A stretch of DNA of 60,695 nt from Planctomycetia bacterium (GTDB taxonomy: Bacteria > Planctomycetota > Planctomycetia > Pirellulales > PNKZ01): assembly GCA_021413845.1 (NCBI GenBank), contig JAIOPP010000124.1, forward strand, positions 1-60,695, written 5' to 3'. A model generated the notes under the pieces. The model worked only from the letters and a program-made list of their open reading frames with translations, searched no databases and was not told where the DNA came from. Within the stretch, counting starts at the first letter, position 1, and each line of letters begins with the position of its first letter. This document shows, piece after piece, positions 1-60,695 of this stretch. The translations under genes were made by a program, and so were the position numbers.

Positions 1-117
1 CGCACGAATGTTTTTTAAGTCGCAACAAGGCGCGATCACGGCCGTGCTTTGTTTAAGTAGCAGGCACGTTCCACGTGCCGTCCGCCACAGCTGATAGCGA
101 ACGATCGTTGCGGTGCG

Positions 118-148
118 GCCCCGGATATGCATCCGGGGCTATTGAACG
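118..148 (+). repeat. Dispersed hairpin element, copy A
   Basis: A 9-bp perfect stem (GCCCCGGAT / ATCCGGGGC) closes on the loop ATGC and is followed by the tail TATTGAACG. Two further copies at 32032-32062 (plus) and 46541-46568 (minus) keep the loop and the TATTGA tail but change stem bases in matched pairs. The upstream flank (GATCGTTGCGGTGC) also resembles the flank of copy B. Confidence 0.85.
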
Positions 149-192
149 GAGGTTGTGTGAACGGAGGTTGCGTGTGAACGGAGGTTGCGTGT
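144..192 (+). repeat. Three tandem copies of a 15-17 bp unit
   Basis: The unit GAACGGAGGTTG(T/C)GTGT occurs three times in a row, the first copy two bases shorter. It starts inside the tail of hairpin copy A, so it probably grew by slippage from that element. No coding role is apparent. Confidence 0.8.
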
Positions 193-336
193 GTCGCGAT
201 CGTGCGTCGCGCTCGAACGGCGCACGTGGCTACGGCACGTGGAACGTGCCTGCTACTTTAGCTCGTTTGCACATCCCCGTTGCCGCACGGTACGATGGGG
301 GGCTGTTCCGATCCGTACTTTTCGATCGCTGGACTC

Positions 337-1302
337 ATGGATTCGTCTGAAACTACCGCCGCGTCACGGGCCGAAGTCGAGCCGCTGCCGGCCAATGTGC
401 GGAGCGTGCAGCCGGGCGGGGGAGTTTGCTGTTCGATCGAGTTGGCTTGGGGCCACGTGCGGCGCGCGATCTTGAAGCGCGTCCGGCCGATCTACGTGCG
501 GCGCATGGCGGCGCTGCGCCGCGGCGACCCGACCGGTGCGCCGCATGAACTGCTCGACCCTCGCGATCTCAAATTCTGCCGCAATCAATGCACGGCCCAT
601 TGGGCTCCGGAAGACGATCGGTTCGCGTGGCGCGACCGGCTGCCGTTCGCCCGCTGGGGCTTGGCGGAACTGGTGCTGATGGGCGTGCCGCTCACGTTGC
701 TGACCATCGGCCTGGCGCTGTCGCCGTATTGGTATCTCGCGATCGCCGTCGGAGTCGTTCTCGGTTGGGTCATCTCGTTCTTTCGCGATCCGTCGCGCGT
801 CGTGCCCGTCGGGCCGGGCCTCGTCGTCGCGCCGGCTGATGGGACGATCGCCGAAATCACGCGACTCGATCACGACCCGTTCATCGGCGGTCCGGCCGTG
901 CGGATCGGCATCTTCTTGTCGATCTTCAACGTCCACTTGAATCGGAGTCCGATCGATGCGCGGGTCGCGCGGCTCCGTTATCATCCCGGCAAGTTCTTGA
1001 ACGCGCTCAATCCCGAGAGCGCGATCTTGAACGAGAACATGGTCATCGGGCTCGAAGAGACCACGGCTCCTTATCGGAAGCTGGTCGTGCGACAGATCGC
1101 CGGGTTGTTTGCGCGGAAGATCGTCTGCGATTTGAAGCCGGGGCAAGAAGTGCGCCGCGGCGAACGGTTCGGCATGATCAAGCTCGGCTCGCGCACCGAG
1201 ATCATCTTGCCGGACGAAGCAGGGCTGGAGATCACGGTGAAAGTCGGCGACAAAGTGCAAGCGGGAAGCACGCTGTTCGCGAAGTTACCGAAAAGTTCTT
1301 AG
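337..1302 (+). CDS. psd: Phosphatidylserine decarboxylase
   Basis: This enzyme decarboxylates phosphatidylserine to phosphatidylethanolamine at the inner membrane using a self-made pyruvoyl group. The self-cleavage site is visible as L-G-S near residues 283-285, inside a KLGSRTE stretch, so Ser285 should become the pyruvoyl. A hydrophobic hairpin lies around residues 115-155 and is followed by FFRDP. The C-terminal half fits the short-chain PSD family. pssA lies directly downstream, so the two genes cover both steps from CDP-diacylglycerol. The start is uncertain: in-frame ATGs at 280 and 295 also exist and none has a good Shine-Dalgarno sequence. The first ~100 residues are an unrecognised extension. 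Confidence 0.92.
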   Translation: MDSSETTAASRAEVEPLPANVRSVQPGGGVCCSIELAWGHVRRAILKRVRPIYVRRMAALRRGDPTGAPHELLDPRDLKFCRNQCTAHWAPEDDRFAWRDRLPFARWGLAELVLMGVPLTLLTIGLALSPYWYLAIAVGVVLGWVISFFRDPSRVVPVGPGLVVAPADGTIAEITRLDHDPFIGGPAVRIGIFLSIFNVHLNRSPIDARVARLRYHPGKFLNALNPESAILNENMVIGLEETTAPYRKLVVRQIAGLFARKIVCDLKPGQEVRRGERFGMIKLGSRTEIILPDEAGLEITVKVGDKVQAGSTLFAKLPKSS

Positions 1303-1323
1303 TGCGTAGTTCTTAGTGCGTAG
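1296..1323 (+). repeat. 14-bp tandem duplication across the psd stop
   Basis: TTCTTAGTGCGTAG occurs twice head to tail. The psd stop codon TAG (1300-1302) lies in the first copy. The unit is 2 x 7 bases, which links it to the heptamer arrays elsewhere in the window. Confidence 0.85.
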
Positions 1324-1344
1324 TTTTCCACCGGGCGGGCTCCG

Positions 1345-1393
1345 ACCCCTGACCCCTGACCCCTGACCCCTGACCCCTGACCCCTGACCCCTG
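1345..1393 (+). repeat. Heptamer array (ACCCCTG)7
   Basis: Seven perfect copies of ACCCCTG fill the space just before the pssA start codon, where a ribosome binding site would normally lie. Shorter or degenerate arrays of the same heptamer occur at 11805-11832, 16252-16279 and 32091-32104. The pattern resembles the short tandemly repeated repetitive heptamers known from cyanobacteria. Confidence 0.95.
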
Positions 1394-1401
1394 GCTCCCC
1401 G

Positions 1402-2274
1402 ATGCATCGCATTCGCGCCGTCGCCGTGTTGCCGACGTTGTTTACGCTCGGCAATCTGATCTGTGGCTTCTTTGCGATCGTCGCGGCCGCACGTGTCGAA
1501 GCGCCGACCTCGGCCGAAACTCCGACGACGCAAGCCATCCAAAGCGTCGGGCCGATGCAGATGATGACCGAGTGGCGTAAGGAAGACCCGGTACACAATT
1601 GCATGCTCGCCGGTTGGCTCATCTTCTTGGCGATGGTGTTCGACGCGCTCGACGGCCACGTCGCCCGCTTGGCGAAGGTGACGAGCGACTTCGGCGCGCA
1701 GCTCGATAGCTTGTGCGATGCGGTGACGTTCGGCGTTGCGCCGGCGTTTTTATTAGTGAAGATGTGTCCCGGCTTTACGTTCAACCACAGCAAACTCATT
1801 TGGATCATCGCGGCGGCATATGCCTGCTGCGCCGCGCTGCGCTTAGCGCGGTTCAACGTGGAATCCGACGACGACGACGACCACATGAACTTCAGCGGAT
1901 TGCCTTCGCCGGCGGCGGCTTCGGTGCCCGCTGCGTTTGCGATTCTCTTCTATACGCTTCGACTCGATACGACGACGTGGGAACACGTACCCCGCATCGA
2001 CACGATCTTGCAAACGACGCTGCCGTTTCTCGCCTTGATCGTGGCGCTGCTGATGGTCTCGCGCATTCCCTATCCGCATCTGATGAACCAAGTGTTCCGC
2101 GGCCAACGGAGCTTCGGCCACGTCATCGGCGTCGTGTTCGCGCTGGCTGCGGTAATGGTGTTGCCGGGCTACATGCTGCCGCTCGTCTGCGTCGGGTTCG
2201 CGCTGAGCGGGCCGGTGCGCTATGCGTATCAAGAACTGATGCAGCGGAAACCGCACGACGAGCCGCTGTTTTAA
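1402..2274 (+). CDS. pssA: CDP-diacylglycerol--serine O-phosphatidyltransferase
   Basis: This integral membrane enzyme exchanges CMP for serine on CDP-diacylglycerol to make phosphatidylserine, the substrate of the neighbouring Psd. The CDP-alcohol phosphatidyltransferase signature D-G-x2-A-R-x8-G-x3-D-x3-D is complete at about residues 83-105. Several hydrophobic segments follow. At 290 residues it is of normal family length. The start MHRIRAVAVLPTLFTLGN matches the usual start of the family, yet no Shine-Dalgarno sequence precedes it because the C-rich heptamer array ends 8 bases upstream. Confidence 0.95.
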   Translation: MHRIRAVAVLPTLFTLGNLICGFFAIVAAARVEAPTSAETPTTQAIQSVGPMQMMTEWRKEDPVHNCMLAGWLIFLAMVFDALDGHVARLAKVTSDFGAQLDSLCDAVTFGVAPAFLLVKMCPGFTFNHSKLIWIIAAAYACCAALRLARFNVESDDDDDHMNFSGLPSPAAASVPAAFAILFYTLRLDTTTWEHVPRIDTILQTTLPFLALIVALLMVSRIPYPHLMNQVFRGQRSFGHVIGVVFALAAVMVLPGYMLPLVCVGFALSGPVRYAYQELMQRKPHDEPLF

Positions 2275-2289
2275 AGGCCGCTGTTTTAA
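2262..2289 (+). repeat. Tandem duplication across the pssA stop
   Basis: GCCGCTGTTTTAA at 2262-2274, which includes the TAA stop, is repeated exactly at 2277-2289, giving a 15-base period. The duplicated stop lies downstream and does not alter the protein. Confidence 0.85.
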
Positions 2290-2302
2290 GAACGGCAGAG
2301 AT

Positions 2303-2338
2303 AAAAAAACAGCCGCGGAACTTACGCTCCGCGGCTGT
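2303..2338 (-). terminator. Rho-independent terminator
   Basis: An 11-bp perfect stem (ACAGCCGCGGA / TCCGCGGCTGT, 8-base loop) is followed, when read on the minus strand, by a run of T. It therefore ends the minus-strand gene at 2389-2928. On the plus strand no T tract follows, although the hairpin could still slow transcription leaving pssA. Confidence 0.85.
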
Positions 2339-2388
2339 TGAGTTGTTGAGTGAATCGGTAAGTCGAAGTTCTTTCGTCGAACCTCTTA

Positions 2389-2928
2389 CTACGGCGCGGC
2401 AGGCTTTTCGCTTGCGACGGGCTTTTCGGTCGTGGTCGGCTTCGCTTCGGTGGCGGGCTTCCCTTCCACGGTCGCGGTCTTCATCGGTCGTTTGGCATTC
2501 GCCGCGGCCTCTAAGCGGAGAAACTTAAGCTTGCTCACTTGATCCGCCGTCAGGACTCCTTCGATCTCTTGGTCGCGCTGAGCTTGGATCTCTTTGATCT
2601 TCGCCGCCAGCGGAGCGATCTCGGTTTGGTAGCGATCTTGAATGATGTAGATTTTTTCTTTTTGATCCGGATCCACGATCTTCGCGAAATGGGCGGGCAA
2701 TGGTCCGCGACGTTCTTCTACTTTCTTCACCTTCTTCTCGGTCCCTTCCTTGGCCGGCTTCTCTGCGGTTTTTTCCGTTCCCTTTTCAATACTCTTTTCC
2801 GTTGCGCCGGCTTCCGGTTTCGCGGCGGGCTTTTCATCTGCGGCGCGGGCCGCAGGCGAGGCGGCGATCAACGCGGCGCAGGTTAGGGAAGCGAGCATCC
2901 GTCGAGCAAACGCGAGAGGCAGGTTCAT
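2389..2928 (-). CDS. Secreted hypothetical protein with LTADQ motif
   Basis: This is a 179-residue protein of unknown function. It has a clear signal peptide (basic start, hydrophobic core, AARA cleavage region near residue 30). A Lys/Glu/Thr/Ala-rich low-complexity linker follows. The predicted helical segment contains KIYIIQDRY and an LTADQ motif, recalling the LTxxQ motif of Spy/CpxP-type periplasmic proteins and of many planctomycete secreted proteins. A second K/E/T/A-rich stretch forms the C-terminus. The start at 2928 is chosen because of a GGGGG Shine-Dalgarno-like run 6 bases upstream and the signal peptide; an in-frame upstream ATG at 3012 adds 28 unlikely residues. Confidence 0.7.
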   Translation of the reverse strand: MNLPLAFARRMLASLTCAALIAASPAARAADEKPAAKPEAGATEKSIEKGTEKTAEKPAKEGTEKKVKKVEERRGPLPAHFAKIVDPDQKEKIYIIQDRYQTEIAPLAAKIKEIQAQRDQEIEGVLTADQVSKLKFLRLEAAANAKRPMKTATVEGKPATEAKPTTTEKPVASEKPAAP

Positions 2929-4278
<1,350 letters not shown>

Positions 4279-4295
<17 letters not shown>

Positions 4296-4611
4296 GCCTC
4301 GGGCGCTTTCGTGCTTCGATTTTTTAAGTAGTTTGTTTGATAAGTGAATCGTGTGGCCGTAGGCCTGAGTTGCCTCGGTGTGGATCTAGTTCGCCGGCGA
4401 TGCCGGCGAACGATCGCGGAATCGGAGCTTGCACGTCCTTCTCGGCGCTCGTCGCCGTTGACATGCCGCTCCGCTTCCGACTATTGTCCCCAACGACGTT
4501 CAAGAGGCGCGTCGTCGTGGTTGCCGGGAGGGCAAATCGCTCGGCGTCGAATCCCGATTCGATGCGGTAGTTTGCTTGGTCTTCGTCTCTTCACCGCGCG
4601 GAACATCCCTG
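4279..4611. other. Intergenic region with a strong hairpin
   Basis: This 333-base gap holds a T6 run at 4320-4325 after a weak stem, perhaps the mdh terminator. It also holds a 10-bp perfect hairpin at 4389-4411 (GTTCGCCGGC, loop GAT, GCCGGCGAAC). I see no convincing small gene here. Confidence 0.5.
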
Positions 4612-5412
4612 ATGAATCGTATCGACATGCTCGGCGACCGGACGCGGCGCGATGCCCCTTCGGCCGATTTCGCCGCCGAATTGGCTGCCGATCTTGCCGG
4701 CGACTTCGGCGCCGCTCGAGCCGTGCAAGCCGGGGGCGACGGTCTTTCGACCCTCTTCGGGCCCGTGCATTACGAGACGAACTACGCCTATCCGCTACTG
4801 GTGTGGATGCACGGTCGCGGACAAACCGAACGGCAACTCGTGAAGGTGATGCCGCTCATTAGTTTGCGTAACTACGTGGCCGTAGCGCCGCGCGGAACGG
4901 TTCGCACGGAAGAAGTTCGCCGTGTCGCCGGACCCGCCTCGACGGGCCGTCCGTCGTTCACCTGGTCGCAACGTCCGGAAGCGGTCGACGTCGCGATTCA
5001 ACGTATTTTCTCCGCGGTCGATGAAGCGCGCGAGCAGTACCACATTGCGCGGCATCGGATTTTTCTGGCCGGTGTCGATGCCGGCGGCACGATGGCTTGG
5101 CGCGCAGCGCTCGCGCATCCCGATCGCTTTGCCGGCGCGATCTCGTTCGGCGGCCCGTTTCCCGAAGGGCGTTCGCCGCTGTCGCGGCTGCTCGAAGCAC
5201 GCCGGTTGCCGTTGTTCCTCGCGCATGGTCGCGACGACGCGTCGTTCTCCGAAGCACGCGTAAGCGAACAGCTGCGCTTGTTCCACTCGGCGGGGCTGCA
5301 AGTCTCGATGCGTCAATATCCGTGCGGCGCTCAGCTTGCGCCGCAGATGCTGACGGATATCGATCGTTGGATGATGGACGTCGTCACCGGCGCAACGACC
5401 TGCGTCGACTAG
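4612..5412 (+). CDS. Alpha/beta-hydrolase-fold protein, catalytic residues replaced
   Basis: The layout follows the phospholipase/carboxylesterase branch of alpha/beta hydrolases: oxyanion region LLVWMHGRGQTE, nucleophile elbow near residues 154-159, acidic-residue motif LAHGRDD near 204-208, and a closing segment YPCGAQL near 236-242. The usual elbow G-x-S-x-G reads G-V-D-A-G, so the nucleophile Ser is Asp156. The usual closing motif GGHE reads CGAQ, so the catalytic His is missing. It is therefore probably not an esterase and may bind rather than hydrolyse. No signal peptide is obvious. The start is uncertain; an in-frame ATG lies 36 bases upstream at 4576. Confidence 0.75.
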   Translation: MNRIDMLGDRTRRDAPSADFAAELAADLAGDFGAARAVQAGGDGLSTLFGPVHYETNYAYPLLVWMHGRGQTERQLVKVMPLISLRNYVAVAPRGTVRTEEVRRVAGPASTGRPSFTWSQRPEAVDVAIQRIFSAVDEAREQYHIARHRIFLAGVDAGGTMAWRAALAHPDRFAGAISFGGPFPEGRSPLSRLLEARRLPLFLAHGRDDASFSEARVSEQLRLFHSAGLQVSMRQYPCGAQLAPQMLTDIDRWMMDVVTGATTCVD

Positions 5413-5707
5413 CACGCGCGGCCTGCGCGCTACGGCAACTTGCCGGCACCTCGTTGCATAAGCTAGGCAACCCGGCAGCTCACGGCCGGATCTTGAAGCA
5501 ATCTTGACGCTTTGCGGCGCTTTCGAGTACAAGTCGCCGCCTTTCTCCCGTTCCCCCGAAGCTCACGTCGTTGCGCCGTCGCCGTTTCGCGCGTCGCTTC
5601 GATGAGTCGCGTCACGTCTTGTTTCATTTCTCGTTTCGTTCGCGCCGAGTTGCGCAGCCTCTGCGGCTGCGTAATACGTCGCCTTGTATTTCTCGATCGA
5701 CATCGTC

Positions 5708-8194
5708 ATGGCGAAAGCGGAAAAAGCCGCCGAAGCAGCAGCTAAGCCGTCGCTCGCCGATCGCTTGCGCGCCGTGCGTCGGTTGCCGCATTGGGTCCGT
5801 GCGAACGGCATCAAAGCGGCCGTGATCTTTTCCGTCGCGTTCTCCGTGATGGGAGCGATGCTCTTCGGTTGGGCCGTGATGAGCGCCAAGTCGCGCCAAG
5901 AACGAATCGAGGCCGCTTACACGCCGAGCGACGCTTTCGAAGCGCTCGATGCGGGCGATCTACCGAAAGCCTTACACATCGCGCAGCTCGCTCAACGCAA
6001 CGGCAATCTCTCGACCGACGATGCGGGCGGACCCGCTTTCATCTTCGGCGTCGCCGCGCTGCATCGGGCCGACACGCCTCTGATCGTACAACAGCGCCGC
6101 GCGCATCAAATCGCCGCGCATTGGTTCGAAGAAGCTTATCGCCGCGGACTTCCCGAAGGCCGCGAGGCGCAAGGGCTGTACTATACCGGCAAGAGTTTTT
6201 ATCTCGCGGAGCGGTATGCCGAAGCGGTGCCGATCTTGCAAAAGGCGCTGCTCGCCGATGCGAAGACGGCGGTCGAGTTGCGCCGGTATCTCGCGCGCTC
6301 GTTGTTTCTGAAAGCCGAGCCGAACGTCGCTGCGGCGCTCGAAGAGATCGATCGCTATCTCGCCGAAAAAGAGCCCGACCAACACGATCGCCGAGTCGCG
6401 ACGCTCGAGCGCGCCGAAATGCTGCTCCGTCTCGGTCGGCTCGACGATGCTCGCGCAGCCGTGGCTACCATTCCCGCCGACATCAAGCTCGCTGCGGAAG
6501 CGTCGCTTTTAGAGGCTCGCATCGTGTTTCAGCAAGCTCGGCTCGCGATGTTGCCGAAGTCGGACGAAACGAAACTTTCTCCGTCGTCGGTTCTGGCGTC
6601 GCCTGCCGCTTCGCCGGAAGTGCAAACGCAGCTCAACTCGGCCGTCGTGCTGTTGGAGAAGGCGAAGAAGCTCGACAGCATGTCGACCGTCGTCACGACG
6701 CAAGCGTGCTACGTGCTCGGCTTGGTCTACGACGCGCTCGGCAAAGTCGATGAGGCTGCGGAGCAGTTTCATCAAGCCTATCGTCGCGCCGTCGATTCGC
6801 CGGAAGGTTTCGCCGCGCGCATCCAATCGGCTCATCTCTTGCGTCGTCGCGACAAGTCCGACGACTCGGTCGTGCTTTATGACGAAGTGCTTAAGGAAAT
6901 GGGGCCTGAGAATCGTTATTCGAATCGCTGGCTGCCGTTTCCCGAATTGAAAAGTCGGATGCTGGCTTCGTACCAAGATTTTTTTCAGCGCAAGCAATAC
7001 GTCGCCGCTGCGAAACTCGCCGACTTGCTGCCGCGCTTGCTCGACGAAGACTTGGCCGTGCAACTCGCGGCCGATGCCCATGCGGCGCGGGCCCGACAAC
7101 TCATGGCCGGCGACGGTGGTCCGCCGCTCGATGCGCGGCATCCGCCCGAAGCGGTGCGCGAGCTTTATCGCCTGGCCGCGAAGCTGCACGAGCGCTTGGC
7201 CGTGTTGCACTTCTCGACGCGCGACTATCCCGAACAAATCTGGGCTTCGTCGAAGTACTATCTCTTAGGTCGCGACTACGACAACGCCGCGCGCCAGTTG
7301 CGCAAGTATCTCGAAGTCGATTCGCGCATCCATCAAGCCTCGGCTTTGGTCGGGCTCGCGGAAGTGATGCTCACCAAAGAACGACACGCGGAAGCGATCG
7401 TCTTGCTGAAGCAATGTTTGGAAGCCCATCCGCGCGATCCGGCCGTGTTTCGCGCGCGGTTGTTGTTGTCCGACGTCTACGGCGAGATGAATCAATGGGA
7501 CAAAGCCGAGAAGTCGCTACTGGAAAACTTGGAATCGAACGCGCTCACTCCGAGCGGCGAGGAATGGCGGCGTTCGTTGTTCGCGCTCGGGCACATGCTC
7601 TTCGATCTCGCGCGATACGACGAAGCGGCCGGTCGGCTCGATGAAGCGGTCGAGCGTTACCCCGAAGATCCCGAGACGTGCGACGCGCGCTACTGCGCGG
7701 CCGAGTCGCATCGGCGGATCGCGCAACGGGTCGAATCGGAAATCCCGACCGATGCGCTGCCGATCGAGCGCGCGAAGTTCAGCCGTGTCGCCGAGGTCGA
7801 GTTTCGCAAGGCGCTCGAGCATTTCGAGCAAACGATTCAGATGGCGCGCACGCCCGGACCGAGCTACTTCGACGAAGTCGGACGGTTGGCGATGCTGCGC
7901 AACGCACTGTTCGCTCGCGGTTCCGTGTTGCATTCGCTCGCGCGTTACGACGATTCGATTCGCGCCTATCAAACCGCGGTGGCGGCGTTTCCGCAATCGC
8001 CGGCCGTGTTAGATGCTTATCTCCAGATGGCCGATTGCCATCGTCGGATGCGGCGCGCGAACGAAGCGCGCGGCACGATCGAGCAAGCGAAACTCATGCT
8101 CGAACGGATTCCCAAAGATGCTCGGTTCGATACCGTTTCCAACTACGGCCGCGAAGAATGGACCCGACTTCTCAACTCCCTCGGCTCGCTTTGA
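5708..8194 (+). CDS. Large membrane-anchored TPR protein
   Basis: This protein of 828 residues has one N-terminal membrane segment (about residues 37-60), after a short basic Ala/Lys-rich cytoplasmic tail. The rest is a long chain of helical pairs typical of tetratricopeptide repeats, for example the spans with AEAVPILQKAL, DEAAEQFHQAYRRA, DNAARQLRKYLEVD, AEAIVLLKQCLEAHP and DEAAGRLDEAVERYP. Such proteins act as assembly scaffolds. It starts the run TPR, FlgN-like, kinase, regulator, so a role in flagellar assembly is likely but inferred. The start MAKAEKAAEA is preferred to an ATG 24 bases upstream; neither has a good ribosome binding site. Confidence 0.75.
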   Translation: MAKAEKAAEAAAKPSLADRLRAVRRLPHWVRANGIKAAVIFSVAFSVMGAMLFGWAVMSAKSRQERIEAAYTPSDAFEALDAGDLPKALHIAQLAQRNGNLSTDDAGGPAFIFGVAALHRADTPLIVQQRRAHQIAAHWFEEAYRRGLPEGREAQGLYYTGKSFYLAERYAEAVPILQKALLADAKTAVELRRYLARSLFLKAEPNVAAALEEIDRYLAEKEPDQHDRRVATLERAEMLLRLGRLDDARAAVATIPADIKLAAEASLLEARIVFQQARLAMLPKSDETKLSPSSVLASPAASPEVQTQLNSAVVLLEKAKKLDSMSTVVTTQACYVLGLVYDALGKVDEAAEQFHQAYRRAVDSPEGFAARIQSAHLLRRRDKSDDSVVLYDEVLKEMGPENRYSNRWLPFPELKSRMLASYQDFFQRKQYVAAAKLADLLPRLLDEDLAVQLAADAHAARARQLMAGDGGPPLDARHPPEAVRELYRLAAKLHERLAVLHFSTRDYPEQIWASSKYYLLGRDYDNAARQLRKYLEVDSRIHQASALVGLAEVMLTKERHAEAIVLLKQCLEAHPRDPAVFRARLLLSDVYGEMNQWDKAEKSLLENLESNALTPSGEEWRRSLFALGHMLFDLARYDEAAGRLDEAVERYPEDPETCDARYCAAESHRRIAQRVESEIPTDALPIERAKFSRVAEVEFRKALEHFEQTIQMARTPGPSYFDEVGRLAMLRNALFARGSVLHSLARYDDSIRAYQTAVAAFPQSPAVLDAYLQMADCHRRMRRANEARGTIEQAKLMLERIPKDARFDTVSNYGREEWTRLLNSLGSL

Positions 8195-8236
8195 TTCTTA
8201 AGCGGCCCGCTCCGGCCGAACCCTGACGAATAGCCT

Positions 8237-8692
8237 ATGACGACTTCCTCCACTTCGCTGCTGATCGACTTGATCGGTCGTAAACACGACTGCTTGGTCG
8301 CGCTGCGCGATCTCGGCCTGCGGCAGCGCGAGCTGATCGATGCCGGCGACATGACGCAACTGCTCGGCGTGTTGGCGGAGAAGCAACGAACGATCGTGCA
8401 GTTGCAGACGCTCGAACAAGATCTCAACCCGTTTCGCGCCGACGACCCGGAGCGCCGCGCTTGGTCGAGCGAAGCGGAACGCGTGCGCTGCGCGTCGCTC
8501 GCGGAGCGCTCGGCTCGCTTGCTCGCTGAAATTCTCGAAAGTGAAAAACGCTCCGAAGACGTGCTCCGTCGCCGACGCGACGACACGGCCGAGCAACTCG
8601 CCGCGGCCCAAGTAAGCGGCACGGCGCGCGGTGCGTATGCCGAAGCCGATCGTTATCAGCCCTCCTCGCTTGATCTCTCTACCGAATATTGA
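8237..8692 (+). CDS. flgN: FlgN-family export chaperone
   Basis: This is a 151-residue, all-helical protein of the size and style of FlgN, the cytoplasmic chaperone that escorts hook-filament junction proteins FlgK and FlgL to the export gate. The N-terminal helix (LLIDLIGRKHDCLVALRDLG) and the segment LIDAGDMTQLLGVLAEKQRTIVQLQ fit the family pattern in which one residue block counsels K-Q-x-x-I. Sequence conservation is low across the family, so the call leans on context. It sits 42 bases after the TPR gene and 10 bases before the kinase gene. Confidence 0.7.
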   Translation: MTTSSTSLLIDLIGRKHDCLVALRDLGLRQRELIDAGDMTQLLGVLAEKQRTIVQLQTLEQDLNPFRADDPERRAWSSEAERVRCASLAERSARLLAEILESEKRSEDVLRRRRDDTAEQLAAAQVSGTARGAYAEADRYQPSSLDLSTEY

Positions 8693-8702
8693 CGAGGCAC
8701 CT

Positions 8703-9638
8703 ATGTCCGACCATTTCATTCGCGCCGATGGGGCTCATCGTTCGGATTCGTACGCGCAATCATCCGAGTCGGCAGCGCAGCACGAAGGTGCGCCGAGCGG
8801 CGAAGGCCCTGCGACGATCGAGCTGCTGAACTTGCAGACGGTCATGTCGGCTTGGCAAGACGCGACGAGCCGGCTCGAGCAGACGCACGCGGCGCTCCGT
8901 TCCGAAGTCTCGCGGCTCTCGCATGAGTTGGCCGTGAAAAATCGGGAGCTGGCCCGCAAGAATCGACTCGCCGATCTCGGCCAGATCGCTTCGCACGTCG
9001 CGCATGAAGTGCGAAACAACCTTGTGCCGGTCTCGCTCTATGCAGGCCTGCTCCGACGGCGCTTGAGCGACGATCCGGGGAGCGCCGAAGTGTTGGAAAA
9101 GATCCAAGCCGGACTCACCGCGCTCGATGCGATGGTCCACGATATGCTCAACTTCACGGCCGATAAAGAGCCGACGCTCGGCATCGTCGGCGTTCGGGCA
9201 TTGGTGGAAGAAGTCCTCGCGTCGCTCCGTCCGCAGTTCGCCGCGCAAGGGATCGCGCTACGGCTCGACGTCGCAACGTCGACCATCGTCGCGGCCGATC
9301 GCGAAGCGCTGCGGCGTGCGGTGCTCAATCTAGTGCTTAACGCTCTCGATGCCATGCCGCACGGCGGCGAGCTCGCCGTCACCGGGGTCGACTGCCGCAA
9401 CGGGGTCGAGTTGGAGATCGCCGATTCCGGGCCCGGCTTGAGCGACGAAGCACGTCGACGCGCCTTCGAGCCGTTCTTCACGACGAAGGCGAGCGGCATC
9501 GGCCTGGGCCTCGCGATCGTGTATCGACTGGTCGAATCGCACGGCGGCAACGTCACGGCCTGCAACTGTCCGGAAGGAGGCGCAGCGTTCACGATCCGTC
9601 TTCCGCGCCGCGCGCAGGCTCAGGAGGCCGCAGCATGA
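8703..9638 (+). CDS. Soluble NtrB/FleS-type sensor histidine kinase
   Basis: This kinase autophosphorylates and passes phosphate to the regulator encoded next. There is no membrane segment and no clear sensor domain: residues ~50-95 look like a coiled coil. The H-box HVAHEVRNN places the phosphorylated His near residue 101. The N-box (LNLVLNALDAMPHGG), G1 (DSGPGLS), F-box (FEPFFTTK) and G2 (GIGLGLAIV) complete the HATPase. This architecture is that of the flagellar kinases FlrB/FleS. The ATG at 8703 follows a GACGAGG sequence. Its stop overlaps the next start (ATGA), implying translational coupling. Confidence 0.92.
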   Translation: MSDHFIRADGAHRSDSYAQSSESAAQHEGAPSGEGPATIELLNLQTVMSAWQDATSRLEQTHAALRSEVSRLSHELAVKNRELARKNRLADLGQIASHVAHEVRNNLVPVSLYAGLLRRRLSDDPGSAEVLEKIQAGLTALDAMVHDMLNFTADKEPTLGIVGVRALVEEVLASLRPQFAAQGIALRLDVATSTIVAADREALRRAVLNLVLNALDAMPHGGELAVTGVDCRNGVELEIADSGPGLSDEARRRAFEPFFTTKASGIGLGLAIVYRLVESHGGNVTACNCPEGGAAFTIRLPRRAQAQEAAA

Positions 9639-11065
9639 ATCTTCGTAGCACCTTGAAAGTTCACGATGAGAAGTCGACAGCGCCAGGCCGAGTGCTCGTC
9701 GTCGACGACCATCAGCAAGCCCGCGAGTCGGTTGCGTTCACGCTTCGTCAGTCGGGCTATGCCGTGCAATGTTGCTCGAGCGCCGTCGAAGCGTTGAAGC
9801 GGCAAGAGCGCGAGCAGTTCGACGTCGTCGTCACCGATTTGAAGATGCCCGGCATGACCGGCTTGGAGTTTCTGGCGGAGTTGAAGCGTCGTAAGGCGCC
9901 GCTCGAAGTCATTCTCGTCACGGCCTATGCGACCGTCGCGACGGCCGTCGAAGCGATGCGCCAAGGAGCGTTCGACTTCTTGGAGAAGCCGTTCAACGTC
10001 GAGGCACTCGAAGACCTCGTCGGCCGCGCGATGCGGCATCGCACCGTGGCCGCTGCAGGGCTCGCGCTCGCAACCGTCGACGATGCCGCGGGGCCGGTCA
10101 TGATCGGATCGAGCCCGCAAATGCAAGCGCTCCGGATGCGTATCGCTCGGGCTGCGCCGACGAACGAAACCGTCTTAATCACCGGAGAAAGCGGCACCGG
10201 CAAGGAGCTCGTCGCAGGCACGGTGCATGCCTTGGGGAGTCGCGCGACGAAGCCGCTGGTGAGTTTGAATTGCCCAGCGCTTTCATCGCACTTGATGGAA
10301 AGCGAGCTCTTCGGCCATGAACGAGGCGCCTTTACCGGCGCCGAGACACGCAGATCGGGCCGTTTCGAAGCGGCGCACATGGGTTCCATTCTGCTCGACG
10401 AAATCACGGAGCTCGAGCTCCCGCTGCAAGCCAAGCTGCTCCGCGTATTGCAAGAGCGGCGGTTCGAGCGCGTCGGCTCCAGCGAAACGATCGACGTCGA
10501 TGTGCGTGTGCTGGCGACGACGAATCGCGATCTACGGCGCGAAACGGCCGAAGGTCGTTTTCGCGAAGATCTTTATTATCGTTTGGCGGTGATTCCGTTG
10601 CATGTCCCTGCGCTCCGCGAACGAGCGGGCGATGTGCCTGAGTTGCTCGATTATTTTCTCGGGCAAGCCGCTGGTCGGGCCGGTTGCGAACCTTGTACGT
10701 TGTCGCCCGGCGCGCGCGACATGCTGCTCGCGTATCGTTGGCCGGGAAACGTGCGCGAGTTGCAAAACTTGATGACGCGCGCCGTCGTGCTCAACGGCGG
10801 CAACTCGATCTCGGCCGATGAGCTGCGACCGTGGTTGATCGCCGGCGACGGTGCGGGCTCGTCGCACGACGCGGCCTCGCCGGCGCCGATCGGCTTGAGC
10901 CTACATGAAATGGAACGCCGGCTCATCGAAGCGACGCTCGAACGCTACGACGGCCATCGCGCGAAGACGGCCGAAGCGCTCGGCATCGGCCTGCGAACCT
11001 TGACGGCCAAGATCAAAGAATATGGTTACCCGTCCGGCGCGAAACGCTTAGCCGCTGCCGGCTGA
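9635..11065 (+). CDS. NtrC-family sigma-54 response regulator (FlrC/FleR-like)
   Basis: This activator of sigma-54 RNA polymerase has a receiver domain (residues ~17-130, phospho-acceptor Asp68 in VVTDLKMPG), an AAA+ domain with Walker A GESGTGKEL and the sigma-54 contact loop GAFTGA (231-236), then Walker B ILLDEI and arginine-finger region WPGNVRELQN. A Fis-type helix-turn-helix (AKTAEALGIGLRTLTAKI) forms the C-terminus. Together with the coupled kinase upstream it forms a two-component system. Its likely target is the sigma-54 promoter 270 bases downstream, in front of flgB. Confidence 0.95.
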   Translation: MNLRSTLKVHDEKSTAPGRVLVVDDHQQARESVAFTLRQSGYAVQCCSSAVEALKRQEREQFDVVVTDLKMPGMTGLEFLAELKRRKAPLEVILVTAYATVATAVEAMRQGAFDFLEKPFNVEALEDLVGRAMRHRTVAAAGLALATVDDAAGPVMIGSSPQMQALRMRIARAAPTNETVLITGESGTGKELVAGTVHALGSRATKPLVSLNCPALSSHLMESELFGHERGAFTGAETRRSGRFEAAHMGSILLDEITELELPLQAKLLRVLQERRFERVGSSETIDVDVRVLATTNRDLRRETAEGRFREDLYYRLAVIPLHVPALRERAGDVPELLDYFLGQAAGRAGCEPCTLSPGARDMLLAYRWPGNVRELQNLMTRAVVLNGGNSISADELRPWLIAGDGAGSSHDAASPAPIGLSLHEMERRLIEATLERYDGHRAKTAEALGIGLRTLTAKIKEYGYPSGAKRLAAAG

Positions 11066-11149
11066 TTAAGTCGCGAACACACCACTTCATTCGCATCGAA
11101 AGCAACGCTATGTCGACCACCGACGGACCCAGCAAATCGCCTCACTTTC

Positions 11150-11187
11150 GCGCAGATTCGGCGCACGGCAACGCGCCGAATCTGCGC
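11150..11187. repeat. 15-bp perfect inverted repeat, candidate enhancer
   Basis: GCGCAGATTCGGCGC and its exact complement GCGCCGAATCTGCGC are separated by 8 bases. It lies about 150-190 bases upstream of the sigma-54 promoter, the usual distance for an NtrC-type binding site. It has no T tract, so it is not a normal intrinsic terminator for the regulator gene, although it may still form an RNA hairpin. Confidence 0.6.
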
Positions 11188-11335
11188 GTTGCCGGCAGAG
11201 GCCCGACGTCAAGGTTTACCGCGGCGCTTGCCGGCAGCGGCGGCGCGAAGTCGCGTTCCGTCGCTGCAAACGGCATGCTGCGCAAGCGGTTAGGTGCCGG
11301 CAGAACGAAGATGCAACTAGTGATTGATCTACTGT

Positions 11336-11351
11336 CGGCACGTCGCTTGCT
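11336..11351 (+). promoter_or_regulatory. Sigma-54 promoter of the flagellar operon
   Basis: The sequence CGGCACG-TCGC-TTGCT matches the sigma-54 consensus TGGCACG-N4-TTGC(A/T) at all but the first base, with the required 10 bases between the GG and GC pairs. The predicted start of transcription is near 11362, leaving a ~25-base leader with GGAGG at 11372-11376 before the flgB ATG at 11387. Confidence 0.85.
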
Positions 11352-11386
11352 TTACAAGTCTTCCGAGAAACGGAGGTAGTCGAACG

Positions 11387-11794
11387 ATGCTCAACGAAAT
11401 GTTCGCGAATTCGCCGATTCCCGTGCTCGAGCAACTGGTGAACTTTTCCCAGTCGCGACACAAAGTCTTGGCTTCGAACATCGCCAACATCGACACGCCC
11501 GGCTACCGGACGCGCGATCTGTCGGTCGAGCAGTTTCAAAGCAAGTTGAAGGATGCGATTCACGTTCGAGACAACGACGCGAGCAGCTCGCTCATGGACT
11601 CCTCGATCCATGTCGACCCGTTCGACAAAGTCCGCGAAGGGATGAACAACATTCTCTATCACGACAAAAGCAACGTCGGGATCGAGCAGCAAGTGGCCGA
11701 GATCACGAAGAACCATATGCAACACAACCTAGCGCTGACGATCATCAACAGCCAGTTCCGACTCTTGCAAACCGCAGTCTCCGAACGCGCATAA
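11387..11794 (+). CDS. flgB: Flagellar proximal rod protein FlgB
   Basis: FlgB forms the rod just above the MS ring. The 135-residue length is normal. The N-terminus carries the rod/hook family signature HKVLASNIANIDTPGYRTRD, and the C-terminal helix (LTIINSQFRLLQTAV) is the coiled-coil packing helix of axial proteins. The start has a strong GGAGG sequence and lies 36 bases after the sigma-54 promoter, so it is the first gene of the long flagellar operon. The order flgB-flgC-fliE is the standard early rod block. Confidence 0.96.
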   Translation: MLNEMFANSPIPVLEQLVNFSQSRHKVLASNIANIDTPGYRTRDLSVEQFQSKLKDAIHVRDNDASSSLMDSSIHVDPFDKVREGMNNILYHDKSNVGIEQQVAEITKNHMQHNLALTIINSQFRLLQTAVSERA

Positions 11795-11804
11795 GAATTT
11801 ACTG

Positions 11805-11832
11805 ACCCCTGATCCCTGACCTCCGACCCCTG
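11805..11832 (+). repeat. Degenerate heptamer array between flgB and flgC
   Basis: Four consecutive 7-base units (ACCCCTG, ATCCCTG, ACCTCCG, ACCCCTG) end 8 bases before the flgC ATG and occupy the position where a Shine-Dalgarno sequence would be. Confidence 0.85.
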
Positions 11833-11840
11833 CCAAACCT

Positions 11841-12263
11841 ATGTTCTCCTCACTCGATGTCAGCACCAGCGCTCTTGTCGCTCAGCGGATGCGGCTCAAT
11901 GCCGTGTCGAGCAACATCGCGAATATGTCGACCACGCGCAACGAGGCCGGCGAGTCGAAGCCGTACGATGCCCGGTTCGTCGTCTTTCAGACGGCGCCCG
12001 AGATCGGCAAGTCGGAAGGAGCGGCAGGCGTACGCGTGTCGGAGATCGGCACGGAAGAACAAGAGCCGATCTGGAAGTATCAGCCCGGCCATCAAGACGC
12101 CGTGAAAGAAGGGCCGCGCGAAGGTTGGGTCGCCTATCCGCGCATCAGCCTCATGACCGAATTCACCGACGCCATCGAAACCACGCGGGCCTACGAAGCG
12201 AACGTCGGCGTGATCGAAGTGACGAAAGACATGACGCAGCAGACGCTGAGAATCCTGGCCTAA
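11841..12263 (+). CDS. flgC: Flagellar proximal rod protein FlgC
   Basis: FlgC is the second rod subunit and is exported by the flagellar type III apparatus. It is 140 residues long, as is usual. The N-terminal motif SSLDVSTSALVAQRMRLNAVSSNIANMSTT is the axial protein signature, and the C-terminal helix with MTEFTDAIETTRAYEANV is the conserved FlgC end. No Shine-Dalgarno sequence is seen because a C-rich heptamer array directly precedes the start; translation may rely on read-through from flgB or on a leader-independent mode. Confidence 0.96.
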   Translation: MFSSLDVSTSALVAQRMRLNAVSSNIANMSTTRNEAGESKPYDARFVVFQTAPEIGKSEGAAGVRVSEIGTEEQEPIWKYQPGHQDAVKEGPREGWVAYPRISLMTEFTDAIETTRAYEANVGVIEVTKDMTQQTLRILA

Positions 12264-12317
12264 CGAAATTCGCAGAGTTCGACGGATCGCAAGCTTCCTT
12301 TTTGATTCGAGACGCAC

Positions 12318-12623
12318 ATGGCTCTTCCCATCACCGGCCTCGCGAGCACGATTCCCGCGATTCCGTTGCCGCCGTCTATCGGCAAGAGCGAGGGAGCGGC
12401 AGGAGGATCGTTTCAAAATTTTCTCGCCGACTCGTTGAAGCAAGTCAACTCGATGCAAGCGGAAGCGAATCAAGCGGTCGAGTCGATGGCGACGGGTGGC
12501 GAAGTGAATCCGGCCGAAGTGCTCACCGCGGTGCAGAAGGCCGACCTCGCGTTTCGTCTGACGATGCAGATTCGCAACAAGCTCGTCGCGGCTTATCAAG
12601 AAATACAAAACATTCGGATCTAA
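12318..12623 (+). CDS. fliE: Flagellar hook-basal body protein FliE
   Basis: FliE joins the MS ring to the rod and is the first protein exported. The 101-residue length is normal. The C-terminal conserved block is present: FLADSLKQVNSMQAEANQAVESMATGGEVNPAEVLTAVQKADLAFRLTMQIRNKLVAAYQEI in outline, here named by its ends FLADSL and AYQEI (residues ~35-97). It lies in the standard order flgB-flgC-fliE-fliF. Confidence 0.95.
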   Translation: MALPITGLASTIPAIPLPPSIGKSEGAAGGSFQNFLADSLKQVNSMQAEANQAVESMATGGEVNPAEVLTAVQKADLAFRLTMQIRNKLVAAYQEIQNIRI

Positions 12624-12704
12624 CCACCTCGATTCGACACCGATCGGGCCCGCGCATGATGCGCTAGGCCGGCAGACTGCAACGGATCACGGAGCGTTCC
12701 ACGG

Positions 12705-14414
12705 ATGGACTTCCTCAATAAGCTTTTCGCGCAACTGAACGACTTGTTCAAGTCGATGAGTCCCGGCGCTCGGATGACGGCGGGCTTGTTGCTCGTGGCG
12801 GTCGTCGTGAGCCTCGGCTACTTGTTCAACGCGCAAGGCGCTGGTGCCGACACGTTTCTGTTGAACGGCCAATCTTTCTCGGCCGACGAGCTCTCGGCCA
12901 TGGAAGCGGCCTTCGGCAAAGCGGGACTTTCCGATTACTCGGTCGACGGTTCGCGAGTGCGCATCGTGAAGTCGCGCCAGGCCGCGTTCTTGGGTGCTTT
13001 GGCCGATGGCGGCGCGCTCCCTGCGCACTTCGGCGACCATCTCAACTCGGCGGCCAATTCGCCGGGGCCGTTTACCAGCCGGGCTCAGCAAGAAGAAATG
13101 ATGAAGGTCGCGAAGCAGAAGGAGCTCGCGATGGTGATCCGTTCGATGAGCGGAGTCGAAAACGCGGTCGTCCATTACGACATTCAAAAACGAAGCGGCG
13201 GCCTGAGCAACAACCAGATCGTCACCGCTTCGGTGAGCGTAAAGCCGCGCGGCAATCTGCAGCTCGAAGAGCACCGCGTGCCGATGATCCGCTCGCTCGT
13301 CGCCGCGGCCATCGCCGGGCTTTCGCCGGGGAACGTCACCGTCGTCGACATCAACGGTCGCGCCTATTCGGGCTCCGGAACCAACGGCGGCGGAGGGGCG
13401 ATGGACGATCCGTACCTGAGCATGACGCGAGCCTACAAAGACATGATCGAAACCGGCATTCGCGATGCCTTGGCTTACGTGCCGGGCATTACTGCGACGG
13501 CGAACGTCGAGCTCGACCGCGAGATGGTGAAGAAGATCGTCGATACGAAGGTCGATCCGAAGACGATTCCGATCAGCCTCAAGACACAAGAGAACTCGCT
13601 GACGTCGAACTCCTCGACCGGAGCCGGCGGCCGAACCGGTTTGCAAGCGCAACAACCGAACCAACCCGCTTCGTTGCCCAACGGCGGCGGAGGAGGCTCG
13701 CAGACCGAAGACACACGCTCGACCAACGAGCAGATGAACGCCGCGTCGCACTCCAACTCCACGATCGAAATGGCGGGCCTGACGCCGAAGCGGGTTGCCG
13801 TGGCGATCGGAGTGCCGAGCGACTACTTCGAGAAAGTGTGGCAAGTACAAAACCCGCCGGCCGACGGAGCGGAAAAGAAGAAGCCCGACGCCGCGGCGCT
13901 CGCCACGGTCGAGGCTTCGGAAACGAAACGAATCAAAGAACATGTGATGCAGTTGATCCCGAAGCCGTTCGATCCGGCGCAACCGATCGACATGGCGACG
14001 CTCGTCACCGTCACGGCGTTCTCGCGCGTGGCACCGCCGGAGCTCATCGGGCCGAGCATCGTCGATCGGGGGCTCGACTGGTTCGCGCAGTCGTGGAGCA
14101 CGCTCGGCATGATCGGGCTCGGGCTGTTCAGCTTGATGATGTTGAAGTCGTTCGTCGGTTCGGTAGTGCCGGCGAATCCGGCACCGGAAATCCAAGCGAC
14201 GACGATCTCCAGCGAAGAAGACGATGAGCCGGCAGCGAAGGGATCGATAGCAGCTTCGGGCGAAAAAGATGCGAACGGCAAGTCGAAGCAGCGGACGTTG
14301 CAGCGTCGGCTCGGCACCGGCATGTCGCTGCGCGAAGAGTTGATCGACATGGTGCGCGAAGATCCCGAAGCGGCCGCGAACGTGTTGCGTAGCTGGATCG
14401 GCAACGCGACGTAG
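12705..14414 (+). CDS. fliF: Flagellar MS-ring protein FliF
   Basis: FliF builds the MS ring in the inner membrane and carries the C ring on its cytoplasmic tail. There is an N-terminal membrane segment (about residues 22-42), two YscJ/FliF ring-building domains (about 45-240), a Gly/Ser/Gln-rich periplasmic loop with many Asn and Pro (290-360), and a second membrane segment near 470-490 (MIGLGLFSLMMLKSF). The cytoplasmic tail ends in LREELIDMVREDPEAAANVL..WIG, the FliG-binding motif. At 569 residues it is full length. GGAG precedes the start. Confidence 0.95.
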   Translation: MDFLNKLFAQLNDLFKSMSPGARMTAGLLLVAVVVSLGYLFNAQGAGADTFLLNGQSFSADELSAMEAAFGKAGLSDYSVDGSRVRIVKSRQAAFLGALADGGALPAHFGDHLNSAANSPGPFTSRAQQEEMMKVAKQKELAMVIRSMSGVENAVVHYDIQKRSGGLSNNQIVTASVSVKPRGNLQLEEHRVPMIRSLVAAAIAGLSPGNVTVVDINGRAYSGSGTNGGGGAMDDPYLSMTRAYKDMIETGIRDALAYVPGITATANVELDREMVKKIVDTKVDPKTIPISLKTQENSLTSNSSTGAGGRTGLQAQQPNQPASLPNGGGGGSQTEDTRSTNEQMNAASHSNSTIEMAGLTPKRVAVAIGVPSDYFEKVWQVQNPPADGAEKKKPDAAALATVEASETKRIKEHVMQLIPKPFDPAQPIDMATLVTVTAFSRVAPPELIGPSIVDRGLDWFAQSWSTLGMIGLGLFSLMMLKSFVGSVVPANPAPEIQATTISSEEDDEPAAKGSIAASGEKDANGKSKQRTLQRRLGTGMSLREELIDMVREDPEAAANVLRSWIGNAT

Positions 14415-14470
14415 TAAAGCCGTGAAGCGGATCAACGAGTCGGGCACTTAATCAAAGATCGGAACATACG

Positions 14471-15463
14471 ATGGCGGGAAGCGACGAACAACTTCGCAAG
14501 GCGGCCGTGCTCGTCGCGGCACTCGATGCCGATTCGGCCGACGCGCTGCTCGATCGGATGTCGCCCATTCAGGCAGGGCTGATCCGCCGGATGCTCGTCG
14601 AGATCATCGACGTCGATCCGCGCGAACAAGAAATTTTGATGGCGGAGTTCGTCGGACGTCCGACCGGCCCGGCTGCCGAAGCCGGCGTGTCGCTCGAACT
14701 TTCGAGCCTAGCCGGCGAGTTGCCTGTCGCTACGGAACGTGCGCAGCCGGCGTTTCGCTTTTTGCAGGAAGCTCCGGACGAAGACTTACGGGAGTTGCTC
14801 AAAGGGGAACGGCCGCAAACCGTGGCCGTCGTCGTTTCGCATCTGCCGTCGCAACGCGCGGCCGAAGTGCTCGCGACGTTGCCCGATGCGCTGCAGGCCG
14901 ACGTGATGCGGCGCTTGGCGCGATTGGACGAAACGGATGTCGAGGTGTTGGCCGATGTCGAGAAGGCGCTCGAGCGCCGGTTTCGTCGTCGCTTGCAGCC
15001 CGACGCCGGACGCTTGGCCGGAGTCGGCGCGGTGAAGGGGATCCTCGACGACGCTTCGCCCGACCAGCGCCGCAACTTGCTCTCGAACATTGCTCGACAA
15101 GACCCGAGCTTGGCGTCGCGGCTGACGCGGTCGACCGTGACGTTCGCCGCTCTCGCGACCTTGACCGATGCCGCTTTGCGCACGCTCTGCGAAACGGCCG
15201 ACCACGAAGCGCTCGTCGTGGCGCTAGCCGGCGGCGAGTTGGACTTCACGCGCAGGATCGCCGGCGTGTTGCCGCGCATGCGGGCCGCGAAGTTGCAAGC
15301 TGACATCGATTCGCTGGGCCCGACGCGACTGAGCGACGTCGAGCTCGCGCAGGACGAGATCGTGCATACGGCGCGGTTTTTGGAAAACTCCGGTCGGCTC
15401 GCTTGGCTCGATGGCGCAGCGCTGAACGAACTCGCACAGCGCACCTCCGCTCAAGCCGCCTAA
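14471..15463 (+). CDS. fliG: Flagellar motor switch protein FliG
   Basis: FliG couples the MS ring to the rest of the switch and meets the stator to make torque. The N-terminal FliF-binding domain begins LRKAAVLVAALDAD, the middle domain contains ERPQTVAVVVSHLPSQRAAEVL and the C-terminal domain ends in LGPTRLSDVELAQDEIVHTARFLENSG, all family hallmarks; 330 residues is normal. Odd point: the stretch around residues 220-245 that usually carries a charged E-D-L...D-D-R cluster reads A-A-L...T-D-A, so several torque-helix charges seem lost. MotA in the same operon keeps its matching charged pair. Confidence 0.93.
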   Translation: MAGSDEQLRKAAVLVAALDADSADALLDRMSPIQAGLIRRMLVEIIDVDPREQEILMAEFVGRPTGPAAEAGVSLELSSLAGELPVATERAQPAFRFLQEAPDEDLRELLKGERPQTVAVVVSHLPSQRAAEVLATLPDALQADVMRRLARLDETDVEVLADVEKALERRFRRRLQPDAGRLAGVGAVKGILDDASPDQRRNLLSNIARQDPSLASRLTRSTVTFAALATLTDAALRTLCETADHEALVVALAGGELDFTRRIAGVLPRMRAAKLQADIDSLGPTRLSDVELAQDEIVHTARFLENSGRLAWLDGAALNELAQRTSAQAA

Positions 15464-15499
15464 CTCCTTTCGCGAACCATTACGGAAACGATTCACGAC

Positions 15500-16156
15500 A
15501 TGGCCTCGATCATCAAAGCCGGCGAAATGAGCTCCCTCGCGGGGAGCAACTCGGCGTTCAACTTCGACGACATGGCGCAACATGCCGACGCCTATGTGCG
15601 GCAAGTGCGCGAGCAGGCCGGAAAGATCGTCGCGGATGCGCGGAAGCAGGCCGACCAGATTCGTCAACAGGCCGAGATCGATGGGCTGAAAGCGGCACGG
15701 CAGAAGATGCAGGCGCAAGTCGAAGCGGAAACAGCCAAACGGATGGAAGCGATTTTGCCGGCCGTGCGGAGCGTCGTCGAAGAAACGCTGACGGCGAAAG
15801 AAGCCTGGCTCGCGAAATGGGAACGGGACGGAGTTCATCTCGCGACCCGCATCGCCGAGCGCATCTTGCGGCGCGAACTAGCCCAGCGACCGGAACTGCC
15901 GCTCACGCTGGTGCGCGAGTCGCTCGAACTGTCGGCGGCCGGCGAAGGGGTGCGGATCTCTATGAACCCGACCGATCTCGCGGCGTTCGGCCTGCAGATC
16001 GAAGCGCTGCTGCGCGAGATGAAACGGTCGGGCGAAGCCGAAGTGGTCGAAGACGAAGCGATCGCTCGCGGTGGCTGCCGCGTCGAAACGAAGCACGGCA
16101 TGATCGACCAACGAATCGAAACCCAATTGCAAAGAATCGAAGAAGAACTGACCTGA
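15500..16156 (+). CDS. fliH: Flagellar assembly protein FliH
   Basis: FliH binds and restrains the export ATPase FliI and ties it to the switch. The 218-residue sequence has a long Ala/Gln/Lys-rich coiled coil (about residues 30-90, VREQAGKIVADARKQADQI) with a glycine-poor amphipathic pattern. It ends in a domain with HLATRIAERILRREL, as in the FliH/HrpE/V-ATPase subunit E family. Position between fliG and fliI confirms the call. Confidence 0.9.
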   Translation: MASIIKAGEMSSLAGSNSAFNFDDMAQHADAYVRQVREQAGKIVADARKQADQIRQQAEIDGLKAARQKMQAQVEAETAKRMEAILPAVRSVVEETLTAKEAWLAKWERDGVHLATRIAERILRRELAQRPELPLTLVRESLELSAAGEGVRISMNPTDLAAFGLQIEALLREMKRSGEAEVVEDEAIARGGCRVETKHGMIDQRIETQLQRIEEELT

Positions 16157-16160
16157 GTGA

Positions 16161-16246
16161 AGTGATAAATGCTAAGTGATAAATGCTAAGTGACGGACAT
16201 GAAGCTCGATCCAACTCCGGACATTTATCATTTATCACTTAGCATT
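16161..16246. repeat. Heptamer-built inverted repeat between fliH and fliI
   Basis: The 14-bp unit AGTGATAAATGCTA is repeated twice (16161-16188). An 18-bp stretch of it (16168-16185) is the exact complement of 16229-16246, so the transcript could form an 18-bp hairpin. The right arm is also built of 7-base units (CATTTAT, CATTTAT, CACTTAG). It is AT-rich, unlike its surroundings, and lies inside the operon. Confidence 0.85.
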
Positions 16247-16251
16247 CTCCG

Positions 16252-16279
16252 ACCCCTGACCTCCGACCCCTGACCCCTT
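16252..16279 (+). repeat. Degenerate heptamer array before fliI
   Basis: Four 7-base units (ACCCCTG, ACCTCCG, ACCCCTG, ACCCCTT) end 7 bases before the fliI start codon and replace the ribosome binding site region, as at pssA and flgC. Confidence 0.85.
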
Positions 16280-16286
16280 CCGCTCC

Positions 16287-17642
16287 ATGCTCGAACTTGC
16301 CGACCAACTCGACGACATTCTCCCCGCGGCGCTGGAAGGGCGGATCGTGCGCACGATCGGCATGACGGCCGCTGCGGCGGGCTTTCCGGCTCCGGTCGGG
16401 GCGCTGGTCGAGATCCAACGGCATGCCGGTCCGCCGCTGGAGGCCGAAGTGATCGGCTTTCGCGACGACCTCACGCTGCTGTTCCCCTTCGCCGATCTCG
16501 CCGGGATTCGCCAGGGAGATCGGGTCCGACTGAAACGAACGAAGAACCTGCTGCGCGTCGGCGAACAGTTGCTCGGGCGGGTCATCGATGCCCGCGGTAT
16601 CGCGATCGATGGGCGGCCGCAACCGATGCTCAGCGATCGGGCTCCGCTCGATCGGAAACCGCCGAACCCCGTCGAACGTCCGCGAATCGACAAGCCGATC
16701 TCGACCGGCGTGCGCGTGATCGACGGCTTGCTCACCTGCGGACAAGGGCAGCGGATGGGGATCTTCGCCGGCTCGGGAGTCGGCAAGAGCGTGACGCTCG
16801 GCATGATGGCGAAGTACACGTCGGCCGATGTGAACGTGATCGCGCTGATCGGCGAACGAGGCCGAGAGTTGAACGAATTTCTTGAACGAGACCTCGGACC
16901 GCAAGGACGCGCGCGCAGCGTCGTCGTCGCGGCGACGAGCGATGAGCCGGCGCTGTTGCGCGTGCGGGCCGCCTTCGCGGCGACCGCCGTAGCGGAATGG
17001 TTTCGCGATCGCGGGAAGAACGTCCTGTTGATTATGGATTCGCTGACTCGGTTTGCCTTGGCCCAGCGCGAGATCGGTCTCGCGGCCGGCGAGCCTCCGA
17101 CGACGCGCGGCTTTCCGCCCTCAGTGTTTGCGCTGTTGCCGAAGCTCGTCGAACGGGCCGGGCGCACGAAGCAAGGGAGCATCACGGCGTTCTACTCCGT
17201 GCTCGTCGAAGGGGATGATGAAAACGAACCGATCGCCGACTGCGTGCGCGGCTTGCTCGACGGCCACACTTGGCTCTCGCGCAAGATCGCTTCGCGGAAT
17301 CATTATCCGGCGGTCGATGTGCTGGCGAGCTTGAGTCGGTTGATGAGCGAAGTCGCATCGCCCGAGCATCGCGACGCGGCGGGGATCGTGCGCGAGTTGA
17401 TGGCTTCGTATCGCGACAACGAAGACTTGATTTCGATCGGCGCCTATCGCAAAGGCTCGAACCGGACGATCGATCTGGCGATCGAGATGCAAGAAATCAT
17501 CAACACGTTTTTGAAACAAGAAGTGTCGGAGTCGTGTACGGTCGCGCAAGCGCAGCAGTTGCTCGCGCAGATCAAGCAAATTTGCCAGCAGAAGGTCAAA
17601 GCGGCGGTCGGAAACGAACCGGCCGCGGTTGGAAGTCGTTAA
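16287..17642 (+). CDS. fliI: Flagellum-specific export ATPase FliI
   Basis: FliI is the hexameric ATPase that unloads substrates at the flagellar export gate. Walker A reads GIFAGSGVGKSVT (residues ~158-170), the Walker B region is KNVLLIMDSLTRFALAQREI, and the signature RGFPPSVFALLPKLVERAG follows. Its 451 residues match the family; the sequence is clearly FliI/YscN rather than an F1 beta subunit. It lies between fliH and fliJ as usual. There is no visible Shine-Dalgarno sequence because of the heptamer array upstream. Confidence 0.97.
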   Translation: MLELADQLDDILPAALEGRIVRTIGMTAAAAGFPAPVGALVEIQRHAGPPLEAEVIGFRDDLTLLFPFADLAGIRQGDRVRLKRTKNLLRVGEQLLGRVIDARGIAIDGRPQPMLSDRAPLDRKPPNPVERPRIDKPISTGVRVIDGLLTCGQGQRMGIFAGSGVGKSVTLGMMAKYTSADVNVIALIGERGRELNEFLERDLGPQGRARSVVVAATSDEPALLRVRAAFAATAVAEWFRDRGKNVLLIMDSLTRFALAQREIGLAAGEPPTTRGFPPSVFALLPKLVERAGRTKQGSITAFYSVLVEGDDENEPIADCVRGLLDGHTWLSRKIASRNHYPAVDVLASLSRLMSEVASPEHRDAAGIVRELMASYRDNEDLISIGAYRKGSNRTIDLAIEMQEIINTFLKQEVSESCTVAQAQQLLAQIKQICQQKVKAAVGNEPAAVGSR

Positions 17643-17690
17643 AGGTTTTAGTCCGAAAATACGTCGTATTGAGCCGGATCGTCGAGTTTT

Positions 17691-18137
17691 ATGGCTGCGT
17701 TTAAGTTTCGCTTACAGACGTTGGTACGCATCCGCGAGGGAGCTCGCGACGAGCGGCGCGAGCAATTAGCCGAAGTGCTGCGCATCGACGAAGCGCTGCA
17801 GGCGCAGCTTACCGACTTAGAGCGCGACCGGCATCAAGCGCGACGAGAACAGACGTTCGGAGTCGGGCGAGTCGACGTCGATCGGATGCTCGGAATGCAG
17901 CGCTACGAAGCGCTCCTCATTGCCGAAATCGAACACGTGCAAAGGCAGCGCACGAAAGTGGGCGAAGAGTTGGAACGCCGCCGGCTGGCGCTCTTGGAAG
18001 CCGATCGCGAGGTGCGCGTGTTGGAGAAGCTGCGCGAAGTCCGCCTGGCGGAGTATCGCGCGGAGACGGCGGTAGCGGAAATGAAAGTCACCGATGAAGC
18101 GGCGGCGAGATGCGTCGGAGAGGAGTTCGATCGATGA
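17691..18137 (+). CDS. fliJ: Flagellar export protein FliJ
   Basis: FliJ is a small coiled-coil protein that sits in the FliI ring like the gamma subunit of an F-type ATPase. The 148 residues start FKFRLQTLVRIREGARDERREQLAEVL, the typical FliJ N-terminus, and remain highly charged and helical throughout. Its stop overlaps the next start by ATGA. Confidence 0.9.
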   Translation: MAAFKFRLQTLVRIREGARDERREQLAEVLRIDEALQAQLTDLERDRHQARREQTFGVGRVDVDRMLGMQRYEALLIAEIEHVQRQRTKVGEELERRRLALLEADREVRVLEKLREVRLAEYRAETAVAEMKVTDEAAARCVGEEFDR

Positions 18138-18817
18138 ACAAACTCTTTAACGGCTTGGCATCGCTCGTCATCTATCTCTTGGTAGGGCAAGCGCTGGCGG
18201 TGTTGGTCCTCTTCGGCGTCGTTGCGCTGAAGGGAGGCTTCTCGCACGACAAGCTCCGGCAGATTATGGCCGTCATTCAAGGAGTCGATCTACTCGCGCT
18301 GCGCGAAGGGGTCGAAGAGGATCGCACGAAGGATCATAGCGAACAACTCTCGTTAGCCGATATTGCCGAGGCCCGCGCGAGAAAGTCGCGCGATCTCGAG
18401 CTTCGCGAACAAGAATTGCGTAATCAATTGGCGCGCGCGACGTCGATGCAAAGAGTAGTAGCCGACGATACGGAGCGCTATCAACGGATGACGGCCGACT
18501 TCGAAACGCGGCTCAAGATGTTGCGCGAGGGAACCATCGCGGCGAGTTTGGAGAATGCCCGCCTGCTGCTGGAGAGCGTGAAGCCGAAGCAAGCGAAAGA
18601 GCAACTGCAAAAGATGCTCGACGGCGGCGAGATGAAGCAAGCGGTCTCGCTTTTGTCGGGCATGCCGATCGAGAAACGCGCGAAGATCGTGGCGGAGTTT
18701 AAGAACGAAAAAGAGTCGGAAGAATTGGCCGAGATGCTCCGCTTGATTCGCGCCGGCGAACCGGAAGTGACCGTGATCGACGAGACCGCGAAGCAGATCA
18801 AACAGCAAGGAACATGA
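18134..18817 (+). CDS. MotE-like flagellar protein
   Basis: The 227-residue protein has one N-terminal membrane helix (residues ~8-30), a long charged coiled coil (about 60-145) and a C-terminal domain (MLDGGEMKQAVSLLSGMPIEKRAKIVAEFKNEKESEELAEML in part, about 165-215) resembling the MgtE N-terminal superhelical fold found in MotE. MotE-family proteins in other bacteria act as periplasmic chaperones for motility proteins. The gene is coupled by ATGA overlaps to fliJ before it and fliK after it. Start 18134 is preferred over an ATG 24 bases upstream because AGGAG precedes it. Confidence 0.7.
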   Translation: MNKLFNGLASLVIYLLVGQALAVLVLFGVVALKGGFSHDKLRQIMAVIQGVDLLALREGVEEDRTKDHSEQLSLADIAEARARKSRDLELREQELRNQLARATSMQRVVADDTERYQRMTADFETRLKMLREGTIAASLENARLLLESVKPKQAKEQLQKMLDGGEMKQAVSLLSGMPIEKRAKIVAEFKNEKESEELAEMLRLIRAGEPEVTVIDETAKQIKQQGT

Positions 18818-20652
18818 CGTCGCGGCCTGACCGTCGGTCGAGCCGCGCGGAACGAAGAACATCTTTAGAGTCGTCCCCCAGAGTTGACTTCGAGAAGACG
18901 AGGAAGCTTGTGCCTTTCGCCATAGAACCGACCGCATCGCCTGCCTTGGAAATCCCTGCGCCGATCGTCTCGACACCGTCGTCGAACGAGCGAGCGACGG
19001 GCTCGGTGCCGTCGTTTCAGGACCATCTCGAACGGGCCGGCCGCACGCCCGACGCACGCCGCGACGAACCGTCATCGTCGGAGTCGCGTGCCGAACGGAA
19101 CGAGCGCGACGATCGTCGCGATGCAGCTTCCGCAAGTAGCGACCAAGCGGGAGAGCGCGCCGAGGCCGAGCGCCGCGAAGAACGGACGGACCCGACTCCG
19201 AGAAACGACGGAGACGCGACCGAGCCGCAGAAAGACAACGCCGAGAAAGCAAGCAAGGACGCTCCTCCGAAAGTCGACGGGAAAAAGAAGCACGGCTCGT
19301 CCGATCGACATCATGAGAAGAAGAAGGGGGAAGATACGACCGGAGTGGCCGTCGTCGCTGCGGCGGTCGTACAAGAGCCCGCGGCGAAAGATACAGTGTC
19401 GAAAGACGAAGTGACGCTGACAGAAGCGGGCCCCGAAGCAGACGCCGCCGCGGCTGCCATTGCCGAAGCGGCCCGAGCGGCAGCGAAAGAGACCGCGAAG
19501 CCGACGGTAGCGATCGCAGGTAAAGGTCGTCACGTCGATCCTACGAAAGCAACTGCTACGAAAGCGGTCGTGTCGGAAGAAGACGCAGTGAAGGCCAAGG
19601 CTGAGCAAGCAACCGCCGCAGCTGAGCAGAATGCGACGAAAGAAACGCCGGAAGTCGATCCTGCCGTCGTGGCTACGGCTGCGCCGGTCGTGTCGGAGTT
19701 GAGCAGCACGCAGACTCCGAAAAAATCCGATAAGAACGTGAAGCCGGCCGCTGCGACCGCGGAGACGACCGTAACAACGGAAGCGGTTGCCGAGGTCGCG
19801 ACGACGGAAGCTCCGCAACCGACTGCCGAAGCGAAAGCCGCGACCGACGCGCCGGCGAGCAAGCCGGAGAAGACGGAAGAAAAGCACGACGGTGCCGGCA
19901 AGAACGAAGCGGCTTCGACCGCGGCGACCTTCGCCGCGCAGTTGTCGAGTGCCGTCGAGGCGACGACGTCGACCAACGGCGCAACGACGACGGCCGTCGC
20001 ACAGGATGCCGCGGCAAGCATCGATGCGGCTTCTGCGGCAACGACGCCATCGGCCGGAAGGACGGACAATTCGACCGGCACGACGACGAAGCTCAGTCCC
20101 GATCGAGTGGCGACGAACGAAACGTTTCGGGCGGCGTTGTCTACCGAAACGGCTGCGGCCCGTGCGACGGGAAGCGACGTCGAGCAAAGCGGCGGCTTGT
20201 CGACCGCCGATCGCGCCAGGTTCGTGCAACGTGTGGCGCGTGCCGTGCGCACGACGCACGAGCGTGGGGGCGAGTTGCAGATTCGCTTGAGCCCGCCGGA
20301 GCTCGGCCAGTTGCGGTTGCAGGTGCAGATGACCGACGGAACCCTTTCGGCGCGGATCGAGGCGGAGACTCCGCAAGCGAAGCAACTGCTGACCGAAAAC
20401 CTCGGCGTGTTGCGCGATCGGCTGGCGGAACAGAACGTACGCGTCGAGCGGATCGACGTCGAATTGATGAACACCGGCAACGGCGGCTCGCCGAACATGC
20501 AGGATCGGCGCAACGATCCTCCGCAAGAATCGCTCCGCCGCGGCTTCGGCACGGCGCCGCGCGGCGCCGACACGGTCGATGCCGGAGCGGCCGACCCGCG
20601 CGCAAGCGGTACTACGCCGACGACCGCCGGGCGGCTCAACGTCGTGATCTAA
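18814..20652 (+). CDS. fliK: Flagellar hook-length control protein FliK
   Basis: FliK measures the growing hook and flips the export gate to late substrates. The first ~430 residues are low-complexity Ala/Thr/Glu/Lys-rich sequence, as expected of the flexible ruler part. The C-terminal domain (about 470-550) shows the conserved pattern LQIRLSPPELGQLRLQV, then QLLTENLGVLRDRLAEQNVRVE. At 612 residues it is on the long side, in keeping with a long hook. The start overlaps the previous stop (ATGA). A later start cannot be excluded. Confidence 0.9.
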   Translation: MTSRPDRRSSRAERRTSLESSPRVDFEKTRKLVPFAIEPTASPALEIPAPIVSTPSSNERATGSVPSFQDHLERAGRTPDARRDEPSSSESRAERNERDDRRDAASASSDQAGERAEAERREERTDPTPRNDGDATEPQKDNAEKASKDAPPKVDGKKKHGSSDRHHEKKKGEDTTGVAVVAAAVVQEPAAKDTVSKDEVTLTEAGPEADAAAAAIAEAARAAAKETAKPTVAIAGKGRHVDPTKATATKAVVSEEDAVKAKAEQATAAAEQNATKETPEVDPAVVATAAPVVSELSSTQTPKKSDKNVKPAAATAETTVTTEAVAEVATTEAPQPTAEAKAATDAPASKPEKTEEKHDGAGKNEAASTAATFAAQLSSAVEATTSTNGATTTAVAQDAAASIDAASAATTPSAGRTDNSTGTTTKLSPDRVATNETFRAALSTETAAARATGSDVEQSGGLSTADRARFVQRVARAVRTTHERGGELQIRLSPPELGQLRLQVQMTDGTLSARIEAETPQAKQLLTENLGVLRDRLAEQNVRVERIDVELMNTGNGGSPNMQDRRNDPPQESLRRGFGTAPRGADTVDAGAADPRASGTTPTTAGRLNVVI

Positions 20653-20720
20653 ACGAACCGAAGCTCAACCGTGAACAACCAACGAACTCACTCGAATCCG
20701 ATAACCAACGAGGCACACGA

Positions 20721-21158
20721 ATGGCTACCGATACCAGCGTCGGCTCCGGCACGACACCGAAGGTCGATCGCTCGAAGCTGCCGCAGCAAGTCGACAAGTT
20801 CAACAATTTGAAGTCGGAAGACTACATCAAGCTGATGGTCTCGGAACTTCAAAACCAAGATCCGTTGAACCCGATGGACAATGCGCAGATGTTGCAGCAG
20901 GTGAGCCAGATTTCGAGCATTCAATCGACGAATAACTTGTCGACGACGTTGAACTCGGTGTTGCTCGGCCAAAATCTTTCGAGCGTCGGCTCGTTGATCG
21001 GCAAAGGAGTGATCGGCATCACCGACGCCGGAACGGCCGTGCAAGGGATCGTCGATAGCGCATCGATCGTCGACGGCAAGCCGTATCTCAACGTGCCGAA
21101 GGCCGATGGTACGTCGTTGGATCAAGTCTCGCTCTCGAATATTTCGCAGGTTCTTTAA
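20721..21158 (+). CDS. flgD: Flagellar hook cap protein FlgD
   Basis: FlgD caps the growing hook and helps FlgE polymerise. The conserved N-terminal block SEDYIKLMVSELQNQDPLNPMDNAQMLQQVSQISSIQSTNNL is present in outline (residues ~33-75, ends EDYIKLM and STNNL). At 145 residues it is shorter than the ~230 of enteric FlgD: the C-terminal Tudor/FN3 pair is mostly missing, and only a short beta segment (VIGITDAGTAVQGIVDSASIV) remains. CGAGG precedes the start. The hook gene follows. Confidence 0.92.
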   Translation: MATDTSVGSGTTPKVDRSKLPQQVDKFNNLKSEDYIKLMVSELQNQDPLNPMDNAQMLQQVSQISSIQSTNNLSTTLNSVLLGQNLSSVGSLIGKGVIGITDAGTAVQGIVDSASIVDGKPYLNVPKADGTSLDQVSLSNISQVL

Positions 21159-21257
21159 ACGCAAGAATGCCCGACGGACGCAACGGTCGGACGATGCCGG
21201 GGCAGCATCGCAAATTCCTTCACACTTAACTTCGTCGCTCGATAAAGGGGCCAGATC

Positions 21258-23684
21258 ATGGGCTTGTCTTCGGTATTCAATACGGCCGTCACCGGTTTGC
21301 AGGCGAGCGAAACGATGATCGACGTCGCAGGCAACAACGTCGCGAACTCGAACACGATCGGCTTCAAGAAGTCGGAAGCGTTGTTTTCGACGCAGTTCTT
21401 GCAGACGTTGGGGCTCGGCTCCGCACCGTCCGACGGCACCGGCGGTACGAACCCACGCCAGATCGGCCTCGGTACGCAGGTACAAGCGATTCGTCCCGAC
21501 TTCACGCAAGGAACGATCGCGATCAGTTCCAATCCCTCGGACTTGGCGCTCCAGGGAGACGGGTTCTTCATCGTGCGCAGCTCGAGCGGTGAGCAACTCT
21601 ATACGCGCAACGGTAAGTTCGAGTTGAACTCGCAGAGCGAGCTCGTTTCGGCAGGGGGCGAGCGCTTGCTCGGCTTCGGCATCGACGACAATTACCAAAT
21701 TCAATCGACGACGCTGCAGTCGTTGACGATCCCGTTGGGTTCCGCGGCGGTCGCGAAGCCGACTGAGAACGTATATCTGCAAGGGACCTTGACGCCGACC
21801 GGAGCCGTTGCCGAGGCGGACAAGGGTGAGATCATCGCCTCGCGCGTCTTCAGCGACGGCTCGAAGGGCTACCCGACCACTTCGCCGAGCACTTCGATCG
21901 TGAATCTGCCGTCGACCGGCGCCGGCGCCGTTCCCGGCACCACTCCCGGCTCGATTCCCGACGGCACTTATCGCTACAAGTTCGTTTATGTAGACGCTAG
22001 CGGGAACGAGTCGACCGCTTCCACCCCGATCGGGCCGTTTACGGTTACCAACCCCACGACCAACTCGGTCGATCTCACGCTTCCGGCCGCGCCGTTGGGC
22101 TATACGACGACGCGTATCTACCGCACGGACGACACCACCTCGCCGTTTACTTACGACAAGATCGCGGACATCGCGGGCACGTCGACCGCTTACACCGATA
22201 TCGCGGCTGCGGGCACCACGCCGCCGCTCACGGAAAGCGGCCTGATCGCCGGAGCGAGCTACAGCTACTACGTCACTTGGTACAACTCGCTCACCGGCCA
22301 AGAGAGCCGGCCGGTGTCTTCGATCGGTGCGCAAACCATCGGTGCAGATGGTCAGAAGATCGCACTGACGAACATCCCTCAACCTCCCACGGTCGCGCCG
22401 CCGGCATCTCCCGAATACGACCAGGTGCGCATCTATCGCAGCCTGGGAGACACATCGAACCAGCCGACCGAGCAATTCCGCCTCACGTTGCCGACCGGTT
22501 TCTCAGGCACGACCTATATCGACGGACAAAGCGATGCGTCGATCAACAACGATCTGAATAAGATCAATCTCGACGGACCCCCGATTTCGCTCACTACCTC
22601 GCTGAAAGACTTGGTCTATCTCGACGGCTCCAGCTACGTGCATGCGTTTCAGCCCGGCGCTACGTTTCAAGACGGCACCTTTACGTTCACGGGCCGCAAG
22701 GGAGATCGGGCGTTGACTGCCAAATCGTTGGCGATCGATGCGACGACGAACGTGCAAGACCTCGCCGACTTCATGGAAGAGGAAATGGGCATTCAGGCGA
22801 TCAGCGGCAACGAAGGAGGGAGCATCACTCCCGATAGTCGACTGCAATTCATCGGCAACACGGGTGCCGACAACAAGTTGGAAATTCGTCTCTCGGGCAT
22901 GCAGTTCACGCCGACCGGATCGACATCGACTTCTCAGGTGAACATGGCTTATACGTCGACGCAAGCAGCGACGGGCCAAAGCGCCGTGGCCGACTTCGTC
23001 GCTTACGACTCGCTGGGCATCGCCGTGAACGTGCGCGTGACGACCGTCTTGGAATCGCGCACCGGTACGGAAACCGTTTACCGTTGGTTCGCCGACTCCG
23101 GCGACAACGATCCGCGCGTCGGCAACAACATCGCGGTCGGTTCGGGCACGATCAAGTTCGACGGCGAAGGAAAGTTCATCTCGGCGTCCAACTCTTCCGT
23201 CGCGATCTCGCGCGAGCACATTCCTTCGACTTCGCCGATGGAATTCGAACTCGACTTCACGCAAATCTCGGGGCTTTCGGCTACGAAGAGCACCCTCTCG
23301 GCCACGCGCCAAGATGGTTTCCCGCCCGGCAAGTTGACCAGCTATTTGATCGGTGAAGACGGCAAGATTCGCGGCGTGTTCGACAACGGAACCGAACGGG
23401 ATCTGGGCCAGATCGTGTTGGCTCGCTTCGCCAATCCGTCGGGCCTCGAACAACGGGGTCAGAATCTCTACAGCTCCGCGGTCAACTCCGGGTTGCCGGT
23501 TACTGGCAAGCCGGGCGATCAAGGAATCGGCACCGTCGTGTCGGGCGCGGTCGAGCAATCGAATACCGACATCAGCAAGAGCCTCATCGACCTGATCTCG
23601 GCATCGACGCAGTATCGGGGCAACGCGCGCGTCATCACGGCTGCGCAACAGCTGCTCGACGAACTTCTGAACTTGCGCCGGTAG
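21258..23684 (+). CDS. flgE: Flagellar hook protein FlgE with inserted FN3-like domains
   Basis: FlgE forms the hook. The N-terminal axial signature (SSVFNTAVTGLQASETMIDVAGNNVANSNTIGFKKS, in part) and the C-terminal one (GAVEQSNTDISKSLIDLISASTQYRGNARV, in part) are intact. The protein has 808 residues against ~400 in enterics. Residues ~215-430 hold two similar segments: each has a Y-x-Y-x-V/T-W/Y core strand, then an ARIYR or VRIYR strand pair and a T-x-Y-x-D ending. These look like two FN3/Ig-like domains placed in the surface-exposed middle. A Ser/Thr/Gly-rich hook domain follows. AAGGGG precedes the ATG. Confidence 0.94.
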   Translation: MGLSSVFNTAVTGLQASETMIDVAGNNVANSNTIGFKKSEALFSTQFLQTLGLGSAPSDGTGGTNPRQIGLGTQVQAIRPDFTQGTIAISSNPSDLALQGDGFFIVRSSSGEQLYTRNGKFELNSQSELVSAGGERLLGFGIDDNYQIQSTTLQSLTIPLGSAAVAKPTENVYLQGTLTPTGAVAEADKGEIIASRVFSDGSKGYPTTSPSTSIVNLPSTGAGAVPGTTPGSIPDGTYRYKFVYVDASGNESTASTPIGPFTVTNPTTNSVDLTLPAAPLGYTTTRIYRTDDTTSPFTYDKIADIAGTSTAYTDIAAAGTTPPLTESGLIAGASYSYYVTWYNSLTGQESRPVSSIGAQTIGADGQKIALTNIPQPPTVAPPASPEYDQVRIYRSLGDTSNQPTEQFRLTLPTGFSGTTYIDGQSDASINNDLNKINLDGPPISLTTSLKDLVYLDGSSYVHAFQPGATFQDGTFTFTGRKGDRALTAKSLAIDATTNVQDLADFMEEEMGIQAISGNEGGSITPDSRLQFIGNTGADNKLEIRLSGMQFTPTGSTSTSQVNMAYTSTQAATGQSAVADFVAYDSLGIAVNVRVTTVLESRTGTETVYRWFADSGDNDPRVGNNIAVGSGTIKFDGEGKFISASNSSVAISREHIPSTSPMEFELDFTQISGLSATKSTLSATRQDGFPPGKLTSYLIGEDGKIRGVFDNGTERDLGQIVLARFANPSGLEQRGQNLYSSAVNSGLPVTGKPGDQGIGTVVSGAVEQSNTDISKSLIDLISASTQYRGNARVITAAQQLLDELLNLRR

Positions 23685-23730
23685 GTCGACGTTTTCCGAA
23701 TAGCCGACTTCGACGAAGAGACCTTTTACG

Positions 23731-23991
23731 ATGATCAAAGTGACGAACCTCAGCGGCGAACCGTTTTTGCTCAATGCGGAACTGATCCGCTACGTCGAAG
23801 CTCGGCCCGACACGTTCATTACCTTGTTGCAGGGAGAGCGCATCGTCGTGCGCGAAACGATGGACGAAGTGTTGCATCTGACGCTCGACTATCAACGCTC
23901 GAAGCATTTCGTGCCGCTGCGTCGACACGCCGCCGCTTCCGCGACCGGCGAGTTCGAACTGCCGCCCCTGTTCGATGAGGCGGCCGCTTGA
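23731..23991 (+). CDS. flbD: FlbD-family flagellar protein
   Basis: This small cytoplasmic protein (86 residues) matches the FlbD (Pfam FlbD, not the Caulobacter regulator of that name) family: start MIKVTNLSGEPFLLNAELIRYVEARPDTFITL in part, then GERIVVRETMDEVLHLTLDYQR. Its biochemical role is not established. It commonly sits between flgE and motA in many phyla, as here. A GAAGAGA sequence lies upstream. Confidence 0.88.
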   Translation: MIKVTNLSGEPFLLNAELIRYVEARPDTFITLLQGERIVVRETMDEVLHLTLDYQRSKHFVPLRRHAAASATGEFELPPLFDEAAA

Positions 23992-24012
23992 GTACCAGAA
24001 ACGTGGTGATCT

Positions 24013-24807
24013 ATGGATCCTAAAAAGCCCTACATCGACATCGCGTCGATCCTCGGCGTCGTCACCGCTTTGGCGGCGATGGTCTATGCGGTGCTTGCCG
24101 GCGGCGGCAGCGCGGGGGCGTTTATCGACTATCCCTCGTTGGCTTGCGTCGGCGGCGGCAGCATCGCTGCGCTCTTGATGTGTTATCCGCTGAAGAACGT
24201 AATGACGATCGGTAAGGTTTATAAAGTCGTCTTCGTCAATCAGTTGCCCGACGTTCCGGCTGTGATCGAGACGCTCGTGTCGCTGTCCGAAACGGCGCGT
24301 CGCGAAGGGTTGCTCGCGCTGGAGAATAAGATCGGCAGTCTGAAGGATCCGTTTATCGTGCTCGGTATTCAAATGGCGGTCGACGGCACTCGGCCCGAGA
24401 TCATCGAAGAGGTGCTGCGAACGGAAATCGAATCGAAGGCGATGCGCCATAGCGTCGGCAAGGGGCTGATCGATCAGCTCGGAAAGTACGGTCCGGCGTT
24501 CGGAATGATCGGCACGCTGTTGGGGCTCGTGATCATGCTCGGCAATATGTCCGATCCGAATTCGATCGGGCCGGGAATGGCCGTGGCCTTGCTGACGACG
24601 CTCTACGGTGCGCTCTTGGCGAATGCGATCTGTCTGCCGTTTGCCGAAAAGCTCAACTTTCTCAACAAGCAAGAATTGCTGGCGATGGAGATCGTGCTGA
24701 AGGGAATCATGGCGATCCAGTCGGGCGACAACCCGCGCGTCATCCAGCAGAAGCTCAATATGTATTTGCCGCCGAAGGCCCGAACCCGCGGCTTCAAAGC
24801 GGCGTGA
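24013..24807 (+). CDS. motA: Flagellar stator protein MotA
   Basis: MotA forms the proton- or sodium-driven stator with MotB. There are four membrane segments (near residues 7-30, 34-54, 157-180 and 188-210), with the large cytoplasmic loop between the second and third. That loop holds ARREGLLALE, which carries the conserved Arg and Glu that act on FliG. At 264 residues the length is normal. It is followed 26 bases later by motB. Confidence 0.96.
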   Translation: MDPKKPYIDIASILGVVTALAAMVYAVLAGGGSAGAFIDYPSLACVGGGSIAALLMCYPLKNVMTIGKVYKVVFVNQLPDVPAVIETLVSLSETARREGLLALENKIGSLKDPFIVLGIQMAVDGTRPEIIEEVLRTEIESKAMRHSVGKGLIDQLGKYGPAFGMIGTLLGLVIMLGNMSDPNSIGPGMAVALLTTLYGALLANAICLPFAEKLNFLNKQELLAMEIVLKGIMAIQSGDNPRVIQQKLNMYLPPKARTRGFKAA

Positions 24808-24833
24808 GCGCCGGGAAATCGAGATGACCGCGT

Positions 24834-25511
24834 ATGGCGTTTCAAGAAGACCCGCCGGCAAGCTTGCCCGATTGGTTCGTCACCTACGGCGACATGATGT
24901 CGCTCTTGCTGACGTTCTTCATCATGCTCGTTTCGATGAGCGAACTGAAAACCGATAGCCGCGTATTGTCGGCCGTCGATGCGCTGCAGAAGCAATTCGG
25001 CAACGACAAGGAAAACGTACCGGGTGCCGCACGCCAAAGGGGCGCGAAAGTCGAAGCACCGCTCGGCCCGAACGCACTCGTGCAAGGTCTGCGACCGGGT
25101 CGGCAAGTGATGGCCGGCGGCACGATTCTGTTCGACGAAAACGTCGTCGCGCCGACGGACGACGAGGTTGCGAAGTTGCGGCTCATTGCCGAGCAGTTTC
25201 AAGGCAAAGCGCAGATGATCGAGATCCGCGGCCACACCTCGCGCCGGCCGTTGCCCAAAGACTCGCAGTTGACCGACCATTGGGATTTGGCCTTCGCCCG
25301 CTGTCGGGAAGTGCAGACCCGGCTCGAAGGGATGGGCATCGACCCGAAACGGATCCGGCTCTCGCTTTCGGCCGGAAACGAGCCGGTTTACAGCGGCGAC
25401 GACTACTTGCGCCGCAAAGCCAACTCGCGCGTCGAGGCGTTTCTATTGAACGAATATGCCAGTGATTACGAAAATGCCGACGGCGCAGCCCCCAGCGACG
25501 TCAAACCCTAA
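24834..25511 (+). CDS. motB: Flagellar stator protein MotB
   Basis: MotB anchors the stator to peptidoglycan. The N-terminal segment PDWFVTYGDMMSLLLTFFIML holds the ion-binding Asp (GDMM, residue ~22). A plug-like linker follows, then an OmpA-like peptidoglycan-binding domain (about 110-215) with IRGHTSRRP and the NSRVEAFLL motif. With 225 residues it is slightly short. Whether protons or sodium are used cannot be read off safely. Confidence 0.95.
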   Translation: MAFQEDPPASLPDWFVTYGDMMSLLLTFFIMLVSMSELKTDSRVLSAVDALQKQFGNDKENVPGAARQRGAKVEAPLGPNALVQGLRPGRQVMAGGTILFDENVVAPTDDEVAKLRLIAEQFQGKAQMIEIRGHTSRRPLPKDSQLTDHWDLAFARCREVQTRLEGMGIDPKRIRLSLSAGNEPVYSGDDYLRRKANSRVEAFLLNEYASDYENADGAAPSDVKP

Positions 25512-25604
25512 GCGAGCGGCGCGGACGATTCCGTAAGCTAGAGTTGTTTCGGAAAGCGTCGATCGGTGACGTGATGGCGTAGTTTTTTCGAGCGGTAAAC
25601 GGTT

Positions 25605-26141
25605 ATGGCAGCTCCTCACGAAAAAGAAGCGGCGCATGCAGGTCCGGCGAAGGTCGGTCTGCTTTCCAAACTGTTGCCGGCATTGATAGTCATCGCCGTC
25701 GTGACGGGCGAAGGGGTCGCCGCGTTCATGTTGATGCCGTCGGTCGAGCAAAATGCGAAGGCCGCGCAGGAAGCTCTCGCCGCGAAGCCTCCGGAGCCCG
25801 AGCACAACGCCCACGACGCCGAGCTTTCGGAAGTCGATTTGGAGCCATTTAAGATCACGTCGTTTCAGCCGGCATCGAGCATTACGTTGCGCGTCGAGTT
25901 CCATCTGTTCGGGATGGTGCCGGCAGACAAAGCCGAAGCGTTTAAGACGTTGTATGAAGCGAAGAAAAATCGGGTGCGCGACAACGTCAACGGCATCATT
26001 CGCAGCGCCGAAATGAACGACCTCACCGACCCGGGGTTGGGCTTGATCAAACGGAAGATATTAGAGACAACTAACAAGGCGCTCGGAAAGCCGTTGCTCG
26101 AAGGAGTGATGTTCTCCGAGTTCACGTTCTTAGAACAGTAG
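25605..26141 (+). CDS. fliL: Flagellar basal body-associated protein FliL
   Basis: FliL surrounds the stator units in the inner membrane. The 178 residues show a short cytoplasmic start, one membrane helix (about residues 20-45, LLPALIVIAVVTGEGVAAFML in part) and a periplasmic SPFH-like domain ending in GKPLLEGVMFSEFTFLEQ, which matches the family end. It follows motB by 93 bases. In most genomes fliM comes next; here it does not. Confidence 0.88.
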   Translation: MAAPHEKEAAHAGPAKVGLLSKLLPALIVIAVVTGEGVAAFMLMPSVEQNAKAAQEALAAKPPEPEHNAHDAELSEVDLEPFKITSFQPASSITLRVEFHLFGMVPADKAEAFKTLYEAKKNRVRDNVNGIIRSAEMNDLTDPGLGLIKRKILETTNKALGKPLLEGVMFSEFTFLEQ

Positions 26142-26348
26142 TGAAGGAAACGTAGTTTCCGAAGCTGTTGTTTGCGAAGAGCGGCGTTATCAGAGTTGTC
26201 CGCGCAGTCGAAGTCGCCATCGCGCCAGGAGGGTGCAGGCACGACTGTTTCGTCCTAGCGAGTTGCTTCGCTCAGATCGTTTCGCGTCGAGAGTTGGCGG
26301 CTGTGAGGCCGTCGACCGTGACGCTTTCGGCTAAAGGAATGGATTCCG
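26142..26348. other. Gap where fliM would be expected
   Basis: Only 207 bases separate fliL from fliN. They have no open frame resembling FliM and no recognisable remnant. A GGCACG-N5-TTTC sequence at about 26236-26250 resembles a sigma-54 promoter but lacks the essential GC at -12. Confidence 0.6.
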
Positions 26349-26987
26349 ATGCCCGGCGACGAATCAAATCAGGTCAGCGCGAGCGAGATCGAAGAACTCT
26401 TGCGCCAAGCGCGCGAAGGAACCGCTCCCGGCGGTTCGCCCGCGGCAGGGGCTTCTTCCACGGCGACCTCGGACGCTTCAGGCGCAGGGGCGACGCATGC
26501 CGACTCGACCGTGTCGTCGAAGCCCGGTGTGTCGAAACCGGCCGCTAAGCCGGTCGTGCCGAGTCCGTCTCATGGCGAAAACTCGATCGCGCAGGCCGAT
26601 ATCGAGTTGCTGCTCAGCCATGCCGAAAAGGCGCTCGCTTCGGCGCAAGGAGCCGGTGACGACGCGTTGCCGGCCGGCGTCAATCCGTTCAAGTTGGAAG
26701 ACTTCGCCGGTGCGCCGGCTTCGACCGAGATCGCGACGATCGAACTCGTGCGCGATGTCGAACTCGATCTGAAGATCGAGCTCGGCCGAACGCATATGTA
26801 CTTGGAAGACGTCTTGAAGCTCCGTCGCGGCTCGGTCGTGCCGCTCGATAAGCTGGCCGGCGATCCGGTCGACATCTACGTCAACGGCCGGCTCATCGCC
26901 CGAGGCGAAGTGTTGGTGCTCAACGACAACTTCTGCGTGCGGGTCGCCGAACTCATCAGCAGCGAGGCGAGCGCCGCCGCCGGTTGA
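26349..26987 (+). CDS. fliN: Switch protein FliN with two FliM-like N-terminal motifs
   Basis: The C-terminal SpoA domain (residues ~128-205, [44 protein letters not shown]) identifies FliN, a C-ring protein. At 212 residues it has an extra ~125 at the N-terminus. That extension has two similar motifs, [12 protein letters not shown] (10-21) and [14 protein letters not shown] (80-93), joined by a Pro/Ser/Ala linker. Both resemble the CheY-binding peptide of FliM (SQxEIDALL) and of FliY. No CheC-type domain is present, so it is not a classical FliY. Since fliM is missing next door, this FliN may take the CheY signal itself (inference). AAGGA lies 10 bases upstream. Confidence 0.9.
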
Positions 26988-27036
26988 TCGGCGTCGGGCC
27001 GTCGACGAACACGAAGCGAGAAGGGGGGCGATAGTC

Positions 27037-27897
27037 ATGGCAGACAACGCGAAATCGCCGCTCGTTCACGGCTTGTTGCTCTCGGCAGCGCTGCTGCTCG
27101 GCGCGCATGCGCCGGCCTTGGCGCAACAGTCTTCCGCTCCTTCGTTCGGCGTTCGAAGTGACGCGGAAGCGACGCCGGCCACGTATCTCGCACCCTCTAT
27201 TACACCGCCCGGAGCATTGCAATCGCCGGCCGCCGCGCCGGAGCCTCGGCTCCTTACTTTGCCGACTCCCGCAGCGCCCGTCGCAGTATCGCCGGTTGCT
27301 GTGGCACCGGTTGCCGAACCAGTCGCGGCCGTCGGGCTCACGCCTGCCGATGCGAAAGCGCCGAAGAAGCTCGCGCTGCCGGGTGCGGATAGAGCGGGCG
27401 CAAATAAATCCGGCGCAGATAAAGCCAACGCAGCGAATTCAGGAACCGATTCCAACGCCATGCGCAGCACGACGAGCCGTGGCCTTTCCGGCGTCGTTAC
27501 CGTGTTGGCGAGCCTCGGCGTCGTGCTCGGCTTGTTCATCGGCATGGCGTGGCTCATGCGTCGCGGACTGCCGAAGCAAGGACGCCTATTGCCGCGCGAA
27601 GCGGTCGAATCGCTCGGGCGAATCCCTTTTCCCGGTCGGCAGCAGGGGCAGCTTCTCCGCGTCGGCAACAAGATGGTGCTCGTGAGTTTCTCGAACTCCG
27701 GCGCCGACGTCATCGCCGAGATCACCGATCCGCTCGAAGTCGATCGTCTGTCGGGCCTTTGCGCTCAGCACGATCCGCATAGCTCGGTGAAGACGTTCCG
27801 CGACGTCGTCGACCAGTTCTTCGGCGAGAAGCCGCAGCGTCGTGCGGCGGCGCGCAGCGCCGCGGCGATGAGAACGAAGGAGCGCGACGTTGTTTAA
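27037..27897 (+). CDS. fliO: Flagellar biosynthesis protein FliO
   Basis: FliO helps assemble the FliP ring of the export gate. The 286 residues begin with a signal-like segment (residues 7-27, ending ALAQ), then an Ala/Pro/Val-rich periplasmic linker. A membrane helix follows at about 150-170 ([25 protein letters not shown] in part), then a cytoplasmic FliO domain with [24 protein letters not shown]. It overlaps fliP by 8 bases. Confidence 0.85.
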
Positions 27898-28735
27898 ACT
27901 TCCTCGCTTCACACGCCGCCACGGTTTCCGCGCGCTGCTCGTGGCGATTTGCTTCGGCATCGCTTTAGCCGGCGTTTCGCTATACACGGTCTCGGCTTTC
28001 GCGCAAGAGTCGTCGAACAGTCCGGCGAAGCTGGCCGTGCCGACGGAGCTGCTCGGTGGTCCGCAACAATGGACCAGTCCCGAGGGGCTGACGTCGGCGT
28101 TGCAGGTGATGTTTCTGATGACGGTCGTAAGCTTGGCTCCGGCCTTGCTCATGATGACGACCTGCTTCATCCGCGTCCTCGTCGTGCTCGGGCTCTTGCG
28201 CCAAGCGCTCGGCACGCAGCAACTTCCGCCGAACCAAGTCCTCACGTCCCTCGCGCTGTTCATCACGCTCGCGGTGATGACGCCGGTATGGACGCAGACG
28301 TATGAGCAAGCGATCGTGCCGTATACGAACCATCAGATCAACGTCGAGCAAGCGTTCGAGCGGGGCGTCGGGCCGATCCGTCGGTTCATGAGTTTGCAGA
28401 TCGAGCGCTGCGGCAACAGCGACGACGTTTGGCTCTTCCTCCGCTATACCTCGGTCGATAAGCAACCGGAGACGTACGACGAGGTACCCCTTTCGGCGTT
28501 GCTGCCGGCCTTCATGCTCAGCGAATTGAAGACGGCGTTCCTGATCGGCTTTCAGATTTACTTGCCGTTTCTCATCATCGACATGGTCGTCTCCAGCGTG
28601 CTCATCGCGATGGGCATGATGATGTTGCCGCCCGTGTTGATTTCGTTGCCGTTCAAGTTGTTGCTGTTTGTGATGATCGACGGCTGGCATCTGATCGTCG
28701 GTATGTTGATGGACAGCTTTCAAGCGTTTACGTGA
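27890..28735 (+). CDS. fliP: Flagellar export gate protein FliP (TTG start)
   Basis: FliP is the core ring subunit of the export gate in the inner membrane. A signal peptide (ending SAFAQ), the motif [30 protein letters not shown] in part, and the C-terminal segment [29 protein letters not shown] in part identify it; 281 residues with four later membrane spans is normal. The start is TTG, supported by an AAGGAG sequence 8 bases upstream and by the signal peptide; no ATG fits. It overlaps fliO, so the two are probably coupled. Confidence 0.95.
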
Positions 28736-28806
28736 CGTCGCGAGCGGTGCTCTCGTTGTGCGCGCGTCGGTAGGGCTTCGTTTTTATTTTCGGTCGAGTG
28801 CAGGAC

Positions 28807-29073
28807 ATGGATGTTCAAGACGCCGTCGACTTGGGACGCAACGCCGTCATCCTGACGTTGGTGCTCTCGGCCCCTGCGCTGGCCGTGGGGATGATCGTCG
28901 GGCTCGTCGTCGGCTTGCTGCAAGCCTTGACGCAAGTGCAAGAACAGACCGTCGCGTTCGTGCCGAAGTTAATCGCGATGTTCCTCGTCGTCGGCCTCAC
29001 GATGCCCTGGCTCCTCACGCAACTCTCCGACTACTGGATCGGCCTCATCTCGGCGATCCCGGAAAACCTGTAG
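28807..29073 (+). CDS. fliQ: Flagellar export gate protein FliQ
   Basis: FliQ is the small two-helix gate subunit. The 88 residues contain MDVQDAVDLGRNAVILTLVLSAPALAVGMIVGLVVGLLQALTQVQEQT in outline (two membrane hairpin helices near 14-35 and 50-75) and the family motif ALTQVQEQTVAFVPKLIA. An in-frame GTG at 28798 would add three residues; the ATG gives the usual N-terminus. Confidence 0.94.
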   Translation: MDVQDAVDLGRNAVILTLVLSAPALAVGMIVGLVVGLLQALTQVQEQTVAFVPKLIAMFLVVGLTMPWLLTQLSDYWIGLISAIPENL

Positions 29074-29172
29074 AAGAAAGTCGGAAGTAAAAATGCAAAA
29101 TGCAAAACGAGAAGAGCGAAGAGGCGGAGATATTCTCCTATTCCGACTTCTGCCTTCTGCCTTCTGACTTTC
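29074..29172. repeat. Heptamer-built imperfect inverted repeat, fliQ-fliR
   Basis: The gap holds two AAAATGC units (29090-29103) and three units of (A/C)CTTCTG (29146-29166). GAAAGTCGGAA at 29077-29087 pairs with TTCCGACTTC at 29141-29150, so a stem can form. As between fliH and fliI, 7-base units and a hairpin occur together inside the operon. Confidence 0.75.
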
Positions 29173-29176
29173 CTCC

Positions 29177-29983
29177 ATGCCTTCCTTCGCTTCCGCTTAC
29201 GTGATTCTGCTGATGCTCGTGCTTGTGCGCACTTCGAGCATCATGCTGTTTGCGCCGGTGTTCGGTACGAGCGAAGTTCCGCCGACGATCCGCGCCCTGC
29301 TGGCCCTGGCGATCTCGATGCTGATCGTGCCGGTGCAGTCCGTGGCTCGGGTTCCGCTCCCGACGTCGATCGTCGATCTCACGCTGATGCTCGCGGCCGA
29401 GACGCTTATCGGCCTGACGCTCGGCCTGGGAGTGATGATTCTTTTTTCGGCGTTCCAACTCACCGGTCAGATGATCGGGCAGCTCAGCGGCATGTCGCTC
29501 GGCGACGTTTACAACCCGAGCTTCAACGATTCGATGCCGCTGTTGTCGAACTTCTTGTACCTCACCACGCTCGCGGTCTACATGCTGATCGGCGGCCATC
29601 GGATGCTCATGGCCGGCTTGTTGAATACCTTTCAAGCAATCCCGCCCGGCATGGCCGTGATGCCGGCCGGAGCCGAGCGGTTGCTGGTGAATCTCTTCAC
29701 CGAAAGTTTCGAGCTCGGCGTGCGCGCGGCCGCTCCGGCGACCGTTGCGCTGCTGCTGGCGACCGTCGTGCTCGGGCTCGTCAGCCGGAGCTTGCCGCAG
29801 TTGAACATCCTCGCGCTCGGCTTCGGCTTCAATGCCTTGGTAACGTTCAGCGTCCTCACGATCACGATCGGCGGCGCGTGCTGGTTGCTGCAAGAGCGGC
29901 TCGAGCCGACGATCGACGTGCTGCTGGAAACGCTGTTGCCGGTCGCTTCGCCGAGCCCCTCTGCTTCGCCGAGCCCTTCTTAG
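29177..29983 (+). CDS. fliR: Flagellar export gate protein FliR
   Basis: FliR completes the FliPQR gate. Six membrane segments are visible over 268 residues, with family motifs RTSSIMLFAPVFG, GQMIGQLSGMSLGDVYNPSFN in part, and LPQLNILALGFGFNAL. The last residues are SPSPSASPSPS, coded by an 18-base tandem repeat (about 29943-29980), an unusual tail not needed for the gate. No Shine-Dalgarno sequence is clear. Confidence 0.95.
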   Translation: MPSFASAYVILLMLVLVRTSSIMLFAPVFGTSEVPPTIRALLALAISMLIVPVQSVARVPLPTSIVDLTLMLAAETLIGLTLGLGVMILFSAFQLTGQMIGQLSGMSLGDVYNPSFNDSMPLLSNFLYLTTLAVYMLIGGHRMLMAGLLNTFQAIPPGMAVMPAGAERLLVNLFTESFELGVRAAAPATVALLLATVVLGLVSRSLPQLNILALGFGFNALVTFSVLTITIGGACWLLQERLEPTIDVLLETLLPVASPSPSASPSPS

Positions 29984-30009
29984 CACCATAAGGCTCTTCG
30001 CGAAATCTT

Positions 30010-31092
30010 ATGGCCGACGACGACTCCGAAAAGTCACACGACGCCACCGACCACCGGCGCGACGAAGCGCGGCAGCAAGGTGAGATTGCGCGCAGCCAAG
30101 ACTTAGCCGCGGCGGTCGTGTTGGTCGTCGCGCTCGGCTTGCTCTATTCATGGTGGATGACGATCGTCGACTTTCTCGGCGGCTTCGCCTCGCTGCAACT
30201 CGGCGGCGAGGCTTGGCTCAGCGCCGATATCGACTTCGTCGGCACGCAGATGCGCGAAGTTCTCATGAGCTTGGGCAAGGTGCTCGTCCCTTTGTTCGGG
30301 CTGTTGTTGCTCGCCGCCGTCGGGGCCAATCTCTTACAGTTCGGGTTCTTGTGGTTGCCCGAGAAATTGATGCCCGACTTCGGCCGGCTCAACCCGCTGT
30401 CGGCGTTCGGGCGCATCTTCGCGATGGCGAACCTCGTGAAGCTGATGTTCGGCCTGTTCAAGATCGGGCTCGTCGTCGGCGTGGCCTATCATGAGTTGGC
30501 CGATCAGATCGTGCCGATTCTCGGACTCACGGCCTTGAGCTTGCCGCAGATCGCGACGTATCTCGTCTCGATCTTATTCTGGACGACCTTCAAGATCGCC
30601 GCCGCGCTCGCGCTGTTGGCGATCTTCGACTTCGGCTTTCAATGGTGGAAGCACGAAAAAGATTTGAAGATGTCGACGCAAGAGCTGCGCGACGAAATGA
30701 AGAACATGCAGGGCGATCCGCAGATCGCGTCGCGGCGTCGGCAAGTGCAGCGGCAGCTGGTGCAGAACCGCTTGAAGACGGCCGTGCCGAAGGCCGACGT
30801 CGTGGTGACGAATCCGACGGAGCTCGCCATCGCGCTGCAATACGATCCGGAGAAGATGGCCGCGCCGATCGTACTGGCGAAAGGGGCCGGCGTGCTTGCG
30901 CAGCGCATTCGTCAGATCGCCTTGGAAAACGGCATCCCGATCGTCGAGAAGAAGCCGCTCGCGCAGGCGCTCTATAAAGAGGTCGACGTCGGGCATCCGA
31001 TCCCCGGCGGGCTCTATTCCGCGGTCGCCGAGATCATGGCCTACGTCTATCAGCTGAAGGGGAAGACGATGCCCCAACGGCCGGCGGCGTAA
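30010..31092 (+). CDS. flhB: Flagellar export switch protein FlhB
   Basis: FlhB controls the switch from hook to filament substrates. Four membrane segments lie in residues ~30-220, followed by a cytoplasmic domain. The self-cleavage motif, normally N-P-T-H, reads N-P-T-E at residues 268-271 in VVVTNPTELAIALQYDPEKM. Asn and Pro, which carry the cleavage, are kept. The remaining conserved stretches (APIVLAKGAG, LAQALYKEVDVG, YSAVAEIMAYVYQLKG) are intact. It is the last gene of the flagellar run; no flhA follows. Confidence 0.95.
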   Translation: MADDDSEKSHDATDHRRDEARQQGEIARSQDLAAAVVLVVALGLLYSWWMTIVDFLGGFASLQLGGEAWLSADIDFVGTQMREVLMSLGKVLVPLFGLLLLAAVGANLLQFGFLWLPEKLMPDFGRLNPLSAFGRIFAMANLVKLMFGLFKIGLVVGVAYHELADQIVPILGLTALSLPQIATYLVSILFWTTFKIAAALALLAIFDFGFQWWKHEKDLKMSTQELRDEMKNMQGDPQIASRRRQVQRQLVQNRLKTAVPKADVVVTNPTELAIALQYDPEKMAAPIVLAKGAGVLAQRIRQIALENGIPIVEKKPLAQALYKEVDVGHPIPGGLYSAVAEIMAYVYQLKGKTMPQRPAA

Positions 31093-31200
31093 CGGTAGCC
31101 CACGGTCGGCGCGGTCGGTATAACGTACGACTTCGCGAAACGCGCGCGTGCTGTGCTTCACTGCTTCTCTCTTGCCGTCTCTCTTGCTTCGAGCTTCGCC

Positions 31201-32010
31201 ATGAATGATGCGCTCTTCGATGTGTCCGGCCAGGTGGTGTTGGTTTCCGGAGGAACTCGCGGCATCGGCCGGAGTATCGCCGAAGGGTTCTGTGCGCGCG
31301 GGGCGACCGTCGTCGTGACCGGTCGCGACGGCACAGTCGCCGAGCAAGCAGCCGTCGAGATCGCGGCATCGGAGTCGGTCGCGCAGAACGCAGGCCGGTG
31401 CTTCGGCATCGGCTGCGACGTGGCCGATGCGGCGCAGATGCAGCCCCTCGTCGATCGGATCTTAGCCGAGCATGGCCGAATCGACACGTTGGTGAACGTC
31501 GCAGGAGTGAACCGCCGGAAGCGCTCGGAAACCGTCACCGAAGAAGACTTCGACTTCATCATGGGAACGAACTTCCGAGGCGCTTTCTTCCTGTCGCAAG
31601 TCGTCGGGCGGCACATGCTCGAGCGGCGCAGAGGGAGTCAGATCAACATCGTCTCGCTCAACAACCATGGGCCGTTGCCGTGGGTCTTGCCCTATGCGGC
31701 GAGCAAGGCGGCGCTCGGACACATGACGCGCGTCCTAGCGATGGAGTGGGGGCCGCGCGGCATTCGGGTAAACGCCATTGCGCCGGGCTTCATCCTCACC
31801 GACTTGTCGAAGAAGCTCTGGTCGAACCCAATGATGCAGGAGTGGAACACCGAGAACACGCCGCTCCGCCGGCTCGGCAAGCCCGACGATATGATCGGCA
31901 CGGCGATCTTCTTGGCGTCGGAAGCTTCGGCCTTCATGACGGGCCAGATCGTCTTCGTCGACGGCGGCTTCTCCAGCGGGATCATGTGGCCGATCGAGAA
32001 GGCGCTGTGA
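31201..32010 (+). CDS. SDR-family NAD(P)-dependent oxidoreductase
   Basis: This is a classical short-chain dehydrogenase of 269 residues. The cofactor motif is SGGTRGIG (residues ~14-21), NVAG is at the end of the fourth strand, and the catalytic triad is Ser in INIVSLNNH, then Tyr and Lys in YAASK, with Ser exactly 13 residues before Tyr. The C-terminal half (LRRLGKPDDMIGTAIFLASEASAFMTGQIVFVDGG in part) is typical of the gluconate 5-dehydrogenase/3-ketoacyl-ACP reductase group. The substrate cannot be told from sequence. It lies just after flhB on the same strand but with a 108-base gap. Confidence 0.9.
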   Translation: MNDALFDVSGQVVLVSGGTRGIGRSIAEGFCARGATVVVTGRDGTVAEQAAVEIAASESVAQNAGRCFGIGCDVADAAQMQPLVDRILAEHGRIDTLVNVAGVNRRKRSETVTEEDFDFIMGTNFRGAFFLSQVVGRHMLERRRGSQINIVSLNNHGPLPWVLPYAASKAALGHMTRVLAMEWGPRGIRVNAIAPGFILTDLSKKLWSNPMMQEWNTENTPLRRLGKPDDMIGTAIFLASEASAFMTGQIVFVDGGFSSGIMWPIEKAL

Positions 32011-32031
32011 GTTCGATCGTCGCGGAGCTGG

Positions 32032-32062
32032 GCACCGGGTATGCACCCGGTGCTATTGAACG
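32032..32062 (+). repeat. Dispersed hairpin element, copy B
   Basis: Stem GCACCGGGT / ACCCGGTGC, loop ATGC, tail TATTGAACGA. Compared with copy A, several stem positions changed together with their partners while loop and tail stayed fixed. It lies between convergent genes, followed by two ACCCCTG/T heptamers at 32091-32104. Confidence 0.85.
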
Positions 32063-32090
32063 ATCAGCGACTACGCGAGCCGCATTACCG

Positions 32091-32104
32091 ACCCCTGACC
32101 CCTT
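32091..32104 (+). repeat. Two heptamer units (ACCCCTG, ACCCCTT)
   Basis: These two units match the last two units of the array at 16252-16279. Here they lie between the ends of convergent genes, so the repeat is not restricted to sites in front of start codons. Confidence 0.7.
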
Positions 32105-32106
32105 CT

Positions 32107-33654
32107 TCAAACGAGCAAATCATCCAGCGGCGGGTGCCAGAGCGGGAGTCTTGGAAACAGTGCCGAGGCGAGGCGCAGGGCCCGTTGCGACGAGGCTTTG
32201 AGTCGGGCCGAGGCCGCGGCTTCGTCGATGTCGAGGTGTCCGAGCAGCAGACGCGTGAAGTCAGCGGAGCTGAGGCGAATCCAGGTCTTCGTCGAGCTGC
32301 CGGAGATGAGCTTCACGCTCCGGCGCGAAATCATCAGGCAAAGTCGCATGTCGCCGACCGTGATGCCGAGCTCGGTGGCGCGGGCCAATTCTTCGCTGCG
32401 TGCCGGTTCCGCTTCGGCCGTCGCTGTTGCGGGGGAAAGGGCTTCGCGGAGACGCTCGTGTAGCGTCGGCAAAAGTCGGCGGAGGAATTCCGGTTGATCG
32501 AAGAGCTTGACCATCGTCACTTCGCCGTCGCAGGCTTCCGTCCGGTGCAGCATGCCGCCGGCCGTTTCGACGGCGCTCCACAACGGTTCGTCGGGAGCCA
32601 GATGCAGCCGCACGACATGATGGTCGCGCTCGATCGCATCGCCGCAGGCTCGCGCCAGCAGGCGCTCTTGAACACCGCAATGTTTGTCCGAAGCGACGAG
32701 CTCTAAGATCGAGTCGTCGCGCTGGACGACGTAGCCGACGATCGAGCCGTCGTCGAAATCGAAGTCGAAGCGCTTCGGCCCGGCGAGCGCGACGAACACA
32801 TGGTCGGCATAGCGATTGACGAGCCAGCGCCAGTAGGCTTCGGTTCGCTCGTAAGGTCCGTAAGCCTTGGCGGTGCGCTCTTGATAGAGTCGCACGAGCG
32901 ACGGCAGCTCGACATGCCGCCACGGGCGGATCGTGATCTCTTCGTCGATGCCGTGCGGCGCGAAGCCGCGCACGGAAAGCTGGGCCAACAGGTCGCGCGC
33001 GCCGACTTGCGCATGGCTATGCCGCATGCAGACGACCCAATCGCTCCGACGAAAATAATGCGGTATGCGGGTCGAAAGCATTCCGAGCACCGAGCCGTCG
33101 GCGGCCATCGCGGCATCGGCTTGCTCCAGCAATCGCCGGCCGTAATCGCGACCGCGGCATTCGGGCAACACGCCGAGACGGTGCAGCGCCGTCGCCGGGA
33201 GCGCTTCGTTGCCGAAGCGAACGACGCGCTGCGCCAAGTGCGCATGGCCGAGAACCTGCATCCCGCGCTTCACGACGAGCCGATCGCACGGTTCATACAG
33301 CGGGTCTTCGAGCGACGAAGCGAAATCGTCTTTCGACGGTGCATGGAACACGGCCGAGAGCAGCTGATGGATTCCGGCATGGTCTCCGGCGCCGGCCGGT
33401 CCGATGCGCACGACGTCTTGCGGCGCGGCGGCGACACCGAGCGGCCAGATGTAAGGAGAATCCGCGGAATTCTCTCCGGCGTTCTCCTTCGGGCCGGCAG
33501 TCGTCTTCGCGGCGCGAGGGGCCGGACGGGGCGTTTCCGCAGGTTTTTGCTCATTCAAGCCGACGATTGGTTTCGCTGTGGATAACCGGTCGACAGGTCG
33601 GGCAAGCGGGGCCCTCGTGGCTAGGGCATCGTCCGCAATTGTGCCGGGGCGCAT
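32107..33654 (-). CDS. GNAT-family acetyltransferase, Eis-like layout
   Basis: The 515-residue protein begins with ~75 disordered Pro/Ala/Lys-rich residues. An acetyl-CoA-binding GNAT domain follows (about 80-225), whose core LHRLGVLPECRGRDYGRRLLEQAD holds the R-x-x-G-x-G/A-like pyrophosphate loop. A second domain with WRWLVNRYADHVFVAL follows, then a C-terminal region with an SCP2-like pattern (LCLMISRRSVKLISGS). This order is that of Eis-type acyltransferases; the substrate is unknown. The start at 33654 has AAGGGA 8 bases upstream; an ATG at 33684 lies before that site. Confidence 0.75.
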   Translation of the reverse strand: MRPGTIADDALATRAPLARPVDRLSTAKPIVGLNEQKPAETPRPAPRAAKTTAGPKENAGENSADSPYIWPLGVAAAPQDVVRIGPAGAGDHAGIHQLLSAVFHAPSKDDFASSLEDPLYEPCDRLVVKRGMQVLGHAHLAQRVVRFGNEALPATALHRLGVLPECRGRDYGRRLLEQADAAMAADGSVLGMLSTRIPHYFRRSDWVVCMRHSHAQVGARDLLAQLSVRGFAPHGIDEEITIRPWRHVELPSLVRLYQERTAKAYGPYERTEAYWRWLVNRYADHVFVALAGPKRFDFDFDDGSIVGYVVQRDDSILELVASDKHCGVQERLLARACGDAIERDHHVVRLHLAPDEPLWSAVETAGGMLHRTEACDGEVTMVKLFDQPEFLRRLLPTLHERLREALSPATATAEAEPARSEELARATELGITVGDMRLCLMISRRSVKLISGSSTKTWIRLSSADFTRLLLGHLDIDEAAASARLKASSQRALRLASALFPRLPLWHPPLDDLLV

Positions 33655-33702
33655 GGTCAGAATCCCTTCTGTTGTCAAGACCAATCCTATTCGCCCGTTA
33701 AC

Positions 33703-35328
33703 TTAACGCCCTTGTGCTCCGATTGCTAGCAAAAAATCACGGACATCCCGTTCCGGAAATAAAAAGGCGCTGTACTCGCGCGAGCCGAGCACCGCTTGAG
33801 CACGTTCGTTTTGCTGCGCATCGGCGAGCCGGCTCGTCCAGCGCTCACGCTCCGGGGCGACGAATTCTTGCAGCGCCCCGTTGAGATCGCGAATCGCGCG
33901 GCAACGGGCGCGAGCCGATTCTCGCGTCGGTTCCGCAGCGGTCAGAACGCGTTTCTCGGCGATCATCGCACCGGCCCGCGCGGCGGTATCGGCGTTTGAA
34001 AGCGAACCGACATCGATCGAGCGCTCGGGATGATGCGTAAGCTCCCAGAGCTTATGGCGCACGGCCGGCTCGTCGACGGCGACGTCGTGTGCGCGAGAAG
34101 TTCCGCTCTCAGGTGGAATCGGCAGCCGCCGGGTTGCCGTGGCGACGGCGTAGCTCGGGGCGGGGACTTCCCAATAGCGTTCGATCAACAGGTCGGTGAG
34201 CTCGTCGTACTTCCCGCCGCCGATGCCGTGTAGGAAGAGATCGCTCAAGACGAGCCGCGCATACATCGTGGTGATGAGTGCCCGACTCCGAATGCGAACG
34301 CCGCGGGTAGCCTGTTCGGCTAAGATCGCCGCGGCTTTGTATGGCGCATCGGCGCCGGAAGTCGGAAGGCGAAACGTCGTGTCGCGATGATCGGTGATTT
34401 CGATTTCGTCGGCGACACGGCGCACCATCGGGCGGCGCCGGCGCGGGTCTTGAGCGGTCCAAAGCCAGAGCGGGGCTTCGAGCCACACGTCCGAAGCTTC
34501 GAGAGCCGGCACCGGATGATGCGTGCTGCGAATGTTTTCTCGGCGGCGATATTCGACGAGGGTTCGATTGTGAACTTCGACGAAGCGCGGCAGGTCGGCG
34601 AGCAAATGCCAAGCGAACGTACGAAACTCCGGCGTATCGCAGAGTCGGCTTTGCGGAAACTCAAGCGTCTCCAGGCCCCATTCCGCTTCGAGAGCGTGAC
34701 GCGTTTGCGCGATGCCGAGTCCGATGCGGCCTGTCCGTTCGGTAGCCGCGACGATCGCAGGCCAAGCCTGGTTCAACAACGGCTCGGCAATGAACGGCCG
34801 AAGCGTTTCCGCCGCGCGGCGCCCGAAGCTGCCGAACAGATCACGATCGGCAACGGCCCGCTCTTCCCAGGGGATTTCTTCCGTCGCGGCATCGAACGGC
34901 ACGTTCTCCACGCGCGGCTCCCGCAGCGTATCGGTCGGCACGGGGAGCGACGGGCTCTTGAGCGTGTCGCCGTCGATCACGAGATTGATCGCTGCGGAAT
35001 CGGTTTCGCGCGCGAGCCGTGCCAGCGCGAAGTTCTTGGCCCAGACGCCGACGTGAAACATCTCGGGCTGGTGGCCGGCAAGCAACACGCGCTCGCCGCT
35101 CGGACGCGCGGCGTTGCGATACGAGGTCGTGTAGTCGAAAGCTTCGACGAGCAACCGGGCGCGAGCATCGGCGGCGAGCGAAGTTAAAGGTCGGCCCGCG
35201 ATCTCAGCTCGGCCGGTTGCCGAATGCGCCGCGCGATTGTGCGCGATCAGTTCCGGCAACACCGACCAAGGGGGATCGATCAAGACGCCGCCGTCGGCGC
35301 GTGGGGCGCTAAGCCGGCCTCGGCTCAT
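33703..35328 (-). CDS. Conserved hypothetical protein, weakly BshC-like
   Basis: I do not recognise this 541-residue protein with certainty. The N-terminal part has LLAGHQPEMFHVGVWAKNFALARLA followed by AINLVIDGDTL (in the first ~140 residues). This echoes the TGQQ-x-x-LF-x-G-P-L-Y-x-x-x-K-x-x-x-x-x-x-LA and VFWLxxEDHD pattern of BshC cysteine ligases, but the later acidic motif differs. A predicted Glu/Arg-rich helix closes the protein. Its ATG overlaps the stop of the glycosyltransferase upstream (ATGA), so the two are made together and may share a pathway. Confidence 0.6.
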   Translation of the reverse strand: MSRGRLSAPRADGGVLIDPPWSVLPELIAHNRAAHSATGRAEIAGRPLTSLAADARARLLVEAFDYTTSYRNAARPSGERVLLAGHQPEMFHVGVWAKNFALARLARETDSAAINLVIDGDTLKSPSLPVPTDTLREPRVENVPFDAATEEIPWEERAVADRDLFGSFGRRAAETLRPFIAEPLLNQAWPAIVAATERTGRIGLGIAQTRHALEAEWGLETLEFPQSRLCDTPEFRTFAWHLLADLPRFVEVHNRTLVEYRRRENIRSTHHPVPALEASDVWLEAPLWLWTAQDPRRRRPMVRRVADEIEITDHRDTTFRLPTSGADAPYKAAAILAEQATRGVRIRSRALITTMYARLVLSDLFLHGIGGGKYDELTDLLIERYWEVPAPSYAVATATRRLPIPPESGTSRAHDVAVDEPAVRHKLWELTHHPERSIDVGSLSNADTAARAGAMIAEKRVLTAAEPTRESARARCRAIRDLNGALQEFVAPERERWTSRLADAQQNERAQAVLGSREYSAFLFPERDVRDFLLAIGAQGR

Positions 35329-36098
35329 CCCGCACAACCCTCGCGCTGTCGGAGCGTGCCGGTCCAGAGTTCCCCTTCGCAGCTCCCGAGCCCGATGCGG
35401 GCGAAGCTTCGATCGAGAACCAAGTGGTAGTATTCGAGCCGCGTCCAGCCGTTGTCGAGCGAACCGCCGAACGAACGATTCTCGTCGAGATAGATGCGCG
35501 GCACCGGCAGCTCGCGGATCCGGAGCTTCGCATGCGCGGCCTGCACCCACAGCTCGAGCGGCATCGCATAGCCGGCTTCGTTCACTTGGAGCTTGTCGAG
35601 TGCTTCGACCCGATAAGCTTTGAAGCCGCAGAAGGCATCGGTGAGGTTGAGGTTCAAGCGGCGATTGAGCTCGGCGGTGAGTTGTTGATTGATGCGCTTC
35701 CGCTCGGCCGGCGCTTCGTTGTCTCCCTCGAAGTCTTGCAAGTAGCGACTGCCGGAAACGATGTCGTAGCCCGCGCAGGCTTCGACGAACATCGGAATGC
35801 GTTGCGGCTGGTGCTGGCCGTCGCAATCGATCGTGACGACGATTTCGTAGCCTTCGCGGCGCGCGTAGTCGAACGCCGTGCGGAGCGCGGCTCCGTAGCC
35901 GCGGTTCTTCGGATGCCGCTCGACATGGACCCCCGCCAACGAGCGGAACTCGGCGGAGTCGAGCAGTTCCGAAGTGCCGTCGGTCGAGCCGTCGTCGACG
36001 AGCAGGACCTCGCGACTATGGCGGCGCACCTCATCGACGACCGCGCGGACATGCTTCACTTCGTTGTAGACCGGTAAGGCCGTCAGAAATCGAGTCAT
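35325..36098 (-). CDS. Family 2 glycosyltransferase (DPM/DPG synthase-like)
   Basis: The enzyme of 257 residues has a GT-A fold with nucleotide-sugar motifs VLLVDDGSTDGT (about residues 31-42) and the metal-binding TIDCDGQHQP (about 88-97). FCGFKAYR and an R-x-x-x-W-like acceptor region follow. No membrane helix is present, so it resembles soluble dolichyl/polyprenyl-phosphate sugar transferases or other lipid-linked GT2 enzymes. The start at 36098 gives the usual MTRFLTALPVYNE; an upstream in-frame ATG at 36155 adds an unrelated tail. It is coupled to the next minus-strand gene. Confidence 0.88.
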   Translation of the reverse strand: MTRFLTALPVYNEVKHVRAVVDEVRRHSREVLLVDDGSTDGTSELLDSAEFRSLAGVHVERHPKNRGYGAALRTAFDYARREGYEIVVTIDCDGQHQPQRIPMFVEACAGYDIVSGSRYLQDFEGDNEAPAERKRINQQLTAELNRRLNLNLTDAFCGFKAYRVEALDKLQVNEAGYAMPLELWVQAAHAKLRIRELPVPRIYLDENRSFGGSLDNGWTRLEYYHLVLDRSFARIGLGSCEGELWTGTLRQREGCAG

Positions 36099-36217
36099 TG
36101 CAAGGCCTCGGCCGCGAGAGAAGGTATTCGATGAGCTTTGCCGCCGAAACGGCACGTGCCATTCTAGGTGTCGACCCAGCCGAAGGCAACGAACGGCCGG
36201 CAGGCGACGTTGCCGTC

Positions 36218-36242
36218 AGCCGGAACGCGTTAGCGTCCGGTT
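36218..36242. repeat. Palindromic intergenic element
   Basis: CCGGAACGC, loop GTTA, GCGTCCGG forms a hairpin with one bulged A between the glycosyltransferase and the transporter gene. It occurs once here. Its compact palindrome with a short fixed-looking loop resembles the REP-like families elsewhere in this window. Confidence 0.5.
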
Positions 36243-36251
36243 CCGTATGCT

Positions 36252-37685
36252 TTAATCCATCAACACGCCGGCGACGGCGGCATTGATGAGCGTGGCGAGA
36301 AACCCGCAGAGTAGGGCCCGTCCGCCGAGAGCCGCGAGGTCGCCGCGGCGCGAAGGGGCCATCGCCCCGACACCGCCGAGCAAGATGCCGAGCGAGGCGA
36401 GGTTGGCGAAGCCGGTGAGCGCATAGGTCGCCAAGACGTAGCCGCGCGGCGAGATCACGTCGCGATAGCCGTCTGCGCCGCCGGCCGTGAGCTTCATGAA
36501 CGCGATCATCTCGTTGCTTACGAGCTTGGTGCCGAGCAAGTCGGCAAGCAGCGGCACGTCTTTCGGCTCGGCTCCCATGAGGAACGCGGCCGGGGCGAAG
36601 AGATGCGAGAATAGATATGCGAGGGAGAAGCGGTCGGGCCACCACGTGAGCGAATCGGCAGCGAGGCCGCAGGAGATGAGGCCCGGCTTGATGCCGGCAA
36701 GCAGGGCATCGATCAAGGCGATGAACGCGAGGAACGCGATGATCATCGCGCCGACGTTGAGCGCCATATGCAGACCGTCGCTCGCGCCGGCCGCTGCGGC
36801 ATCGATGGCATTGGCGTGTAGTTTCTCGGAGCGGATCTTCGCCCGGCCGTGCGTCTCGGGGAGTTCGGTTTCAGGCAGCATCAGCTTCGCCAGATACAAG
36901 CCGCACGGCGCGGCCATGACGCTCGTCGCGAGGATCGCGACTTCGTCGGCCCCCATGCGGATATAGACCGCCATCATGCCGCCGGAGATGGTCGCCATGC
37001 CGCCGACCATCAGCGCCAACAACTCCGAGCGGGTCATGCGCACGACGTACGGCTTCACGATCAGCGGGGCTTCGGTTTGACCCATGAAGACGTTCGCCAC
37101 GGCCGAGAGGGTTTCTGCGCCGCTGGTATCCATCAGATACATCATCGCGCGAGCCATCAGCCGAACGAAGAACTGCAAGATGCCGAAATAATAGAGGACC
37201 GTGAAGAACGACGAGATGAAGATGATCGCCGGGAGCGCCGTGAACGCGAAGACGAAGGCGCCGTCGGGGCCGAACGCGCCGGCCATCGCGTCGGGATCGG
37301 CGAGCTTGCCGAAGACGAACTTCGCACCGACGCCGGTGAAGTCGAGGAACTGCTTGATCGCGCCGCCGACCGCTGCGAACGCGCGATAGCCGAGGTCCCA
37401 CTTCAGCACGACTAGGGCTAGCGCGACTTGGAGCGCGAAGCCGCAAGCGATGGTGCGGTAGCGCACGGCGCGCAGGTTGGCCGAGCAGGCTGCGACGATG
37501 CCGATGAAGCACGCGACGCCGCAAGCCCCTTGTCCGCGCGGGCCGATCGTGCCGCGCAGCGCATACGCCGCGACTCCGAGCACGACGACCCCGGCGACGA
37601 TGCCGAACCGCCACCAGCGCGGCGTGGGGGCGAATTGCGGAGCAACGCCGACGACTTCTTTCGCGGGCTCGGCCGAAGGTTCCAA
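36252..37685 (-). CDS. Concentrative nucleoside transporter (CNT/NupC family)
   Basis: This inner-membrane symporter imports nucleosides with sodium or protons. At 477 residues, with about ten hydrophobic segments, it fits the CNT family. The diagnostic motifs are ANVFMGQTEAPLIVKPY (nucleoside site, helix pair HP1/TM4), GGMATISGGMMAVYIRMG, KLVSNEMIAFMKL (HP2 region), and ALTGFANLASLGILLGG. The first ~30 residues form a Pro/Glu-rich cytoplasmic tail. It reads toward the glycosyltransferase with a 153-base gap. Confidence 0.92.
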   Translation of the reverse strand: MEPSAEPAKEVVGVAPQFAPTPRWWRFGIVAGVVVLGVAAYALRGTIGPRGQGACGVACFIGIVAACSANLRAVRYRTIACGFALQVALALVVLKWDLGYRAFAAVGGAIKQFLDFTGVGAKFVFGKLADPDAMAGAFGPDGAFVFAFTALPAIIFISSFFTVLYYFGILQFFVRLMARAMMYLMDTSGAETLSAVANVFMGQTEAPLIVKPYVVRMTRSELLALMVGGMATISGGMMAVYIRMGADEVAILATSVMAAPCGLYLAKLMLPETELPETHGRAKIRSEKLHANAIDAAAAGASDGLHMALNVGAMIIAFLAFIALIDALLAGIKPGLISCGLAADSLTWWPDRFSLAYLFSHLFAPAAFLMGAEPKDVPLLADLLGTKLVSNEMIAFMKLTAGGADGYRDVISPRGYVLATYALTGFANLASLGILLGGVGAMAPSRRGDLAALGGRALLCGFLATLINAAVAGVLMD

Positions 37686-37729
37686 GGGGTGCGATCTCCG
37701 AGCGAGAGTGTCGTCGTCGGGCGTGGACT

Positions 37730-39127
37730 TTAGAAGAGTCGGTTGTAGCCGTTCAGCGCCGCTACGCGATAGGCTTCGGCCATCGTCGGATAGTTGAACG
37801 TGGTGTTGATGAAGTAGAGCAGGGTGTTCCCTTGCCCGGGCTGCGACATGATCGCTTGGCCGATGTGAATAATCTCGGCGGCGTTTTGGCCGAAGCAGTG
37901 GATGCCGAGAATCTCGAGAGTTTCCCGATGGAACAACAGCTTGAGCATGCCCGCCGTTTGGCCGGTGATCTGAGCGCGAGCCAAGCTCTTGAACTGCGAG
38001 TGCCCGACTTCGTATGGGACCTTCGCTTCCGTGAGTTCCCGTTCGGTGAGGCCGAGCGAGCTGATTTCAGGGCTGGTGTAGATGCCGGCCGGGATGAACT
38101 TCGTCGGCATGTGGTCGAGCATGCCGTCGCAGAAGTGGGTCGCGGCCGAGCGGCCTTGACTATAGGCGGCGCTGGCGAGCGAGGGGAAGCCGATCACATC
38201 CCCGACGGCGTAGACGTGCGGCACCTTGGTTTGAAAGAATTCGTTGACCTCGATCTGTCCGCGGCTGTTGGGCATGATGCCGACTTTATCGAGCCCGAGC
38301 TCTTCGATGTTGCCGGAGCGGCCGTTGGCCCAAAGGAAGACTTCGGTCTTGAGTTGCTTGCCGCTCTTAAGATGCAGGACGACGCCGTCGTCGCAACCTT
38401 CGATCTTGTCGTATTCTTCGCCGTGGCGCAAGAGCACGCCCCGATCGCGCATGTGGTATGAGAGGGCGTCGATGATCTCGTCGTCGAGAAACTCCAAGAG
38501 CTTCTGGCGCGTGTTGACGAGGTTGACCTTGCAGCCGAGGTTGCGAAACATCGAGGTGTATTCGCAGCCGATCACGCCGGCGCCGTAGATCGTGATCGAT
38601 TGCGGCGTGTCTTTCAGATCGAGAATCGTGTCGCTGTCGAAGATGCGGGGGTGAGTGAAGTCGACCCCCGGCGGCCTGTAGGGGCGCGAGCCGCTCGCGA
38701 TGACGAACGCCTCGGCCTTCATCACGTTGCGGCCGCCGTCGTCTTGCAAGGCTTCGATCGTAAACGGATCGATGAAGCGCGCGGTGCCGACCGTTACGGG
38801 CACGCGATTCCGTTCGTAGAACGTCTTCCGCATATCGACTTGCTTCGTAATGACCGCCGCCGCCGAACGACGAAGCTGCGCGAAGCTGAAGCTCGCCGTC
38901 ACGCCGGCTTCGCGATAGAGCGAGTTCTGATTCGTTTCGGTCATCCGGTAGATGGCGAACCGCAGGGCCTTGCTGGGGATGGTCCCCTTATGCGTGCAGT
39001 TGCCGCCGAGCTTCACGGCCTTCTCGATCACGGCGACGTTCTTGCCTTGCTTGCAAGCTTGCATCGCCGCTCCTTCGCCGCCGGGCCCGGTTCCGATCAC
39101 GATCAGGTCGAATTTTTGCTCGTTCAT
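37730..39127 (-). CDS. sthA: Soluble NAD(P)+ transhydrogenase
   Basis: SthA balances NADH and NADPH in the cytosol using FAD. The 465 residues begin with the FAD motif [10 protein letters not shown] (residues ~12-21). The flavin disulfide-oxidoreductase site reads [16 protein letters not shown]: only one of the two redox Cys is kept, which separates SthA from lipoamide dehydrogenase and glutathione reductase. The NAD(P) Rossmann motif GAGVIGCEY and the dimer-interface domain follow. The start is followed immediately by the FAD strand, as usual. It reads away from the next gene region. Confidence 0.93.
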
Positions 39128-39704
39128 TTATGCGTCGTTATGAAGCGTTAAGAAGTGATGCGAAGTGGAGTTGCAGTCGTCGTCGGCGTTGCTGCGGTCT
39201 CGCGAAAATTAACCGAAACGGCAAAAGCCTGCGACGGCTAATCGGCAGGCCCGGCAACTGGGCGGCAGGAATTGTAGCAAATGAACGGAGCATTCATGAT
39301 CGACGACCTCTTTCGGGGAGGCCGCGGTTCCGTTCGGGAACCATCGCGCTTTAAAGCGAATTCGCGGCATTTCGCGTAGTCGAAGGTGGGGATTCCGCCG
39401 AAGCGCCGCTAGCACTTCCCGGCCGGAACGAGCCCAAGCCGACGAACGAGACTCTCATCGAAAAATCATCGAACCCTTCCCTGCGCCGGCCGTAGAGCCT
39501 GTTACCAAGCCGTTGCCCGAGCCTCGGCGGCGATCATTTCAAGTACCCGTCGCATTCGACACATGCTCGAAACTTCATGTATGAGCGATCGGCGAGCGGC
39601 GGCGAATAGATGCCGCCGCTAGTTGCGTTCGGCATGGGCGTCTCATAGATTGTGGATCGTTCCCGTTGGATTTTAGCACCCCCGTTTGTCATGGAGAGTC
39701 TCTT
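39128..39704. other. Long divergent intergenic region
   Basis: About 580 bases separate sthA from the secreted CxxC protein. Both promoters should lie here. A few short open frames exist but none shows planctomycete-like coding character or a homologous motif. I see no hairpin element or heptamer array. Confidence 0.5.
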
Positions 39705-40265
39705 ATGAAGTTTTCCGCATGTTTGGCCGTTGTGGCTTTGTCGTTCGGCGCCGCTTTCGTTTCGGCCGAAGAAATCAAGAGCGGCTTGGCTGCCGGTGAA
39801 GGCATCGGCCCGTTCACGGTCACGAAGATCGCCGGCGCCGCCGACGACGGCGTCAAGGTCGGCGACGACCTTTGCTACCGCTGCAAATACGGAGGCCGCC
39901 CGCAAGTCATGGTCTTCACCCGTAAGGGCGGAGCCGAAGTCGTGAATCTCTCGAAAGAGTTGAACACGGCCGTCACGAAGAACGAAGCCGCTAAGTTGGC
40001 CGCGTTCGTCAACGTGATCGGCAGCAAGGCCGACGCCGAAAAGACCGCCAAGGCTCTCGGCGCCGACAGCGCCAAGGTTCCGGTCGTCGTTCCGGTCGAG
40101 AATGAAAACGGTCCGGCCAACTACGGTATCAACCCAGACGCCGAAGTCACCGTGATCATCGCCAAGGGTGGCAAGGTCATCTCGAGCACCGGCTACGCTG
40201 CCGGCAAGTTCGACGCCGCCGCCGTCGCCGCCACGGCCAAGGCCGTCAACTCGGCTGCCGAGTAG
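39705..40265 (+). CDS. Secreted CxxC protein, possibly thioredoxin-like
   Basis: This 186-residue protein of unknown function has a textbook signal peptide (residues 1-21, FVSA cleavage). The mature part starts SGLAAGEGIGPFTVTKIAG, a pattern seen in peroxiredoxin/redoxin-type domains. It then has C57-Y-R-C60 in VGDDLCYRCKYGGRPQVMVFTRKG, where the strand after the cysteines fits a thioredoxin fold. Lys codons are almost all AAG and Ala GCC, suggesting high expression. GGAGAG lies before the start and a strong terminator 46 bases after the stop, so it is a single-gene unit. A role in periplasmic redox chemistry is only a guess. Confidence 0.75.
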   Translation: MKFSACLAVVALSFGAAFVSAEEIKSGLAAGEGIGPFTVTKIAGAADDGVKVGDDLCYRCKYGGRPQVMVFTRKGGAEVVNLSKELNTAVTKNEAAKLAAFVNVIGSKADAEKTAKALGADSAKVPVVVPVENENGPANYGINPDAEVTVIIAKGGKVISSTGYAAGKFDAAAVAATAKAVNSAAE

Positions 40266-40310
40266 TATTCGCTGAGTTAGCCGCAAGCCGACTCATGAGA
40301 AGCTCATCGA

Positions 40311-40346
40311 CCACGGCCGACTCGCAAGAGTCGGCCGTGGTTTTTT
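40311..40346 (+). terminator. Strong rho-independent terminator
   Basis: A 13-bp perfect stem (CCACGGCCGACTC / GAGTCGGCCGTGG) closes on the tetraloop GCAA and is followed directly by TTTTTT. It ends the transcript of the secreted CxxC protein. Confidence 0.95.
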
Positions 40347-40414
40347 CGTTGACGATTCCCGCTGCATTGCGCTGAAGACTTACCACCGATCGCAGCTTTA
40401 CACGGAAGCCACGC

Positions 40415-40696
40415 ATGCCGCACGTTTTGATCATCCACGAAGTCGCCGATTACGCTGCGTGGAAGAAAATTTTCGACGGCGCGGCGACGATCCGCCGAGA
40501 GGCCGGCGAACGGCGCTATCAAGTGCTGAAGGACCACGCCGACCCGAATCGGATCGTGCACTTCTCCGAGTGGACGTCGATCGCAGATGCAAAACGCTTC
40601 TTCGAATCGCCGCAGCTCGTCCGCATTCGCGCAGAAGCCGGCGTGAAGTCGCCGGAGTTCAACTACTTGGACGAACTGGAATCGGGGATGCTGTAA
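40415..40696 (+). CDS. Small ABM-like dimeric alpha/beta-barrel protein
   Basis: This 93-residue cytoplasmic protein has the strand-helix-strand order of the antibiotic biosynthesis monooxygenase fold: HVLIIHEVADYAAWKKIFD, then RRYQVLKDHADPNRIVHFSEW, then a helix with ADAKRFFESPQL. The substrate is unknown; such small proteins can be monooxygenases, heme-degrading enzymes or stress proteins. It follows the terminator of the previous gene, so it has its own promoter in the 68-base gap. Confidence 0.7.
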   Translation: MPHVLIIHEVADYAAWKKIFDGAATIRREAGERRYQVLKDHADPNRIVHFSEWTSIADAKRFFESPQLVRIRAEAGVKSPEFNYLDELESGML

Positions 40697-40735
40697 GCCC
40701 GTGCGACGATTTTTGATTCGCTGCGGGGTAGTTTG

Positions 40736-41161
40736 TCAGTTTGAATCTAGCCAAACATCTCGAATCCAGTGCGCCAAGCTCGGCCACTTTTCAGACGACC
40801 AGCCATTGTGTGACCAGAACACAACTTCATTCGCAGGATTGATGCAGTAGAAGTCTGCATTGTTTTCGCAAATCGGTAGTAAGCTGCGAGGGACGCCGTA
40901 ACTCTCCCAGGCGTCATCGATGACACTAAACAAGTCGGTATGTGAGTCAGGACAAGTAATGGTCACGGGCTCAAGTGGGCCGCACACCACATCGCTGGCT
41001 TCAAGCAGATAGCGGCGAAAATCGGATGGAAACTTTACGGCGAGTCGACGTTCAACGTCATCCACCTCGGAGGCGGTAGGCAAGCGCATTGGTAAAGGCA
41101 CGGGCTCGTTGCGGTCTCGTAATTCACGAAAAACATCATCGAGCGTCACGTTGTACCTCAT
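40736..41161 (-). CDS. SUKH (SMI1/KNR4) domain protein
   Basis: The 141-residue protein matches the SUKH superfamily: PTASEVDDVERRLAVKFPSDFRRYLLEAS (in part, residues ~28-57) is the typical N-terminal block, and NADFYCINPANEVVFWSHNG is the central strand pair. Many SUKH proteins are immunity factors against contact-dependent or polymorphic toxins, but no toxin gene is next to it. Base composition is visibly lower in GC than its neighbours, suggesting recent transfer. The start lacks a good Shine-Dalgarno sequence; the ATG at residue 25 is an alternative. Confidence 0.8.
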   Translation of the reverse strand: MRYNVTLDDVFRELRDRNEPVPLPMRLPTASEVDDVERRLAVKFPSDFRRYLLEASDVVCGPLEPVTITCPDSHTDLFSVIDDAWESYGVPRSLLPICENNADFYCINPANEVVFWSHNGWSSEKWPSLAHWIRDVWLDSN

Positions 41162-41204
41162 CCTAACGATCGGTTAGTTAACCGAAGGAGTATCGGATGC
41201 CTCG

Positions 41205-41813
41205 TTACTTCAACAACGGCGCCACGAACGCTTCCACCACCGCGTACGTCACCTCGTTGTTGAACGTCTTCAGCAGCTTCCCTTCGCGATCGTAGACGAA
41301 GATGCAGGGGACCGAGGCGATCTTGAGTTTCTTGTAGAGTTTTTCGTCTTCATCGGTCGAGAGGATGTTGTCGAACGTCGCTCCTTGCTTCTTCAAGAAC
41401 TCGAGCGGCCCTTCAAGCTCTTCTTCCGGCTTGCCGAGGCCCGAGTAGTTCGTGCAGAGCGAGATGCAGGCGAGCTTTTCCGGTCCGTATTTCTTGTGCA
41501 GGCCCACGAGGCCGGGGAACTCCTTCATGCACGGCTCGCAATACGTGCTCCACGCATCGACGATCACGAGCTTTCCTTTCTTCGACGCGATCAAGGCCTG
41601 AACCTCGTCGAAGTTCTTGAGCACGAGCTTAACGTCGGCCGCTGCAGCAACGGGTGCCGCGCTCGCCGACGGAGCCGGAGCGGCTTTCTGCGCCGAGCTC
41701 CCGGAACCGGCCGAGGCATTCGAGCCCCCGGAGCCCCCCGCCGCCGCGACTTTCCCCGGCGGGGCATCGCACCCGAGCACCAACAGCGCCGCTGCCAACA
41801 TCCAAACGCGCAT
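41205..41813 (-). CDS. TlpA-like thioredoxin-fold lipoprotein
   Basis: The 202-residue protein has a lipoprotein signal with lipobox LVLGC (Cys15), then a Gly/Ala/Ser-rich linker. A thioredoxin domain follows (about 60-200) with active site STYCEPCMKEFP (Cys92, Cys95), and the cis-Pro loop is ASVPCIFVYD. It should act outside the inner membrane as a thiol reductase, for instance keeping cytochrome cysteines reduced. The di-heme cytochrome gene lies directly upstream on the same strand (46-base gap), which supports that role. GGGAG precedes the start. Confidence 0.88.
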   Translation of the reverse strand: MRVWMLAAALLVLGCDAPPGKVAAAGGSGGSNASAGSGSSAQKAAPAPSASAAPVAAAADVKLVLKNFDEVQALIASKKGKLVIVDAWSTYCEPCMKEFPGLVGLHKKYGPEKLACISLCTNYSGLGKPEEELEGPLEFLKKQGATFDNILSTDEDEKLYKKLKIASVPCIFVYDREGKLLKTFNNEVTYAVVEAFVAPLLK

Positions 41814-41843
41814 CGCATCGCTCCCTGTTTGCTTAAGCTCTTC

Positions 41844-41875
41844 TTACAGCGTCTTCAAGTTACAGCGTCTTCAAA
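41844..41875 (-). repeat. 16-bp tandem duplication across the cytochrome stop
   Basis: On the plus strand TTACAGCGTCTTCAAG (41844-41859) is repeated as TTACAGCGTCTTCAAA (41860-41875). The second copy encodes the last residues and stop of the cytochrome gene; the first is an untranslated duplicate just beyond the stop. Confidence 0.85.
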
Positions 41876-43776
41876 TATTCGATCAGGTCGCCCCGTTCTT
41901 CCGGCGTCAGCGTTCCTTTGCCGGTTACCTTCTCGGGATCATGGTCCCCCGTGAGAACTTCCTCCAGCGATTTCGCACGGCCGTCGTGCAGCAGTCGCAC
42001 GCGCTGATACACGCCGACGAGCGACGGAGTATTAAACCCTTGATACACGTCTTTCGCGTCCCCCAGGCCGACGTCGTGAATCTGGCCGTCGGTGAAGTGG
42101 TCTCCCTTATGGCAACGCGCGCAGCCGGCCTTCGCACCCTCGAACACCGCGCGGCCTCGCTCGACGACCGTCGCGAGCCCGGTATCCTTCGCGGCCGCCG
42201 CGGCATACGGATTCGGCGGCGCGTGAACGCCGTCGAAATAGGCGACCAGCGCCGCGACGTCGTCGTCGGTCGGTTCGGGGCCGAGCATCGTGTCTTGCAG
42301 CGATTTGCGCATCGCGGCGTGAATGTCTTTTTGCCAGCCGTGCCAAGTCCACGGAGCGGTGCGCGCGACGTTCGCCAAGCTCGGCACCGTCTTGAAGGTC
42401 CGGTCGGAGCCGTCGTTCAGCGTGTCCATCACGGTCGAGTTCGGGCCTCCTTCCCAGTGGCAGCTATAGCAACTGTACCATTGGTCGAGGCTGCGCCGCG
42501 CGTCGAGAAAGATAGCATGGCCGGTCCGTGCCAACGACGGCTCGGCCGGCCCGCCGAGCGAGATCGTCTTCGCGACTTCTCGCTTCTTCAAGTCGACGAT
42601 CTGCACGCTGTTGCCCAGATAGTTGGCGACGAAGATCCGCTTGTTGTCCTTCGCCGCGCGAATGTTCATCGGCCGACCGGCGAGCGGCACGCGGAAGAAC
42701 TTTTCCGGGTCGCGATAAACTTTCGGGTCTCCCAAGTCGCCGGGTCCGCCGACGCTCATAAACTTCTGATCGGCCAAGCGATAAGCGAGCAGTTCGTGCG
42801 TACCGGCCGCGCTGCAGACCATCCATTCCTGATTCGGCGTGAAGGCGAAGCCGTGCGGGTCGCTCATGGCGAGGCCCGGCACGTCGAGGGAAATCGCCTC
42901 ACGATATTCGTTCTTCGCGAGCAGGCCGCGCGCGATGCGCGTCGCCAAGACCCAGCCGAGGCGAATGTTCCCCTGCGTGATCGGAAACTGGCGATAGATG
43001 ACCCAGGGGAAGTAAACCTGCTTGCCCGCTTTGTCGATCTCGAGCTGGCCGATGTTGATGCCGCCGCCGGTTCGATGTTGAAAATCCAGCTTGCCGGCCG
43101 CTAGGTCGACGACGCTCACGGTCTGATCGCCGCTCGTCGATACGGCGAGCCGTTTGCCGTCGGCCGAGATAGCCATCTGCCGCGGCCAGCGCGCGACGTC
43201 GATCTTCTTCGTGAGCTCCATCTTCTTCAGATCAAGCTCGGCGACTTGCGCCGAGGCCGAAAGCGAGACGTAGGCCTTCGCGCCCCCTGGCGCTACGGCC
43301 AAGCCGGCCGGATGCATGCCGACGTCGATCGTGCCGACCTGCTTCAAGCCGGCCGGTTTCGTAAGGAGCGGAGCGGCGATTTCATAGAGCTCGACCGTGC
43401 CCGAGTACATGCAGGCGACGAGCACGCGTCGACCGCCGGGGAGCATGGCGAGCGAGGTCGGATGTTCGCCGCAAGGAACTTCGGCCACCACGCGCCCGGC
43501 CGCAACGTCGACCAGCGACAACGAGTTCGAGCTTTGATTCGCCGTGACGAGGTAGCGCTCGTCGGAAGTGAGTTGCAGATCGACCGGCGAACGATCCAGA
43601 TCCGCCGGCACCGAGCTCGGCGCATTCGGCGCGGCGGCCGATTGCGGGCCGGTTTGCGGTGCCGCGGCGTGGGCTGTCCGTTCGGTCGGCGAATGAGTGC
43701 CGCGGTCGAGCGCGGAAGCCGCTACGAGGCCGAGCGCCAAGCAGATCGATAACCGTTTGCGGGTGAAGAGCGCCAT
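41860..43776 (-). CDS. Secreted beta-propeller fused to di-heme cytochrome c
   Basis: The 638-residue protein has a signal peptide (residues ~1-22). A seven-bladed YVTN/NHL-like beta-propeller follows (about 60-420) with repeats such as LVTANQSSNSLSLVDVAAGRVVAEVPCG and VSVVDLAAGKL. The C-terminal di-heme region (about 430-635) has heme sites CYSCH near 437 and CARCH near 552, and the spacing and late Met-containing segments of MauG/cytochrome c peroxidase proteins. It probably moves electrons in the periplasm using the propeller for docking or substrate binding. The thioredoxin lipoprotein gene follows. Confidence 0.9.
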   Translation of the reverse strand: MALFTRKRLSICLALGLVAASALDRGTHSPTERTAHAAAPQTGPQSAAAPNAPSSVPADLDRSPVDLQLTSDERYLVTANQSSNSLSLVDVAAGRVVAEVPCGEHPTSLAMLPGGRRVLVACMYSGTVELYEIAAPLLTKPAGLKQVGTIDVGMHPAGLAVAPGGAKAYVSLSASAQVAELDLKKMELTKKIDVARWPRQMAISADGKRLAVSTSGDQTVSVVDLAAGKLDFQHRTGGGINIGQLEIDKAGKQVYFPWVIYRQFPITQGNIRLGWVLATRIARGLLAKNEYREAISLDVPGLAMSDPHGFAFTPNQEWMVCSAAGTHELLAYRLADQKFMSVGGPGDLGDPKVYRDPEKFFRVPLAGRPMNIRAAKDNKRIFVANYLGNSVQIVDLKKREVAKTISLGGPAEPSLARTGHAIFLDARRSLDQWYSCYSCHWEGGPNSTVMDTLNDGSDRTFKTVPSLANVARTAPWTWHGWQKDIHAAMRKSLQDTMLGPEPTDDDVAALVAYFDGVHAPPNPYAAAAAKDTGLATVVERGRAVFEGAKAGCARCHKGDHFTDGQIHDVGLGDAKDVYQGFNTPSLVGVYQRVRLLHDGRAKSLEEVLTGDHDPEKVTGKGTLTPEERGDLIEYLKTL

Positions 43777-43980
43777 GAAGTTCGGGCTCGCACGTAAAAG
43801 GCAAATGGGCAGGACGGAGCAGGGCGGGGGAGCGCGCGGCGGGAAAGACCTTATAGTAACGTCGCCGGCCGGGAGACCGCAAGCAAGCGAAGCCGCACTC
43901 TTCGCAACGCCCTCGACGTCGCGTACACTGCCGGCACCTCGCCCGCCCGCCCGCCCACACCTTTTGAGAGATCGCCTCGC

Positions 43981-45105
43981 ATGGCTGCCGCCGAACTTGC
44001 TCCTTCCGATCGTGCGCTGCTCGGTTCGAGCGTCGACGATCTCGACACGCCGTTCTTATGCCTCGATCTCGATGTCATGGAAGCGAACATTCGCGCCGTC
44101 GCCGCGGCCTGCAGCGCCAAGGGGGTCGCGTGGCGGCCGCATGCTAAGGGGCATAAGAGCCCGATCGTAGCGAAAGCCGAACTCGCGGCCGGTGCGCTCG
44201 GCGCGACGTGCGCGAAACTCGGCGAAGCGGAAGTGCTCGCCGCCGGCGGTGTGCGCGATCTATTGATTGCGAACTTGATCGTCGGCCCCGGCAAGGTTCG
44301 CCGGTTGGTTGCCTTGCGAAAGATCGCCGATCCGGTCGTCACGGTCGATCATCTCGATCAGGCCCAACCGATCGGCGCAGCGATGGCCGCGGCGGGGCTG
44401 AAGGTGCGCACGATCATCGAGATCGACATCGGCCTGAAGCGCGTCGGCACGCAACCGGGCGAGCAGACGCTCGCGCTCGCTCGTGCGCTGGCTGACATGC
44501 CGGGCATCGAGTTCGCCGGCATCATGGGCTACGAAGGGCATCTGCTCACGCTCGAAGACCCGGCCGAGAAATTGGCGAAGATCAATGCCGCGCTCGATAT
44601 TCTCTCGACCGTGAAAGCGCAGTTGCTCGCCGCCGGGTTGCCGTGCCCGATCGTGTCGTGTGCGGGCACCGGCTCGTATCGGATTTCGATCGCGCATGCC
44701 GACGTGACGGAAGTGCAAGCCGGCGGCGCGATCTTCATGGACGCCTTCTATCGGCACAAATGCAACGTGCCCGAGCTGCAATACGCGCTGACGATCCCGG
44801 TCACCATCGTTGCCCGACCGACGCCGGAGCGGGCGATCATCGACGCCGGCCGGAAGACGATGAACATCGAAGTCTGCACGCCGGAAGTTCTCGACCGCAA
44901 AGACATCCACATCGAACGCCTCTCGGCCGAACACGGCGACCTACGGCTCGACCCCACGGCGCAAGACCTCAAGATCGGCGACCGCCTCACGATCGTCCCC
45001 GGCTACGCCGACCTGACGGTAGCGCTGCACGATAAGTTCTATTGCTTCCGCAAGGGGAAGCTCGTCGACGTGTGGCCGGTGGAAGCGCGCGGAAGATTGC
45101 AATAA
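43981..45105 (+). CDS. DSD1-family PLP enzyme (D-threonine aldolase or D-serine dehydratase type)
   Basis: This fold-type III enzyme of 374 residues starts with DDLDTPFLCLDLDVMEANI. The PLP lysine is Lys56 in RPHAKGHKSP, the usual motif. The middle TIM-barrel strands include VRTIIEIDIGLKRVGTQPGE and a phosphate-binding SCAGTGSY. The C-terminal metal site, usually N-H-x-C or N-H-x-D, reads G-Y-A-D in IVPGYADLTVALHD, so the metal-ligand His is Tyr while the second ligand position is Asp. It is therefore closer to D-threonine aldolase than to D-serine dehydratase, but metal use is uncertain. It stands alone, divergent from the cytochrome gene. Confidence 0.82.
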   Translation: MAAAELAPSDRALLGSSVDDLDTPFLCLDLDVMEANIRAVAAACSAKGVAWRPHAKGHKSPIVAKAELAAGALGATCAKLGEAEVLAAGGVRDLLIANLIVGPGKVRRLVALRKIADPVVTVDHLDQAQPIGAAMAAAGLKVRTIIEIDIGLKRVGTQPGEQTLALARALADMPGIEFAGIMGYEGHLLTLEDPAEKLAKINAALDILSTVKAQLLAAGLPCPIVSCAGTGSYRISIAHADVTEVQAGGAIFMDAFYRHKCNVPELQYALTIPVTIVARPTPERAIIDAGRKTMNIEVCTPEVLDRKDIHIERLSAEHGDLRLDPTAQDLKIGDRLTIVPGYADLTVALHDKFYCFRKGKLVDVWPVEARGRLQ

Positions 45106-45135
45106 ACGTTAACGATATAAAAGCAACGCAAAGTT

Positions 45136-45180
45136 GGGTGGCACTGACAACTCGTTGTCAGTGCGCCGTAGGCGCAAGAG
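45136..45180 (+). repeat. Two-hairpin intergenic element, left copy
   Basis: GGGTG is followed by the 10-bp stem GCACTGACAA / TTGTCAGTGC (loop CTCG), then by a second hairpin GCGCC-GTA-GGCGC and the tail AAGAG. A second copy lies inverted at 45258-45299. The pair fills the gap between convergent genes. Confidence 0.85.
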
Positions 45181-45257
45181 AATTTTGCAGTACCGACTCC
45201 GAACGCTTCGGGTCGATCTTACTAAAATTATGACGACGGCCGCGCAATCGAGCAGGC

Positions 45258-45299
45258 CTCTTGCGCCTGCGGCGCACGGACAAATTGTCCGTGCCACCC
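45258..45299 (-). repeat. Two-hairpin intergenic element, right copy (inverted)
   Basis: Read on the minus strand this is GGGTG, stem GCACGGACAA / TTGTCCGTGC, second hairpin GCGCC-GCA-GGCGC and tail AAGAG. The first stem differs from the left copy by T to G with the paired A to C, a compensating change. The inverted pair resembles a BIME built from two REP-like units and may serve as a two-way terminator. Confidence 0.85.
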
Positions 45300-45302
45300 C
45301 AC

Positions 45303-45785
45303 TCAACCGCGGCGGGCCGCTTCGATCGTGGCGACGTCGATCTTCGTCATCTCCATCATCGCTTCGAATGCGCGCTTGGCGGCGGCACGGTCGGGACCGG
45401 TGAACGCTTCCGTCAGCGTGATCGGCGTGATCTGCCAGGACAATCCCCATTTGTCTTGGCACCAGCCGCATGCGTTCTCCTGGCCGCCGTTGCCGACGAT
45501 CGCGTTCCAGTAGCGATCCGTTTCGGCTTGGTCGACGGTCGCGACCTGAAACGAGAATGCAATGTTGTGCTTGATCGCAGGTCCGCCGTTGAGCCCGAGG
45601 CAGGGAATGCCCAGCACGGTAAAGTCGACGGTCAGCACGTCCCCTTGCTTTCCCGAGTGAAAGTCGCTCGGTGCGCGATGCACGGCGCCGACGGAAGAAT
45701 CGGGAAAGGTCTCGGCGTAAAACTTCGCCGCTTCTTCGGCATCGCCGTCGTACCAAAGGCAGATCGTGTTCTTCGCCGGCGTCAT
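45303..45785 (-). CDS. PhnB-like VOC-fold protein
   Basis: The 160-residue protein is a glyoxalase/bleomycin-resistance fold member of the PhnB or 3-demethylubiquinone-methyltransferase-like subgroup: TICLWYDGDAEEAAKFYAETFPDS, then VDFTVLGIPCLGLNGGPAIKHNIAFSFQV in part and NACGWCQDKWGLSWQITP in part. These proteins are usually of unknown substrate. The start at 45785 gives the conserved N-terminus; an ATG 45 bases upstream adds an unrelated tail. Confidence 0.85.
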   Translation of the reverse strand: MTPAKNTICLWYDGDAEEAAKFYAETFPDSSVGAVHRAPSDFHSGKQGDVLTVDFTVLGIPCLGLNGGPAIKHNIAFSFQVATVDQAETDRYWNAIVGNGGQENACGWCQDKWGLSWQITPITLTEAFTGPDRAAAKRAFEAMMEMTKIDVATIEAARRG

Positions 45786-45836
45786 GTTACTTCTCCCTCG
45801 GAATGAGTTGTCTCGCATACTCAATGCCACGTGTTG

Positions 45837-46391
45837 TTATGCCCTGGGAATACTGTCGATGTGCCGTTGGAGCCAACTGTAGAACTTCTTCGGTTCGTCG
45901 CATGCCGTTCCCACTAGGTGAATCAGCGCGACGAGGTCGCCGTAGTACCCCTTGTCGGGTGCCGCATCGACCCACTGGGCCAATTTATCACCATCCTCAA
46001 ACTCTTGTTGGAACGAGACCTCTCCGCCGCACCACTTCAACTCCGGAAATTCGCCGCAAGCCTCACTGCGGAGGAACATTTCGTAATAGTGTTCCACTTC
46101 ATCGGGTCGGGCTCGGACTTCCTCGAACAGAGCTTGGCCTTGGCTCACGATCCAACTCGCGTACGCATCGCCTCCGTACGTTTTTAACGATTCATCCGTA
46201 GGACTACCTTTGGCCCGCCAATACGGATAGTAGAGGACTGCCATTGCGGTCTTGTACTGGTGCTGAAACTCGATCAGGCGGTCGTCGGATAATGCGAGGA
46301 GGCGTGAGCGGAGTTCGGGGAGCTTGTGGTCGCAGCCCTCAAAAATTCCCCAAAACCAAGCGACGGGTTCCCACTGAGAGACACTCATCAT
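45837..46391 (-). CDS. DUF4240-like protein
   Basis: The 184-residue cytoplasmic protein resembles the DUF4240 family: FWGIFEGCDHKLPELRSRLLALSDDRLIEFQHQYKTAMAVLYYPYW (in part), then DAYASWIVSQGQALFEEVRARPDEVEHYYEMF in part. The function is unknown. Such genes often appear as orphans near other mobile immunity-type genes, like the SUKH gene 5 kb away. Base composition is lower in GC than nearby metabolic genes. The start is the first of two adjacent ATGs and has AGGAG 7 bases upstream. Confidence 0.65.
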   Translation of the reverse strand: MMSVSQWEPVAWFWGIFEGCDHKLPELRSRLLALSDDRLIEFQHQYKTAMAVLYYPYWRAKGSPTDESLKTYGGDAYASWIVSQGQALFEEVRARPDEVEHYYEMFLRSEACGEFPELKWCGGEVSFQQEFEDGDKLAQWVDAAPDKGYYGDLVALIHLVGTACDEPKKFYSWLQRHIDSIPRA

Positions 46392-46592
46392 GGTGGCGCT
46401 CCTACGGCCTAATCGGTTGTTGCATGGATCAGTGCAGCCCATCGCAATGTGACGGCATAACGCGCTAATCGCGATTGCGACTCAGCCCAAGAATAACGAT
46501 ATCTCGGCGGAAGAACAGTTTTTTTTTCGTTCCACCTCCTTCAATAGCCCCAGGTGCATACCTGGGGCACTTACGCGCCGCGGCACGTAACG
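46392..46592. other. Intergenic gap with T9 run and hairpin copy C
   Basis: This 201-base gap lies between two minus-strand genes. It contains a T9 run at 46519-46527 without a matching stem, and the hairpin element listed separately. Seven-base sequences resembling integron attC ends near 46405 and 46455 do not pair properly. Confidence 0.4.
46541..46568 (-). repeat. Dispersed hairpin element, copy C
   Basis: On the minus strand the stem is GCCCCAGGT / ACCTGGGGC with loop ATGC and tail TATTGA. The stem differs from copies A and B at paired positions only. Confidence 0.85.
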
Positions 46593-47270
46593 CTATTCCC
46601 CCAGTCGCAACGCTCGTTTACGTCGCGCTTCCGCGTGGCAAGCATGCAGGCGAGCTTCGACGAGCGTGATGAGTTCTCGTTCATCAAGTGCGCCGGCTTC
46701 GGCCGCCGGGATCGGTGCGCCGATCTCGATCTGCACGACATGCGGCAGCGGCAGCGGTTGCGAGCGGGGCCACGCGCCGTAACTCCCTTCGATCCCCACC
46801 GGCACGATGCAAGCTCCCGTCCGCTTCACCAAGGCGCTGAAGCCGGGCTTGAGCGGTTGCATTTCTCCATCGGGCGTGCGCGTCCCCTCGGGAAACAGCA
46901 ACACGATCTCGCCGCGCTTCAAGCGGCGCAGCGTTTCCTTCAACCCGCCGATGCCGAGCCCGTCGCGGTCGATCGGGATCGCATGAAACGAACGGAGCAA
47001 GACGGCGAAGAGCTTGTTCTTAAAGAGCGTCTCGCGCGCGACGTAGTTGGCCGCCCGCGGCACGACCATCCCCATCAGCGGCGGGTCGAGCATGCTCTGA
47101 TGATTCGCTAAGAGGAGCACGCCGCCGGTCTCGGGCACATGCTCCCGACCGTCGCAACGAATGCGAAAACAGACGAGGCACCACAGCCAGAGCAAGCGGC
47201 GGACGAACTCATACCAAACACGATTGGCGAGCGAGCCGAGCGGGGCGGCGGGAATTTCTGCGCGCGTCAT
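46593..47270 (-). CDS. plsC: 1-acylglycerol-3-phosphate acyltransferase (PlsC-like)
   Basis: This inner-membrane enzyme adds the second fatty acid to lysophosphatidic acid. The 225 residues show the catalytic N-H-x4-D motif as LANHQSMLDPPLMG (near residue 62) and the glycerol-phosphate motif LFPEGTRTPDG (near 125). A hydrophobic N-terminal segment (RRLLWLWCLVCFRI) anchors the protein. It lies 10 bases downstream of cmk, forming an operon; plsC next to cmk is a common pairing in many bacteria. Confidence 0.93.
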   Translation of the reverse strand: MTRAEIPAAPLGSLANRVWYEFVRRLLWLWCLVCFRIRCDGREHVPETGGVLLLANHQSMLDPPLMGMVVPRAANYVARETLFKNKLFAVLLRSFHAIPIDRDGLGIGGLKETLRRLKRGEIVLLFPEGTRTPDGEMQPLKPGFSALVKRTGACIVPVGIEGSYGAWPRSQPLPLPHVVQIEIGAPIPAAEAGALDERELITLVEARLHACHAEARRKRALRLGE

Positions 47271-47280
47271 GAGTTCGGGA

Positions 47281-47937
47281 TCATCGGGGCTGCATGATCT
47301 TGCGGGCCATCGCTTCGAGCATCTCGATCACTTCTTCCAGCGTGTGGCCGTCGCTCACGAGATGCACCGCGTCGTCGGCGGCGACCAGCGGGCCGACGTC
47401 GCGGTCTTGGTCGCTCGCATCGCGGGCGTTCTGCTTCGCCAGAACTTCTTCCAACGTCGAATGCTCGCCGCGACGTTGCAAGTCGCGCAGGCGCCGGCGG
47501 GCTCGTTCCTCGGGGCCTGCCGTGAGAAAAATCTTGAGCTCTGCCTGCGGGAAGACGACCGTTCCTTGGTCGCGACCTTCCGTGACGACGTTCTTCCCGG
47601 CGACCGCCGCCCGCTGCAGCGCGACCATCTGCGCTCGGACTTGCGGATTGTTCGCCGCATAGCGCACAAGCGAAGTGACTTCGAGCGTCCGAATCGCATC
47701 GGTTACGTCGTCGCCGTCGAGCCACACGCTGTCGTCGTCGAGATAGATGCGAACTTCGCGCGCGAGCTCGGCCATCGCCTCGGCGTCGTCCCAATGCAGG
47801 CGTCGGCGAAACGCGGCGAGCGTGACTGCGCGGTACATCGCGCCGGTGTCGAGAAACGTGAAGCCGAGTCGCCGCGCGAGGCTCCGCGCTACGGTACTCT
47901 TTCCGGCTCCGGCGGGTCCGTCGATCGTGATGATCAT
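47281..47937 (-). CDS. cmk: Cytidylate kinase
   Basis: Cmk phosphorylates CMP and dCMP with ATP. The P-loop is IDGPAGAGKST (residues 5-15), followed by FLDTGAMYRAVT, the CMP-binding region, GRDQGTVVFPQAELKIFLTA in part (NMP-binding and lid strands), and LRDLQRRGE with ARDASDQDR for the lid. At 218 residues it is normal. The start at 47937 yields MIITIDGPAG; an in-frame ATG 36 bases upstream is less likely. The classical GRDIGT motif reads GRDQGT. Confidence 0.95.
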   Translation of the reverse strand: MIITIDGPAGAGKSTVARSLARRLGFTFLDTGAMYRAVTLAAFRRRLHWDDAEAMAELAREVRIYLDDDSVWLDGDDVTDAIRTLEVTSLVRYAANNPQVRAQMVALQRAAVAGKNVVTEGRDQGTVVFPQAELKIFLTAGPEERARRRLRDLQRRGEHSTLEEVLAKQNARDASDQDRDVGPLVAADDAVHLVSDGHTLEEVIEMLEAMARKIMQPR

Positions 47938-47945
47938 GGGCTTAG

Positions 47946-50837
47946 TTAGAAGCGCGCCTCGATGTCGAGCCATTCATACGGAGCGACGTCGATGCCGAGG
48001 CGATCTTCCTCGGGCTGCAAATCGAGCAAGGTTTGCGCGCGGCCGTCGATTTGTCGGGCGCTCTTGATCTTGCGCACCGTGCGAAGGTTCACGCGCCCGG
48101 CCAGCCCTTCGGTTTCCAACAGACGGACACGGAAGCCGACGACACGCTCGGCTTCGACGAGGCTTTCCCAATGCGTCGCGACGACGTTCTTCGCGTCGAG
48201 ATGGAAGAGCCAGCCGGTGTCGCCCGAGGCCGGTTGCGCAGTTTTCTCGATCGCGACGAGCGGCTCCATGACGTCGAGCGCGGTGGCGGCGGGATGTTCG
48301 ATCTCGACGCCGAGCACGAAGCGGAACTTGCGCCGCAGCTCGCCCCGGCCGACGAGCAACGTGTCGAGCATCCGTTCGCCGGTGCAAATGTGATGCGGCA
48401 GTCCGCAAGGGAAAATCATCGTGCTCGCGGTCGCCGTTTCGAGCTCGATGAAATACGGGCTCTCGGGATGTTTCGACTTCGTCGGCTGATGCGTAAGGAA
48501 GACGCCGCGCCCTAGCGCGGTGCCGTCGTCGGGCCAAGCGAAGCGCGCGGCGTAGTACGAACCCCAAGCTTCGGCCCGCGGTTGCTCGGCGATGTCGAGC
48601 TCGACGTCGACTTCGACGAGCGGTGAGCCTTGAGCCACGCGGACGCGCTGCGTGAAGCCGGCGAATTGCTTCCCTTCGGCATCGACGAGCCGGCCGGCGG
48701 TCGTGATCTCGCTGAGAGCCGAACCGACGAGCGAGGCCTCGAAGCGGTCGCAGAGCATGGTCGAGTAGATGGGGGAAGCGTCGGGATCGCGCCAGAGGTC
48801 GCCCGGCTTTTGCCGCGGCGAAGGAAGACGAAACGCGAGTTGTTGCGACAGGCGATTGCCGCGCACGGCATGGCTGAACAAGGCCTGGATTCCGCCTGTT
48901 TTTCGGCTGACGTGCAGCTCCAGAACGTCGTTGCGGAGAATGTTTTCGTTGACGAGCGGCTTCGGAGCCTTGCGAGGTTTCGATTGCGCGGCGGCTGCCG
49001 AAAGCCAAGCGAAGCCCAGGCTCGGGACATTGACCACGGCGTGGAGTCGCCCGCCCGATTCTTGTGCCGCAACGACCGCCCCGCCGACTTCGGGGAGCAC
49101 GCCGAGCGACGTGACCTCGACGACCTCGCGGCGTGCGGCAAGATGCGTGTTGAGCAACAGCAGGCCGGTCGGCGCGGCCGACGCAGTTTTGTTCCCGGTT
49201 AATGCTTCGGCACATTCGCCGCCGGCAACGACGAGCGACTCGGCGACTTCGACATCGAGTTGCCGGGCCCGTTCGACGTCGAGCGCGACGGTCGATTCGT
49301 CATCGATCGTGCCGAGCAGTTCGGCGGCCGAGGCGTGCGGTCGCAATAAGATCGACTCGGTCATGACGCGCAACGTCGAGACCGATTCGGCCCTGAGCCG
49401 ACGACGATGCGCGTCGGCGACCCACGAGATCGGGTTCACGGCGTTGCGCACGATCGCTTGCCGGAGGAACGTCGTCCGATAGCGATCGGGCTCGAAGCGC
49501 GTGAGCTGGCCGGGCCGTTCCGTGTTTTGAAAGTAATCGGAGAGGGTCTTGAACTTGCCGAGAACCGGGACGTAGGTCGTGATCCGACGGAGGTCTTCGT
49601 AGTAGGGGCTGATCGTGCCGGGCCAGTGCGCGAAGACGAGCGTGGCGACGTAGTCGTGATCCATCGACTCGCCGATCTTGCGCGGAAGTTCGAGGAAGCT
49701 CGCGGCGACGTTCGCGTCGAGCGGCGCGCGGTTCAGGCAATCGACGGCGTTGGAATCGAGCCCTTCCCAGCGGGTCTTACAGGAATCGGACGTGGGATAC
49801 CGGCCGTCGTCGAGCGTGAAGCCGAGCGCACCTTCGTAGCCGTAGCGCGCGACGATCGCAGGGACGAGCGGCGACAGGCCTTGCTTGCGGCGGCCGTAGA
49901 CGTCGGGGGCTCGACCGAGCCGGCGCTCATAGGCGGCGCGGCCGCGCCGAAACTCGGCGAGGACGGTTTCCGGACCGAGCAGGGTCGCTTCTCGTTCGTC
50001 GAAGTCGCCGCCGACGAGACAGGCCGTGCCGCGGTCGAGCGCGTGCTGCAAGGCGGCGAGCGATTCCGGATGGCGCTCGGCCATCTGCTCGACCAGCTTG
50101 CCGGAGATGAGCAGGTTGAACGGCGCGTCGCCGTCGAGCTCGCGGCGCAGCGACGGGCCGAGGGTCGTGTCGGCCGTCAGCGTGAGATCGAGCAGGTAGT
50201 TGTCGACCGGATAGAAACGCTCGCGGGCTTCGTAGAGCGAGTCGAAGGCGCTCTTCAGATGTGCGCGGGCATCGTCGTCGCGCCCTTCGGCAGCGGCTTT
50301 CGCACCGGCTTCCGCCTCGGATTGAAAACGGACTTCGTCGAGGTTGCTCATGTAGCGCATCTGGCGCGTGAGGAGCTCGACCAACAGGAAGCAGGTGCCG
50401 AGAGCGAGGAAGTCGGCGACGATATCGGCCGGAATTTCGGCGACCATCGGAGGGGCGGCTGGAGCGGTGTCCGAGGTCGGCGGCGGTTCGGGATCGGGCT
50501 CCGCATCGAGCAAGGCCAGAGCGGCGGCGATGATGTCGGCCCGTTTGGACACTTTGCGGATCAGCCGAGCCCCTTCGGCTTTGGCGCGGGTCGGCCAGCC
50601 GGTAAGCAGCAGAGAATCGCTCACCTGAGGAATGACGATGATCCGGCGTCGGACGTTTTCCGGCGGGGCATCGGCGCGAAACCAAAGGGGGGCCTTGCCG
50701 CAGGCCGCGATCAGCTTCGGGTGCCAGAGCGCCGACCAGGCTCCTAAGAGTCCTTCGGCTTCTTCCCCTTCGTGATGGGTCGGAAAATCCTCCAGGCTAT
50801 GGCACGGGAGCAGAACGACCAGTTCCTCGATTTTCAT
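47946..50837 (-). CDS. Large glycoside-hydrolase-like protein (GH38-type layout)
   Basis: The 963-residue protein is not firmly identified. An N-terminal polysaccharide-deacetylase/GH38-like region (about residues 15-420) holds HSLEDFPTHHEGEEAEGLLGAWSALWHP in part and later SPLVPAIVARYGYEGALGFTLDDGRYP in part, a pattern seen in barrel enzymes where Asp and His line the site. The C-terminal half is beta-rich (RIVVGFRVRLLETEGL and others), like the sugar-binding tail of alpha-mannosidases. No signal peptide is seen, so it is probably cytoplasmic. It reads into cmk with an 8-base gap, hence one operon. The start is chosen at MKIEELVVLLPCHSLEDF because 93 residues of Arg-rich upstream sequence look non-coding. 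Confidence 0.6.
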   Translation of the reverse strand: MKIEELVVLLPCHSLEDFPTHHEGEEAEGLLGAWSALWHPKLIAACGKAPLWFRADAPPENVRRRIIVIPQVSDSLLLTGWPTRAKAEGARLIRKVSKRADIIAAALALLDAEPDPEPPPTSDTAPAAPPMVAEIPADIVADFLALGTCFLLVELLTRQMRYMSNLDEVRFQSEAEAGAKAAAEGRDDDARAHLKSAFDSLYEARERFYPVDNYLLDLTLTADTTLGPSLRRELDGDAPFNLLISGKLVEQMAERHPESLAALQHALDRGTACLVGGDFDEREATLLGPETVLAEFRRGRAAYERRLGRAPDVYGRRKQGLSPLVPAIVARYGYEGALGFTLDDGRYPTSDSCKTRWEGLDSNAVDCLNRAPLDANVAASFLELPRKIGESMDHDYVATLVFAHWPGTISPYYEDLRRITTYVPVLGKFKTLSDYFQNTERPGQLTRFEPDRYRTTFLRQAIVRNAVNPISWVADAHRRRLRAESVSTLRVMTESILLRPHASAAELLGTIDDESTVALDVERARQLDVEVAESLVVAGGECAEALTGNKTASAAPTGLLLLNTHLAARREVVEVTSLGVLPEVGGAVVAAQESGGRLHAVVNVPSLGFAWLSAAAAQSKPRKAPKPLVNENILRNDVLELHVSRKTGGIQALFSHAVRGNRLSQQLAFRLPSPRQKPGDLWRDPDASPIYSTMLCDRFEASLVGSALSEITTAGRLVDAEGKQFAGFTQRVRVAQGSPLVEVDVELDIAEQPRAEAWGSYYAARFAWPDDGTALGRGVFLTHQPTKSKHPESPYFIELETATASTMIFPCGLPHHICTGERMLDTLLVGRGELRRKFRFVLGVEIEHPAATALDVMEPLVAIEKTAQPASGDTGWLFHLDAKNVVATHWESLVEAERVVGFRVRLLETEGLAGRVNLRTVRKIKSARQIDGRAQTLLDLQPEEDRLGIDVAPYEWLDIEARF

Positions 50838-51329
50838 AGCCGACGGAGGTTCGTAGGAGGGTGCGGTACGGATGGTGCGAACCTTCCCAAAATAGACGGG
50901 GGAAGCCGGGCCGTCGAGGTGCCGGACGTCAAAGAGAAGTCGAGGAGCGACCGCCGACGCGGGAGCGAAGGGGGAGGCGTCACGGTCGGTAAGCCGCTCC
51001 GATCGCGAGCGGCACCGGCAAACCGGTCGTTTTTGTTTGACAGTCGCGGCGCACGGGAAATAGAATGACTCAATGCGGTCGGAAATTGCGCTCGCCGCCG
51101 AGAGGCGTGCGCGCAAGAAGATCGCAGCATTTCATGAGTGACGGGTTCCCGAGCGACGGTTCGTCGAATCACACGGTTTCGTCGTCGAACTGGTCTTCCA
51201 GCAACGACGTAAACCGCTGCCGTGCCGCCCTTTGACGGCACAACGATTTACGACCGCGACTTTGCTTGGCGACCCTAGCACTTCCACGTCACTTAAGTCC
51301 GGATTCGCACATCTACGAGGAGCCGCTCC
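50838..51329. other. Divergent intergenic region
   Basis: Nearly 500 bases separate the divergent glycosidase-like and pilM operons and should contain both promoters. I see no credible small gene, structural RNA or repeat here. Confidence 0.5.
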
Positions 51330-53549
51330 ATGGCGAAGAAAATCGCCGCTTGGGGAATCGATATCGGTCAGTACGGTTTGAAGGCTTTGCGCTGTCGCCC
51401 GGCCGACGACGGCACCGAGCGGGTCAACGCCGAAGCGTTCGACTTCATCGAATATCCGAAGCCGCTCGGGCAGCCGGATGCCGATCCGGTGGCGATCGTC
51501 AAAGATGCGCTCAAGGCGTTTCTCGGGCGCAACAAAGTCCGCGGAGATAAGGTCGTGATCTCGGTGCCGGGGCAAGCGGGCCTGGCGCGGTTCATCAAGC
51601 TGCCGCCGGTCGAATCGAAGAAGATTCCCGATATCGTGCGCTACGAAGCCAAGCAGCAGATCCCGTTCCCGCTGAACGAAGTCGTGTGGGACTATCAGCA
51701 GATGGGGGCCGGCGCAGTCGAGGAAGGTTTTGCGCTGGAGTGCGAGGTCGGTATCTTCGCGATGAAGCGCGATCAGGTGGAAAAGGCGCTGAAGCCGTTC
51801 GTCGACGCGAAGGTCGAAGTCGACATCGTGCAATTGACCCCGCTGGCGCTGTTCAATTGGGTCGTGTTCGATCAATTGCGCGACTTACCGCCGCCCGATC
51901 TTTACGACTCGGACAATCCGCCGGAATCGACGGTCGTGCTCTCGGTAGGGACGGAGACGAGCGATTTCGTCGTGACGAACGGCTTCAAGATGTGGCAACG
52001 GAGCTTGCCGGTCGGCGGCAACCACTTCACCAAGGCATTGGTGAAGGAATTGAAGATGAACTACGCCACGGCCGAACACTTGAAGCGGAACGCTTCGAAG
52101 GCGGAAGACCCGAAGGCGCTGTTTCAAGCGATGCGGCCGGTTTTCAGCGACTTGCTTTCGGAAGTCGAGAAGTCGATGAAGTTCTTCTCGAACATGGACC
52201 GCTCGGCGAAGGTCGGCAAGATCATCGCGCTCGGGAACGCCGTGAAGCTCCCCGGCTTGCAGCGCTTCCTGACGCAAAACCTCGGCTTTGAAGTGACGAA
52301 GCCCGATGCCTATCGCAACTTGAGCGGGCCTGGAATCATCGACGCGCCGGCCTTTAAGGACAATCTCTTAAGCTACGGCGTGAGCTACGGGCTCGCGCTC
52401 CAAGGGCTCGGCAAAGCGAAGATCGGCACGAACCTGTTGCCGCACGAGATTCGCGACTTCCGGATCATGCGCGCCAAGAAGCCGTGGGCGATCGCGGCTG
52501 CCGCGTTGTTGCTCATCGGAATGGCCGTGAACTACACGATGCACCACAAGGCCGTGGATTCGGTGAAGCAACCGGGATACTTCCAGCCCGCGGTTGCCGC
52601 AGCGACCGGACTTACCAAGGACGCGACGGAATGGCAAACGAAGTACACGGATGCCAAGGGGCAGTTCCGAAAGACCTATCAGATCGGCGATACGTTTTTG
52701 CAGAACGTACAGGGACGCATCTTGTGGCTGGAGCTGATGCGCTCGGTGAACGCATGCTTGCCGCGCGAGGTGCCCGCCGAGTTCCGTAAGAACTTCGACG
52801 CTCGACACCCGCCGGGGACGCCGCGTGATCTGGCGACGACGGTCACTCTCCGCCCGGATTTGAAGATCACGAGCTTCGATTGCAAGCGCGTCGACGACCT
52901 CGCGGAGTGGTACGCCGGCGTGAAAGCCGATTACGAAGCCGGCATTCGAGCTCTGCCGGAAGACTTGCGTCCGCCGGGGATCTTGTTGGCGGCTGCTCCG
53001 GCCGTCGACGGCGAAGGAAATGTCGTGGCGCCGCAAGTCGATGAGAACGGCGCTCCGATCGGCGGCGGCGATCCGGGTCCTAAGGGGCCGGGCTGGGTCT
53101 TTCAATTCAAGGCCCATCACTTCTTCAATCATCGCGAAGACGCGGTCGACCGCGATAAGTTTCAAGGGATGAACTATTTGCGCTACTCGTTGCTCGTGAA
53201 CTTGTTGCGCGACAAGATCGCCGTGCCGAAGGATCCGCCGGAATTGCCGGCGCTGTTGCTGGCCCATGCGGCCGACGAAGAGAAGAACAACATTCCGCAT
53301 CGGGCACCGAAAGAAGACGCCACGACGCTGCCGGTGCGTAACCTCGGAATTCGTTATCCGGTATTGATCGGGCCGGAGGGAATCAAATGGTCAAACGAAG
53401 TTTCCGTCGATGAACCGGGTCAGCCGGCGGGAGGCGCCAAGAAAATAACGGTGCCACGCTACGACGTGATCGTGCAGTTTTGTTGGCAGGAAGTTTTGCC
53501 GAGCGATCGAGGTGCGAAGAAGACCGACATCGCCGACGCGGCTCCATAG
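51330..53549 (+). CDS. pilM: PilM-type actin-fold protein fused to a PilN-like half
   Basis: The first ~375 residues are PilM: WGIDIGQYGLKAL at the start is the phosphate-1 loop of the actin-like ATPase fold, followed by VVISVPGQAGLARFIKLPPVE in part, KIPDIVRYEAKQQIPFPLNEVVWDYQ in part, and a second phosphate loop LPVGGNHFTKAL. A membrane helix follows at about 388-407. The remaining ~330 residues are outside the membrane, in the place normally filled by PilN and PilO. At 739 residues it is twice the usual PilM length. GAGGAG precedes the start. It heads an operon of four genes ending in a secretin. Confidence 0.9.
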   Translation: MAKKIAAWGIDIGQYGLKALRCRPADDGTERVNAEAFDFIEYPKPLGQPDADPVAIVKDALKAFLGRNKVRGDKVVISVPGQAGLARFIKLPPVESKKIPDIVRYEAKQQIPFPLNEVVWDYQQMGAGAVEEGFALECEVGIFAMKRDQVEKALKPFVDAKVEVDIVQLTPLALFNWVVFDQLRDLPPPDLYDSDNPPESTVVLSVGTETSDFVVTNGFKMWQRSLPVGGNHFTKALVKELKMNYATAEHLKRNASKAEDPKALFQAMRPVFSDLLSEVEKSMKFFSNMDRSAKVGKIIALGNAVKLPGLQRFLTQNLGFEVTKPDAYRNLSGPGIIDAPAFKDNLLSYGVSYGLALQGLGKAKIGTNLLPHEIRDFRIMRAKKPWAIAAAALLLIGMAVNYTMHHKAVDSVKQPGYFQPAVAAATGLTKDATEWQTKYTDAKGQFRKTYQIGDTFLQNVQGRILWLELMRSVNACLPREVPAEFRKNFDARHPPGTPRDLATTVTLRPDLKITSFDCKRVDDLAEWYAGVKADYEAGIRALPEDLRPPGILLAAAPAVDGEGNVVAPQVDENGAPIGGGDPGPKGPGWVFQFKAHHFFNHREDAVDRDKFQGMNYLRYSLLVNLLRDKIAVPKDPPELPALLLAHAADEEKNNIPHRAPKEDATTLPVRNLGIRYPVLIGPEGIKWSNEVSVDEPGQPAGGAKKITVPRYDVIVQFCWQEVLPSDRGAKKTDIADAAP

Positions 53550-53684
53550 GGCCGCTGGAAGCAAGCGGCAGGTCGACGACGGTAACTAGACGTTGCGACA
53601 AGTAAAAATAGTGCGACAAGTAGCTGGTGCGATGCGGGGTTCGTTTTCAATCGACTGGTTTTAAGACTCGACTGGATTACCGAT

Positions 53685-55148
53685 ATGGCAGAGAAACCCG
53701 CCGCTGCGACCGCCGACAAAGGGGTCGCCATCGCGAAGAAGATGAATCCGAAGGTCGTGATGCTCATCAAAAACCAATTTTGGATCATCGGCGGCATCGC
53801 CGTCGTGACGGCGGTGGTCGTTTGGTACCTGGGAGTCGACGCACTCGTTGCCCAGTTCAATAAAGACAAGAAGACCAACGACGATCAGTTTGCCGCCGTG
53901 AAGCGGTTGAGTCTCATGAGCGGGCCGAACGCCTTGCCGAGCGAGACGTATACGGTGAAGGTGAATGAGCTGAAGAAGACGCTCAACGGCCAAGTCGTCG
54001 ATGCTTGGAGAAATCTTTACAAACGACAGGTCGAAGTGCTGAGGGTGCATAAAAACGTCGATCTGTTTCGTGAGCTGATCTTGATGGAGCCCGACGATCG
54101 CAAGGCGTTGCTCGAAGCGGATCCGCCGCTGGGCGCCAAGGTCGCGGCCGCCTTGCAGGTCTATCACAACAACCAGGTGCTGGAAGAGGACTTCGCGGAG
54201 CTTTTCAAAACGCTGAACTTGCGGCACCCGAAATCGATCGACGATTTCGGCAAGGCGATTCCCGGAGTTGCGGCGGATGAAAAGGGAATCGAGGGAATCT
54301 TGGTTTGGAAAGCCCCTTTCACGCCGAAAGCGCTCCGCGATCGTTATCGCACGGTGCAAGCTCCGTCAATCGATCGCGTGGCGGTGACGTATGAAGACAT
54401 CTGGACGTTTCGCTCGCTGTTCAGCGCGTTGCAAGCGATCAATTCGAAGCCGATCGAAGTTTGGCTCGACGTCTTAAAAGGTAAGCCCGCCGCCGATACG
54501 CCCGTCGATCAGGCCAACGTGCCGATCAAGCGGATCGATTACTGCGATATCGCGCAGTCGGCGATGGTGTTGACGTTCGACGATCCGGGCGACGTTCGCA
54601 TCGTCGCTGCGGGAACCTCGGCCGGGAGCCCGGACACCGCTTCTCCGCCGCCGTCTTCCAGCGGCAACTCCACCAGCGCCTTCGCACCGGGAAATCAAGG
54701 GACGGACGAAGAAACCCTGACGTTACTCAAGGGGCGGTACATCGACGGACGCAACGCACAGGTCGAAGACCCGTCGAATCCGCCGTTCGCGGAGTTCCGC
54801 CAAATGTACGTGCAGGTCAAGGTGTTGATGGATCAGCGCTTGGTTCCGGTGTTGATTACGGAATTCGCCAACGCACCGTTGCCGATCGAGATGCGGCAAG
54901 TGCGCGTCTCGTTGCTCACGGTCGACGACATTCGCAAACAAGGGGCGATCGCGGTCGACGCGACTTCGGTTCAGCAGTCGCCGCACGATGCACTCGTTAC
55001 GGTGCGCGGGGTCGTTTACATCTACACCAAGCCGGACGAGCCGGGCGTAGGGGATGACAAAGCGAAGCTCGGCAAGGGAAGCGATCCCGCCCCGAGCAAG
55101 CGCGAATACGGCATTCCGAAGCGCGCGGTCATAGAGATCATCCCTTAA
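53685..55148 (+). CDS. Bitopic membrane protein of the pilus-like operon
   Basis: The 487-residue protein has a short cytoplasmic start, one membrane helix (about residues 33-55, WIIGGIAVVTAVVVWYLGV) and a large outer domain. It has no domain I can name. Its place between the PilM fusion and the secretin and its single-pass topology suggest the PilO role of an alignment complex. A Ser/Pro-rich loop is found around residues 310-340 and the chain ends in an IEIIP strand. It follows pilM by 135 bases. Confidence 0.65.
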   Translation: MAEKPAAATADKGVAIAKKMNPKVVMLIKNQFWIIGGIAVVTAVVVWYLGVDALVAQFNKDKKTNDDQFAAVKRLSLMSGPNALPSETYTVKVNELKKTLNGQVVDAWRNLYKRQVEVLRVHKNVDLFRELILMEPDDRKALLEADPPLGAKVAAALQVYHNNQVLEEDFAELFKTLNLRHPKSIDDFGKAIPGVAADEKGIEGILVWKAPFTPKALRDRYRTVQAPSIDRVAVTYEDIWTFRSLFSALQAINSKPIEVWLDVLKGKPAADTPVDQANVPIKRIDYCDIAQSAMVLTFDDPGDVRIVAAGTSAGSPDTASPPPSSSGNSTSAFAPGNQGTDEETLTLLKGRYIDGRNAQVEDPSNPPFAEFRQMYVQVKVLMDQRLVPVLITEFANAPLPIEMRQVRVSLLTVDDIRKQGAIAVDATSVQQSPHDALVTVRGVVYIYTKPDEPGVGDDKAKLGKGSDPAPSKREYGIPKRAVIEIIP

Positions 55149-55218
55149 CGTAGTTTCGCGTCCGAACGGTTTTGCGGCATACCAGCGAACGAGATTCGAA
55201 AGAGGAGCGGCGACGATC

Positions 55219-56937
55219 ATGGCGAAAGCGAAATTCGATTCGGCGAAGATCAAGAAAACATTCGCCGCGCACGGCGAAAAGTTCGGCTTCGGCGTGGCCT
55301 TGGCCGTCATGGCGATGTTGCTCTATTCGGCGCTGCAGGTCGTCCCCTATGCGCAGACGCCGGACGACTTGAAGAAGCAAGCCGCGAGCGTCCGTACGCG
55401 GATCTTAAGCAAGGAAAACAACGAGAAGCCGAGCTTCGACATGGCCAAGGACGGGGTCGTGCTTCCGCTCAAAGGCCAAGAGCCGCAGGTCGTCATCGAC
55501 CATCTTCTGTTGTCGAAAGTCTCGCCGGCGATCTTCAACGGCATCGAATGGAACAAGCCGCTGTTCGATACCAAGCAACGTCGCCGCGAACCGGAAATCT
55601 TGGCGCTCCGCGATCTCCGGGCCACGTTTCATAACTCCGCCGTCAATATGAAAGTCGCGGGAACGCCGGGGCCCGACGGTGTGAAGCAGGTATCGCTCGG
55701 CGAAGAGTGGCTGTCCGTGACGGGAATCGTTCCGCTCGAAGATCAGACCGTGGAATTTACGAAAGCGTTTCAAAACGCACTCGATACGACGACGAACGCC
55801 TTGCCGAGCTACGGCGTCTATCAGATTCAGCGCGCCGTGCTGACGGCCGATCAACTCGAAGCGCCGCTCGCCTGGGAGAAGGTCGAACCGATCGATCTGA
55901 AGGTCTTCGTCAGCGACGAGATGGCGAAATGGTCCGAAACCGGCGGCGAGTACGTCGACCCGGCGTTCGTGCGCCTGCCGCTGACGCAGCCGCTGCCGAA
56001 GTTGCCGAACGGCGATTACGGCGATTGGGCCGCGCACGCGCCGGAAATTCCTCGGTCGAACTCCGCCGCTCCGGATGCTGCGGCAGCCCCGCAGCCGAAT
56101 GCCGCCGCTCCGGCCGCTCCGGTCAACAACGACATCTTCGGCAAGGCGGCCGCTCCGGCAGCCGCTACGCCGGGAGCGAAACCCACCGCCGAGAATGTCG
56201 CGGGTGGTGCCACGCCGTATATTTTGTTTCGGTTTCTCGACTTCAAGATCGAGCCGCGCAAGTTCTATCGCTATCGCGTGAAGCTGGTCTTGGCGAATCC
56301 GAACTTCAACTTAGATAAGGCACATTTAGACAAGCCGGAGCTCGCGCTCGGCGAGACGCGTGAAGCTGCGTGGAGCCAACCGTCGCCGCCGATCTACGTG
56401 CCGGTCTTAGAACGCTATTTCGCCGGTGCGGTTCCTCCGGCCAACGGAGATTCCGAGCCGTTGGCGAGCGTCGGCGTGAAGAAATGGTATCCGCCGTACG
56501 GCTCGGATATCTATTTCGAGTTCGAGAAAAAGCTACGGGGTGCAACGTTGAACGACGCAGCCGCGAGCGCCTCGTATTTAATTCCCGGCGAGAAAAAAGG
56601 GACCAAGCAATCGACCGTGCTGAAGACCGAATCGCTCTTAGCCGACTTCGGTTGGGAACGGAGCGACATGCGTTTGAAGGGACCCGGCACGGCAGTCGAA
56701 GCGAAGACGTGCAATCGGCCCGCGGAGTTGTTGGTGTTGACGCCGCGCGGCGAGCTGACGATTCAAACCGAGCTCGGCGACATGCCGCTGCGGAATGAAA
56801 AGAAAGCGGTCGAGTCGTCCACGGGCACGACGATCGACGGTGTTCCCAATGCCGTAGCCGTTCCCGGCGCCGCGGTCCCAGGTGCTGCGGCTCCCGGCTC
56901 GGCTGAGGAAACGAAAAAAGTCTTAAGGCTTAAGTAA
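55219..56937 (+). CDS. Second bitopic membrane protein of the pilus-like operon
   Basis: The 572-residue protein starts with a Lys-rich cytoplasmic segment, then one membrane helix (about residues 20-42, FGFGVALAVMAMLLYSALQVV in part). Two extended outer domains are joined by an Ala/Pro-rich linker (about 275-320). The distal domain contains FRFLDFKIEPRKFYRYRVKLVLANPNFN in part. No known family is recognised. By order it occupies the PilP place next to the secretin. It follows its neighbour by 70 bases; a terminator lies 51 bases after its stop. Confidence 0.65.
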   Translation: MAKAKFDSAKIKKTFAAHGEKFGFGVALAVMAMLLYSALQVVPYAQTPDDLKKQAASVRTRILSKENNEKPSFDMAKDGVVLPLKGQEPQVVIDHLLLSKVSPAIFNGIEWNKPLFDTKQRRREPEILALRDLRATFHNSAVNMKVAGTPGPDGVKQVSLGEEWLSVTGIVPLEDQTVEFTKAFQNALDTTTNALPSYGVYQIQRAVLTADQLEAPLAWEKVEPIDLKVFVSDEMAKWSETGGEYVDPAFVRLPLTQPLPKLPNGDYGDWAAHAPEIPRSNSAAPDAAAAPQPNAAAPAAPVNNDIFGKAAAPAAATPGAKPTAENVAGGATPYILFRFLDFKIEPRKFYRYRVKLVLANPNFNLDKAHLDKPELALGETREAAWSQPSPPIYVPVLERYFAGAVPPANGDSEPLASVGVKKWYPPYGSDIYFEFEKKLRGATLNDAAASASYLIPGEKKGTKQSTVLKTESLLADFGWERSDMRLKGPGTAVEAKTCNRPAELLVLTPRGELTIQTELGDMPLRNEKKAVESSTGTTIDGVPNAVAVPGAAVPGAAAPGSAEETKKVLRLK

Positions 56938-57282
56938 TCGAGTAGGGGCGCAGCAGCAAGAAACGCCCGCAGATTTCGACGCACACGAGACGCCGGCAAG
57001 CCGCGAGAGCTTGTCGGCGTCTTTTTTCGTCTCGAAATTTCTTCGGAACTGCCATTGACCGCCTTTTCAGGGCCGGGTATTTAACCCGCCTCACTTCCAC
57101 GTCTGCATCACATCACACAGCACTTCCGGCTCGAATTCCCTTCGCTCTCCGCCTCGCTTTTGCGCAGACGGTAGGTCCTGAGGATTCGATCTCATTCCCG
57201 TTCGATATTTCCGAATTGAAACCCCGTCGGCGACACGGATGTCGCTTTACGGAACGCGTCTCGAAAGGAGATCGTGACCACG
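56938..57282. other. Intergenic region with terminator and secretin promoter
   Basis: The first part holds a terminator (56989-57027). The remaining ~250 bases must contain the secretin promoter unless termination is partial. No gene or repeat is seen. Confidence 0.6.
56989..57027 (+). terminator. Rho-independent terminator
   Basis: A 13-bp stem with one G-T pair (GACGCCGGCAAGC / GCTTGTCGGCGTC, 7-base loop) is followed by TTTTTT. It probably separates the pilM operon from the secretin gene. Confidence 0.9.
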
Positions 57283-60200
57283 ATGTCTCGCCACATCATC
57301 GCCGTTCTGGCACTTGCTTCCCTCTTCCCCGCGCTCACGGCCCGAGCCGGCGTCTTCGACGGCCTTGCCGTCTTGACGACGCTTTCGGTCCCCGGCCAAG
57401 CGGATGCCGGCCCCGATGCGGCACGCCGCCAAGTCGACGACCTGCTCGGCCGCGCACGGCAAGCCATGCAAGAAGGGAATCTCGAAACCGCGGATTCCCT
57501 GCTCGGGCGAGCCGAGGGGGCGAAAACCTCGTACAGCCTGTTCCATACCGGCGACACGCCTAAGAAGGTGCGTCGCGATCTGGAGAAGTTGCGCGAGGCG
57601 CGCGGTGCCAACAAGGCCCCGAGCGATCCTTTCGCCGCGAACGCCAAAGCCGCCCCGAGCGGAGCGCCGTCGGCACCGCCGGCCGGAATCATTCCGCTGC
57701 CGAGCGTGACGACTTCGGCCGAGGCGCCGCAAGCCGCGAACAACGTCGACACGCGCACGCCGTTCAATCGGCAGCTGGAGTCGACTCCGCCGCCGGGCGG
57801 CAATCAAATCGGCATGCCTGTTCCGCCGAGCACGCTGAACCTCGCTCCGAATCCGCTCGCAGCTTCGCCTGCCGCGCCGGCTTCCGTCAACGCTCCCGTT
57901 GCCGTGCCGAACGGCGATCCCGGTCGCAAGCAACGCGCACTCGAACTCGTTCGCCAAGCTCGCGGAGCTTTGTCCGCCGGCGACATTCGGCAAGCCGACG
58001 CCTTCGCTCGCGAGGCCGATGCCCTCGGTGTGCCCGATAAGGAGTTCGGTCCGCAAGACGATCGCGCTTGGTTGGTGTTGATGGAGATCGCTAAACGCCA
58101 GCGCCCCGGCGTCGTAGCGGCCGGTGCCGCGATGGCCGCCGATGACAACAGCTTCCCGGGCTCGCAGGCGATCTACGATCCTAACAGCGATACGACGCGC
58201 AACGTACCGGCCGCGGCGACCGTCGCCGGTGCGGTGCCTGCCGCGACCAGCGAAGCCCTGAAAGCCTTGAACGCGGGAGAAGAAGCTCTTCGCCGCCGTG
58301 ATACGGAAACCGCTCAAGCGCTGTTCCGGCAAGCCGAACAACGCTACTCCGAACTCGCTCCGGCCGAACGTCAACGGTTGCAAGATCGCCTCTCGTTGGC
58401 AGCCGGATCCGAACCGATCGCCCCGGGCCGCTCCGAAGGAAACGGTGGTTTGCTCGATCAAGCCGCGCAATCGCAAATGTTGCAAACGCGTCAGATGTCG
58501 GCGGAAGTCGGGAAGCTCGAGCAACAAGCTCGGCAGCTGCAAGAAACCGATCCCGCTCAATCGCAAGCCTTGCTCCAACAAGCTCGCGTGATCGTCGAGA
58601 AGTCGACGGTCGATTCGAACACGAAGGAAATTCTGATCCGCCGCTTGGATCGCGACGCGACGGAATTGAAGCGGTTCGTCGACTCCAACCGTCCGCGGAT
58701 CGAGCTCTTGCAACAAAATCGGGAGACGCAAGCCACGCTCGATCGCGAGCAGCAAGCGAAGCTCGACAATCAAAACAAGCTCGCGAAGCTCGTGGAGGAA
58801 TATAACGTCCTCGTCGATCAACAACGCTTCGGCGAGGCCGAGGTGCTGGCGAAGCGGGCCCAAGAGCTCGCTCCGAACGAGCCGATTTCGGTGCAACTCG
58901 CCGTGCAGAGCAAGGCCTTGCGACGCGTGTTCAACAACACCGATATTCGGGCCGCTTCCGGAGACGGCACCGTCGACGCGCTGACCTCGATCGCCGCTTC
59001 CGGTATTCCTTTCGACGACAGCCAACCCTTCCGCTTCGGCCGCAACTGGCAAGACATCAAGGGGAAGCGCGGGCCCGTCAACGGCGATTCGCGTCGTCGC
59101 TCGCCGAAGGAAGTCGAAATCGAACAACGTTTGAAGACTCCGGTCTCGTTGAAGTTCGCCAATGCTCCGATGGCTCAAGTGTTTGAGAAGCTCTCGGCCA
59201 TGACGGGCGTGCCGATCTACATCGACCCACGCGGCTTGGCTGCCGAAGGGGTCGACACGGCAACTCCGGTATCGATCGACATCTCGACGGAAATTTCGTT
59301 GAAGAGTGCGTTGGCTCTGATTCTCGCCCCGCATCATCTCACGTACGTCATCAAGCATGAAGTCTTGAAGATCACGAGCGATCGGATGCGTTCCGAAGAA
59401 GTTTACTCGGTCACGTATCCGGTCGGCGATCTCGTGATTCCGATCCCGAACTTCGTCCCCACGAATCGCATGGGCTTGGCCGGTGCCTTGGCCGATGCTC
59501 AAGCGAACCTGCAAGGGGGCGGGCTCGCCTCGCATGCTCCGATCTCGGTCGTCGCGCAAAACGGCTCGGGTTCGACCGACGCTTCGGTGCTCGGCCAGAT
59601 GAACGTACCATTCGGCAACGGCAGCGGTCCGGCGGCGTCCGGCCAACAGCCGAACATTCCCTTCGGCCCCGGCGGCATGGGGGGCGGCGTGCGTCCCGAC
59701 TTCGACAGCTTGGTCGACCTGATGACCAGCACGATCGAACCGGAAACCTGGCGCGAAGCCGGCGGCACTCAAGGCGAAGTGAAACATCACACGTCGACGT
59801 TGAGCCTCGTCATCACGCAAACGCAAGCCGTGCATGAACAGATCGAAGACCTGCTCAACCAGCTTCGTCAGTTGCAAGACTTGCAAGTGACGATCGAAGT
59901 ACGCTTCATTCGCTTGAGCGATAACTTCTACGAACAGATCGGCATCGACTTCGATGCGAAGCTCAACGACAACATCGATCGGCCGTTCCAATTCTTCGGC
60001 AACCCGATCGACCCGGCCGTGGGGGGCACCGTTGCCGCCGATACCGGATTTCCCGGTGGTCCGAACCCGGCACGCAACCTGACCGATCGCGATCTGAAAG
60101 CGGGAGAATCGGTGACGGTCGGTATGTCGGCTCCGGGCGTGTTCAGCTCCGACCTCGACATTCCTTTCAATCAAAGCAGTTTGCAAGCCGCGGCGGGTGC

Positions 60201-60695
60201 TCTCGCCGTCATCCCGGGCGTGCAGTTGGCTAACAACTTGGCTCCGGGTGGTGCGGAAGGGGGCTTTGCGATCTTGAGCGATTTGGAAGCCTACTTCTTC
60301 ATCAAGGCCGTACAAGACGATAACCGCAGCAACGTGTTGCAAGCTCCGAAGGTCACGATGTTCAACGGTCAACAAGCGTTCGTGTCCGATACGGCTCAAA
60401 CGCCGTTCGTCGTGAGCGTGATCCCGGTCGTCGGCGATTTCGCCGCGGCCCAACAACCGGTCATCGTCGTGCTCAACGAAGGAACTTCGCTCAGCGTCCA
60501 GGCCGTCGTGTCGAACGATCGACGCTTCGTCCGCCTCACCTTGGTGCCGTTCTTCAGCCAGATCGGCGATGTGAATACCTTCACCTTCGAAGGGACCTCG
60601 ACGTCGACCCGTAGCACGAGCTCGGAAACGCAAGGTCCGGGCACGCAGAACGACAGCGACCAACAAACGACGACGAACAGCGGTACCACGGTGCA
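57283..60695 (+). CDS. Secretin (PilQ/GspD type), 3' end outside the window
   Basis: This outer-membrane channel subunit is open to the window edge (1137 codons seen). It has a signal peptide (residues ~1-22), an N-terminal helical TPR-like region with several Ala/Gln-rich coiled stretches (about 30-580), and an STN/N-domain block (VSLKFANAPMAQVFEKLSAMTGVPIYIDP in part, near 625-655). A second N domain (LEQTQAVHEQIEDLLNQLRQLQDLQVTIEVRFI in part, near 850-885) follows, then the secretin core (NRSNVLQAPKVTMFNGQQA in part, near 1010-1040). It works with the PilM-type complex upstream. The ATG is 12 bases after AAGGAG; an in-frame GTG 9 bases before it is too close to that site. Confidence 0.93.
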   Translation, partial: MSRHIIAVLALASLFPALTARAGVFDGLAVLTTLSVPGQADAGPDAARRQVDDLLGRARQAMQEGNLETADSLLGRAEGAKTSYSLFHTGDTPKKVRRDLEKLREARGANKAPSDPFAANAKAAPSGAPSAPPAGIIPLPSVTTSAEAPQAANNVDTRTPFNRQLESTPPPGGNQIGMPVPPSTLNLAPNPLAASPAAPASVNAPVAVPNGDPGRKQRALELVRQARGALSAGDIRQADAFAREADALGVPDKEFGPQDDRAWLVLMEIAKRQRPGVVAAGAAMAADDNSFPGSQAIYDPNSDTTRNVPAAATVAGAVPAATSEALKALNAGEEALRRRDTETAQALFRQAEQRYSELAPAERQRLQDRLSLAAGSEPIAPGRSEGNGGLLDQAAQSQMLQTRQMSAEVGKLEQQARQLQETDPAQSQALLQQARVIVEKSTVDSNTKEILIRRLDRDATELKRFVDSNRPRIELLQQNRETQATLDREQQAKLDNQNKLAKLVEEYNVLVDQQRFGEAEVLAKRAQELAPNEPISVQLAVQSKALRRVFNNTDIRAASGDGTVDALTSIAASGIPFDDSQPFRFGRNWQDIKGKRGPVNGDSRRRSPKEVEIEQRLKTPVSLKFANAPMAQVFEKLSAMTGVPIYIDPRGLAAEGVDTATPVSIDISTEISLKSALALILAPHHLTYVIKHEVLKITSDRMRSEEVYSVTYPVGDLVIPIPNFVPTNRMGLAGALADAQANLQGGGLASHAPISVVAQNGSGSTDASVLGQMNVPFGNGSGPAASGQQPNIPFGPGGMGGGVRPDFDSLVDLMTSTIEPETWREAGGTQGEVKHHTSTLSLVITQTQAVHEQIEDLLNQLRQLQDLQVTIEVRFIRLSDNFYEQIGIDFDAKLNDNIDRPFQFFGNPIDPAVGGTVAADTGFPGGPNPARNLTDRDLKAGESVTVGMSAPGVFSSDLDIPFNQSSLQAAAGALAVIPGVQLANNLAPGGAEGGFAILSDLEAYFFIKAVQDDNRSNVLQAPKVTMFNGQQAFVSDTAQTPFVVSVIPVVGDFAAAQQPVIVVLNEGTSLSVQAVVSNDRRFVRLTLVPFFSQIGDVNTFTFEGTSTSTRSTSSETQGPGTQNDSDQQTTTNSGTTV

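Follow-up and report, generated by a model that had tools for sequence, protein, structure and literature searches.

FliM-type docking motifs on the N-terminal tail of FliN, in up to four copies, across an order of Planctomycetota

Sequence comparison supports the conclusion that FliN-borne copies of the FliM-type EIDALL motif, multiple in many proteins, are real and widespread in an order of Planctomycetota, the Pirellulales. We propose, with a probability of roughly one half, that the tail of the C-ring protein FliN serves here as a carrier of FliM-type EIDALL helices, with FliM intact, and that these helices would dock CheY-P and probably FlhG. The gene from which the comparison extends lies in a stretch of 60,695 nucleotides, hereafter the window, which is positions 1 to 60,695 of contig JAIOPP010000124.1 of the Planctomycetia bacterium assembly GCA_021413845.1 (Table 1).

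Table 1. Features of the fliN locus in the window, with positions in the window and the supporting matches or scores
Feature	Position	Strand	Evidence and remarks
fliL	25605..26141	+	PF03748, 27.7 bits (cut-off 24.6)
fliL-fliN gap, 207 bp	26142..26348	+	without flagellar gene; fliM slot in E. coli
fliN, 212 aa	26349..26987	+	TIGR02480, 104.6 bits (cut-off 84.05)
EIDALL-type docking motif, fliN aa 7-22	26367..26414	+	scores 28.2 (FliN-trained matrix) and 1.8 (FliM-only matrix); modelled helix 11-22, mean block pLDDT 87
SpoA-side helix with FliM-like start, fliN aa 78-93	26580..26627	+	scores 10.7 (FliM-only matrix) and 13.7 (FliN-trained matrix); modelled helix 82-100, mean block pLDDT 89 and 84
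SpoA (FliMN_C) domain of FliN, aa 133-203	26745..26957	+	PF01052, E 8.8e-25
fliO-like gene	27037..27897	+	PF04347, 18.8 bits (cut-off 22, not reached); position in cluster

The window fliN sits in a flagellar export and switch gene cluster, with fliL on its 5' side and the fliO-like gene followed by fliP on its 3' side. The E. coli order, for comparison, is fliL-fliM-fliN. A preliminary description of this DNA had placed non-coding sequence in the fliM slot, and this is borne out: the 207 bp between fliL and fliN hold no flagellar gene, and fliM is not nearby. Among 80 named loci of relatives, fliL lies upstream of fliN in 72, at a distance of 21-330 bp that depends on the start chosen and within which the gap in the window falls; none of the 80 has a FliM-like frame on the fliN strand within the stretch covered, which in many loci ends at a contig end.

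The window protein shares with known FliN (TIGR02480) the SpoA domain, the place between fliL and fliO/fliP and a score above the equivalog cut-off, and differs from it by a tail of about 125 residues with a FliM-type motif and an extra helix, neither of which is present by score in E. coli FliN. Identity as FliY was ruled out, the protein reaching 100.7 bits against a cut-off of 218 for NF005995 and 71.1 against 219 for NF006272, with no CheC-type Pfam family. PF01052 is the sole Pfam family in it, which agrees with the earlier statement that it has no CheC domains, and a Pfam search found the FliM middle domain PF02154 absent. Like the window FliN, the FliN homologue FliY links a motif at the N-terminus to a SpoA domain, but FliY combines its EIDAL motif with a CheC-like domain, and the window FliN is further set apart by copies of the motif that are independent of FliM.

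Two FliM-like motifs had been described in the FliN tail, and both are present at the places given in Table 1; they are not, however, equivalent, the first being of the EIDALL type and the second the start of a longer helix on the SpoA side. We scored them with two matrices. The first, FliM-only matrix was trained on 26 motif strings from 47 FliM tails, all 47 of which have exactly one docking motif per FliM. In 5000 shuffles of the window tail scored with it, the best value was at least 10.7, the score of the second motif, in 0.04%, and the second-best value at least 2.0 in 0.04%; the first motif scores poorly against this matrix, a point against our proposal. The second matrix, trained on the FliN motifs of relatives, gives the E. 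coli FliM motif 22.7 and E. coli FliN -11.7, and on shuffled tails its 99.9th percentile is 8.1 and the largest value of all shuffles 13.5, against the 28.2 and 13.7 of the two window motifs. Because the FliM-trained caller misses clear motifs, that first one included, we took counts from the FliN-trained caller, which is partly circular and has shuffled tails as its null. No direct repeats were found in the window's own fliN tail. A protein of the same genus (L020) has two EIDALL motifs and the SpoA-side helix; the window protein has one and the helix.

To describe the order, FliN loci were drawn from 92 of 118 SpoA-positive genomes; nine were dropped, five as cut by contig ends (G010, G033, G042, G060, G061) and four as weak matches (G047, G089, G120, G136), leaving 83 usable FliN. 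Comparison of their N-termini found EIDALL-type motifs to be widespread, with at least one in 70/83 and at least two in 55/83 (none in 13, one in 15, two in 42, three in 12 and four in one). The claim of multiple FliM-type motifs on FliN thus extends, by sequence, across the order, up to four accompanied by the SpoA-side helix. With the stricter FliM-only matrix, none, one, two, three and four motifs were counted in 19, 24, 31, 8 and 1 of the same proteins. The named loci, 76 of 80 of which are untruncated and whose species overlap with the 83-FliN sample, carry at least one motif in 75/76 and at least two in 57/76 (none in one, one in 18, two in 37, three in 18 and four in two). Names among these relatives are Pirellulales, Blastopirellula, Lacipirellula, Botrimarina and Thermoguttaceae, a set that points to Pirellulales as the order; among cultured carriers, Blastopirellula marina DSM 3645, two Botrimarina species and Aeoliella straminimaris have two copies each and Lacipirellula limnantheis one. 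Outside the order, 64 of 84 hand-picked FliN of the phylum have no motif, 15 have one and five have two, several of the single matches being weak. The highest copy number was seen in G051 (L011/L192), a draft in which no FliM was found; its FliN combines four EIDALL motifs with the SpoA-side helix.

The motifs are conserved amid fast-drifting linkers and are under purifying selection. Across 10 hand-picked groups of 32 proteins, with regions labelled from one member per pair, pN/pS is 0.15 for the motifs, 0.19 for the SpoA-side helix, 0.42 for the linkers and 0.06 for SpoA, ratios that are rough because pS is high, at about 0.6; the motif value is below the linker value in 10/10 groups. The extra copies come from in-frame tandem duplication: tandem DNA repeats span 88 nt at 86% identity with a period of 90 in L207, 62 nt at 82% in L220 and three 48-nt copies at 73-79% in L192, and a weaker DNA repeat is present in the fliN of L208.

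We propose that these proteins are C-ring FliN of the usual kind, in which the disordered tail at the N-terminus has come to bear EIDALL docking helices of the FliM type (a single one in the window species, none to four across the order) ahead of a conserved SpoA-adjacent helix. FliM is retained with its own single motif. The FliN N-terminal motifs have the same motif sequence as the EIDALL peptide of the FliM N-terminus; FliM has one copy of it, whereas in this order up to four further copies are found on FliN, besides FliM's own. Each helix may dock the known ligands of the motif, CheY-P first and probably FlhG too. EIDAL(L) at the N-terminus of FliM or FliY is reported to bind CheY-P (PMC9126983; PMC6946799), and binding is described as proceeding in two steps via the N-termini of FliM or FliN(Y) (PMC9126983). 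Since the C-ring holds about three FliN per FliM, given as a FliM1-FliN3 stoichiometry (PMC7355467), such tails would provide several times as many docking sites and would raise the local ligand concentration for the second contact, the one on FliM or FliN that brings about switching. Tentatively, and at somewhat short of even odds, we picture a multivalent FliN docking fringe in which one to four motifs on each of about three FliN per FliM give several-fold the CheY-P (or FlhG) sites of E. coli. Tandem duplication would adjust the number of sites, some of them would have gone together with chemotaxis, and FliM might even be dispensable in G051, G083 and G145.

The ATPase FlhG accompanies FliM/FliN (or FliM/FliY) to the C-ring and determines how many flagella there are and where they are placed. 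As a ligand of the FliN motifs it appears, from published work, equally as possible as CheY-P: the N-terminal 36 residues of FliY are reported as necessary and sufficient for FlhG binding in Geobacillus/Bacillus (PMC12327844), and in polar flagellates FlhG is described as binding the FliM N-terminus (PMC11236974; PMC12826062). The window's genome encodes CheA-CheW and also flhA-flhF-flhG, its FlhG having the DQAxxLR activator motif and matching the structures of FleN and G. thermodenitrificans FlhG. It is possible, if unlikely in our estimate, that the FliN motifs mainly serve FlhG and that CheY-P is handled by FliM.

By the FliN-trained caller, FliN motifs are present in 66/75 genomes with FlhF versus 4/8 without (absent in 9/75 and 4/8; p 0.0185), with G070 and G141 scored as FlhF-positive on a split match and on a match just below cut-off, and in 57/64 genomes with CheW versus 13/19 without, a weak link (p 0.065) that counts against our proposal. 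The stricter FliM-trained caller gives p 0.010 for CheW and a stronger association, p 0.0015, for FlhF. When labels were permuted within families, zero-motif FliN were in excess both in FlhF-less genomes (4 observed versus 1.99 expected, P 0.030) and in CheW-less genomes (6 versus 3.0, P 0.025). Copy number, however, tracks CheW and not FlhF, which argues against FlhG as the main ligand: within families, CheW-less genomes hold 19 motif copies versus 29.2 expected (P 0.0001) and FlhF-less genomes 7 versus 9.3 (P 0.16), and after collapsing to genera the CheW comparison stands at 1.06 versus 1.36 (P 0.029), with P 0.44 for FlhF. These CheW and FlhF tests are post hoc and on draft genomes. The lower copy number in CheW-less genomes favours CheY. 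Also against a main role for FlhG, motifs are retained in four of the eight FlhF-less genomes, one of them with three, and FlhG itself was inspected in two genomes only. On the other side, CheW-less genomes keep the FliM motif in all 15 readable FliM (of 19) and at least one FliN motif in 13/19, so chemotaxis alone is an insufficient explanation; this speaks for FlhG and against a pure CheY-P reading of our proposal, and a second, CheY-independent role for the FliN motifs is likely, with FlhG as the best candidate. In G018, G124, G132 and G139, which have no FlhF match over cut-off and no FliN motifs, the FliM motifs are atypical as well (SPADVERLL, SRDDVDSLL, SRNDVESLL and GNQELEELL).

The helices might also be amphipathic spacers or contacts for C-ring packing or export (for example with FliH or a neighbouring FliN) that resemble FliM by chance. 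For the SpoA-side helix a separate, structural role is indeed probable. The model of the window FliN is weak overall (mean pLDDT 62.7, pTM 0.32, 24 sequences), with both helices within its confident parts and the intervening tail of low confidence; the SpoA-side helix (aa 82-100) is longer than the first (aa 11-22). It is motif-like by score in 55/83 FliN, and among the 13 FliN that lack an N-terminal motif it was found by score in eight and as a similar helix by eye in the other five, as expected of a structural element. Together with the absence of the motif from most FliN outside the order, this lends the chance-likeness explanation some weight. For the N-terminal motifs we nevertheless regard it as improbable: they agree with FliM position by position, they were duplicated as units, and the matrix trained on them recognises the E. 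coli FliM motif and not E. coli FliN.

FliM itself is encoded elsewhere in the window's genome. A PF02154 search of the whole genome, a 99.6% complete assembly of 7.08 Mb in 167 contigs, matched on contig C109 only, where one complete FliM of 337 aa (E 4.1e-64; 310 bits versus the TIGR01397 cut-off of 219.6) begins with MSGDVLSQAEVESLLSAMEQ, a normal N-terminal motif of the canonical form LSQAEVESLLSAME. The preliminary description had inferred a FliM-free switch, a reading that fails for this genome because a complete fliM with a canonical CheY motif lies on another contig, the very finding that the description had named as refuting it; the docking system looks like an enlarged version of the known switch and not a FliM-free one. 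In the order sample, 118/146 genomes have a SpoA match and 107 a FliM match, 106 of these over cut-off. Neither profile nor protein search found FliM in G051, G083 and G145, which are among the 11 without a FliM match and whose FliN carry four, three and two motifs. That FliN is the sole CheY receiver in place of FliM, as these three could suggest, is very improbable, given the complete, motif-bearing FliM of the window's genome, the draft state of the three (960, 100 and 670 contigs; 92, 92 and 87% complete, respectively), the FliM present in G088, a congener of G083, and the C-terminal FliM fragment in G037, likewise a draft and at first counted as FliM-less.

An EIDAL motif on FliN is already known, sporadically: full or degenerate EIDAL motifs are reported in some FliN and FliY among 12 bacteria, comprising spirochetes, Firmicutes, Epsilon- and Gammaproteobacteria, in a paper whose section 6 makes no mention of arrays of 2-4 copies as an order-wide rule (Henderson et al., 2020; PMC6946799). 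Our search, which covered few subscription papers, found no published account of repeated FliN motifs or of planctomycete FliN; what appears new is the repeated copies across an order. The sensitivity of the switch is usually treated as one CheY-P tether per FliM. If docking on FliN is confirmed, the tether would have moved to a more abundant subunit with a variable copy number, providing a natural series for relating tether number to switching cooperativity, and the order could show whether one peptide serves both signalling (CheY-P) and assembly (FlhG).

A third SpoA protein, besides FliN and FliM, is encoded in the window's genome (L004:1267-1755, G000:C36) and in 15 relatives (L126-L140). 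In the relatives it is about 300 aa long, of which about 170 form a conserved N-terminal domain, for which neither Pfam (10 members searched) nor the PDB gave a significant match. Assignment of this protein as FliM- or FliY-like was rejected on the lack of a Pfam or PDB match and on a comparison with a FliM profile that gave 0.3% probability, the FliM alignment being small and including one fragment. The version in the window's genome is short, and its N-terminus, LLTEADLAALQASA, looks similar to the docking motif. In two further members of the phylum, L309 (G186) and L337 (G226), the frame before SpoA reads like a response-regulator receiver domain and may represent a receiver-FliN fusion.
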